This document shows, piece after piece, positions 1-36,014 of a stretch of DNA of 36,014 bases (positions are counted from its first letter, which is position 1; each line of letters opens with the position of its first letter). The DNA is from a virus. The stretch is from positions 1 through 36,014 of IMG/VR virus record IMGVR_UViG_3300030099_002455. One strand, 5' to 3'. Below the pieces are notes generated by a model. It was not told the origin of the DNA. It did not search any database and worked only from the letters and a program-made list of their open reading frames with translations. The translations under genes and the position numbers were made by a program.

Positions 1-77
1 CTTCACAATCATCCCGTGTCGAGCAATGGAAGGTAAATCAGAAAAACTATTTACGGAATCTTTGATAACTTTGGAAG
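1..77. repeat. Terminal direct repeat, left copy (circularisation overlap)
   Basis: These 77 bases are identical to 35938-36014. They lie inside the tail tubular protein B gene, which stays in frame when the copies are merged. An overlap of this kind at contig ends is expected from a circular assembly. 77 is also a common assembler k-mer length, so this is probably not the biological terminal repeat of the virion DNA. Confidence 0.95.
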
Positions 78-786
78 CAGCCTGACCGAGACTGTCTTCA
101 ACCGCCACACTCTTATTCTCAACTCCACTGGGCAGTCTGAAGTACAGGACGCTGCCAAGACTCAGCGCGTTATAAGAAGAGGGTAAGTTGACAGCCAAGT
201 GAGCCGCTACCGCAGTGGTGTTTGCGATATCAGTAGACGGGGTTGAGGGAAAACTGGCGACGATCGCTCCCGCTACTTTGATTTTAAAAGTTACCCCAGT
301 ACCAGTCCCCCGGATCCAGACTAACACCTCGTTTGTTCCAACAGAGGATGGAGCAACTGTCGAATCCATTGCCACCGTCTTATCAGTGTTTACTAGAAAA
401 GTAGCGTCAGCGATAGTTACCGCTTTGAAAGTAGATCTCGCATCCGACGCCGTCAAATACCCATTAGAAGAAGAGTTGTTGTGGACTGTCTTGGCCGTGC
501 CGTCAACAGCCGTGACGTATACCTCGCCGCCTTTTACATTGATAAAAAACTGCTCGGACGAATCTCTTACGACCGTATGAGTAAAAGCGTTACTCAAGTC
601 GAGACTTGCCCCAGCAGATGTCTTTATCTCTCCAATGTGATTTGTGGGTGGACGTTTGATAAGCCCTCCAACAAGCAGTGGAATAGCGTTCTCTTGTGCT
701 TCACATTGATTTGGTAGACGCTGAGAGTCCGGCTGTTGAGATACCCCTCCAGTCAAGTTGGGGACGTTATTGGTAATCAGCGGCAT
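1..786 (-). CDS. Tail tubular protein B (T7 gp12-like), N-terminal part; gene continues across the contig joint
   Basis: This is the start of the nozzle protein of the podovirus tail. Reading from the ATG at 786, the protein begins MPLITNNVPNLTGGVSQQPD, the typical gp12 N-terminus with its GGVSQQP signature, and remains open to base 1. Joining base 1 to 35937 (the terminal 77 bp being duplicated) continues it in frame into the ORF at 34267, giving about 818 residues against 794 for T7 gp12. The start overlaps the stop of tail tubular protein A as TGATG, so the two are translationally coupled. The internal Met at 35949 is not a true start. The family assignment is secure from sequence and position; the split is an artefact of where the circle was cut. 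Confidence 0.95.
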   Translation of the reverse strand, partial: MPLITNNVPNLTGGVSQQPDSQRLPNQCEAQENAIPLLVGGLIKRPPTNHIGEIKTSAGASLDLSNAFTHTVVRDSSEQFFINVKGGEVYVTAVDGTAKTVHNNSSSNGYLTASDARSTFKAVTIADATFLVNTDKTVAMDSTVAPSSVGTNEVLVWIRGTGTGVTFKIKVAGAIVASFPSTPSTDIANTTAVAAHLAVNLPSSYNALSLGSVLYFRLPSGVENKSVAVEDSLGQAASKVIKDSVNSFSDLPSIARHGMIVK

Positions 787-1406
787 CAGTCAATCCTTCC
801 CCGGGTAACGTCACCCCGAGCCACGATACGGTAAACATCATAGTTTCCAAAGATGCTGTGATCCGCTGTTTCTCCCTCGAACTCCTTGAGCAAAGCCCTT
901 GCACGAAGCTCATCTTCTTGAGAGAAGGCGTGGTGAGCTTGGGACCCTACCATCCGATCCTGAAAGATCCGTGCGGCCCTTACAGTGATAAACCTTCGGG
1001 CTGGCTCAGGTAGATCCTCCCAAGTTAGGAGGTAGATGACTGTAGCTTCAATATCCTTCTTGAAGACGTAGGTGTTATTGGTTCGATCGAACAGCTTGTT
1101 CCCACGCTGGGTGATATCAATAAATTCTTGGAAAGAGCTGTCAGTAGATTGATTGATATCGACTCGAACTACACTGTCATCCAAGACGATATGAGAGTCG
1201 GTACTTGGAGACAGCTTGACTTTACGTTGAGTGTTGAAATGCCAACCATGAGTCTGAACTTCTCGGCTCACCTCATTGAGGATGTTTCGTGCGATCGCTG
1301 CATCCACATTCTTCTGACCGTCGAGAGAGTTGATAGGAGGTTCTCCTACCGCACTCAAGATCGTATTAACGGCCTCAAGTTCTGAGGTTCTGGTTGTTGA
1401 CATCAT
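786..1406 (-). CDS. Tail tubular protein A (T7 gp11-like)
   Basis: This is the gatekeeper/adaptor protein of the short tail, sitting between portal and nozzle. The chosen start (ATG at 1406, followed by a second ATG at 1403) follows a GGAG ribosome site at 5-base spacing and gives 206 residues; T7 gp11 has 196. The N-terminus contains TSELEAVNTILSAVGEPPIN, the hallmark of the family. The open frame extends upstream to 1475, but that extension would be translated through a strong terminator hairpin and is rejected. The gene lies between capsid and tail tubular B, exactly as in T7, and its stop overlaps the start of the latter by one base. Confidence 0.95.
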   Translation of the reverse strand: MMSTTRTSELEAVNTILSAVGEPPINSLDGQKNVDAAIARNILNEVSREVQTHGWHFNTQRKVKLSPSTDSHIVLDDSVVRVDINQSTDSSFQEFIDITQRGNKLFDRTNNTYVFKKDIEATVIYLLTWEDLPEPARRFITVRAARIFQDRMVGSQAHHAFSQEDELRARALLKEFEGETADHSIFGNYDVYRIVARGDVTRGRID

Positions 1407-1423
1407 AGACACTCCATAAGTAT

Positions 1424-1460
1424 TAAAAAGAGGGTGGCCCCTCGGAGAGAGACCACCCCC
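1424..1460 (-). terminator. Intrinsic terminator downstream of the capsid gene (T-phi position)
   Basis: On the minus strand GGGTGG (1458-1453) pairs with CCACCC (1437-1432) around a purine/pyrimidine-rich loop. The stem is followed by TCTTTTT. This is a textbook intrinsic terminator. It lies between the major capsid and tail tubular A genes, where T7 has T-phi, so it probably makes capsid mRNA more abundant than the downstream tail mRNAs. Confidence 0.85.
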
Positions 1461-1508
1461 AACTAGGAGACTCACGCTAATGAGTTTACCACAAATCGTC
1501 GTTGACGA

Positions 1509-2636
1509 TCACGCGGTGACGATCAGCTCCATGCACGCCTCTTCACGAAGAACGCCGTGACCCATGGCGTACTTAGCCATAAGCAGCGTTCCAAGACGCT
1601 CCATGAAATACTCCTGCTCCATCGCAAGATCCATCAGCTTGACAGTACCGACAGCTTCGGTCTGGAAGATGACGCCCTTGGTCTCGGCGAAGCTGGCGTT
1701 ACCGTATCCAACGCCGCCACTGCCAAACACATCGTTGTTGACGCTGGCAGAAGCATGGATTTCGCTTGCCGAAGCCGCTCCGGACGGAACGTGATTACTC
1801 TTGAGGATCTGAATACCAGCCACCGAGAGGATGTTGCCGGCTGCGATGGATCCGTTACCTTCGGGGTTGAAGTCCCGGTTGATCGCGTCCTGATTCTCAT
1901 TGACGAGCTTGTAATACTCCGCAGGCGGGAGCAGACAATAACGGCCCACATCGGGAACATTCTTAGTGTCCATCAGCTCAGCAGCCAAGAAGAGGCCGGA
2001 GATGAGGGTGCCTCCAGTAGCTTCCGCTCCGTCAGCGACCTTAGTTGAGGTGATGATTTCGTTTCCGCCACCGTCAGTGGTTCCCATGTTGATAACCGCA
2101 CCGCCATAGGTGCTGGTTCCATCCTCCGTGGTATCTCCGAAACGATCGGTAGTCGATCGGGCTCCGGCGATGACCGTGCGGATCAGGTTCCGGTCAGCAA
2201 CGTAAGCGAGCTGACGGCCGATTTCGGTGGAGTAGATCGAGCGAACCTCATAGTGATTCTTCGCTTCATCGATATCCGAAAGGAATGCGGAAGCAGTGAG
2301 AACACCATCGATTGCGATCGTTCGCTCATTGTGCTTCACCTGAGAGAGATACTTGTTAGTACCAGTCTCATCGGAAGCATCAGCAAACTCCTGAGTGAAC
2401 AGAGACTCACCCGGGGTGTGATACTTAGCGGCAGCGACCCCGGTCACCGGGAACTGAGCCGTTTTTCCGCTGCTGATCGTGCGAACACGATGCAGAGGCA
2501 TCATTACATTATTCTCTTGAAACGTGGTGAGGACTTCGCCTGAAAAGACCTTCAGGAAGAGAGCGTCCGGGTCACCACCCGCAGCATTCAACGCACCGAG
2601 GCGTGAAGGCTGAACTCCATCATAGTTAAAAGTCAT
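1509..2636 (-). CDS. Major capsid protein (T7 gp10A-like)
   Basis: This is the HK97-fold shell protein of the icosahedral head. The 375-residue product resembles gp10A (345 residues in T7): an N-terminal segment with DALFLKVFSGEVLTTFQ, the patch RVRTISSGKTAQFPVTG, and a C-terminal half containing YCLLPPAEYYKLV. The start at 2636 follows an AAGGA ribosome site in a roughly 60-base leader. It comes after scaffold and two small membrane-associated proteins, and a terminator follows the gene. No frameshift tail like gp10B is evident: the reading frame closes cleanly and the terminator begins within about 50 bases. Confidence 0.95.
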   Translation of the reverse strand: MTFNYDGVQPSRLGALNAAGGDPDALFLKVFSGEVLTTFQENNVMMPLHRVRTISSGKTAQFPVTGVAAAKYHTPGESLFTQEFADASDETGTNKYLSQVKHNERTIAIDGVLTASAFLSDIDEAKNHYEVRSIYSTEIGRQLAYVADRNLIRTVIAGARSTTDRFGDTTEDGTSTYGGAVINMGTTDGGGNEIITSTKVADGAEATGGTLISGLFLAAELMDTKNVPDVGRYCLLPPAEYYKLVNENQDAINRDFNPEGNGSIAAGNILSVAGIQILKSNHVPSGAASASEIHASASVNNDVFGSGGVGYGNASFAETKGVIFQTEAVGTVKLMDLAMEQEYFMERLGTLLMAKYAMGHGVLREEACMELIVTA

Positions 2637-2698
2637 TGGTTTTTCCTTGGTTAGGGTTTAAGAGATATTGATGCGAAATCTCGGTAACCAAGAGTTTC

Positions 2699-3037
2699 TC
2701 AGTTGTCCACCGCAGCGGGCCGGGAATCGAGTTCCTCGACATCGCCATCAATGCTTCCTGCATACCATCCTTCCGGCAGCAGGACTTTATTAGAAGACAG
2801 TTCCCATGAACTACCATTCCAATAATAGACGAGGCCCCGTACTCCGGGACCCAGCCTGACGAGTCCATCATCCTCGGGGACGAATACGACTCTTGAACTT
2901 TTGCACCCGCTGATTCCAACGGCGTTGAGCAGAAGAATTAGGGGTAGAATCTTTAGAACGCACCGGGCCAGCCCGCTCTTCAATCCAAAGTCGGATGATG
3001 GGAGCCAGAAGCTCGCCGAGTGCAGAAAATATCGCAT
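2699..3037 (-). CDS. Putative phage lipoprotein
   Basis: The 112-residue protein has a hydrophobic run ILPLILLLNAVGISGC at about residues 30-45, ending in ISGC, a good lipobox for lipid modification at Cys45. The mature part is small and beta-rich (RVVFVPEDDGLVRLGPGVRG, then VLLPEGWY), a pattern I recognise from small phage lipoproteins of unknown function. An AAAGAG ribosome site sits 9 bases upstream of ATG 3037. The n-region before the hydrophobic core is long (about 29 residues), so a shorter start is possible. A second small ORF overlaps in another frame. An o-spanin-like lysis role is conceivable, but nothing here proves it. Confidence 0.7.
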   Translation of the reverse strand: MRYFLHSASFWLPSSDFGLKSGLARCVLKILPLILLLNAVGISGCKSSRVVFVPEDDGLVRLGPGVRGLVYYWNGSSWELSSNKVLLPEGWYAGSIDGDVEELDSRPAAVDN

Positions 3038-3044
3038 GAAACAT
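2868..3044 (-). CDS. Small overlapping ORF (58 aa), coupled to the upstream membrane protein
   Basis: The frame begins MFHAIFSALGELLAPIIRLW, an amphipathic or membrane-like N-terminus, and ends with a strongly basic tail (KFKSRIRPRG). Its ATG overlaps the stop of the 66-residue membrane protein as TAATG, which favours translational reinitiation. The lipoprotein gene starts 7 bases inside it in another frame, so most of this ORF is shared coding DNA. Its ribosome site is too close to the ATG for independent initiation. It could be a real coupled gene or only the shadow of the lipoprotein; I recognise no family. Confidence 0.4.
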   Translation of the reverse strand: MFHAIFSALGELLAPIIRLWIEERAGPVRSKDSTPNSSAQRRWNQRVQKFKSRIRPRG

Positions 3045-3244
3045 TACTCTTTGGGAGCCTGCTTCTTCAGGGTCAAGCGTGCTCCGGTGTATCCAAGTGC
3101 AACCAGTGCAGATTCGATGAGCCCTACAACTTGTGCTGCCGCCCCCTCAATGGGGAGAACTCCGCTTGCCACGAAGGCACCAAGAAGAACCGCAGCCAAA
3201 GCCAAATAAAACTCTGTAGTTTTGTACCCGGGTTTATTAGCCAT
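3044..3244 (-). CDS. Small membrane protein (66 aa), possible holin
   Basis: The protein starts MANKPGYKTTEFYLALAAVL after a GAGG ribosome site 5 bases upstream of ATG 3244; the longer frame to 3286 lacks such a site. It has one clear hydrophobic segment (FYLALAAVLLGAFVASGVLP, residues 12-31), a second weaker one (VVGLIESALVALGYTG) and a lysine-rich C-terminus. Two short membrane helices with a charged tail fit a class II holin. Similar small proteins sit between scaffold and capsid in other marine T7-like phages, where their role is also unproven. An XhlA-like protein near the terminase is the other holin candidate. Confidence 0.7.
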   Translation of the reverse strand: MANKPGYKTTEFYLALAAVLLGAFVASGVLPIEGAAAQVVGLIESALVALGYTGARLTLKKQAPKE

Positions 3245-3251
3245 AATTACC

Positions 3252-4028
3252 TCACAAAATGTTTGAATTGGAAAGGCGATCTTCAACGTCCTTCCGGTAT
3301 GCCGGATCCTTCGAGTATCGAGGGTCCTTCATAGCGGTAGTCAGCTCAGCCAAGGATCGGAAAGCCCCAGAAGCTCCCTGTGCGCCTGTGCTTCCCTGAA
3401 TCAGTGGGGCTCCGTTTGTACCTGTTTCTGAACGCCAACGGGCCGCGAGACTACGAATCGCAAACATCATTTGATCATTCGTGCCTTGAGTAACTGAGTC
3501 ATTAAAGGCGTCCTGATCTCCTTCTGTTAGATTCTCAGCCGCCCACTCGATCATGGTTTCGTAGTTATCTTCTCCGCCTACTTCGCTGTAAACAGAACTG
3601 AACTGCTGCTCCATGACCGCCTTCTGGCCCTCAACGTACGCATCAATCATTTCTCGGGGGAGCCCCATATCGGAAACAATCCTCTGCCGAGAGGCTTCAG
3701 ACACATCTCCGGTCTCACTAAATTCATCGCTGAACTCGCGGAAGGACTCTACAGAAAGCGGTTCAGAAACTCCATCAGTTTCCTCAGAGCCCTCAGATCC
3801 ATTTTCCTCAGACTGTCGCTGCTTCGTGAACTGTGATTGCAGCTCCGAGTAGGCCCTTGCCAGCTCTTCGGGCGTGCCGAACTTCTCAGGAAGCCACTCG
3901 GGTCGTTCGTCATTAACTTGTTCTTCTTGTACTTCCGCTTGCTCTTCCTGCTCAAGGTTGTTGATATCCTGCTGGGAAAGAGGACCATCTTCGGGTGCGG
4001 GGACCTCAACTCGCTGAAACTCAGCCAT
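3252..4028 (-). CDS. Capsid assembly scaffolding protein (T7 gp9-like)
   Basis: This is the internal scaffold that directs procapsid assembly and leaves before DNA packaging. The 258-residue protein is very acidic in its first half, with many Glu and Gln residues, and carries the recurrent scaffold motif ERPEWLPEKFGTPEELARAY near residue 45. The C-terminal end is helical and mixed-charge, as expected for the capsid-binding part. ATG 4028 overlaps the last codons of the portal gene and has GGAG 7-8 bases upstream; the frame to 4067 has no such support. T7 gp9 has 307 residues, so this one is somewhat short. Confidence 0.9.
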   Translation of the reverse strand: MAEFQRVEVPAPEDGPLSQQDINNLEQEEQAEVQEEQVNDERPEWLPEKFGTPEELARAYSELQSQFTKQRQSEENGSEGSEETDGVSEPLSVESFREFSDEFSETGDVSEASRQRIVSDMGLPREMIDAYVEGQKAVMEQQFSSVYSEVGGEDNYETMIEWAAENLTEGDQDAFNDSVTQGTNDQMMFAIRSLAARWRSETGTNGAPLIQGSTGAQGASGAFRSLAELTTAMKDPRYSKDPAYRKDVEDRLSNSNIL

Positions 4029-5553
4029 TCGCGTTCTCCATTTGTCGTGAAATTGCCTCGATGACATTCGGACCAGCCTGCTCGGCCAAAGCCTGCTGCT
4101 GGGACTGCTGCATCATAGCCGCAATTTCTTCTTCGGTTCTCACAAGTCCGTCAGTGTCGATGCCTAATGCAGACGCTCGACGGTCCATGTATTCTCTGAT
4201 ATTGATGTACTGACCCAGAACCTGCGGTCCAAGAACCTGCGCAATTCCTGCAAGGTAGACATCTAGCTTATTCAAATCGTTTCCTCGACCAAGGGCCTCA
4301 ATGCCGGTGATGATCGCGGGTGTGACTTTATCTCTTGGGATCTTGGGGAGCTTCTTGGTTCTCTCCATGCGATCCATAATTCTGTTTACGAGGGGGAGTT
4401 GGAACTCTTGACTCAGTACTGAGTAGATGCCCCCGAGTTGCCTTTCGATTGACTGCGTTACGAGTCGGACTTCTTCGGCCGTAACACGATCTGCATTACG
4501 AATTGTTGATTCAGTAAGAAGGAATGCGTAAGAAAGACGCTCTGTAATTTGCTGCATCGTGCTGAGTGAAACCGAGAAATCATTCGATTTGTTTGTTTGC
4601 AGAACAGTGACATCATTGGCGGTTCCCTCTCGGATTGCCCCATTGGGAGACTCGGCGAGTGTCCTCGCACGGGTTGTTCCATTCGGATTAACGAGGAACA
4701 GGACCTTCGAGGCAGCAGCAGCTCCCTCAACAATCGCCTTGGTCAGCCCCTCAAGACTGGCGAGGTCTCCATAATACTGTTCAATGTAGCCTCGACCATA
4801 ATCTTCACCATCCACCCTCATCATTCGGAGGGCAATAAATGGCGAAGTACCTTTCTTGAATTTTTGCTTGGTCTCTTCGATGACCTTGCCGCCGACCTCT
4901 TGAGTGATCTCAACACTGCCATCAGGCATGAGTTCCTGTTTTGTGTAGAGGTCAACGCTGTCTTCATATTCCGCGATGTTTGCTTCCACATAACTCCGGA
5001 TCTCCTCCGGGAGAACGATCGGAGAAATGGACTCCTTCATGATGATGCACATCGGAGTTCCCATGGGATCTCGTTTTACGATGTAGCGATCCAAGTGGAT
5101 CACCCGCATGGGTCCTTCTTCAGGCAGATATAGGAGTACGTTTCCAGTGACGACGAGATGCCGTAGGGCCTCGAAGGTCCCCACGCGGATGTTATTGACT
5201 TCAATCTCGCGGGCGACCGCTCTTTCAATTTCAGAGAGGGAGGACTCTACTTCGGTTTGAATTTTGGGGTCGATCGCCGCGAGCTTATCCTTTTCGCGTT
5301 TATCCAACACGAGCCGGAAAAAGGGAGAATTAGGGGGTAGGAGAGATAGGAGGAGGGCGGAACTCAAATTAGAAACGCCTCTGGCTCCTACACTTTGATA
5401 TGGGGTTTGGAACTTTTGAGAGCCGTTCTTACCCTCATCCGTGAGGATGGTGGGGATCGTGAGGCGAGAGGAGTCTCGACCCCTTTGGAGGTAAGGAGAT
5501 CGCTGAGACTCACACTTCGCGTACATCGACGCAATGGAACCTTGCTCTAACAT
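4021..5553 (-). CDS. Head-to-tail connector / portal protein (T7 gp8-like)
   Basis: This is the dodecameric ring at the unique vertex through which DNA is packaged and ejected. At 510 residues it is close to T7 gp8 (536). Family features include GARGVSNLSSALLLSLLPPN and FFRLVL near residues 55-80, FEALRHLVVTGNVLLYLPEE, and the late segment LTESTIRNADRVTAEEVRLV near residue 360. A TAGGA ribosome site lies 7 bases before ATG 5553. It follows the gp7.3-like gene by 9 bases and overlaps the scaffold start, consistent with stoichiometric co-translation in head assembly. Confidence 0.95.
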   Translation of the reverse strand: MLEQGSIASMYAKCESQRSPYLQRGRDSSRLTIPTILTDEGKNGSQKFQTPYQSVGARGVSNLSSALLLSLLPPNSPFFRLVLDKREKDKLAAIDPKIQTEVESSLSEIERAVAREIEVNNIRVGTFEALRHLVVTGNVLLYLPEEGPMRVIHLDRYIVKRDPMGTPMCIIMKESISPIVLPEEIRSYVEANIAEYEDSVDLYTKQELMPDGSVEITQEVGGKVIEETKQKFKKGTSPFIALRMMRVDGEDYGRGYIEQYYGDLASLEGLTKAIVEGAAAASKVLFLVNPNGTTRARTLAESPNGAIREGTANDVTVLQTNKSNDFSVSLSTMQQITERLSYAFLLTESTIRNADRVTAEEVRLVTQSIERQLGGIYSVLSQEFQLPLVNRIMDRMERTKKLPKIPRDKVTPAIITGIEALGRGNDLNKLDVYLAGIAQVLGPQVLGQYINIREYMDRRASALGIDTDGLVRTEEEIAAMMQQSQQQALAEQAGPNVIEAISRQMENANG

Positions 5554-5562
5554 GATTTTTTC

Positions 5563-5841
5563 CTAATTGTTTACCGATCCACCGCCATACTCGCCAGAGT
5601 TTAGGCGGGGAATCGTGAACATGCTCTTCCCAGAAGAAGCACTAGCTCCGCGACGCCGACTCGCTCGGGTTCGGGCACGCTTCTGAGGATTCTTTTCTTC
5701 TGGGATGAAAGTCGAAGGGGTGGGTGGAGCCTGCAAAATCACGGGGGCTGGCTGTGGGGGAGGTGCCACGGGAGGTGGGGGAGGCGGAGGAGGTGGCGGT
5801 GGCGGCGGCATCTTTGGAGCTTCTCGACTTCCTAAACACAT
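5563..5841 (-). CDS. Polyproline tail-assembly protein (T7 gp7.3-like by position)
   Basis: The 92-residue protein has a run of 13 prolines near residues 12-24, followed by more Pro/Ala-rich sequence, then a basic patch (KRARTRASRRR) and a Gly/Ser-rich end (SGEYGGGSVNN). T7 gp7.3, a virion protein needed for tail assembly and adsorption, sits in the same place just before the portal. It also combines low-complexity sequence, a basic stretch and a short Gly/Ser-rich C-terminus. The assignment rests on position and composition rather than alignment. GGAGGG lies 7 bases before ATG 5841. Confidence 0.65.
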   Translation of the reverse strand: MCLGSREAPKMPPPPPPPPPPPPPVAPPPQPAPVILQAPPTPSTFIPEEKNPQKRARTRASRRRGASASSGKSMFTIPRLNSGEYGGGSVNN

Positions 5842-5842
5842 A

Positions 5843-6043
5843 TCACTTCCCTCCTAAAAGGCTGTCTTGTTGTTCTTCAAAAATCTTATTGAGTAGGCGC
5901 ACGACCGACCGTTGACCGCTCGCATGCCAAACTCGCTCTTGGGCCCACCCTAGATCAGGGGTTTTCTCCGGAAACCTCAAGTTCAGTTCCCGGATAATCG
6001 CCTCAGAAATCAGAGGGAAACCATCAGTGTTTTCGTTCTTCAT
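5843..6043 (-). CDS. Small conserved phage protein of unknown function (66 aa)
   Basis: This short, mostly helical protein contains PLISEAIIRELNLRFPEKTP and VWHASGQRSVVRLLNKIFEE. The pattern of a short N-terminal helix followed by a Gly-Gln-(Arg/Gln)-x-Val-(Val/Ile)-Arg segment resembles small proteins found upstream of the portal in other T7-like marine phages; no function is known to me. ATG 6043 was chosen over the in-frame GTG at 6055, whose only ribosome site abuts it. The gene overlaps the end of the preceding gene and ends 1 base before the gp7.3-like start. Confidence 0.7.
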   Translation of the reverse strand: MKNENTDGFPLISEAIIRELNLRFPEKTPDLGWAQERVWHASGQRSVVRLLNKIFEEQQDSLLGGK

Positions 6044-6380
6044 TCCTATAGTCACCCTTTTCGTTCAGTGAATATGCGTAAAGCAAGATGCTGTAGTTAA
6101 TTAGGTCCAAAACTGTGTCCTTCAAAGCCTCGTCTTTGGTTTTGAAAGATCCATTATGAATGAACGTAATCAATCTAGATATCTTATCGGTCATCCGGAC
6201 CATGAATCCCGTTTTAGTATCCGTAATACCCAGCCTCTCTACCCGTGTGAAATTAAGGAATGGATCCGTTTCATCCTTACCCCCACTGTAATCGTAGTTC
6301 TTGGCTCGCATCAGCGTGATGGCCTCCCTACATAGGTTCTCGTGTGTTTCTAAAAGTTCTTTGCGTGTCATGGGTTCCAT
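6024..6380 (-). CDS. DUF1599 / Nmad1-like protein, probable nucleotide-metabolism enzyme
   Basis: The 118-residue all-helical protein shows the pattern of the DUF1599 (nucleotide modification associated domain 1) family. It has AKNYDYSGGKDETDPFLNF near residue 27, then GFMVRMTDKISRLITFI, then KDEALKDTVLDLINYSILL near the C-terminus. The acidic and basic residues in these helices resemble the metal-binding helices of MazG-like NTP pyrophosphatases, so hydrolysis or sensing of nucleotides is likely but inferred. ATG 6380 has AGGAG 10 bases upstream; the second ATG overlaps the exonuclease stop. It may help manage the nucleotide pool during phage replication. Confidence 0.75.
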   Translation of the reverse strand: MEPMTRKELLETHENLCREAITLMRAKNYDYSGGKDETDPFLNFTRVERLGITDTKTGFMVRMTDKISRLITFIHNGSFKTKDEALKDTVLDLINYSILLYAYSLNEKGDYRNEERKH

Positions 6381-7111
6381 GGTTTCACTTCTCCTTTTCC
6401 GAAGTCGTATTCGCCCCATCTCAGAATCCGTGCGACCCGAGCTTGGATTAGGGCGTCCTCTTCCGCCAGCCCCTTATTTTCGTATTCCTTGACCACCTCT
6501 GACCACTCCGCCTTTTTAAGTGCGGCTTCCGCTTTTTTGGGTCCTATTCCCGGGCAACCGGAGTACCCATCGACCGAGTCTCCAGTGAGAGATTGGAGGA
6601 GGTGATTGTAATCAGCCTGATCGGGAGTAACTTCGATGATGCCCTCTTCAGATCGGTTGGGGTAATAATGAAATCCGGGGATGGTCATCAGATCTTTATC
6701 GATCGTTACAATTATCTTTTCCCCGGAGATCCGTCCCAATCCCGGATACCCCGCCAGAAGACCTAGGACATCGTCACCTTCGAGATCTTCGATTTCGTAG
6801 GTGGAGTACACATCTCTGCAATAGGATTTGAGACCCGCGAAGGTAAGAGGCTTCCTCTTATTCTTTCTGTTGTTTTTGTACGTCGGGAGGATTTGTTTCC
6901 TCCAGTTTTGTTTACTGGAAAAAGCGAGGATGACACTTTCGGCACTCAGCTTTTCCTTGATATCGGAGATCCATCCATCAAATCTCTGCTTGGCCTCTCT
7001 GAAATCCGAGTGGAGTGTCCATACGTCATCTCCCCAATCCACGGCATGTTCACACGCAATCGATACCTCGTACAAAACAATATCGCCATCTATCAAAAGA
7101 GTCCTAGGCAT
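6368..7111 (-). CDS. 5'-3' exonuclease (T7 gp6-like)
   Basis: This is a FEN/5'-nuclease-family exonuclease used in T7-like phages for host DNA breakdown, primer removal and recombination. The 247 residues show metal-binding acidic clusters: LLIDGDIVLYE at the N-terminus, DLEGDDVLGLLAG near residue 110 and IVTIDKDLMTIPG near residue 135. A helix-hairpin-helix segment SGCPGIGPKKAEAALKKAEW follows near residue 185. T7 gp6 has 300 residues, so this is a compact version. The start overlaps the preceding gene by 8 bases, with CGAGGA 8 bases upstream. Confidence 0.93.
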   Translation of the reverse strand: MPRTLLIDGDIVLYEVSIACEHAVDWGDDVWTLHSDFREAKQRFDGWISDIKEKLSAESVILAFSSKQNWRKQILPTYKNNRKNKRKPLTFAGLKSYCRDVYSTYEIEDLEGDDVLGLLAGYPGLGRISGEKIIVTIDKDLMTIPGFHYYPNRSEEGIIEVTPDQADYNHLLQSLTGDSVDGYSGCPGIGPKKAEAALKKAEWSEVVKEYENKGLAEEDALIQARVARILRWGEYDFGKGEVKPWNP

Positions 7112-7325
7112 AGTCTTCGTCCTCGGAGTTTCCTCCAGCCTGAATGGCGATCTTTCCTAGTTCTATCAAGCCGACACAACTGTGATACGAACCGGAAAAA
7201 GAGATAGTTAGATCCTCGGTTTGCGAAGTGGACTGCATGGCCCCGATGAAAACCAACTCATCGAACCTTGTTTGGAGTACCTTGATCAGCTCTTCGGTGG
7301 TTACAAAATTCAGGTCTTCAGACAT
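7104..7325 (-). CDS. Hypothetical protein (73 aa)
   Basis: The small acidic protein MSEDLNFVTTEELIKVLQTR... contains a short helix followed by beta-like segments (LVFIGAMQ, TISFSGSYHSCVGLIELGKI) and ends in acidic residues. Short proteins with a ThrThr-x-Glu-Leu-(Ile/Leu) opening occur between DNA polymerase and exonuclease in related phages, but I know no function. AAGGA sits 8 bases before the ATG. It overlaps the LAGLIDADG-like ORF by 8 bases upstream and the exonuclease start by 8 bases downstream, so it belongs to the same operon. Confidence 0.8.
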   Translation of the reverse strand: MSEDLNFVTTEELIKVLQTRFDELVFIGAMQSTSQTEDLTISFSGSYHSCVGLIELGKIAIQAGGNSEDEDYA

Positions 7326-7671
7326 TTCCGATATCCTTGTGTTGCCGCATCCTCGATCTGATTGACTCCCTCATCGCGGATTTAAAAGGGTATTTCAGGT
7401 AGATCATGAGAAGCTCTGCCTGAGCCTTTTTCTCTACAAGATGTTCAATAAGTTTTTCGCAAGTTTCATACGCCATGTTTTTGTGCGTGTACCAACGGAA
7501 GACGGTCTTTCCAGCCTGAGTCTTTCTTTTTATTACGGAAGCCTTTCCGCCTAAAATACGGAATAAACTTTCAATCGTAATTCTTGAGGTAGATTCAACT
7601 GAAATTCTCGCAGATGAGGGTTCCAATGAAAAACATCCCTCGCCATCGATGATGCCAGCACACCACGCCAT
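7318..7671 (-). CDS. LAGLIDADG-type homing endonuclease-like protein (single motif, 117 aa)
   Basis: The protein opens MAWCAGIIDGEGCFSLE, a clear LAGLIDADG-family motif (compare the common form WLAGLIDAEGCF) with acidic residues at the catalytic positions. It continues with a beta-rich part (RISVESTSRITIESLFRILG) and a second half containing FRWYTHKNMAYETCEKLIEH. That order is typical of single-motif enzymes, which act as homodimers. ATG 7671 follows the DNA polymerase stop by one base; the frame is open further upstream inside the polymerase gene, but that part is its shadow. At 117 residues it is short for an active enzyme, so it could be a minimal dimeric nuclease or a degenerate one. Confidence 0.75.
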   Translation of the reverse strand: MAWCAGIIDGEGCFSLEPSSARISVESTSRITIESLFRILGGKASVIKRKTQAGKTVFRWYTHKNMAYETCEKLIEHLVEKKAQAELLMIYLKYPFKSAMRESIRSRMRQHKDIGNV

Positions 7672-7672
7672 A

Positions 7673-9487
7673 TCAGTGAGTCTCAGCCCAGTTTCTTCCG
7701 ACCTTGAACTCACCGTCGAGGGGGCACTGGAATTTGAGGTCTTCACCGGCTTGCTTAATTTGTTGTATCGAAATCCTCCCGACATCTTCCGCGATCTCCT
7801 TGCGTACTTGATATTGGATTTCATCGTGAACGTGGGCCACCTGCATCACTTGATCTAATCCCCATCCTTGGAGTTTGATCTCTCGATCGATGAGGCAGGT
7901 GGTTTGTTTCACCGCAATCGCACCGGCGGATTGTAACAAAGTGTTCAACGCAGAGTGTTCCGAACGGATCACCAGCTTCCTTCCGTCGATCCCTATCAGA
8001 TATCCGTGGGTGCCGAGTCGGTGCTTTATCGCTTCAATAATCTTCTTCAGAGCGGGCATCTTGGCGAAGAACTTTTCCTTGAGTTCTGCTCCCTGTTTTT
8101 TCCCGCCTCCTACAAGCGAACCTATTTTCATGTCACCCGCCCCATAACACAGGGCGTAGATGAATGCCTTCGCAGTTGATCTCTCTTCGAGACCCGCAGC
8201 CTGACGATTGGCCTCGTGAATATCTCCAGAGGTAACCTCTTGGGCGTACTTCCCTCCATCGATCGGGAAAGTGTAATGCGCCAAACATCGAAGTTCCAGA
8301 GAACTGAGATCCACGCCTACTAATCGATACCCATCCGGAACCGTAAAAAGAGACCTGCATCTTTCTCCGAATGGAGCGGACAAGCTCGGAACCTGCGCCA
8401 TATTCGGGCGGCTGTGCGTGCATCGAGTCGTAACCGCCCCACAGGGGTTCACCCGTCCGAAGATCCGGCCGCCGGTTTCCGCCTTCATCCAACTCTCTTT
8501 GCCATCGGATATCTGACCGAGACGCTTCGTGATAGTTAGGAAGCGGATCATCAGTTCGGCTTCCGGGTAATCCAAAGAGGAAAGGACCGCCTCATCCACT
8601 TTGGGTTTCCCATCGCCAGTGAAGTCTTTGGGCTTCCAACCATGTTTTTCAATCAACCCCTTGGCGATCTGATCTCGACTGCCGGGGTTGAACGGGATCC
8701 TCTTCTTTCTCAGATCCCCCCGAATGAGCAACTTACGCTGCTTCGCCGGTGCGTCCTTTTTTAAATTGAACCTTTCACCACTGACCGGGTTCAACCAAAA
8801 CTCGGGCGTCTTCATATTGATGATCTGCGCTGGAAAACTAGCTTCGAGTTCTTTTCGCAACCTATCTCTCTCTCCGAGGAGATCTGCGTGAAGTTCTCTT
8901 GCGGCTTCCACGTCGAAAGCGAACCCGTTTCTCTCTTGTTGAAAGATGATTTCCGCGAACTCGTGTTCCAGCACCGTGGGGTTTTCTTCATAACCCTCTT
9001 TCTCGATCCTATCCCATAGAGCCTGTGTGACCCTGACATCTTGGATGCAGTATTCGGCCATCTCCTCGGTGAAATCGTCCCAACTTTCCGTCTCGCCGAA
9101 GTCCCCCTTGAGTATCCCGAGCCTCACACCCCAAGCCTTCAGTGAGTGACGACCAAGCAACGCTCGGGGGAAATCAGGGATTTGCCAATCTTCGTTTTGA
9201 ACATCAGGCCAAAGCATCCTCGCCATGACGAGTGTGTCTCGAACGCATGATTGAGAAATATCCCACTCAGGGTATAGACGTTTGATGGCGGGGATATCAA
9301 AGTTCAGGATGTTGTGGCCGACAATCACATCTGCAAGTCGCAGAATTTCTAGTGCCTCTTCAACATCAACGATCTTCGGATCTTCTCCGGGCCTGCCCAG
9401 AGCGATGCAATGAATTTTTTCCAACCCCAACAGGGTTCTGAAATCTTTTATTGCATTGGTCTCAATATCAAAAACAATCGTATTCAT
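7673..9487 (-). CDS. DNA polymerase, family A (T7 gp5-like) with 3'-5' exonuclease domain
   Basis: This is the replicative polymerase. The N-terminal proofreading domain begins FDIETNAI (Exo I) and has VGHNILNFDIPAI (Exo II) near residue 55. The palm and fingers carry motif A DLSSLELRCLAHYTF, motif B RSTAKAFIYALCYGAGDMKI and motif C VAHVHDEIQYQ; the end KVGRNWAETH matches the T7 C-terminus. At 604 residues it is shorter than T7 gp5 (704), mostly in the thumb and insert regions, so any thioredoxin-binding insert is small or absent. The start overlaps the upstream stop as ATGA. Residues near LEHEFAEIIFQ are encoded by DNA shared almost exactly with an early gene at 17596-17629. Confidence 0.97.
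   Translation of the reverse strand: MNTIVFDIETNAIKDFRTLLGLEKIHCIALGRPGEDPKIVDVEEALEILRLADVIVGHNILNFDIPAIKRLYPEWDISQSCVRDTLVMARMLWPDVQNEDWQIPDFPRALLGRHSLKAWGVRLGILKGDFGETESWDDFTEEMAEYCIQDVRVTQALWDRIEKEGYEENPTVLEHEFAEIIFQQERNGFAFDVEAARELHADLLGERDRLRKELEASFPAQIINMKTPEFWLNPVSGERFNLKKDAPAKQRKLLIRGDLRKKRIPFNPGSRDQIAKGLIEKHGWKPKDFTGDGKPKVDEAVLSSLDYPEAELMIRFLTITKRLGQISDGKESWMKAETGGRIFGRVNPCGAVTTRCTHSRPNMAQVPSLSAPFGERCRSLFTVPDGYRLVGVDLSSLELRCLAHYTFPIDGGKYAQEVTSGDIHEANRQAAGLEERSTAKAFIYALCYGAGDMKIGSLVGGGKKQGAELKEKFFAKMPALKKIIEAIKHRLGTHGYLIGIDGRKLVIRSEHSALNTLLQSAGAIAVKQTTCLIDREIKLQGWGLDQVMQVAHVHDEIQYQVRKEIAEDVGRISIQQIKQAGEDLKFQCPLDGEFKVGRNWAETH
8939..8972 (-). repeat. 34-bp dispersed repeat, DNA polymerase copy
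   Basis: This stretch matches 17596-17629 at 33 of 34 positions, the difference being G versus A at 8955 (forward strand). Both copies are read in the same frame on the same strand as LEHEF(A/V)EIIFQ. In the polymerase the segment lies between the exonuclease and polymerase domains, where LEHE...QERNGF-type sequence is usual for the family, so this copy is probably the ancestral one. Confidence 0.95.
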
Positions 9488-9858
9488 TCTTCTCCTTCGG
9501 TTTCCGGGATCTGGAAGTTGTTATCAATCAACCATTGACGGATAAAATCATCTTCAATAAGTTTTTCTTCAAGTCGTTTCAGAGTGCCCCGGAAAGCATT
9601 TTGAATTACTTGACGGCATACGAACTTTCCCTCCTCCTTACTAATCCATTTGGCGATCCTCTCCCACGATGCGATCTCTCCATCTTTCAATTCGATTGGA
9701 CACGTCTTCCCAGTATCCTTTTGTAGAATTTTTCCACGCTCCCATTGGCCCGCCGTTGTGGACTCTCGCCCGGGTTTCCCATGATCCCCCTTCGCACCAT
9801 CGATCCCAGTAGGCACAGATGATTTGTTCTGCGTACTCGATTTTTCGCACATCTCCAT
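9484..9858 (-). CDS. Hypothetical protein with sigma-region-4/HTH-like helices
   Basis: The C-terminal 75 residues look real: EIASWERIAKWISKEEGKFV, then CRQVIQNAFRGTLKRLEEKL, then an acidic end. The pattern of a Trp-Ala/Glu-x-Ile-Ala helix followed by Arg-Gln-x-Val/Ile-Gln and a basic helix resembles the region 4 HTH of sigma factors found in small phage proteins, but I do not claim DNA binding. The start is uncertain. ATG 9858 has GGAGGT 4 bases upstream but makes the first 70 residues overlap the lysozyme gene, where they look like its shadow; a later non-ATG start is possible. Its stop overlaps the DNA polymerase start as ATGA. Confidence 0.6.
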   Translation of the reverse strand: MEMCEKSSTQNKSSVPTGIDGAKGDHGKPGRESTTAGQWERGKILQKDTGKTCPIELKDGEIASWERIAKWISKEEGKFVCRQVIQNAFRGTLKRLEEKLIEDDFIRQWLIDNNFQIPETEGEE

Positions 9859-10045
9859 ACTCACCTCCAATCCTCGGGTTGTGTTCCACGGCATCAATCC
9901 AATAGTCTTCCGATATCTGATATGGGCCGATGCTTCTACCTCGGTCACCAACCGCGTACTCCGGGAAAAGTTCTCCGCCAGTTTCTTGCTCTCGGATGGC
10001 ATCGAGAAGCTCTCGAAAATCTTCAGGCGTTGATACCCGGGACAC
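9641..10045 (-). CDS. i-type (destabilase-like) lysozyme, phage endolysin
   Basis: This is a peptidoglycan hydrolase for host lysis. Features of the i-type/destabilase lysozyme fold are a Glu-containing first helix (LLDAIREQETGG, residues 14-25), GDRGRSIGPYQISEDYWIDA near residue 34, the core ICAYWDRWC, and the strongly conserved ARVHNGGPMGAW near residue 95. GTG 10045 is preceded by GGAGAGGAGG at 6-base spacing, the best ribosome site in the area, and overlaps the helicase end by 23 bases. The 134-residue form has no signal sequence, so it needs a holin. An in-frame extension to ATG 10279 would add a signal-like N-terminus (see findings). T7 instead carries an amidase, gp3.5, in this part of the genome. 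Confidence 0.85.
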   Translation of the reverse strand: MSRVSTPEDFRELLDAIREQETGGELFPEYAVGDRGRSIGPYQISEDYWIDAVEHNPRIGGEYGDVRKIEYAEQIICAYWDRWCEGGSWETRARVHNGGPMGAWKNSTKGYWEDVSNRIERWRDRIVGEDRQMD

Positions 10046-11624
10046 GGACAGCCTCCTCTCCAAAGAACTCGGTGAGGCGTCCAGTTCTATCATCATATTC
10101 AAGAGTCCCGGCGACTCCGGTGAGTCCGGCGTAACGGTTCTTGAGGACGCGGAGTACGAGTCGATTTGATTCTTCTTCGTTTTGTTGGTCTCGCTCGCAT
10201 CCGATGACCGCATCAGAAAGCTGCGCGATAGCATGAGAGCCACGCAACTGAGCAAGGCTAGTATTCCCACCTTCTTCATGTGATTTTCCCTCTGGGCGTC
10301 GAAGGTGTGAAACCAATACGAGGTGGACGCCCGTTTCTTCGACCAGACTCCGAAGTCTAGTCATCGTATTGTCGATCATCCGACGCTCATCGCCAGACTC
10401 CAGCGCGCTCACCACGATGGATAGGTGGTCAAGGAAGATGAATTTGCAATCCATCGCCTTCGCCATGTATCGAATCCTGTTTAACAAGTTCGAGGGGTCG
10501 ATCGATCCCCAGTGATCGTAAAGGACCATGCGACCAGAACCCACCGTCGCATCGAATGATTCCTTTTTGGTTTCGTTACAGATATCGTGTTGGTGCCACC
10601 GGAACGGGGGGATATTCATGTACAACCCCATGATGTGTTCGGCTGTGCGTTCACAACTCTCCTCAAGTGCGATGTATCCAACACGCTCGCCTTGATTCAA
10701 GAGGTAGTAGGCGAGTTCCCGAGTGACACTGCTTTTCCCAGTGCCCGTCCCCGCAGTGAGAGTCACGAGTTCTCCGCCCCGCATCCCCATTAGTTTGTCA
10801 TTCAATCCCGCCCACGGGTATTCGATCTGAGGTTCAGAACCCGTGCTGATGATCTTGTCCCAGATCTCCTCTCCGGGTATCACCCCATCGGGGCGGAAAC
10901 TTTTCGCACTGTAGATGGCATCGACTAGATCTTTTACCCGGTTCGACACGACACAATCGTTCGCATCTTTCTCCGGTAGGCTACTTACGATTTTGGCCTT
11001 GCCGGGCGAAAGCATTTGAGCCGCCTCGATTGCAGCCGCCCGCCCTTGAGGATCGTGATCGAAACACAAAACGACTGAATCAAAGTTCTCAAGCCAGTCG
11101 ATGTTTTCGGCAATCACCTTGGCGGCTGACTTCGCCCCATTCGGTATCGAAACCACCGGCCACTTAAGGTTAAAGGATTGGGAAACGGAAAGGGCGTCGA
11201 TCTCACCCTCAACGACAGTTACCATTTTTCCACTATCGCGCCAGAGGTGCGCGCCATACAAACCAATCCTTGAGGTATCGCCTACCCATCGGAAAGTTTT
11301 ATCACTGAACCGCAGTTTCTGAGCGATGATCCGGCCTTGGTTGTTGCAATAGTTCGCAACGTGTACAGGCTTGCCGTTGAAAAATCCGATCCCGTACTTC
11401 CATTTTTCACAAGTCTCCTTGGTCAGATTCCGTTTCTCAATCGCTGATATTTCAAATTCAATAAGGTCCGGCACTTTGTGAGTCTCCGAAATTTCTTGTG
11501 GTCTGCCGTCTCCGTGTTCGTAATGGGAACATCCGAAACAAAAAGCGTGCCCATCGGAATAACGTGCGAGATTATCTTTACTTCCACAGTTTGGACATGG
11601 CTCGTGGCGAAGGAAGGTGGTCAA
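10023..11624 (-). CDS. DNA primase-helicase (T7 gp4A-like)
   Basis: This bifunctional replication enzyme primes the lagging strand and unwinds the fork as a hexamer. The N-terminal zinc-binding domain has CPNC (residues 10-13) and CFGC (residues 33-36), needed for primer synthesis. TOPRIM elements follow, including VVEGEIDALSV near residue 137 and VVLCFDHDPQG. The RecA-like helicase domain carries Walker A LTAGTGTGKSSV near residue 287 and Walker B KFIFLDHLSIVV. At 533 residues it is near T7 gp4 (566). It overlaps the end of the resolvase gene by 47 bases. Its 3' end contains both the lysozyme start and a possible overprinted upstream start for the lysozyme. Confidence 0.96.
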   Translation of the reverse strand: MTTFLRHEPCPNCGSKDNLARYSDGHAFCFGCSHYEHGDGRPQEISETHKVPDLIEFEISAIEKRNLTKETCEKWKYGIGFFNGKPVHVANYCNNQGRIIAQKLRFSDKTFRWVGDTSRIGLYGAHLWRDSGKMVTVVEGEIDALSVSQSFNLKWPVVSIPNGAKSAAKVIAENIDWLENFDSVVLCFDHDPQGRAAAIEAAQMLSPGKAKIVSSLPEKDANDCVVSNRVKDLVDAIYSAKSFRPDGVIPGEEIWDKIISTGSEPQIEYPWAGLNDKLMGMRGGELVTLTAGTGTGKSSVTRELAYYLLNQGERVGYIALEESCERTAEHIMGLYMNIPPFRWHQHDICNETKKESFDATVGSGRMVLYDHWGSIDPSNLLNRIRYMAKAMDCKFIFLDHLSIVVSALESGDERRMIDNTMTRLRSLVEETGVHLVLVSHLRRPEGKSHEEGGNTSLAQLRGSHAIAQLSDAVIGCERDQQNEEESNRLVLRVLKNRYAGLTGVAGTLEYDDRTGRLTEFFGEEAVRVPGINA

Positions 11625-12030
11625 CTTCGGTTACCTCCAGCTCAATCCCGGGACTATCCCCGAACTCTTTCGACATGCTCGCCCATATGATTTGGTCGTC
11701 GTCCCACCACACGATTTCATTAACAACGTCGAGAGTCTTGAAATAATTATCAACGTCACCTCTTGGGTGGAGCCGCTTCGTTTTCTTGGGAGGACGGACG
11801 ATGAATCTCGCGGTGACGATAACCATCCCGTTGAGGGGGAAGCATGGAGGAAGTTCGCAAAGTTGAAACAGAGCCTCGGCTTCTTTACGAAACTGAGTAT
11901 ATCTCTTGCCGAAGTAGATCCGACCCGAACGAGTAAACCGTGGTCTGCTCGCCGGGACCGGATCAATCGGGAGAAACAATTTCCAGCACGAACCGACTTT
12001 GGATACGGAAACATCAGAATCCGAAGGCAT
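11578..12030 (-). CDS. rusA: RusA-family Holliday junction resolvase
   Basis: The 150-residue protein contains the RusA pattern. PASRPRFTRSGRIYFGKRYT near residue 20 gives basic DNA contacts. RGDVDNYFKTLDVVNEIVW with the D-x-D-N-x-x-K active-site motif follows near residue 98, then a second acidic cluster WDDDQI. RusA enzymes cut Holliday junctions as dimers. T7 uses the unrelated gp3 in the equivalent genome position, so this looks like functional replacement for resolving replication and packaging intermediates. ATG 12030 lies inside the last codons of the SSB gene; the longer frame to 12243 is an SSB shadow. Confidence 0.9.
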   Translation of the reverse strand: MPSDSDVSVSKVGSCWKLFLPIDPVPASRPRFTRSGRIYFGKRYTQFRKEAEALFQLCELPPCFPLNGMVIVTARFIVRPPKKTKRLHPRGDVDNYFKTLDVVNEIVWWDDDQIIWASMSKEFGDSPGIELEVTEVDHLPSPRAMSKLWK

Positions 12031-12610
12031 CTTCTTGGGGGACCTCTTGTGAATCCTCAACCGAATCAGAAGACTCCGTTTTAAATGTGCCTCCTTCATC
12101 AAATTCCCAGTTACCGACGCTTCCCGTGTACTCTTCGAGAGAGTGGACCATGACCGCCTTGATGCGAAGGGTGATCCCCACTCCAACCGCAGGAGAGTTG
12201 TACCCAACGACCTCGGCTCCGATTTGAATTCGAGACCCCGCACCGATCTGCTCGCTCATTGGGTTGCCCGAAGAATCAAGAAGCACAGGACGCTGCTCAA
12301 ATTGATTTCCGCGGGAACCGCCGATAGCCTTGAGCTTGAATTTGAAATCAAAATCCCCACTCGGGCTGCCGTCGTCATCCTCTACTTCTCGCCACGGCAT
12401 CGGCGCAATCTTCATCTTCTTGTTTTCAAGTGATGATTTGTACTCATTGAAGTGCTTCGTCAACTTCTCGATGAAAGGTTTGGCCTCGCCACCATTGAGT
12501 CGCAACTTGACTTCGTAAACTCCGTCAGGGTCAAACTTGGTTTCGGGTTTGTTGAGCTTCGGCCACACGGCTGATCCGACTGGACTCGTAATTCTTTCTC
12601 GATAATTCAT
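12014..12610 (-). CDS. Single-stranded DNA-binding protein (T7 gp2.5-like)
   Basis: This replication and recombination protein coats ssDNA and contacts polymerase and helicase. The 198-residue product has an OB-fold-like body. VYEVKLRLNGGEAKPFIEKL occurs near residue 31, the recurrent IGAGSRIQIGAEVVGYN near residue 120, then GVGITLRIKAVMVHSL. The C-terminal tail is acidic and ends in an aromatic residue (EDAFGF), exactly the arrangement by which gp2.5 C-tails regulate DNA binding. T7 gp2.5 has 232 residues. It lies directly downstream of the RNA polymerase, as in other T7-like phages, with a TAGGAG ribosome site and a short AT-rich leader. Confidence 0.92.
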   Translation of the reverse strand: MNYRERITSPVGSAVWPKLNKPETKFDPDGVYEVKLRLNGGEAKPFIEKLTKHFNEYKSSLENKKMKIAPMPWREVEDDDGSPSGDFDFKFKLKAIGGSRGNQFEQRPVLLDSSGNPMSEQIGAGSRIQIGAEVVGYNSPAVGVGITLRIKAVMVHSLEEYTGSVGNWEFDEGGTFKTESSDSVEDSQEVPQEDAFGF

Positions 12611-12640
12611 TTTGGTCTCCTATATGTTGAAATAATAATT
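12611..12640 (-). promoter_or_regulatory. Leader of the SSB gene with a T7-class promoter-like TATAGGAGA
   Basis: In the short gap between the RNA polymerase stop and SSB the minus strand reads AT-rich sequence, then CAACATATAGGAGACC before the ATG. The TATAGGAGA part resembles the +1 region of T7 promoters (TATAGGGAGA) and also contains the SSB ribosome site, so its purpose cannot be separated by eye. A similar GACTATAGGA occurs at about 6044-6053. Confidence 0.25.
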
Positions 12641-15025
12641 CGATCGAAGCACATCTTCGATATTCAAACTTCCTCTCGGCGGAAGTTCAGGTAATGATAC
12701 TGTCGATGGAAGCTGGCACGCAAGTTGGTTGGCGAGGATCTCCATTTGGTTCTGCGAGAACAGTTTCACAGTTGACTCACGGATGCACTCGTGAAGAACA
12801 TCGACGTTACTCGCGTGGCAACTGATTGAATCGTGAACGTCCTTGATTTGATTGATGCCCCGCGAAGAAGCGGTGTTGACGATCTCTCCAAGAAGACCTC
12901 CGAGCCCGTCGATACTGTGAATGAAGTTCGCACAAATTGCGTTGACGGTTTTTCGTCGATTTGTTTTTCCATTCGGCACGCGGATGCGATGTTGTCGAAG
13001 GGTTCCCCCGACGAGAGTCTTCACCGCTTGTTTGTTTGTCTTTTCGTACAGCATCTTCACCGGAAATCCCAGTGGAGTAACCCATCTCGGAGTGATCTTG
13101 TTATCTACAAATAGAGTTGCACATTTCCGGAGCCAGTCCATCCCAACCCGGGCGGCATGCACCTGCTCGTCGATGCTTTCCCAGATGATCCGTGCCAAAA
13201 AGTTACACGGACGGTAGGTTTCATCACCAAAGGGATTCTGTTTCCCGGATTTCAGTTGATCGTAGAACCAATCCGCCGTGTAGGTCCGGCAACTGTAGAA
13301 CGTGGATCCATACACCAGTGTCATCGTAGGTCGTTTTGTGGCGCGTGAATCCACTCCGAAATCAATCCAGCGTTTAGCATAAGGATCATCGGATGATTTC
13401 AATTTTCGATTCACGATCTCAGCGACCGCCCCATAAATGCTTCGAGGTCGATCACCCGGAGTTACATTCACCGACTCCGCACCCTTGGGATCCAGCAGCA
13501 ACATGCTGTAAATCTGAAGCCCTTGGTTGGTCGCATCCATCGAAATCGGAAGAGTAGATTTGAATGAAGATCCCTGATCGTGCATCTTCGAGATCTCGGA
13601 ACAGGTCGCTCGGAACATCCAAGGATCTTCTGCGTCGGTCCAAGTGAGGTTGTCGTGAGGAGATCGACCGATTGATTTGATCAATTCGATATTCTCTTCC
13701 GCCCACTTCAATCGATCTTTGTAAGGTTGTTTATCCAATCCCCACTTGGACGCCGCCGAGACGTAGAGCCACATGGCTCCTGAATCCGTTATCGGTTCCC
13801 CACTCGAAAAACGCAGAAGTGATTGGACGTAACTGGGTCCTTGGTGCTGCAAAAAATTCGGAACAGAATATCCTCGACCCCGGAAATCCACCTGACGTAC
13901 AAACGAGAGTTCATCTTCGTGAAATTTTTCACAAAGGTTCATCACCCTCATCACCTGTATTCGTTTGGATTTCATTCGTTCATTATCGAAATGAACCCTC
14001 GCCGCCCGACGCCTCCACTTCGCCCGTGATTCAGCGTTGTGTGAAATGTCGCTGGGTTTGTTCGGAACCGGATCATCTTCGATTGACGGGACGCCATCAA
14101 CCGGGAGGTTCCGATCCCAGCACGTCTTCAAAACATCGAAAGATTCAGGATCGATGCGATACCTCACACGCTGCACCGTGTTCAGGGCGTCGTAAAACTC
14201 CGGCATGGGGCATGCCCCAAGCTCTTCGAGAAAGGATTTATCGAGAGTCTTGACGAGCGGACGACGCCGGAATCCCATACTTGAGTAACCCCCGATGTAT
14301 GGATTATTCCAATCCACCGCAGGCTCGACGCTGGGTAGCCACACCGGGTTCAGCGGTTCACGATAATCGTGGGCGGACCGCATCCAATCGATCAACTCGT
14401 CGGTCGCCTTCACGATCGTATAGGTTTTACCGTTTGGATCACGTCGAGTTACTGTTTCGATGATCCCCGTGGACTGACGCAATAGTTCAATGCAAGTGAG
14501 GCCAACAGAAGCGGCTTCTTCACGCGACCAAATCGAAACCACCAGCTTGTGGTATCGAATGGTTTTGTTCATGAATTTCGATCGAGATTTTTTGGAAGTC
14601 TGTTTGGATAACTCTCGATTGATCTGGTTCCACAACGCAGGCTCGTCTTCTTTCACCTTCCGCCATTTGATTTCGTCCTCGATCAACCGGCCGATTGAGA
14701 TCGCCGTACTCGCAATCTTTTTTTCTTCACTGATGCAATCGATGATGGCTTGCGAGGTCAATCCGGAAACAATCGTAGGAGGCAACTGCGACAGGAGCGG
14801 ATAGGCACGGTGTCTTCTCCCCGGCGTTTTCTTCGCCATGCGCAGCCAGTTCTTCAAGGCGGCTGACATTAGTCCGATCGATTCACTCAGCAGATGTTGG
14901 CCGACTCCCGTCGTGGATTCCAGAGATGTTTCCCTCGCTCGTTTTATTTTGTGGAGGTATCGATCCCTCCCGAGCGCAACCATCTCGTCTTCGATTTTCG
15001 ACTGATTATTTTTTTTGAATGACAC
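12620..15025 (-). CDS. Single-subunit DNA-directed RNA polymerase (T7 gp1-like)
   Basis: This phage RNA polymerase is expected to transcribe the middle and late genes. Family landmarks, in order, are VDFRGRGYSVP near residue 380, the palm Asp in LPISMDATNQGLQIY near 497, the fingers/O-helix equivalent RATKRPTMTLVYG near 562, WVTPLGFPVKMLYEK, and the second catalytic Asp in IKDVHDSISCH near 745. The C-terminus LNIEDVLRSNYYF matches LNLRDILESDFAF of T7. GTG 15025 (801 residues) was preferred because it gives the usual roughly 11-residue lead before the conserved DEMVALGRDRY and has GGA 7 bases upstream. ATG 15067 would give 815 residues but has no ribosome site. T7 has 883 residues. Confidence 0.96.
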   Translation of the reverse strand: MSFKKNNQSKIEDEMVALGRDRYLHKIKRARETSLESTTGVGQHLLSESIGLMSAALKNWLRMAKKTPGRRHRAYPLLSQLPPTIVSGLTSQAIIDCISEEKKIASTAISIGRLIEDEIKWRKVKEDEPALWNQINRELSKQTSKKSRSKFMNKTIRYHKLVVSIWSREEAASVGLTCIELLRQSTGIIETVTRRDPNGKTYTIVKATDELIDWMRSAHDYREPLNPVWLPSVEPAVDWNNPYIGGYSSMGFRRRPLVKTLDKSFLEELGACPMPEFYDALNTVQRVRYRIDPESFDVLKTCWDRNLPVDGVPSIEDDPVPNKPSDISHNAESRAKWRRRAARVHFDNERMKSKRIQVMRVMNLCEKFHEDELSFVRQVDFRGRGYSVPNFLQHQGPSYVQSLLRFSSGEPITDSGAMWLYVSAASKWGLDKQPYKDRLKWAEENIELIKSIGRSPHDNLTWTDAEDPWMFRATCSEISKMHDQGSSFKSTLPISMDATNQGLQIYSMLLLDPKGAESVNVTPGDRPRSIYGAVAEIVNRKLKSSDDPYAKRWIDFGVDSRATKRPTMTLVYGSTFYSCRTYTADWFYDQLKSGKQNPFGDETYRPCNFLARIIWESIDEQVHAARVGMDWLRKCATLFVDNKITPRWVTPLGFPVKMLYEKTNKQAVKTLVGGTLRQHRIRVPNGKTNRRKTVNAICANFIHSIDGLGGLLGEIVNTASSRGINQIKDVHDSISCHASNVDVLHECIRESTVKLFSQNQMEILANQLACQLPSTVSLPELPPRGSLNIEDVLRSNYYFNI

Positions 15026-15119
15026 GTTCGATTCCACACATCCTTGCGTTGTGAACCGGATCAGCATACAAGTAATTGATTTTGTAAAACTTTTAGTTGA
15101 GGGACCTCGGACAATAAGT

Positions 15120-15146
15120 GGAGTTCAAATCCCTCCTCCGGTACCA
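15120..15146 (+). other. Probable phage attachment site (attP), tRNA-Leu-like 3' end
   Basis: On the plus strand the sequence GGAGTTCAAATCCCTCC followed by TCCGGTACCA reads like the T-loop (TTCAAAT), 3' T-stem and acceptor strand of a tRNA ending in CCA. The upstream half does not form a full tRNA and the 5' T-stem pairs poorly, so this is a tRNA fragment, not a gene. Integrases commonly target such 3' ends, and this one lies about 100 bases downstream of the integrase stop. An acceptor strand ending CTCCGGTACCA fits a tRNA-Leu whose position 1 is G (wobble pair), as in leuU of E. coli; the identity is tentative. Confidence 0.7.
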
Positions 15147-15244
15147 CTCGTGGACCACACTCCTCTGTGATTCGCAGTATACATAGATTCGTGCGGGAGT
15201 TGGTGCCGATTATGAAGAGGCGGGGGCACACATCCGGGCACATC

Positions 15245-16312
15245 CTAATCTTCATACGTCTCCAAAGTATCGATGGCGTCCGATAGGTTTTTCGGAGCGA
15301 GATGCGAGTACCTCAAGGTGGTTTGGATATTCCTGTGACCCGCTAAAGTTTTTGCCTCCACGAGACTCCGGCCCGATTGAATCAATCTGCTGATGAAGGT
15401 GTGGCGGCAGGTGTGGAACAGCGGAAGATCGTCGATTTCAAACTCCCGATCGCCGGAAGCCGACCACTTATCCTTGAAGTTCTGGACGAACCTATCGATC
15501 TGCTGGGATGAAAAGTTGAAGGGGATCGAATCAGAGGATTCACTCTTCCGAGTGAAGATCTCGAACACTCTCGTAGTCATCGGGATGGAACGAGTTACTC
15601 CCGCCTTGTTCTTTCCGGGATCGCCCAAAACGATATATCGGTTTTTGAAATCAATCTCATCCCACTGGATGGAGAGTAGTTCCCCCCGCCTCATTCCGGT
15701 ATCAATCAGGATCGTGAAGAAATCCGCAAGCGTGTGAAACTTATTCGACGAGGCAGCCCACTCACGCATGGAGGTGATTATCTGTTTTTCTTCGATGCGC
15801 GTGTACCACCTCAGACGACCGTCAGGTTCCTCTTCGAGCTTGACGGTGGGCTTCGATGAAATGATTTCATACCGCAGGGCGTAGTTCAAAATCTTTGAAA
15901 CGAGAGTCAGCTTGCGGTTGATGGTCGCCGGACTATTTTTCTCGCGGTTTCGGAGATGAATTTTATAGGTATCCAAATCAAACGCTTGGATATTTTTCAA
16001 CAGGGTGTCTTCACCGAAATACTTCACGACTTTCATCACGCGGTTGTAAGTGTGGTCGCTGGACTTTTGATACTTCCAATCATTCTCGTAAACAAAATCA
16101 GCCATCGCCCCGAAAGTTCTAGGCAACCCCTTCTTGTTACGAGACCCCAAACGCAAATCCTCCTCCTCAACTTCCTCCCCTTTCCGGATCGCACGCCAAG
16201 CCTTCAACTGAAACTCCTCGGCCTGCTCGAACGTAGGAAATTGTTTCCGGATCCTTCGATCTCCCTTGGAAACCGAAACCTGAAAACTTTTTCCGCGTGG
16301 TTTTATTGACAT
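15245..16312 (-). CDS. int: Tyrosine-type site-specific integrase
   Basis: This recombinase integrates phage DNA at a tRNA attB and, with help, excises it. The 355-residue protein has an N-terminal arm-binding-like part (FQVSVSKGDRRIRKQFPTFE), a SAM-like core-binding domain near residues 75-150, and a catalytic domain. Visible active-site residues are Arg in DTGMRRGELLSIQW, a Lys in the beta-hairpin GDPGKNKAGVTRSIP, HTCRHTFISRLIQSG (H-x-x-R), His in LAGHRNIQTTLRYSHL, and the nucleophile Tyr in the same motif. ATG 16312 has AAGGAG at 8-base spacing; the frame to 16378 lacks one. It lies upstream of the RNA polymerase, with attP between them, as in integrating marine podoviruses. Confidence 0.96.
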   Translation of the reverse strand: MSIKPRGKSFQVSVSKGDRRIRKQFPTFEQAEEFQLKAWRAIRKGEEVEEEDLRLGSRNKKGLPRTFGAMADFVYENDWKYQKSSDHTYNRVMKVVKYFGEDTLLKNIQAFDLDTYKIHLRNREKNSPATINRKLTLVSKILNYALRYEIISSKPTVKLEEEPDGRLRWYTRIEEKQIITSMREWAASSNKFHTLADFFTILIDTGMRRGELLSIQWDEIDFKNRYIVLGDPGKNKAGVTRSIPMTTRVFEIFTRKSESSDSIPFNFSSQQIDRFVQNFKDKWSASGDREFEIDDLPLFHTCRHTFISRLIQSGRSLVEAKTLAGHRNIQTTLRYSHLAPKNLSDAIDTLETYED

Positions 16313-16407
16313 AAAATTTTCTCCTTTGCAATCTCTGGAACAAATTTTTGTGGGACAACAAGCTCCCAACTTCTTCATGGACGAGGATGAGGAGGGTCCC
16401 AGCCCCT

Positions 16408-16437
16408 GCTATAACGCGCAGTCAGTCGGTGCGCCAA
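16408..16437 (-). promoter_or_regulatory. Candidate sigma70-type promoter for the integrase
   Basis: On the minus strand TTGGCG (16437-16432) is separated by 18 bases from TATAGC (16413-16408). Each box matches consensus at 4 of 6 positions. It lies in the 184-base gap before the integrase, about 95 bases upstream of its ATG, so host polymerase could express the integrase independently of the early transcript. A 6-bp perfect hairpin (GGCCGA/TCGGCC, about 16462-16484) precedes it without a T-run. Confidence 0.4.
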
Positions 16438-16496
16438 GTAAAAAGTGATGCGTGATTTCTTCCGGCCGAATGCGCATCCCTCGGCCTCAAAGGAGT

Positions 16497-16727
16497 CTAT
16501 TCGTCCTCCGGGGAATCATCGTCATCCCCAAAAGACAGGAAGCGAATGTCCTCGTCAGTATTGGACGATACTAGCAGTTTCAAATACTCGAACTCGTCGG
16601 CGGTGAGCATGGAATCCTTGGCGTCATCAAGAAGAAGCTCCCGGGCCCACTCCTTCGCGGCCTTGATCCTCCCGTCCTTGATGAGTTTCCGAATGATCGA
16701 CATTCGGTTCGTCCAGTTCATCGCCAT
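16497..16727 (-). CDS. Hypothetical early protein (76 aa)
   Basis: The protein starts MAMNWTNRMSIIRKLIKDGR, is helical with an N-terminal basic half, and ends with a strongly acidic tail (FLSFGDDDDSPEDE). The split charge and small size are typical of early phage proteins that bind host factors, but no family is recognised. It overlaps the end of the preceding ORF by 101 bases in another frame. It is the last small gene before the integrase and may be cotranscribed with the early block. Confidence 0.7.
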   Translation of the reverse strand: MAMNWTNRMSIIRKLIKDGRIKAAKEWARELLLDDAKDSMLTADEFEYLKLLVSSNTDEDIRFLSFGDDDDSPEDE

Positions 16728-16986
16728 GATTGTACTCTTTCTCGAAATCCACTACAACCCGGTGCTGATCATCGTCCCACTTGACGTGCGCCACCATGAT
16801 AACCTCCGAAGGTTTGGATATTCGATGACATCGCACCGTGTACTTCAAGATTCGGTTTCGGTGAACGGTCTGAATCAAGATATCCAGCTCCTGATTGAAC
16901 GCCTCATGTGGATCTTGAGGTTCCGAAACCCCAAAGGTCATGATCGGCTTGTTGCCACGCAGGACTGCAATGAAATAGGTATTCAC
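16627..16986 (-). CDS. Hypothetical early protein (119 aa)
   Basis: The frame starts at a GTG that overlaps the upstream stop as GTGA. The first 85 residues look like a compact alpha/beta protein (YFIAVLRGNKPIMTFGVSEP, then EVIMVAHVKWDDDQHRVVVD). The last 35 residues are low-complexity, rich in His, Glu and Gly, and coincide with the next gene in another frame, so they may be a shadow-constrained tail. I recognise no family. Confidence 0.65.
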   Translation of the reverse strand: MNTYFIAVLRGNKPIMTFGVSEPQDPHEAFNQELDILIQTVHRNRILKYTVRCHRISKPSEVIMVAHVKWDDDQHRVVVDFEKEYNHGDELDEPNVDHSETHQGREDQGREGVGPGASS

Positions 16987-17243
16987 AATCGGAACCTCTC
17001 GGGGTGTTTCTTCGGATACTCGCAGAGTTTTCCATCGACGTGAACGAGGATCGGCCTCAAAAACGGATTCGTACTCCCGAGTTTGTCGGTGTGGTTTTCA
17101 TATACATCTGTGAGTAGTCTCACCCTCAGTTCATGCGTCGGCAGTTGCTCAAGGAGCTGGATCGGGCATCCAAACATGAACGAGAAATCTCGAAGGGTTT
17201 CCATCTGTCTCAGATGGATGTACATCGGAGTGAATTCGCTCAT
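16983..17243 (-). CDS. Hypothetical early protein (86 aa)
   Basis: The protein begins MSEFTPMYIHLRQMETLRDF, has one hydrophobic-aromatic stretch (DFSFMFGCPIQLLEQL), and ends with basic residues (YPKKHPERFRL). Its ATG overlaps the stop of a 33-residue ORF upstream, and its stop overlaps the GTG of the next gene; such tight overlaps argue that it is translated. No homology is recognised and no membrane segment or enzyme motif is visible. Confidence 0.7.
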   Translation of the reverse strand: MSEFTPMYIHLRQMETLRDFSFMFGCPIQLLEQLPTHELRVRLLTDVYENHTDKLGSTNPFLRPILVHVDGKLCEYPKKHPERFRL

Positions 17244-17341
17244 GATTTACCCTTGTCCACGGCGGATACCCCGTACCCGTTCGTCGTGATTGATTCTGCG
17301 ATATCGCGGATGATCGTGATGATGGTGCGAATGATCTTCAT
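17240..17341 (-). CDS. Very small ORF (33 aa) bridging two early genes
   Basis: This ORF reads MKIIRTIITIIRDIAESITT followed by a short polar end. Its ATG overlaps the stop of the preceding gene as ATGA, and its TGA overlaps the ATG of the following gene in the same way. It therefore fills exactly what would otherwise be a 95-base gap, and AGGTGA lies just upstream of its ATG. The isoleucine-rich first half could form an amphipathic or short membrane helix. Translation is suggested by context only. Confidence 0.5.
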   Translation of the reverse strand: MKIIRTIITIIRDIAESITTNGYGVSAVDKGKS

Positions 17342-17964
17342 GCTTCACCTGCTTTATTCATTGAATAGCCGCCGACCACTTCGACCATGGCATCCAGTTT
17401 GTGCGAGACGGTCCGATCTTTTTTATTCCCACCGATCGAGGGGTGGAATGTGAATCGCACGATACTAGAGAACCCGTCATGGATCGTATCGACTGGCAGG
17501 AGGTTGGTTCCGTTGATGATCACATCTCCGGGTCGGATATCTTTGGCGTACTTGTAGGTCTTGTCACCCAATGTGATGACCCGGTCCCGATTCGCTTGAA
17601 AGATGATTTCCACGAACTCGTGTTCCAGCCGGATTTTTATATCGGCCCGCTTGAGAGCTTTCTTCACGGTTCCCTGGGACACGCCGTACTCTTTGGATAG
17701 ATCCCAGAGGCCGATGCCGTTGGAATACTTTTCGGCAATCTCCTCCTCTTTACCCAGTAGCTTAGTTACCCGGTATCGGCGGGCTTGGCTGTCAATGATC
17801 CTCTGGATAGGTCCGGGAACGAATCCGTCACCCTTGCCCGCGATGCGGTCCAGAATCCAGATCAACTGGTGGTCCGGTATTTTTTCCCGGCAGTCATCGG
17901 ACCGATTCCGTTCGGATGCTTCGGCAGCAATGGCCTTGATGGTTTTCAGTGTTAGGTCTTTCAT
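17338..17964 (-). CDS. HTH-containing early protein sharing a segment with DNA polymerase
   Basis: The 208-residue protein can be read in three parts. Residues 1-75 are helical and charged. Residues about 80-110 form a resolvase-like helix-turn-helix (GLWDLSKEYGVSQGTVKKAL). Residues from about 112 begin LEHEFVEIIFQ, encoded by DNA 33/34 identical to the DNA polymerase gene. A beta-rich part follows (YAKDIRPGDVIINGTNLLPV, then TVSHKLDAMVEVV) that loosely recalls Hint/intein-like domains; that resemblance is weak. ATG 17964 has CGGAG upstream and follows a leader shared with the neighbouring genes; the frame to 18015 runs through that leader and is rejected. DNA binding is likely; its target is unknown. 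Confidence 0.75.
   Translation of the reverse strand: MKDLTLKTIKAIAAEASERNRSDDCREKIPDHQLIWILDRIAGKGDGFVPGPIQRIIDSQARRYRVTKLLGKEEEIAEKYSNGIGLWDLSKEYGVSQGTVKKALKRADIKIRLEHEFVEIIFQANRDRVITLGDKTYKYAKDIRPGDVIINGTNLLPVDTIHDGFSSIVRFTFHPSIGGNKKDRTVSHKLDAMVEVVGGYSMNKAGEA
17596..17629 (-). repeat. 34-bp dispersed repeat, early-gene copy
   Basis: This is the partner of 8939-8972, with 33 of 34 identities, same strand and same reading frame. The one difference changes Ala to Val. Flanking bases diverge quickly on both sides, which suggests capture of a small polymerase-gene fragment or gene conversion rather than an old domain duplication. Confidence 0.95.
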
Positions 17965-17995
17965 GGTGTTTCTCCGTTGATTGTTTGGGAAGGGT
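17965..17995 (-). repeat. Early-gene leader repeat, copy 5
   Basis: Minus strand CCCTTCCCAAACAATCAA then CGGAGAAACACC and the ATG. It is the most diverged copy of the leader found before the four upstream genes and most like copy 4; it contains the ribosome site of the HTH protein. Confidence 0.6.
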
Positions 17996-18451
17996 TCAGA
18001 CCTTGAGGGCTTCAATCAATTCAGCATCGGACATATTCTTGATCCAGTCCGCTACCGGGTCGAGTTCCTCACCGATTGCCAGAAGCGTACTCGTGTCGAT
18101 ATCGGGGGAGTGTTTCAGGATGGCAGACAGGATGTCATTCCCGCTCGGGCGGGATTCGATGCCCTCGATGTAGGCGTTGATCTCTCGCCACAGTTCACGC
18201 TTTGCAACGTGTCCGTGGCTGAATACGTTACGCTCCCCGCCGCCTCTCGTCATCTGACACAGGTTCCAGCCGCCGTATGCCCCGGAAAGGGTATAGGTTC
18301 CGGCGTTGACGACGGCCCGATTGCGGCCTTCTCTCGTCTCTCGTGCAATCGTCCCATCATCGTTTAGTTTGTACGGTTCCTCCGCGTGACCGGTGATGCG
18401 GTTCAAGTATGCGATTCGTCGCCTCAAGTCTGCTTTGGTGATGCGGTCCAT
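17996..18451 (-). CDS. Hypothetical early protein (151 aa)
   Basis: The first 95 residues follow a pattern I have seen in hypothetical phage proteins: an N-terminal helix (LRRRIAYLNRITGHAEEPYK), then NAGTYTLSGAYGGWNLCQMT, then VAKRELWREINAYIEGIESR. This suggests a small alpha/beta domain. The last 50 residues (ILKHSPDIDTSTLLAIGEEL...) are acidic and helical. AAAGGAG lies 7 bases before ATG 18451, within a repeated leader. The function is unknown. Confidence 0.8.
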   Translation of the reverse strand: MDRITKADLRRRIAYLNRITGHAEEPYKLNDDGTIARETREGRNRAVVNAGTYTLSGAYGGWNLCQMTRGGGERNVFSHGHVAKRELWREINAYIEGIESRPSGNDILSAILKHSPDIDTSTLLAIGEELDPVADWIKNMSDAELIEALKV

Positions 18452-18500
18452 GGTGTTTCTCCTTTGAGTGTTTGGGAAGTGTGGGAACTGTTGGGAACGA
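18452..18500 (-). repeat. Early-gene leader repeat, copy 4
   Basis: Minus strand CACACTTCCCAAACACTCAA then AGGAGAAACACC directly before the ATG, preceded by a second TTCCC-containing unit. Shares CACACTTCCC and TCAAAGGA with copies 1 to 3. Confidence 0.8.
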
Positions 18501-19013
18501 TTAGACGCAATCCCAGTAAGTCTTTACGAATTCGCCATCTACGACGTGACCACAAGTCATGTTCCCGTGATGATTCGTATACACGGCATCGCCAGTGTAT
18601 CCCTCGGGCAATGCTTGCCCATTGTCGTCGAATGACACGAGCTCTCCATCATCGATTGCGTTCTGGATTGACTGAAGATCAGGCCAGACCCCCAGAGATG
18701 CGCCATCGTCTTCATGCGTTCCCAAATAGCAGTATGGTGGGACGTGGTGAGTTTGTAGGTGGTCGATAACATCGCTCTGGATCTCTTCGAGAATTTCGTG
18801 GGTGACGCGGGATGGCCATTCGTACTGCTCTGGGAGGGTGTCTCCGATAAACTCGAAAACGAAGCCCCGGGACCTCAGTTCGCCGTAGACTAGAAGAGTT
18901 CTTCTATGATCGACGTGCATCAATTCCCAGAGAAGCGCGCTGAGAGTTTCATTGATGAGAAGGGTGTTCTCGATGATGGGGCCAATGGAAAGCGTGGCCT
19001 TTTCGGTCTTCAT
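18501..19013 (-). CDS. Hypothetical early protein (170 aa)
   Basis: This acidic protein has an N-terminal helical part (TLLINETLSALLWELMHVDH) and a C-terminal part rich in Asp, Gly and His (YLGTHEDDGASLGVWPDLQS, then HGNMTCGHVVDGEFVKTYWD) that looks beta-rich. I know no function. AAAGGA precedes ATG 19013 in a conserved leader. Its composition resembles that of the next upstream protein, and both end with a Trp/Tyr- and Cys-containing segment. Confidence 0.8.
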   Translation of the reverse strand: MKTEKATLSIGPIIENTLLINETLSALLWELMHVDHRRTLLVYGELRSRGFVFEFIGDTLPEQYEWPSRVTHEILEEIQSDVIDHLQTHHVPPYCYLGTHEDDGASLGVWPDLQSIQNAIDDGELVSFDDNGQALPEGYTGDAVYTNHHGNMTCGHVVDGEFVKTYWDCV

Positions 19014-19056
19014 TGTGTTATCCTTTGAGCTATCGGGAAGTGTGGGAAGTGTGGGG
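19014..19056 (-). repeat. Early-gene leader repeat, copy 3
   Basis: Minus strand contains CACACTTCCC twice in tandem, then GATAGCTCAAAGGATAACAC and the ATG. The core is shared with the leaders ending at 19707 and 19923. Confidence 0.9.
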
Positions 19057-19059
19057 GAT

Positions 19060-19707
19060 TCAATAATCCGCGTTACATTCTGGGTGACAGACCACCGCCT
19101 GCCCTGTCGCCTTTAGTGTAGTGTGGAATGCTCCGTCGATCCATTCGCCGCCGTCGATGTGGTCCTCCAAATGACATGTCGGATTCGGATCCCATCCGGA
19201 ACGGAATTCACCCGCCTCATCGACGCATTCACCATCTTGATCGACCACATGCCATCCGATCATCCAGTCGAGGAAACCGATCTCCGCCAGATTGTCCGCC
19301 TTGAAGGCGACGCATCCGCCATAGTTGCCCCTCGCGTCTCCTCCTCGGTGAAGACAGACGACGACGTAAACATCATCCCTGTAGTACCATTCGTCCATCT
19401 CCCCATCTCGGGTGTAGATGGAGAATGTGAAGATAGAGGAGAAGTCCTGCTCATGGTTGTACACGTTCTCACGGCAAGCATGGACGTATTCATCGTCTTC
19501 AATGGCGTTGATCGCATCAAGCACATCTTGCTCATGATCCCATCCGTGGAATCCCTCGTCCCAAGATGGGACGCATTCGGGAAGATCCAGATCGACGGAT
19601 TCTCCGAGCAGGGAGTGTAGCCACACTTCCGTGTTGATGCTCGCGTCGCTCATCCATTCGCTACCATTCTCGGGGGTGAGAATCATGGGTTCGGTTTGGT
19701 TTCTCAT
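19060..19707 (-). CDS. Hypothetical early protein (215 aa), acidic, Cys/His/Trp-rich
   Basis: The protein is strongly acidic and unusually rich in Trp, Cys and His. Its central part, FTFSIYTRDGEMDEWYYRDD then VYVVVCLHRGGDARGNYGGC, matches a pattern I recognise from hypothetical proteins of many phages; Cys and His are spread through the C-terminal half (CHLEDHIDGG, VCHPECNADY), so metal binding is possible. No enzymatic role is established. GAGGAG precedes ATG 19707 within the repeated leader. Confidence 0.8.
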   Translation of the reverse strand: MRNQTEPMILTPENGSEWMSDASINTEVWLHSLLGESVDLDLPECVPSWDEGFHGWDHEQDVLDAINAIEDDEYVHACRENVYNHEQDFSSIFTFSIYTRDGEMDEWYYRDDVYVVVCLHRGGDARGNYGGCVAFKADNLAEIGFLDWMIGWHVVDQDGECVDEAGEFRSGWDPNPTCHLEDHIDGGEWIDGAFHTTLKATGQAVVCHPECNADY

Positions 19708-19748
19708 CGTGTTCTCCTCTGAACTATCGGGAAGTGTGGGGAAGTGTC
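19708..19748 (-). repeat. Early-gene leader repeat, copy 2
   Basis: Minus strand ACACTTCCC and CACACTTCCC in near tandem, then GATAGTTCAGAGGAGAACAC and the ATG. It overlaps the stop of the 58-residue gene by two bases. Confidence 0.9.
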
Positions 19749-19923
19749 AATGGCCGAGCCAAGTGAGTAGAACGCCGGGGCCGTGCGGGTCGTCTCCGAG
19801 TTTCTTGCAGTCCGCCATGAACTCATCCAATGCGATTGTGAGATCATCAAATCCGTGTCGATCCAGTTCGGAGAGGATCTCGACGATGCTCGGTCGATGC
19901 TCGCGGGCGTCTTCGTAATTCAT
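19747..19923 (-). CDS. First early gene, hypothetical protein (58 aa)
   Basis: The ORF begins MNYEDAREHRPSIVEILSEL and ends HGPGVLLTWLGH, a small helical protein with mixed charge. AAAGGA lies 7 bases before ATG 19923, inside the repeated leader, and a sigma70-like promoter lies about 55 bases upstream, so this is the first gene of the early transcript. Its size and place fit host-takeover proteins of T7-like phages, but no family is recognised. Confidence 0.75.
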   Translation of the reverse strand: MNYEDAREHRPSIVEILSELDRHGFDDLTIALDEFMADCKKLGDDPHGPGVLLTWLGH

Positions 19924-19965
19924 GGGGTGTCCTTTGATCTATCGGGAAGTGTGGGCGGGAAGATG
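19924..19965 (-). repeat. Early-gene leader repeat, copy 1
   Basis: Minus strand CTTCCCGCCCACACTTCCC, then GATAGATCAAAGGACACCCC and the ATG. It is the first of five related leaders and would lie at the 5' end of the early mRNA. Confidence 0.9.
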
Positions 19966-19976
19966 CCCATGTCCTA

Positions 19977-20005
19977 ACAGTAACTACATCGGTCGGTGGT
20001 GTCAA
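19977..20005 (-). promoter_or_regulatory. Candidate early promoter (host sigma70 type)
   Basis: Minus strand TTGACA (20005-20000, perfect -35) is followed after 17 bases by TACTGT (19982-19977), a 3 of 6 match to TATAAT with the key T, A and final T. It is placed just before the first early gene and just after the last late-region structures, as expected for host-polymerase-driven early transcription. Confidence 0.6.
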
Positions 20006-20030
20006 GTCTCTGAAGGGAAATTCGGGAAGA

Positions 20031-20065
20031 ATGCAAAAAAACACCCCGACCGAACCACGGCAGTC
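20031..20065 (-). terminator. Possible terminator at the late/early boundary
   Basis: On the minus strand CACGG-ACTG-CCGTG forms a hairpin, followed by GTTCGGTCGGGGTG and a run of seven T (20037-20031). The T-run is about 14 bases from the hairpin, further than in a standard intrinsic terminator. Its place just before the early promoter nevertheless suits the end of the late transcript. Confidence 0.4.
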
Positions 20066-20081
20066 CGTGAAAATTTTCACG
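20066..20081. promoter_or_regulatory. 16-bp perfect palindrome, candidate operator
   Basis: CGTGAAAATTTTCACG is its own reverse complement. It lies about 60 bases upstream of the -35 box of the early promoter. Such a site could bind a dimeric regulator; its outer CGTG also overlaps the neighbouring hairpin, so it may instead be part of the terminator structure. Confidence 0.5.
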
Positions 20082-20276
20082 AATGACATGGTCGCCGGTC
20101 CCCATCTTAGAGGGATTCCAGATCCCCCCTCGATGCTACTGGTGAAGTCTCCGGGGGCCCGGTGTGTCTCGGAATGTGCCCGCTCGGATCTTATTGACAA
20201 TCCGATGTCATTAGGGGGCCCCCACGGGGGCAACTGTGCGATTTGCGTTCTTGTGTTGGGCTGTCAGATTTTTTGG
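20082..20276. other. Non-coding gap with G/C-rich inverted repeats
   Basis: I find no credible gene here; the open frames crossing it lack ribosome sites. It contains GGGGGCCC twice (about 20152 and 20214), the hairpin GCCCC-CGTG-GGGGC on the minus strand near 20216-20231, and CGGAT...ATCCG around 20185-20204. It separates the last late-region ORF from the early promoter. Confidence 0.6.
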
Positions 20277-20537
20277 TCAAACATTCTGGGTCCCCAAAGG
20301 ACTCACAGAAACGACCACGGCCTTTGGAATCGCACAGACACTACCACAGACCTTATCTTCTTCATCCACTGAGATGGACCCGATCATGACGATGTATTCA
20401 TCATTGTCTTCAATGATCCATCCCAGAGTTTGAATAGGAGAGGGCTCATATTCAAGAGCCTCCTCGATGGACATCCAAGCCCCATCAAATGACGTAATGT
20501 CATTCCATGTGACTAGCACGGGCTTTTTGATATCCAC
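20277..20537 (-). CDS. Hypothetical protein (86 aa)
   Basis: The small acidic protein has ITSFDGAWMSIEEALEYEPS, then TLGWIIEDNDEYIVMIGSIS, then a hydrophobic end. It looks like a short alpha/beta protein; similar W(I/M)..(E/D)EAL and LGW(I/V)(I/V)ED patterns occur in small phage and bacterial proteins without assigned function. Translation starts at GTG 20537 with AGAGGTG 5 bases upstream. It is the last gene of the late-side block before the non-coding gap. Confidence 0.75.
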   Translation of the reverse strand: MDIKKPVLVTWNDITSFDGAWMSIEEALEYEPSPIQTLGWIIEDNDEYIVMIGSISVDEEDKVCGSVCAIPKAVVVSVSPLGTQNV

Positions 20538-20551
20538 GGTGTCACCTCTTA

Positions 20552-20740
20552 TCAGTAAGGGAGCATCCTCTTCTCTTCTTTCTTCTGAATTGCAAGGCTC
20601 CTCTTGGACCTACGCTTCTTGGCCTTTCGCTTCTTACCGCGAATTTCTGAGGCAGTCTTAGGGGCGGACTGGGAGCTTCCACCACCACCGCCACCGGACA
20701 GGTTTCCTGCACTCGGGGGGTTACTTGGTCTACGAGGCAT
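20552..20740 (-). CDS. Small basic low-complexity protein (62 aa)
   Basis: After an N-terminal Pro/Gly/Ser-rich part with six consecutive glycines (NLSGGGGGGSS), the protein becomes strongly basic (IRGKKRKAKKRRSKRSLAIQ). ATG 20740 has AAAGGA 7 bases upstream. It may bind nucleic acid, like the basic proteins between the terminase genes, but no family is recognised. Confidence 0.7.
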   Translation of the reverse strand: MPRRPSNPPSAGNLSGGGGGGSSQSAPKTASEIRGKKRKAKKRRSKRSLAIQKKEEKRMLPY

Positions 20741-20780
20741 ATATCAATCCTTTCTTCTGTTTATTAGAACGGTTCTAAAC

Positions 20781-20903
20781 TTAGTCCGAAACGGTCCTGT
20801 ATGGGTTGTTTGAACACTGATCACAGTCACCCGGATCCCCGCAACACTCCCAATCCTCGGAGGGTTCAGGGTCTACATGGTCTACATAATTAATATCTTC
20901 CAT
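20781..20903 (-). CDS. Very small Cys-rich acidic ORF (40 aa)
   Basis: The ORF starts MEDINYVDHVDPEPSEDWEC and contains four Cys in ECCGDPGDCDQCSNN, with spacing that could hold a metal ion. GAGA lies 6 bases upstream of ATG 20903. It fits into a stretch otherwise without genes. The composition (acidic N-terminus, clustered Cys) is not what chance ORFs usually give, but evidence for translation is modest. Confidence 0.5.
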   Translation of the reverse strand: MEDINYVDHVDPEPSEDWECCGDPGDCDQCSNNPYRTVSD

Positions 20904-21128
20904 ATCTATCTCTCAGTTTTTATTGGGGGGTGGTGGGTGGTGGTCATCTCAGAGAGTATTAGAGAATATTAGAAGTACCTAAATCCCCCTATGGGGTTCA
21001 CTTAGATCCAGAAGCCCCCCTTACCCCCCATTGGGAATAAGGAAGGACTTCATCTAAGTGAATTTCACTTGAGTCCGTCAGCCCCAGATACGCTCTGTAT
21101 CCAATAGTCACCCTATTAGAATTTATGC
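20904..21128. other. Non-coding region after the large terminase with inverted repeats
   Basis: No gene is seen. TTCACTTAGAT at 20997-21007 and ATCTAAGTGAA at 21052-21062 form an 11-bp perfect inverted repeat, and a third TTCACTT (21064-21070) makes a local palindrome AAGTGAATTTCACTT. Near 20954-20975 the unit AGAGxxTATTAGA-like sequence is repeated. GGGTGACTATTGG on the minus strand (about 21113-21101) resembles a sequence at 6044-6056. In T7 the physical genome end lies in the equivalent area. Confidence 0.55.
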
Positions 21129-22805
21129 TCACATCCATCTGTCACCAAGGGGTTTACGGCCAATGGCTGATTCCATGAATTTATCGAGCTGTTTTTGGAT
21201 CTCCCGGTCTTTCCGGGACTTGATCTGGGAGTCCACATCTTGGGCCATTTGGTCGGTCCAATAGGACACCGCCATTGCCAAGACATCCAGACGGTCATCA
21301 TGGGCGAGGGCTCCTCGGTGTCTGGAGACCCGGCTCATTTGATACATCAGTTGGTATCTCAATGCTTTCTCTGGGGGTAGATGCCTCGTGCTGTCGTAGT
21401 CCCTCTCGACCACCTTGCGGTCAATCACGAGCCGGTGGCTGTTCATGACGGGCTCCAGCGTGTCACAGATCCGCTTCTCCTTGGAGGTGCTGTGTTTGAC
21501 CTCCTCACACGCCACCCGGTAGATCTTCGCCAAGACCGGCTTCAGGAGCTGGGTGAACATGCCATCCCCAAAGTTGGACTCGATGTGGACCAGATTGACT
21601 TCCTGCTCCTTTGCGATCATCGCCAGACGCTTCAGGGTGTCCTCGGAGTATCCCCCGGGGAGCCCTCCCGCATCTGTGACGAACAGGAACCCGTTCAACA
21701 TCTTGACCACCGCATACGCCGTCTCATCCGCCCCTCGACCACTGGGGTCAATAGCGAGGACAGAACCCGTGTACGGGGCCCAAGAACCGTCACCTAGCGT
21801 CACAGGCCCGTAGAAGCGATCTCCCGGCAGTCCTACGTTGGGAAGGTCCTGCACCATGTTCTCTGCTGAAGCCGCCCAGATGGGCTTCTGGGGCCCCTCA
21901 CGGGGATTCAGTGACATGATGATCAGATCACTGAGTTTCAGCGGGTATCGATCGAGGTCGCTCAGGCTCGGGTCCAGCATGAACTGGAGGGCGAACCCGG
22001 TCCTCCCGTAGGAGGCTTCTCGCTCCATCAGATCTTCCGCATCGAACCTCTTGGGGTCCGTGGGTTGACCGATAATCTCTTCGTCTTCCTGTAGCTCCTC
22101 GATGATCTTGGGAGCCAGTGTGTCTCCGTAGCGTTTGATCTGACTGTTTTTTGGATATCTTGCGGGCCAGATGCGACTCGTGAACCCTCTTTCTTGCAAT
22201 GTCGTGTATATTGAAGCCTCAGTTTGGGGAGTCCCAAGGAATAAGATATTCCCGTCCGGTTTCAATACCGCATCGAACTCCTTGATAGCCTCGCTGAGTT
22301 TGTCCCTCATGGTGGAGGTTTGAGAGTTGGTCAATGATTCAACATCATCCGCAATGATTAGGTCGGCTCTAGCTCCAGTGATCTGGCTTGTGATGCCTTT
22401 GGAAACCACCGATGGAGCGTGAGAGGCTGGGGCAGGACCCACATCAAAAGCGATCTTGGAGTTCCTCTGGTTTTCCGTGGGCTTCAAGTGACGGAGTATT
22501 TCCATCTCCGTGATGAGTCTCAACGTGAAGGTGCTGAAATCGTCTGCCCGTTGTTTTGAAGCAGACACCACAAGAATGTTCTTAGTGGGATCCAGAAGGA
22601 GCTGATGACACACATACGCAGAGGTGATCCATGACTTGCCAACCCCTCGGAAAGCCTGAACAACTCTCCTCTTGGGCCCGTTCTGAATAAACTCCGCAAT
22701 GTCATATTGAATAGGAGTAGGGTCTGGTAGGTTCAGATGATCCCACGCCATAAACAGGAAATTGCGGAAGTCCGAAAGTTGTGTAAGTACGTTATGATTC
22801 ACCAC
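21129..22805 (-). CDS. terL: Terminase large subunit (T7 gp19-like)
   Basis: This is the DNA-packaging ATPase and nuclease that docks on the portal. The 558-residue protein (T7 gp19: 586) has LFMAWDHLNLPDPTPIQYDI near residue 17, Walker A VVQAFRGVGKSWITSAY near residue 53, Walker B ADLIIADDVES near residue 145, and the nuclease acidic clusters VLAIDPSGRGADETAY near residue 345 and AHDDRLDVLAMAV near residue 505. Translation starts at one of two overlapping GTG codons (22805 or 22802) that overlap the preceding gene's stop; ATG starts further in would remove conserved sequence. A roughly 225-base structured gap follows. Confidence 0.96.
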   Translation of the reverse strand: MVNHNVLTQLSDFRNFLFMAWDHLNLPDPTPIQYDIAEFIQNGPKRRVVQAFRGVGKSWITSAYVCHQLLLDPTKNILVVSASKQRADDFSTFTLRLITEMEILRHLKPTENQRNSKIAFDVGPAPASHAPSVVSKGITSQITGARADLIIADDVESLTNSQTSTMRDKLSEAIKEFDAVLKPDGNILFLGTPQTEASIYTTLQERGFTSRIWPARYPKNSQIKRYGDTLAPKIIEELQEDEEIIGQPTDPKRFDAEDLMEREASYGRTGFALQFMLDPSLSDLDRYPLKLSDLIIMSLNPREGPQKPIWAASAENMVQDLPNVGLPGDRFYGPVTLGDGSWAPYTGSVLAIDPSGRGADETAYAVVKMLNGFLFVTDAGGLPGGYSEDTLKRLAMIAKEQEVNLVHIESNFGDGMFTQLLKPVLAKIYRVACEEVKHSTSKEKRICDTLEPVMNSHRLVIDRKVVERDYDSTRHLPPEKALRYQLMYQMSRVSRHRGALAHDDRLDVLAMAVSYWTDQMAQDVDSQIKSRKDREIQKQLDKFMESAIGRKPLGDRWM

Positions 22806-23095
22806 TTAACTCTGTCTGCCCAGTACGCTGCGGACATATTTCCCTTCTTGATATTCCGGCGATGTCTCGCTTTGAAGGACGCTCTCTTTGCTTTCATCCG
22901 ATCTGACTCTCCCGCTTTGGGCTTGCCTGCGGTTTTTGCCCCTTGCTCTCCAAACCGAATCAGCTTGAGTTTGTGATCCTTTTGAGCGAGAACAACATGA
23001 GACTTCTTTGGATGGTTGGGCGTTCTCTTCGGCTTATTGACTCCTTTGAGTCCATGCTTTTTAATCATCAATGATCTTCGATTTGAGTGTGCCAT
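22799..23095 (-). CDS. Small basic conserved phage protein (98 aa)
   Basis: The protein is very basic and carries LIRFGEQGAKTAGKPKAGES followed by FKARHRRNIKKGNMSAAYWA and a Trp end. I recognise this C-terminal pattern from small conserved proteins of marine phages and some large viruses (a DUF family; I do not commit to a number). Function unknown; DNA or RNA binding is plausible from charge. GAGAGG lies just before ATG 23095, and its stop overlaps the terminase start. Confidence 0.8.
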   Translation of the reverse strand: MAHSNRRSLMIKKHGLKGVNKPKRTPNHPKKSHVVLAQKDHKLKLIRFGEQGAKTAGKPKAGESDRMKAKRASFKARHRRNIKKGNMSAAYWADRVKW

Positions 23096-23096
23096 A

Positions 23097-23360
23097 TCAT
23101 CCTCTCTTCTTGATCTTTAGTTTGTTTCGACGTTTTCCCCCAGCGGTAATGGAGTATTTTCGGTAGGGTTTTCGGCTCGTCTTCTGACTGGCAGCGGACC
23201 GCTTCTCAGACTTACTCATCCGATCTGCAACTGACTTGGGGCGACAAGCGGGGTAGGGGCGACTCGAATCCTTCGATGACTTTCTCCCACAGGGCTTGCC
23301 CGTTTTGATATCTACCCAGTTCTCTTTGAACCACTTTCTCAGGCCGCCGGTATACGCCAT
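23097..23360 (-). CDS. Small basic conserved phage protein (87 aa)
   Basis: The protein opens MAYTGGLRKWFKENWVDIKT and contains GKPCGRKSSKDSSRPYPACR, with two Cys in a pattern recurrent in marine phage proteins, then a Lys/Arg-rich C-terminus (GGKRRNKLKIKKRG). The motif W(V/I)D...GKPCGR...YP.CRP is familiar from marine viral sequences but has no known function. Its ATG overlaps the stop of the upstream 50-residue ORF as TAATG, showing coupling. Confidence 0.8.
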   Translation of the reverse strand: MAYTGGLRKWFKENWVDIKTGKPCGRKSSKDSSRPYPACRPKSVADRMSKSEKRSAASQKTSRKPYRKYSITAGGKRRNKLKIKKRG

Positions 23361-23512
23361 TACTTGCCTACCTTCTTCATCGCCTTTCTGTGTGCTTCAG
23401 TGAATGAAGAGCCCTTGATCATCAACTTACGCATCATCGACATATGACGCGGTGTGTGGTGTTCAGAATGCTTCTTCATCGTCTTCTTCTGTCTTGGTGT
23501 CAGCTTGCTCAT
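23360..23512 (-). CDS. Small basic His/Met-rich protein (50 aa)
   Basis: MSKLTPRQKKTMKKHSEHHT is followed by PRHMSMMRKLMIKGSSFTEA and a Lys-rich end. The sequence HSxHH(T)PxHMxMMRKLM...SF(T)xAHxxAMKKVGK is one I recognise as a short conserved marine viral protein of unknown function. ATG 23512 has AAGGAGG 9 bases upstream; the ATG at 23518 is too close to that site. It overlaps the preceding gene by 4 bases. Confidence 0.75.
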   Translation of the reverse strand: MSKLTPRQKKTMKKHSEHHTPRHMSMMRKLMIKGSSFTEAHRKAMKKVGK

Positions 23513-23694
23513 CGCCATCTACCTCCTTCTGATTTGTATTTCTTTGCAGCCCAAGCATTAGCGTATGCTGATGGGTAAACGTCAAACTTTCTCTTAGCAG
23601 CCGCCTTCGCCTTCGACCACAGTGCCGGGTTAGTAGGTACGGGCTTGCTGCTCTTCTTTTTGCTTTTTGAGATCTTCAAACTCTTACGACTCAT
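23509..23694 (-). CDS. Small basic conserved phage protein (61 aa)
   Basis: A lysine-rich N-terminus (SLKISKSKKKSSKP) leads into a conserved-looking body, NPALWSKAKAAAKRKFDVYP then SAYANAWAAKKYKSEGGRWR. The body (Trp-x-x-(A/V)-K-xx-A-K-x-(K/R)-F-x-V-Y-P-S-A-Y-A-N-x-W-A) is widespread in marine phage and NCLDV small proteins, still without function. ATG 23694 overlaps the small terminase stop as ATGA. It is the first of four basic proteins inserted between the terminase subunits. Confidence 0.82.
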   Translation of the reverse strand: MSRKSLKISKSKKKSSKPVPTNPALWSKAKAAAKRKFDVYPSAYANAWAAKKYKSEGGRWR

Positions 23695-23906
23695 GCAACT
23701 TCCTCGATGTTGAATGGAAGTGACTTTGCGAGATTGGCAAGGGGCTCACTCTGGTTTGCGGTAGCGTCAATTCCATTATCCTTCAGGAATCCACGGGCCA
23801 CATTCAAGTCGGCTGCGTTCGCGTCCCCAGAAAGAACTCGATCAAGCAGCTCCTTTGCAACCGCTTCGTGCAGTTCGCTGAGAATTTTTTCCTTTTTATT
23901 CATCAT
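23691..23906 (-). CDS. terS: Terminase small subunit (T7 gp18-like)
   Basis: This is the DNA-recognition partner of the packaging motor. The 71-residue protein has LHEAVAKELLDRVLSGDANA near residue 12 and ADLNVARGFLKDNGI near residue 32, a pattern typical of small terminases of marine T7-like phages; T7 gp18 has 89 residues. GAAGGGA lies just before the double ATG at 23906/23903, which overlaps the stop of the holin-like gene. It is separated from the large subunit by four small genes rather than one or two as in T7. Confidence 0.87.
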   Translation of the reverse strand: MMNKKEKILSELHEAVAKELLDRVLSGDANAADLNVARGFLKDNGIDATANQSEPLANLAKSLPFNIEEVA

Positions 23907-24112
23907 ATTTTCCCTTCAATAAAGTTCATTACAAATGCGGCTAAAGCTCCTGCCGCAGCGGAAGCCCCCAGTAACCATGCTTTGGACTGCTCAAGATCGC
24001 GGAGGCGTTTATCGTGGCGATCAAGCTCCTCATCGTGGACCGCCTGCCGGGTAATCAGGGCATCAACTTTGCCCTCAAGGCGGCCCAGTGCGATCAAGAT
24101 TTCGTTGTCCAT
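23903..24112 (-). CDS. XhlA-like holin candidate (T7 gp17.5 position)
   Basis: The 69-residue protein has a charged N-terminal coiled coil (ILIALGRLEGKVDALITRQA, then EELDRHDKRLRDLEQSKAWL) followed by one C-terminal membrane helix (LLGASAAAGALAAFVMNFI). This is the layout of the hemolysin XhlA/holin family, and T7 holin gp17.5 sits at the same place just before small terminase. ATG 24112 has AAGG 5 bases upstream; the frame to 24172 is unsupported. It would permeabilise the membrane for the lysozyme encoded near 9.6-10.0 kb. Confidence 0.75.
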   Translation of the reverse strand: MDNEILIALGRLEGKVDALITRQAVHDEELDRHDKRLRDLEQSKAWLLGASAAAGALAAFVMNFIEGKI

Positions 24113-24134
24113 TGTTACCTTCCTAAACCCCCAA

Positions 24135-24728
24135 CTAAGTGAGAAGTTTATATCCCATAAATGAGCTTCCAAATGTCGCCGTGCCGCCCTCTACAATCGG
24201 GTTGGTTCCGTTGACTCCCGCATACACCTCGTAGTAATCTCCTTCAGAAGAGTCTTCAATACATACAAGATTAAGGTGCGCCCTCTTGATCCCGTTTGCG
24301 GGGACATGCTGATTGACTTGCTTATAGGCCGCCCCATTCTTGTAAAGGTAAGCGTCCATTGAGGCCGCATCCGTAGCACTGTTTGCCACATGAATATCAA
24401 ATGAAATGAAATACTTGCCCGCCTTACCGGAGGGGACAGTGAATCTGTAATTGGACGAGTTATCAAATGCGTTATCCGTGTCAATCACCTCAGTGTTAAA
24501 CTGAATCTTTGTCAGTCCGCTGGCGGCCTGATCCGCACTGAGCTGAACACTAAACATCGGAGTGTTGGTTGAAGTAGACGGGATATAGATCGCTGGGATC
24601 TTTCCCGTGCTATCACACTGAATAACCTTGTTTGCGTTTGAGCTTGAGGTTGATGATGAGACGATTGACGCTTTATCAGAAGTCTTTACAACCCCCGTGG
24701 TCATTCCCGATCCCACTTTGGTAGTCAT
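24135..24728 (-). CDS. C1q/TNF-like jelly-roll protein, probable tail fibre accessory protein
   Basis: The 197-residue protein has a Ser/Thr-rich N-terminus and then a jelly-roll-like domain from about residue 58: FSVQLSADQAASGLTKIQFN, later YRFTVPSGKAGKYFISFDIH, YLYKNG and FGSSFMGYKLL. Such C1q-like heads form trimers and are common at the tips of marine phage fibres, where they bind the host surface. AAGGA lies 8 bases before ATG 24728. It directly follows the tail fibre gene, supporting a role in adsorption; that role is inferred. Confidence 0.75.
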   Translation of the reverse strand: MTTKVGSGMTTGVVKTSDKASIVSSSTSSSNANKVIQCDSTGKIPAIYIPSTSTNTPMFSVQLSADQAASGLTKIQFNTEVIDTDNAFDNSSNYRFTVPSGKAGKYFISFDIHVANSATDAASMDAYLYKNGAAYKQVNQHVPANGIKRAHLNLVCIEDSSEGDYYEVYAGVNGTNPIVEGGTATFGSSFMGYKLLT

Positions 24729-24752
24729 GGGTGTGTTCCTTGTAAATTATTT

Positions 24753-26312
24753 TTATCCGAGTTCTACTGCGAAGAAAGTGTGAGGAAAAACAATATGGCT
24801 AATCAATGCGGTACTAACTCGACCTTGAAAAGCTAGATCGAACACCATGGGTGTGGAAGTGTCAAAAGTTTCAGACAGAATGAATAGTCCATTGTTTGAA
24901 AATCCAAACTCGGCAGCGGTCGAGAGAATTCCCTCTGCACTATTTGAATTTTTCCAATCAATGATTTTTGTGAACAGAATATCAGAAGAAGAAAGCGTAA
25001 TTTCTGTGTCCGCTCCCCCTTCTGCACCTCTCACAACATGGCATTTAAATCCCATGTTGTTGCCCTCGCCTAGGCCAGCAGTAACAATGTTTCTTTTGAC
25101 AGCCCCGTCATATACGAAGATAATTTTTGAGTCAGACTTCTTGGGTTGAATTGTGATCTTTTTGTCTGCCAGTCTGACTGAGCTGTTTGTCAGGGTGGAA
25201 GTCGTGCTTTGATTGGTCGCCTCTACGATCTGGAGGATTCTCAGAGTATCTGTTCCGGCATACTGGAGAGCCCCTGAGATGATATTAAGGTTTCCGCTGA
25301 TGCCCCCGGTCAAGGTTGAGGACCCGGTTACTTCCAAAGTTCCCCCGACAGATGCATTTCCAGAAGCGGTGGACCCGACGAAAGACGCATTTCCATCCTT
25401 GTCTACAGAAGCGAGAGTGGTTGAGGATTCATCAATCCATTTCTGTAGGTGTCCGGTCTGAGATCCAATTCTCTGAACAGTCAGAGATGTATCCGTTCCC
25501 GACTCCGCCTTCACTGGCTGACTGAGAATGTGCCTAGAGATGCCAAAGTTTCGGACATGGACCGCGACCCCATCGGAGACTGCCGAAGCTCCTCCAGTAA
25601 GGGTCAATGTATATGTCCCCCCAACTTCATTTACAACGTATGTATCTGGAGTCTGAATAACTCCATCGACCTCAATGATGTAAAACTCATCGTTTGTTGC
25701 TGTTGGTGTGGGGCTTGTCAAAGTAAAGACCCGGTCACTGCCACTCACATCTGAGCTTGCGGTAGTGAATGACCAAGACTGAGGAACTGACGCCGCCGAA
25801 CCATACAGAGACAGGCCATCTACATAAGACTTCGATACCGCATCGTCATTGTTTGATCCGAACCCGAGGTTCTTGATGATCTTCCCACCAGCATCAAACT
25901 TGTCATCGGTATCTACCGGCAGGGAACCAATACCACCATCAACATTTTCTTGAACAGCAAACAGTAGCTGCTTGTTCTGCTCATTCAGATCCCCCGCCTT
26001 CAATACCGAACCGTCTGTGAAAGTTCTAGTTACCGACCCGATTTCTGTAGTTCTTCCGATGCGGACAATATTATCCGCGGCGAGAGTGATGCCGGATATA
26101 ACCACGTTTAAGACCGAGCCCGACTCCGTGACCGTAAAGTCCGATGAGGACAGCGTGGTCTTTGTTCCATTGGTCTCTGTTCGGATTACATAGATATCAT
26201 CAGTATTGATGATTTCCAGAGGAACATTATTGAAGTTTCCTCCGACCTGTTCGGGTGTCAAACCTCCGCTCAATCCAAAATCAATGTAGCTATAGGGTGG
26301 TGTTGTTGGCAT
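24753..26312 (-). CDS. Tail fibre protein (T7 gp17-like N-terminus)
   Basis: The first 150 residues match the T7 tail fibre N-terminal domain that attaches to the tail. Signatures are PYSYIDFGL, GRTTEIGSVTRTFTDGSVLK and DLNEQNKQLLFAVQE, then the GGKIIKNLGFGSNNDDAVSK type segment. The middle is repetitive, with SLTVQRIG-type and Gly/Ser/Thr-rich beta segments (ASFVGSTASGNASVGGTLEV). The last 180 residues form a beta-rich receptor-binding domain (KIIFVYDGAVKRNIVTAGLG near residue 410). At 519 residues it is near the size of T7 gp17 (553). AGAAGGA precedes ATG 26312. It is followed by a C1q-like accessory gene. Confidence 0.92.
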   Translation of the reverse strand: MPTTPPYSYIDFGLSGGLTPEQVGGNFNNVPLEIINTDDIYVIRTETNGTKTTLSSSDFTVTESGSVLNVVISGITLAADNIVRIGRTTEIGSVTRTFTDGSVLKAGDLNEQNKQLLFAVQENVDGGIGSLPVDTDDKFDAGGKIIKNLGFGSNNDDAVSKSYVDGLSLYGSAASVPQSWSFTTASSDVSGSDRVFTLTSPTPTATNDEFYIIEVDGVIQTPDTYVVNEVGGTYTLTLTGGASAVSDGVAVHVRNFGISRHILSQPVKAESGTDTSLTVQRIGSQTGHLQKWIDESSTTLASVDKDGNASFVGSTASGNASVGGTLEVTGSSTLTGGISGNLNIISGALQYAGTDTLRILQIVEATNQSTTSTLTNSSVRLADKKITIQPKKSDSKIIFVYDGAVKRNIVTAGLGEGNNMGFKCHVVRGAEGGADTEITLSSSDILFTKIIDWKNSNSAEGILSTAAEFGFSNNGLFILSETFDTSTPMVFDLAFQGRVSTALISHIVFPHTFFAVELG

Positions 26313-26315
26313 TTT

Positions 26316-29300
26316 TTAGTCCTTCTCTGGTATGTTCAATGGGTTAATCAAGAATTGATTAACTGCCTGATCAATCCCGGGGATTTTAGTGAACCATAGA
26401 AGGGATTGAAAGTTTCTTAAATCTTGTTTACTGAGTTCATCAGTACCGTTAATCGCTCCAATTAATTCCCGACCCGCCGGAATAGCTCTCTCGAAAATCA
26501 CTGAATAAGGAACGGATCCATGCAAAGGATCGATGCCCAGTCCGGTAGTCCTCATAGATGGGTCAAATACGGGCTCCTTCCCAAGTAGATGAGCTGTGGA
26601 GTCAACCAACATCGGGAAGATTGTTGAATAAGAGCTTTTTAGAACCCCAGCAGAAAGGATGTATTCTAGTGACAGCCGCTTATCTAAATATGCTTTGCGA
26701 TCATTTTCCTCCATGCCCATCGCTCTGTAGTGGGTCTGGAGAATATAGGCTTGGGAACCGAGACCACAAGCTGCAATAATGTTGGCCGCTTCAATAGCGT
26801 CTCCTCTAGCAATGCCCGCAGCAAGTTGCTTTGTCTTGGAGACAAGCATGAAGGTTCGGTATTGACCGAGCAGCCTGCCAACAGGAGTGGTCCAAAATTC
26901 GGGCATCTCTGAGTAAGACTGCCTCTGAACGGTTTGATCAACGTGCTTTCTCAGGGCGACCCCAAACTTTTGGAAGATGTATTCATCTTTGAAAGCGTCG
27001 GGGTTGAATGATTTGACTCTCCCCCCAAAGATTCCACTTTTGTATTCAATAGCTCCGGGCCTTTCAAAAGCCTTTTTAAGTCGGGCGACATCATCTTCAT
27101 TCAATCCCATCTGCTTCAATCGAACAGATGAATTATTCCAGCCGCCGTTGCTGAACTTGACCTTTCCGTCTTTGCCTGCCTTGAAAGTCATGTTCACGAA
27201 ATTTTGAAATGCTGCTCGTCCGGCCCATCTACGAAGCATGGTGTCCATAGGCATGACACCCAGAGGATTCATGAATGAGACAGCCTGACCATAATGAAGG
27301 TATCTAGTTACTCGGCCTTTAACGTAGTCAGAATCAAATCCAGAGTCATCGATGACTCTCATGAAATGGTCGCCCTTGCTGTAATCCCCGGCGATACCAA
27401 ACGAAGTTTCCAGCATTGATCCAAGGTCATCAATTTCTTCAAGCCTGTTTAGAGAGATACCCTGCCTTCCAGTCCTCAATTCTTTGATGCCCATAGAATA
27501 AATAGTCAAGAGTTCTCGGAGACTGGGCATTTGCTGAAATGCGGCTCTAACTCCGTTGCGGAGTACAACACTTGCAAGTTCGGAAATCTGAGCGAAGCCT
27601 AGAGTCATTCCGATGGTCGCCTGAGAAAACGCATTTGAAGCGTAAATCCATCGCATGTGTTTTGGTTTAGAGTCTGGATACAGCGACATCCCAGAAAGCT
27701 CTCTTAGAACCCTGTCAATAGTCTCTTCGACGTACTCTTTTTCTTTTTCATTAGTGATGCCAGAACTAATCTTATTGATTACATCCTGTCTAGTTGTTGT
27801 GCCCGGGTCAAACCCGAGCTTTTCAAGACCAATTCTGGTTTGAGATCCCCCGACGATCGACTTGACGTACCGTGAAGTAAGCTGAATCAGATCATTATCG
27901 AAAAACTCGTCAATAGAAACCCCCGTCTTTGGGTCCACAAAGGTCTCATTCATTTCAATACGTCTCTTAGCGAAAGAAAGGTGAGGCTCAGAGTTTATCT
28001 TCGGAGAGATCAACTCCATAAAACTATCGACTTCCTCCTCGGGAATGCCATCATTCTTGAGTTCGCCCTTCATTTTTTCGAGAACTGTTTTGGTTGCAGC
28101 GTTGCTTCTTACCAAATCAGGATTGTTCCCAAACTCATAGATCCTCTTCGCAACAGCGTTTGCTTTTCCTTTGGTTACGCCCCTAGCTTTCGCATCTGGG
28201 TGATCGAGAATCGCATCACGGAAAATCCTTATTACTTCATCACTCCCGTGAGCATTGATCAGCTTAGAGAACGATGTGTGGTTGTATTTACGGGTGACAT
28301 AACGAAGGTCATCGGGGATTGATTCCAGAGGCAGTCCCCTTTTAGTCCCGTATTCCTTTACGTCCCTAAAGAATTTTCTGACAGCATCAGTAGCATCCCC
28401 CAGCGGTCCTTCAAAAACCTCTCCGCTTCGGACGGCTCGGATAATATCAATGTCCGTAAGTTTACCTCCGGCTTCCCACGCTTCTTCCTTCGCCTTTGCG
28501 ATTGCTTTGCGCATTGGGATGACAAATTTATCAACATCCACCTTGGCTACATCGAGCCGAGTTAGATATTCATCTCTTCCTCCGGGCATGAAAACCTGTG
28601 CAAACTTTCTCACCGACTCCGTTTTTGACCCGAGGAATCTGTAAGCGTGAGGCGTCAAGAACTTAGCGGTGACTTGCCCTCCGAAGTTATCAATTCCTCT
28701 TGCAAGTCTCTCTCTAAGACCGATCCCGGGTTCGCGCATAGTCCGCCGTGCGGGAGCAATAATGGGAGCGATAAGGTCTTCCTCTTTGATTCCCTCTACA
28801 AACTCAGCAGGGGACTCAACGATCGTCTGGTTGTCGATCATGATGGCCTTGTCGCCCATGATGTCCGAGTCAATCTGGGTTTCTACCTTTTTCTTTGTAA
28901 CAAATCCCGATACAACCGAGCCGTCATCAAGAGTCCTTGAGGCTCCCACCGTCCCCAGCTCTCCGGCATCCGCCACGAAAACCTTTCCTTCAACCTTCTC
29001 AGCTTCCCTAACTTTCTTGACGAAGTCCTTTGCCATCGCCTTTGGATCATCAAACCCTCGATCCTTCAGGATTGAAATTGCTTCTTTGAGTTGATCAGTA
29101 TCTTTGTTCTTAGCGGTCCCGAGTTTCCAAAGTAGCTTTTCAAATGTTCCCTTGAGTTTTACTTTGGACCCACGAACAGTGACTGTCTTTCTAAGATCGA
29201 GGCCGGCTGGGAGTCTGGGAGCGTCTACAGTTACGATCTCTCCCGATTTGCCTGCTTCGGTTCTAGCAGCAACAATCGAGTCAATGATTCTTTCTGTTGA

Positions 29301-30398
29301 CCCTGTTTCCCTAGCACCCACCCGTTTCGCCATTGCGACTAGAGCGGTTCTTCCTAAGTCTTTTACCTCTCTAAGAACCTGAGCCTTGACTTGGTCTGGA
29401 GTTGCCGTGCCTTTTGTTCTAGATTCTAGAAGGTCATTTCTGATTTCCTTCACAGAACGGAACACCGATCGACCCTGTTCGTTCTTACTGTGAGTTTTTA
29501 CTCCTGCTTCCTTCGCCTCTCTCATCAAATCTTTTCGGCTGAGACTAGAAATCCGATCGAGTTCTTCGGTAGGCTCCACAACCCGAACTGAAAGGCGGAC
29601 AATCTCCCTCAACGCTTCCGCTGATTTAGGGTCGCCCGCTTCTTCCGCAGCCTGAGCTGTTGCTCTGACTTGTGCGGTTGCAGAAGCTCTTTCAATATCT
29701 CTGATGAATAGGTGAGGCTTCCACGCCCCCAGACCCGCCGAAAGCGATGACGAAGCTCCAAGAGCAATCATCACATCGGTTGGACGCATGGTTTTATCAA
29801 GAGCGTACCGGGTAGCCTCAAGGGGGACATCGACAGCAAGAGCCACTCCCGCAGCTCTAGCGGCGGCCCTCATGCGGGTTGCTCTGGTAGCAATCCCCGC
29901 CGCAGCCCCTGCCGGTCCTAAAATGGCTCCTCCCAAAACAGAAAGTCCGACAGCTTCCGCAGCCCCAGCAAACATGCTGAGACCTAGACCTGTAGCGAAC
30001 CCTAGGCCCCCTCCCGAAAAAAGTTCTTTCCTACTTTGTTCGGTGGCTCTAATCTCATCCGTCTGAAAAAGAAACTCAGCAAAAGAATCAGAAGATGCTG
30101 CTGCCCTTCTCGCGGACTCGATATCTATATCACCAGCAAACTTTGCAATATCTTCTTCAGTTACCCGGTACCCTGTGTCCCGAAATCGGGGGGAGGAGAT
30201 CTCTCTTAAAATCTCTCCGATGACAGTCTCGCTGGCGAGAGCATTTCGAGCCTTGCCGAATATCCCGATATCTTGATCGGCTTGAAATTGATACCTGCGT
30301 CGAAGTTCCCTATAGGATTCTAATCTAGGGCTTGCGGGTACAAACTCTTGATTTGATGACGGTTCGCTTATGAAATCAGGAGCCAGCTCATTAATCAT
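26316..30398 (-). CDS. Internal virion protein D (T7 gp16-like)
   Basis: This large ejection protein travels into the cell and helps form the trans-envelope channel. At 1360 residues it is close to T7 gp16 (1318). Residues about 130-240 contain several hydrophobic Gly/Ala-rich segments (FATGLGLSMFAGAAEAVGLS, GGAILGPAGAAAGIATRATR), consistent with membrane interaction, and the rest is long and helical. The C-terminal region (VGRLLGQYRTFMLVSKTKQL near residue 1190) is the best conserved in such proteins. I do not see the N-terminal lytic transglycosylase domain that T7 gp16 has. The start overlaps the gp15-like stop, with GGGGGAGGA upstream. Confidence 0.88.
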   Translation of the reverse strand: MINELAPDFISEPSSNQEFVPASPRLESYRELRRRYQFQADQDIGIFGKARNALASETVIGEILREISSPRFRDTGYRVTEEDIAKFAGDIDIESARRAAASSDSFAEFLFQTDEIRATEQSRKELFSGGGLGFATGLGLSMFAGAAEAVGLSVLGGAILGPAGAAAGIATRATRMRAAARAAGVALAVDVPLEATRYALDKTMRPTDVMIALGASSSLSAGLGAWKPHLFIRDIERASATAQVRATAQAAEEAGDPKSAEALREIVRLSVRVVEPTEELDRISSLSRKDLMREAKEAGVKTHSKNEQGRSVFRSVKEIRNDLLESRTKGTATPDQVKAQVLREVKDLGRTALVAMAKRVGARETGSTERIIDSIVAARTEAGKSGEIVTVDAPRLPAGLDLRKTVTVRGSKVKLKGTFEKLLWKLGTAKNKDTDQLKEAISILKDRGFDDPKAMAKDFVKKVREAEKVEGKVFVADAGELGTVGASRTLDDGSVVSGFVTKKKVETQIDSDIMGDKAIMIDNQTIVESPAEFVEGIKEEDLIAPIIAPARRTMREPGIGLRERLARGIDNFGGQVTAKFLTPHAYRFLGSKTESVRKFAQVFMPGGRDEYLTRLDVAKVDVDKFVIPMRKAIAKAKEEAWEAGGKLTDIDIIRAVRSGEVFEGPLGDATDAVRKFFRDVKEYGTKRGLPLESIPDDLRYVTRKYNHTSFSKLINAHGSDEVIRIFRDAILDHPDAKARGVTKGKANAVAKRIYEFGNNPDLVRSNAATKTVLEKMKGELKNDGIPEEEVDSFMELISPKINSEPHLSFAKRRIEMNETFVDPKTGVSIDEFFDNDLIQLTSRYVKSIVGGSQTRIGLEKLGFDPGTTTRQDVINKISSGITNEKEKEYVEETIDRVLRELSGMSLYPDSKPKHMRWIYASNAFSQATIGMTLGFAQISELASVVLRNGVRAAFQQMPSLRELLTIYSMGIKELRTGRQGISLNRLEEIDDLGSMLETSFGIAGDYSKGDHFMRVIDDSGFDSDYVKGRVTRYLHYGQAVSFMNPLGVMPMDTMLRRWAGRAAFQNFVNMTFKAGKDGKVKFSNGGWNNSSVRLKQMGLNEDDVARLKKAFERPGAIEYKSGIFGGRVKSFNPDAFKDEYIFQKFGVALRKHVDQTVQRQSYSEMPEFWTTPVGRLLGQYRTFMLVSKTKQLAAGIARGDAIEAANIIAACGLGSQAYILQTHYRAMGMEENDRKAYLDKRLSLEYILSAGVLKSSYSTIFPMLVDSTAHLLGKEPVFDPSMRTTGLGIDPLHGSVPYSVIFERAIPAGRELIGAINGTDELSKQDLRNFQSLLWFTKIPGIDQAVNQFLINPLNIPEKD

Positions 30399-32826
30399 AT
30401 GTTGGTCCTCCCCCTTGATACTCCGGATTTCTTTCTAAGAAGTTTTCATATTCTGTATTGGGATTTAATGAGGGGATATCAAACACTCGCCCTAATTCCT
30501 TTTCATCAGTAACAATCCTCGACAGGTTGAATACTTCTTCCCTCGTCCAGTAGGAATTTAATTCTCGGCTTTCTCCTTCCTTCCGGTTCAAGATTACTCT
30601 TGGAGTCCCGCCCAGCGTTTCCGAGGTGACAATGAGTTGGAAATACTCCATGTTTGGACTTACAGGGACAAACTGAACGGACGTAAATTCCTCTTCCCTG
30701 TAGGTTCGTTCTTCCTCGTAATACCACCGAGGACCCTTTTTATCAAAGTTTTCAGCAGCACGAGAAAAGACAGCCTTGTTGCTGCCGGTATAGCCAAATC
30801 GCTCGAAAATGGGCCTATCAAAGTTATATCTATTTGTATCTACCCTTTTGATAGACGGGCCAATTCCGGGATGAAAAGCTCTAAATCTATATCTGTAAGA
30901 TCTGATCGCACCTTTAGTAGCAGCCTCAGCATCAAATGGAGATGCGGCCCCTTGTGAAGCGTGTACTTTAGCGTGGAGCATGACTACATCTCTGACATAG
31001 GATGCGCCTTCCAACGTGTTTACATTTTCATCTACGATGACATTATCAATAACAGAAGTCACGTCTTTAGGAATTGTTATTTCAACGCCATTCATTTTAG
31101 CCATTGCCTGAAGCGCGTATTCCGGGGTGGTCCCCACACGACTTCTCAGGTGGTCGTCTTGAAACATTAGGTCGAAGTTTTCGTAAAACTGCTCAGTGCT
31201 TGCATCCATCGATACCGCACCTGCTGCTTTAAGAATTGCATATGCCCTATAGGTAGACATAAATGAAGGGACTTGCTCCTCAAAAGGCCTTATGTCCGTC
31301 TCCTGTGCGTATTGGTTGACTCGCTGAGCCGCTACAGCGAAAAGATCATTCAATTCGCGGGAAGGCATTCCCGTTTCTGCGGAAGCTCTGGCGATCTTAA
31401 TTTCCATAGGGTCCTGAGAATTATCTTGAGACACGGCATCGTCAATGATTCGCCTTTCAACTTCATTAATGATTGACTGTCTTGGGATTCTTCTGGGAGC
31501 CAAATTAGATCCGTCTGGGGGATTGACGATGATGCTGTCTGAATCGGCCTCTAAAACGTATGGGCCGTAATTCATTTCTCCGTTTTCAAACGTATTCCTA
31601 ATAAGGTTTCCAAGAGCGAATTCGGTAGATGAATTTGAAACAGCCAACTGTTGAATGAGAAGATTTTCAATTGATTCTGTGATGTTATTGGTGTCCGCCC
31701 TAAAATCACTTGCCCGCATCTCCTTGACCTGCTGAATTTGAAGAGAGTCAATTCGATCTTTTTCCAGCAAGTAACGAGACTTGATCTCGCCGGAGTTCAA
31801 AGGAGATCTGGAATCGGGAGGTCCCGTCTCTACAGAATTCAAAACATCTTCAGCAAACTTCGATAACTGTCTATTGCTTTTAGCAAGTTCGATCAACTGA
31901 GAGCCGACAATCCTGTTCATCGAAGTAGAAGAAAGGAGCTTTCCTCTTCCTTGATCCAACAGGTTCTCAATAGTGGCGACTGCCGTGGACACCTGTCTTT
32001 GACGATACTGTTCATCAGTCTCGCCAATGATATTGACAGTTTGATAGAGATCCTCTTGTTGCTCATTCTTGAATGGGATAATTACTCTATCGGATTCAAC
32101 AACCGTGTTTCTGTGGAGATCTTGTGAAGTAAGAACCGCATTAGTGACTCCGTTAGATAGATCCCTCTGAGCTGTTTCGATAGCCATGCCTGATATAGAG
32201 GTGCGCTCTTTAGATAGCAGAAACTCTTTTTCAAAAGCGAAAGCCGCAGCAAGCTCTGCTCGGTATACATCGCTCCTCGGTCCTCTGTAGGCTGTCGCAG
32301 CATCCGATTGAAGCCCATTCAATACCGACTCATAAGCGTCGATATCAGATGCTGAATCCCCCGCAAGAATCTTGACCCGCTCTTCGTTGTAGGTCTTTTT
32401 CAACAGGGCTACTCGCTGTCTAGCAGCGGCTTCCGCCATCGAAGAGGAAAAACGGGGGTGGTCAAGGGCTTCGATTTGTCCGTCTGAGAGTGCCTTGGTA
32501 AAGGTCAGAGATTCTTTATTTGACCAGTCGATGTAAGCAGCGAGCTGCCGACCCTCGATCTCCAGCATCTCGTTGTATTCTTCCTTGGCGAAGGCGAGTC
32601 CCCTGATGCTCTGAGACAGTCCCCCGAAAGACCTTGCAAGGTTTGCCATGTCTCTTGCACCCTGATCATTTACAGGGGCGGGGATGTCAGGACCGCGAGG
32701 AGGTCGGGCAATCGAATTAGGAGCAGCGGGCATACCGGCAGCCCCCGCAATCTCTGCGGTATCTACGGGACGAGCGACGACCTGTGGTGTCACATTCGGC
32801 AATCCCGGTTGGGGTCTTTTAGCCAT
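30391..32826 (-). CDS. Internal virion protein C (T7 gp15-like)
   Basis: This 811-residue ejection protein forms part of the core stacked on the portal. It begins with a Pro-rich arm (MAKRPQPGLPNVTPQVVARP) and continues with long helical stretches such as RDMANLARSFGGLSQSIRGL near residue 60 and MAEAAARQRVALLKKTYNEE near residue 130. The C-terminal part is more beta-like (YFQLIVTSETLGGTPRVILN). T7 gp15 has 747 residues. The call rests mainly on order (between gp14-like and gp16-like), size and helical character. GGAGTAACC precedes ATG 32826. Confidence 0.87.
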   Translation of the reverse strand: MAKRPQPGLPNVTPQVVARPVDTAEIAGAAGMPAAPNSIARPPRGPDIPAPVNDQGARDMANLARSFGGLSQSIRGLAFAKEEYNEMLEIEGRQLAAYIDWSNKESLTFTKALSDGQIEALDHPRFSSSMAEAAARQRVALLKKTYNEERVKILAGDSASDIDAYESVLNGLQSDAATAYRGPRSDVYRAELAAAFAFEKEFLLSKERTSISGMAIETAQRDLSNGVTNAVLTSQDLHRNTVVESDRVIIPFKNEQQEDLYQTVNIIGETDEQYRQRQVSTAVATIENLLDQGRGKLLSSTSMNRIVGSQLIELAKSNRQLSKFAEDVLNSVETGPPDSRSPLNSGEIKSRYLLEKDRIDSLQIQQVKEMRASDFRADTNNITESIENLLIQQLAVSNSSTEFALGNLIRNTFENGEMNYGPYVLEADSDSIIVNPPDGSNLAPRRIPRQSIINEVERRIIDDAVSQDNSQDPMEIKIARASAETGMPSRELNDLFAVAAQRVNQYAQETDIRPFEEQVPSFMSTYRAYAILKAAGAVSMDASTEQFYENFDLMFQDDHLRSRVGTTPEYALQAMAKMNGVEITIPKDVTSVIDNVIVDENVNTLEGASYVRDVVMLHAKVHASQGAASPFDAEAATKGAIRSYRYRFRAFHPGIGPSIKRVDTNRYNFDRPIFERFGYTGSNKAVFSRAAENFDKKGPRWYYEEERTYREEEFTSVQFVPVSPNMEYFQLIVTSETLGGTPRVILNRKEGESRELNSYWTREEVFNLSRIVTDEKELGRVFDIPSLNPNTEYENFLERNPEYQGGGPTYD

Positions 32827-32853
32827 TGGTTACTCCATTAAACATTATTTTTA

Positions 32854-33648
32854 TTACGGCGAAATGGGGATATTAATTTGTGCAATATCACTTAAGCCTA
32901 AGACTGAAGTTTCTGTAGGATTGCCCAATCCTCGTGCGGCTGATAATTGATATCCAGTAGTGACCCCACCAAGGATTCCACTCGCTCCCTGAATAAGGAA
33001 CGGGGTCATTGAGGGGGCTTGGTACTGAGGCATCCCAACAACCCGCTGGGGGGCAACAGTATCCACCGCCTGCATGGGCGAAGGCATCAATCTATTGATT
33101 TGGTTCTGTGCAGACGCCCTCATGGCAATCAATTCTCGTTGTGACTGGGCAATCCGGTTTCGTAGGTTGTTGAAGCTGATGTTGGCATACTCTGCCTCGG
33201 CCCTAGCGAACTGCTGCTTTGCGAGTGCAATCGAGTTTCCAGTAGTCCCAGTCTCCGAAGCGGCTACGGTAACAGCCGACGCACCCTTCTGTGCGTTTCG
33301 ACTTGCCCGATCAATACCAGTCAACGTCTGAGAACGGGACTGCTCGATCTGCTCAAACACCGCACCGTACTGAGCTTCAAGACTATCACCGATGTTCTCG
33401 GCATTACTGTAGTAGGTATCAGATTGATACTGAGCAAGACGCTGCTGGTAATCAATGGCGAGTCTATACCTCTCATTGTTATACGCGGCCACTCGATTCG
33501 CATGTTCGTTTTGAGCTGCCGCCTGTCGATACTGAGAACGATATCTCGCATCGGCCTGACGGTTTGCAGCAGAAGCAGACGATGCAGCTTGTGCAACCCC
33601 AAGACCAGCGGTAGCCACTCCCAAAGTAATTGATACAGGATCACACAT
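32854..33648 (-). CDS. Internal virion protein B (T7 gp14-like)
   Basis: The 264-residue protein starts MCDPVSITLGVATAGLGVAQ, a hydrophobic N-terminal segment typical of gp14 (T7: 196 residues), followed by an Ala/Gln/Arg/Tyr-rich helix (YRSQYRQAAAQNEHANRVAA) and a second helical part (FARAEAEYANISFNNLRNRI). gp14 is an ejection protein placed in the outer membrane during infection. GAGG lies 7 to 8 bases before ATG 33648, which overlaps the stop of the preceding gene. Confidence 0.87.
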   Translation of the reverse strand: MCDPVSITLGVATAGLGVAQAASSASAANRQADARYRSQYRQAAAQNEHANRVAAYNNERYRLAIDYQQRLAQYQSDTYYSNAENIGDSLEAQYGAVFEQIEQSRSQTLTGIDRASRNAQKGASAVTVAASETGTTGNSIALAKQQFARAEAEYANISFNNLRNRIAQSQRELIAMRASAQNQINRLMPSPMQAVDTVAPQRVVGMPQYQAPSMTPFLIQGASGILGGVTTGYQLSAARGLGNPTETSVLGLSDIAQINIPISP

Positions 33649-34270
33649 GATTTAACCTCGCAAATTCATAGAATGTTCTTTTATTTGGGCCGTGAGTTAT
33701 TTCTCTAATAAACTTGAATCCCAACCATTTGATCCACTTTATGTGGACCTCGTTTCTCTTATCGACAATGTTACACACCATTTCATAGGGCTCAATCAAG
33801 ATCGGGAAGAACAACTTCGTCCACTTCAAGAATGATATCGGAGCCCCATCAGTCACATCATCAGTTCCCAGAAGCCAGATAGATCCCCATTTTGGGTTCT
33901 CTTCAAAGGGGACGACACCAAACATCGCCATCGGAACTCCTTGATACTCGCCCGTATATGAGTGAGGCTTGGAGCCGAAGAAACTCTCTTCGATTGCTTG
34001 CTCCGGTACACGACCCAAGGCTTCTATTTCATCTAGGTCTGCTTGACGTAGGTTTTGAGAAATGAAGCCGACATCTTCATAAACAGAATTCCTAGTGATC
34101 ATATCATTCACGATTGAATAACAGGACGGCAGAGAACTCTTGTAGCCCATCATCAATGAATCAATAGGTCTGCTGTTGGAAGAAGCACTGATCTCCATGC
34201 AATCAGCTTTTCGCATGTGCGTAGATACATGGATTAGATCTTCAGGCAGAGACTTTCTAATGTAAGTCAT
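33641..34270 (-). CDS. gp13-like protein with GNAT-type (DUF2833) fold, partly duplicated
   Basis: The 209-residue protein occupies the T7 gene 13 slot. Its second half matches the DUF2833/GNAT-like pattern of such proteins: VPMAMFGVVPFEENPKWGSI, then WLLGTDDVTD, then a helix and NEVHIKWIKWLGFKFIREI. The family is used in virion assembly, and acetyltransferase activity is not demonstrated. The N-terminal 50 residues (LPEDLIHVSTHMRKADCMEI) look like a diverged copy of residues about 64-115 (VYEDVGFISQNLRQADLDEI), giving an internal repeat. T7 gp13 has 138 residues, so the extra length fits the duplication. Its ATG overlaps the gp12-like stop. Confidence 0.8.
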   Translation of the reverse strand: MTYIRKSLPEDLIHVSTHMRKADCMEISASSNSRPIDSLMMGYKSSLPSCYSIVNDMITRNSVYEDVGFISQNLRQADLDEIEALGRVPEQAIEESFFGSKPHSYTGEYQGVPMAMFGVVPFEENPKWGSIWLLGTDDVTDGAPISFLKWTKLFFPILIEPYEMVCNIVDKRNEVHIKWIKWLGFKFIREITHGPNKRTFYEFARLNHV

Positions 34271-36014
34271 ACAGTCTTCTGGGATCGGGAAGTATAGAAA
34301 GCCTCGAACTCGATTGATTGGATATTACTGGGCAATGGTGAATCATTCAAGATTTCTATCTTCACGTTTGTGGACTCGGCGAACATGGGGAAACGGAACT
34401 TGCCAGTCTCAGATGGAACCGATCCAAGGAAGCCTCCGGACGAAAGGAACCTACCGCTAAAGGGATACTCGACCGGATCAGTAAACTGACCCCCTCCGGT
34501 CTTGGTGCTGTATCGGACCTTGAAGAATGCGGTCTCATCAAAGACAACCGTCATGTATCGCAATTGGTGTCTCCCCACGGAAATCATCTCATAACCCCCG
34601 CCGTCTTTAGGACGCTTCAGTACGGGAGTCGTAAGCTCATATCGCATGGTGTAGGGCAGACCCACAAAGAACACTTCGCTCGCGGTAAACTCCTCGGATA
34701 GGGTTACCGTGTTGGTTCCTTGAGATTCGATAGTACGCACTTCCCCGGTTGAGTCGCAGACCTGAACTGTATCTCCGCTCTCAATATCGTAAGGAAGATT
34801 GATGACAGTTCCTCCGGCAGGAGATCCGGCACCATTACCAATAATCTTTGCTCTTCGATCCAACAGGGTGGTGTACTCAGCTCCCTCATCCACCAGACCT
34901 GTTTGAAGATCCATTCGCTCAATAAAAGTCTTAGATCCCCGCTTGATGATCATGAACATCGACTGCTGAATGAAATCGATATCAATCAACTCGCAGTTAG
35001 AGAACGTGAACTTGTACCAAGCCGACTGAAGACGCCCTCTCTCTGTTGAGAAATACTTGTAGAAGTACAGCTCATTGGTTGGGTTGGAGGTTGATCCGGT
35101 TTGAGTTCTGGACAGGACTGCTAGAGTATCCTCCATAGTCGAGATCGCCATCTTTTGAATCTCACCCGCGATGTACTTCGGAGCTTGAGATGTAACTTCG
35201 ACAGCGTCAAAGTTAATGTCGGTCTCGTTAGTTTTGAAATACTCTCGGATGCCACTAAAGCTGCCGCGATTGAAAGCAAAGAATAGGTTGCCGCCCGACC
35301 TTACCGGGTTGACTCCAGTCAGTACATCAAAGTTTGTTACAGGAGTCACTGAGGCAGTAAGCGGGCTGAGAACCCCGTCTCCTCTCAATGCAAACTGAGC
35401 CCTATCAGAGAAGAGCATGAGCCTATCACTGAAGGGGACCGATGCAGAAATCTTATTGATTTCCGTTCCACCAACTCCCACATCAATCACTGCGGTATCA
35501 AGAAGGTTGGTGGAGGTAATCCTGAAGAAGTTGAATAAGAATCCGGCTTCACTTAAAGCGCAGTTCTCACCGCTAGTGAGTGCCAGACGGTTCTTGAAAA
35601 ATGAAATGGATGTAATCTTCTTACCGACGAATGAGGGCAGGGGGTTAGTGAGGTCATCCCCAGATTCTCGATCAGTAAATTTATACTGAGTCCAATCAAC
35701 GCTGGAGTCATTTCCCGTACTAGGAGCTGCACCATCGGCGGGCTTCACTACAAATGTCCCATCCGCTTGACGGACAATAATTTGAGGCATAGTCCCCGCA
35801 TCAAACGTGGTCTTGACTCCGGGCTTAGCGACTTCTTCCCATGAGCCTTCTTCTAGTTTGGTGTTGTCGGGGGTCGTTGCATTAGAAATAAATTTGACGT
35901 AGTAGTCATCGACCTCGGATTCAGGATCCCCCTCGATCTTCACAATCATCCCGTGTCGAGCAATGGAAGGTAAATCAGAAAAACTATTTACGGAATCTTT
36001 GATAACTTTGGAAG
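34267..36014 (-). CDS. Tail tubular protein B (T7 gp12-like), C-terminal part; joins 1-786 across the contig ends
   Basis: This is the remaining 560 or so residues of the nozzle protein whose start is at 786. Bases 35938-36014 repeat 1-77, so on the circle the gene is 786 to 1 then 35937 to 34267. Visible features include GNDSSVDWTQYKFTDRESGD, the segment VPFSDRLMLFSDRAQFALRG near the middle typical of gp12, and a beta-rich end (SIEFEAFYTSRSQK). Its stop overlaps the gp13-like ATG. The ORF is intact, with no frameshift or stop. Confidence 0.95.
   Translation of the reverse strand, partial: SKVIKDSVNSFSDLPSIARHGMIVKIEGDPESEVDDYYVKFISNATTPDNTKLEEGSWEEVAKPGVKTTFDAGTMPQIIVRQADGTFVVKPADGAAPSTGNDSSVDWTQYKFTDRESGDDLTNPLPSFVGKKITSISFFKNRLALTSGENCALSEAGFLFNFFRITSTNLLDTAVIDVGVGGTEINKISASVPFSDRLMLFSDRAQFALRGDGVLSPLTASVTPVTNFDVLTGVNPVRSGGNLFFAFNRGSFSGIREYFKTNETDINFDAVEVTSQAPKYIAGEIQKMAISTMEDTLAVLSRTQTGSTSNPTNELYFYKYFSTERGRLQSAWYKFTFSNCELIDIDFIQQSMFMIIKRGSKTFIERMDLQTGLVDEGAEYTTLLDRRAKIIGNGAGSPAGGTVINLPYDIESGDTVQVCDSTGEVRTIESQGTNTVTLSEEFTASEVFFVGLPYTMRYELTTPVLKRPKDGGGYEMISVGRHQLRYMTVVFDETAFFKVRYSTKTGGGQFTDPVEYPFSGRFLSSGGFLGSVPSETGKFRFPMFAESTNVKIEILNDSPLPSNIQSIEFEAFYTSRSQKTV
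35938..36014. repeat. Terminal direct repeat, right copy (circularisation overlap)
   Basis: This is an exact copy of 1-77. Removing one copy closes the circle at 35,937 bp. Confidence 0.95.

Follow-up and report, generated by a model that had tools for sequence, protein, structure and literature searches.

The closest known kinds of element to the leaders described here are the start-associated sequences (SAS) of cluster K mycobacteriophages and the TAACTGA leaders of marine Beggiatoaceae. As described in the accounts cited, SAS are short repeats, almost all with the same orientation, that lie within a few nucleotides of where many unrelated non-structural genes start and include the Shine-Dalgarno sequence; about half have upstream inverted repeats (ESAS), and SAS/ESAS number 11-19 copies per genome (PMC3203893, PMC12699233). 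A role in translation has been proposed for SAS and was called untested in 2025, and the ESAS inverted repeats are, in their authors' opinion, DNA-protein sites (PMC3203893, PMC12699233). The Beggiatoaceae leaders consist of short direct repeats in tandem immediately ahead of start codons, for which S1, Csp or Csr proteins have been proposed as binders (PMC4679880). Two further systems bear comparison: in Salmonella, mutation showed that ACA motifs before the Shine-Dalgarno enhance translation (PMC3879156), and in L5-type mycobacteriophages 13-bp asymmetric stoperators lie in short gaps, oriented with transcription, number over twenty across the genome with the operators counted, and are bound by a known repressor (PMC9283540).

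The window analysed here is the whole 36,014-nt stretch of IMG/VR record IMGVR_UViG_3300030099_002455, a T7-like phage, and on its minus strand, from 19962 to 17973, related leaders stand ahead of five consecutive genes, all five being found where the first-pass annotation had reported them. Like SAS, the repeat is tied to starts, precedes unrelated genes and keeps one orientation (5/5 leaders), and as with ESAS, inverted repeats stand before starts in the phage's relatives; unlike either as described, it is tandem, pyrimidine/CA-rich and without an inverted repeat, and SAS belong to mycobacterial phages. The SAS consensus GGGATAGGAGCCC has no match in the window at up to 2 mismatches. The tandem direct repeats upstream of start codons recall the Beggiatoaceae leaders, but those occur in 169 sets on a bacterial chromosome, usually with no Shine-Dalgarno according to the account cited (PMC4679880).

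The leaders follow one plan, in which one to three (C/G)TTCCC units lead to a GATAG or AAACA box, then TCAAAGGA, then the start. Leader 1 (CTTCCCGCCCACACTTCCCGATAGATCAAAGGA, 19930..19962), leader 2 (CACTTCCCCACACTTCCCGATAGTTCAGAGGA, 19715..19746, directly after the gene 1 stop codon) and leader 3 (CACACTTCCCACACTTCCCGATAGCTCAAAGGA, 19021..19053) are strongly alike; leader 4 (three TTCCC units followed by AAACACTCAAAGGA, 18460..18498) and the most divergent, leader 5 (CCCTTCCCAAACAATCAACGGA, 17973..17994), lack GATAG, so that the window holds three full copies and two without that box. The near-tandem arrangement noted at first pass is borne out, with 2, 2, 2, 3 and 1 CTTCCC/GTTCCC units in leaders 1-5, spaced 13, 10 and 9 nt apart in leaders 1-3 and 10+9 nt in leader 4. 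The shared motif CACACTTCCC occurs five times in the window, all in leaders and on one strand: leader 3 has two copies and leaders 1, 2 and 4 have one each, whereas leader 5 has only CCCTTCCC in its place.

These repeats exceed chance. CACTTCCC occurs eight times in the window, six of them within leaders, against 1.4 expected on both strands (0/100 shuffles reach eight); CACTTCCCGATAGNTCAAAGGA with up to 3 mismatches gives three matches, all in leaders, with none expected; and an 8-mer and a 10-mer are common to four leaders, which 0/2000 resamplings of five 50-nt leaders matched. CTTCCC alone has no strand preference in the window (16 minus, 15 plus). The distance from the CCC of CTTCCC to the GGA of the ribosome site is exactly 11 nt in all five leaders, though the intervening letters vary, and the distance from GGA to ATG varies from 6 to 8 nt. 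The element is rightly called more than a shared Shine-Dalgarno. The Salmonella yifK/dppA enhancers likewise place a CA-rich stretch with several ACA triplets against the Shine-Dalgarno; they were tested experimentally, need no strict distance where the window keeps 11 nt, and, as described, show no repeat common to neighbouring genes (PMC3879156).

In composition the leaders are rich in C and in ACA and poor in G. Compared with a hand-picked list of 37 other starts of the window, in tests chosen after inspection of the sequence and on only five related copies, they have 2.2 G per 25 nt against 6.4 and 12.6 C against 5.4, ACA counts of 2, 3, 4, 4 and 2 against a mean of 0.76 (p 0.0002), and an unpaired probability at -45..-21 of 0.56 against 0.43 (p 0.005). 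Against the same starts, Shine-Dalgarno pairing was no lower (0.56 vs 0.52 unpaired, p 0.82), the difference in overall folding energy was small (p 0.054) and CAA enrichment was not found (p 0.13). An ACA/S1-type enhancer is expected to have an open stretch rich in ACA ahead of the Shine-Dalgarno, and the leaders have one, with the qualification that the folding of leader 1 is somewhat better than that of its own shuffles (z -1.9) and its C-rich stretch is partly paired.

We consider it about an even chance (roughly 0.5), judging from sequence, that the repeat is a genome-specific, start-associated translation leader, a CA/pyrimidine enhancer joined to a Shine-Dalgarno and spread among early cassettes. 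The genes would be transcribed as a single early operon, and each leader copy would act in the mRNA, its mostly single-stranded, G-poor, CUUCC/ACA-rich stretch, ending a fixed 11 nt before the Shine-Dalgarno GGA, offering the 30S ribosome a landing (standby or enhancer) site, with ribosomal protein S1 or another single-strand RNA binder of its kind as the probable contact, and so giving each of the five genes its own translation start. Of the options listed at first pass, a common translational enhancer is the best supported, the leaders being anchored to starts and having abundant ACA, little G and less pairing than others, with a direct-repeat analogue in pelagiphages. RNA processing, another option, is on the other hand unsupported because folding revealed no hairpin common to the five leaders (z-scores -1.9, 1.2, -0.1, 0.3, -0.9). 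T7 early mRNA has RNase III sites, and leaders that sit between consecutive early genes could in principle be cut there by an RNase III-like endonuclease, or serve as stability sites; however, inverted repeats with 6-bp arms reach at most two copies anywhere in the window, and we regard such a role as extremely unlikely. Searches of the window for RNA families and tRNAs gave no match.

The genes behind the leaders are unrelated. Gene 1 (19747..19923, minus strand like the others, 58 aa) has no family in Pfam or PHROGs, and gene 2 (19060..19707, 215 aa) has no clear family, with a weak match in locus L070 (30% over 56 aa). Gene 3 (18501..19013, 170 aa) has a homologue in L016 (37% over 168 aa), and gene 4 (17996..18451, 151 aa) has homologues in Methylophilales phage MEP301 (38% over 98 aa) and in L004 (30% over 99 aa). 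Gene 5 (17338..17964, 208 aa) shows weak helix-turn-helix matches below the Pfam cut-offs and a match to a PHROG 'DNA binding protein' (E 6.7e-6); its structure model was set aside for low confidence (mean pLDDT 49). That the genes are early, as first annotated, is read purely from the gene order of terminase, five leader genes, integrase and RNA polymerase. All-against-all blastp found no homology among 11 window proteins, the five included (best E 0.07), and tandem duplication of gene cassettes was rejected because the five proteins are not homologous. Of the proposal that the block grows by duplication or shuffling, the second half is compatible with the data, since the gene 3 homologue in L016 and the gene 4 homologue in L004 each follow a leader of different sequence.

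Leader type thus apparently tracks the genome and not the gene, which is also what would be seen if the copies had little or no function past the ribosome site and were unselected joints of cassette recombination or gene conversion. The close likeness of leaders 1-3 fits such an origin, as do the promoter/stem-loop joints that are cited as mediating the shuffling of genes in T4-like phages (PMC4503421). Yet leaders 4 and 5, diverged in their letters, retain CTTCCC, TCA, GGA and the 11-nt spacing, leader composition is extreme and consistent, and the same slot in other phages holds repeats of different letters, so that we think unselected joints unlikely. Under the translation-leader reading, the leader would belong to the genome, unrelated early cassettes carrying one local version that spreads by recombination between repeats and is kept by selection.

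Repeated promoters, each leader being a host or phage promoter, were also suggested at first pass, and promoters do lie within intergenic repeats in halovirus HF2 (PMC8707807). Leader 2 fits TTGACA-16-GATAGT at 10/12 positions, but its TTGAC is mostly the end of gene 1, and a sigma-70 scan (-35/-10 hexamers 16-18 nt apart) found this one site against 2.7 expected, with none at leaders 1, 3, 4 and 5. A phage-polymerase promoter would be expected before late genes too, where no full copy occurs; a lone CTTCCCGAT near the start at 34270 lies within the end of the preceding gene. We therefore regard promoters as very unlikely, and on the sequence they are disfavoured together with RNA-processing hairpins and gene duplication. 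A possible host promoter does precede leader 1 (19977..20005, minus strand; TTGACA, 17 nt, weak -10 TACTGT), absent from the promoter-scan list; a terminator-like hairpin with a T run lies further upstream (20048..20065, minus strand), such hairpins being no more numerous in the region than by chance. No such leader precedes integrase, RNA polymerase or the next gene (12610), although the first two of these also follow gaps. The genes that follow the five, a 33-aa ORF and genes 6-8, have starts that overlap the preceding gene and carry no leader, an absence confounded with lack of room.

Relatives were gathered by alignments of terminase and RNA polymerase; single-protein patterns had returned nothing for RNA polymerase and one distant locus for gene 4. 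Absence of the motif from relatives had been named beforehand as evidence against the proposal, and the motif was indeed not found in 225 loci, where its letters recur only at single places with 2-4 mismatches; the slot and its repetition are kept. Nor was the full leader found elsewhere in IMG/VR with three patterns, the first, with 19 fixed letters, matching no place and two further ones 1 and 3 places, each a single match with no ribosome site and start in the following 60 nt. A phage-specific inverted repeat instead stands before starts in at least two copies in 8/9 close relatives with readable early regions. Spacers from inverted repeat to ribosome site lack G in 8/9 cases in L213 and L095, the latter containing CTTCCACACTTTCT, but in only 13/26 across six relatives. 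In 6/8 pelagiphage early regions, tandem ATCA/AATCAAC repeats precede the ribosome site in gaps of 57-491 nt; by a strict pattern, all 26 of 26 copies are no more than 45 nt from an annotated start, and the opposite strand has none. A seventh pelagiphage, Eistla, has (CAAA)n ahead of 3/13 starts. We relied on the inverted-repeat survey and on reading of leaders rather than on a 9-mer survey of 50 loci, in which 5/50 had at least 5 shared leaders, a count of 4 being weak evidence (shuffles reach 4, once 5; late regions 4); in L113, one of those five, the top 9-mer differs from its inverted repeat.

The relatives' inverted repeats look like protein sites because in 5/8 near relatives the RNA polymerase gene also contains that phage's own version; operator-like in look, they could be a bigger finding than the leaders. 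In several relatives the first early protein was considered as the DNA-binding regulator that reads them, but its suspected helix-turn-helix was unconfirmed by Pfam and it is kept as a lead only. By analogy, CACTTCCCGATAG could be a phage-repressor site that halts host RNA polymerase in short early-gene gaps during lysogeny, being, like the L5-type sites (PMC9283540), 13 bp, asymmetric, in single orientation and in short intergenic gaps, in a phage that encodes an integrase and, in gene 5, a protein with those weak helix-turn-helix matches, at most a candidate repressor. A CTTCCCGAATTTCCC pair (CTTCCCGA...TTTCCC; 20013..20029, minus strand) that partly resembles the leaders also lies just upstream of the TTGACA of the possible promoter. 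Against the more than twenty copies, promoter operators included, of a stoperator system stand the three full and two partial copies, all in leaders, with no full copy elsewhere in the window, the RNA polymerase gene included; moreover, the copies keep phase with the ribosome site, their units recur at 9, 10 and 13 nt, and a palindrome distinct from them, TTCGTGAAAATTTTCACGGA, lies before the terminator in the window and is near-copied in the RNA polymerase gene. Stoperator-like operators are thus a possible function of the leaders, to which we give a minor share of our confidence.

What persists across these phages, the comparison suggests, is the slot and not the sequence, the sequence being common to unrelated genes within one genome. 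We put forward, tentatively, that T7-like phages with exchangeable early genes may place a genome-specific start tag, an inverted or tandem direct repeat, on separately initiated early genes; any gene that comes in would be rewritten to carry the local tag, which a factor encoded by the phage would read, as a private early-gene code that varies by phage while the slot stays constant. Start-associated repeats have been described in phages since 2011, their function still being called untested in 2025 (PMC3203893, PMC12699233), and the question can be put to cultured pelagiphages with a similar arrangement, one of which, HTVC022P, has a published infection transcriptome. Should the leaders enhance translation, they would be ready-made expression parts and would explain the immediate expression of newly acquired early genes; should a phage factor read them, early control in T7-like phages would have a new layer.

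The five related leaders that the first-pass annotation had placed before five consecutive early genes are present on the minus strand, between 19962 and 17973, and chance is excluded as their source. Read on that strand, the 3' part of leaders 1-3 is CACACTTCCCGATAG-N-TCA(A/G)AGGA, while leaders 4 and 5 carry CTTCCCAAACA-N-TCAA(A/C)GGA. Leaders 1-5 contain 2, 2, 2, 3 and 1 CTTCCC-like units, with unit-to-unit spacings of 13, 10, 9 and 10+9 in the first four; the CCC-to-GGA distance is 11 nt in all five, and GGA-to-ATG distances are 6, 7, 7, 8 and 8. The window holds no full copy outside these leaders, and none precedes the integrase gene, the RNA polymerase gene or the gene that follows (12610); TTCCCGA also occurs singly within coding sequence, including at 34291, close to the late-gene start at 34270. 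The five proteins show no mutual homology (best E 0.07 in a comparison of 11 window proteins). The repeats therefore do not flank copies of one duplicated gene, and growth of the early block by gene duplication is not supported. Neutral spread of the leaders by recombination seems rather improbable.

The window (36,014 bases, 49.8% G+C, one IMG/VR virus record) carries its long ORFs on the minus strand, and it is probably a complete, circularly permuted assembly, because its ends overlap directly over 77 bases (1-77 and 35938-36014). It belongs to a T7-like phage in which RNA polymerase, integrase and terminase were identified; the best 30 phage-record matches of its proteins are mostly roseophages and pelagiphages, with identities of 57-63% for terminase and 31-35% for RNA polymerase. 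The minus-strand order runs from terminase through two small ORFs and a terminator-like hairpin to the leader-bearing genes (58, 215, 170, 151 and 208 aa), then through a 33-aa ORF and genes 6-8 to integrase and RNA polymerase. Between these last two lies a stretch like a tRNA gene 3' end (GGAGGAGGGATTTGAACTCC, 15120-15139), possibly an attachment site; L095, one of the other phage loci compared (L-numbers), has a similar stretch in the same place.

The fixed spacing to the ribosome site, single orientation, anchoring to starts and CA/pyrimidine make-up argue for a role in mRNA and translation. We suggest, at a probability of about 0.5, that the leader would act in the mRNA as a standby or enhancer element for translation, a reading favoured because ACA motifs before the Shine-Dalgarno raise translation in Salmonella tests (excerpt of PMC3879156) and proteins of the S1 type are the proposed binders of TAACTGA leader repeats (excerpt of PMC4679880). 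Compared with 37 other window starts, listed by hand, the leaders have less G, more C, commoner ACA and CTTCC, and lower predicted pairing at -45 to -21, in tests picked after the sequence had been viewed and on five mutually related copies. Against the same starts, CAA is not enriched, and the predicted openness of the ribosome site is no greater (p 0.82). Folding gave no hairpin common to the five; leader 1 folds somewhat better than its shuffles (z -1.9), and the others lie within about 1.2 s.d. (z 1.2, -0.1, 0.3, -0.9). That the leaders are RNA processing sites appears very improbable.

The leaders might instead resemble stoperators, the asymmetric repressor-bound DNA sites of L5-type mycobacteriophages (cf. 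excerpt of PMC9283540), whose length, asymmetry and orientation they match; at 20029-20013, ahead of a possible promoter, lies a partial CTTCCCGA...TTTCCC pair that also fits, but the small copy number and the phasing do not, and we consider this doubtful. It is highly unlikely that the leaders are themselves promoters.

Relatives were gathered through terminase and RNA polymerase alignments (three lists, at least 80 loci each). With up to 4 mismatches allowed, none of 225 other loci repeats the leader, and L028, L135 and L225 have a single occurrence each. The leader slot is nevertheless occupied in relatives, to judge from their repeats, though by other letters. In 23 of 172 loci, counting overlapping contigs separately and including many loci too short for an early region, an inverted repeat with 6-bp arms is present three or more times, whereas 1 of 516 resampled sequences shows this. 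For 110 of 147 copies, a start with a ribosome-like site follows within 45 nt. Mostly with 6-bp arms and a short spacer, these repeats are nearly uniform inside one phage and specific to each phage or small group; they precede early-gene ribosome sites in L213, L216 (minus strand), L095, L196, L186, L187, L103, L023, L102, L109 and others, and in several phages also the RNA polymerase gene and the next one. Nine close relatives (RNA polymerase identity at least 51%, early region at least 3.5 kb) were L095, L177/L213, L179/L216, L183, L186, L187, L188, L196 and L209; eight have a repeat with 6-bp arms at least three times, and L209 has three copies of a shorter one. Scored automatically by a loose rule, 35 of the 55 copies in these nine stand before a start: L183 contributes one of its four, and each of the other eight two or more. 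Five of eight carry their own repeat inside the RNA polymerase gene (L095 7859, L177 3299 in opposite orientation, L179 7625, L183 6413, L196 7266) at a nearly identical codon position with differing letters, those of L183 and L196 being the same; the copies listed for L186, L187 and L188 include none there. We read these repeats as putative sites for a phage-specific trans-acting factor, not as ribosome elements. An early ORF of 220-280 aa lies ahead of the leader-bearing genes in seven such phages (L213 3207-3995; L216, minus strand; L186 575-1423; L023 4209-4976; L097 19-696; L104 4202-5035; L107 1559-2407); its product is a candidate reader of the repeats, and the four scanned gave no Pfam family above cut-off. 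By eye, L023 also has reverse-oriented leader-repeat arrays near sigma-70-like promoters (about 4147-4160 and 5052-5082).

Among these relatives the window is an outlier: any inverted repeat with 6-bp arms occurs in it at most twice. A palindrome, TTCGTGAAAATTTTCACGGA, lies just before the terminator (20064-20083), and a near copy with 3 mismatches sits at 13916-13935, within the RNA polymerase gene; the pair's positions resemble the relatives' usage, but at other codons, and it is absent from the leaders. Between inverted repeat and ribosome site, L095 and L213 have a G-free, mostly pyrimidine stretch in 8 of 9 cases with a start (G-free in 13 of 26 over six relatives). That of L095, CTTCCACACTTTCT, is much like the window's CCACACTTCCC; the window may therefore have retained the portion adjoining the ribosome site while losing the inverted repeat.

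Pelagiphages appear to present an independent, direct-repeat case. Eight early regions were compared (Eistla, HTVC019P, HTVC022P, 021P, 105P, 109P, 201P and 131P; for HTVC022P a transcriptome is published, excerpt of PMC12753301), and in six of them tandem ATCA/AATCAAC repeats stand immediately ahead of ribosome sites. These are missing from the early regions of Eistla and HTVC109P (0 of 11 genes in the latter); Eistla (L093) has tandem (CAAA)n there at 3 of 13 starts (3312, 3883, 4382). In the six, which are related phages, a repeat precedes 28 of the 41 annotated genes whose upstream gap is at least 30 nt and 0 of 33 with a shorter one, the pattern having been fixed after reading and gapless genes having no room for a leader. 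A stricter pattern gives 26 copies, every one of them no more than 45 nt from an annotated start although gaps reach 491 nt, and none on the other strand.

Of known repeats, the start-associated sequences of cluster K mycobacteriophages come closest (excerpts of PMC3203893 and PMC12699233); dispersed inverted repeats of 17 bp are known from cluster O phages (excerpt of PMC4351075). Among the matches listed from the open-licence literature none describes repeated leaders in T7-like phages, which is no proof of absence, and we rate the leaders as a variation on the start-associated kind, unreported for T7-like phages in the literature so searched.

The gene 3 homologue in L016 (37% over 168 aa) is preceded by GGCCCTTCAAGGCCCAAACACAGGAG; a similar leader stands before another L016 gene, and leaders of the CCAACCCCAACC type before two more. 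In L004 the gene 4 homologue (30% over 99 aa; a search of the larger locus set at E 0.001 did not recover it) shares its leader with a second gene of that locus, and a third homologue (MEP301) stands at the very start of its record. In L070 a weak match to gene 2 (30% over 56 aa) has its start within the gene ahead of it and carries no leader. On these comparisons, leader type seems to go with the genome and not with the gene.
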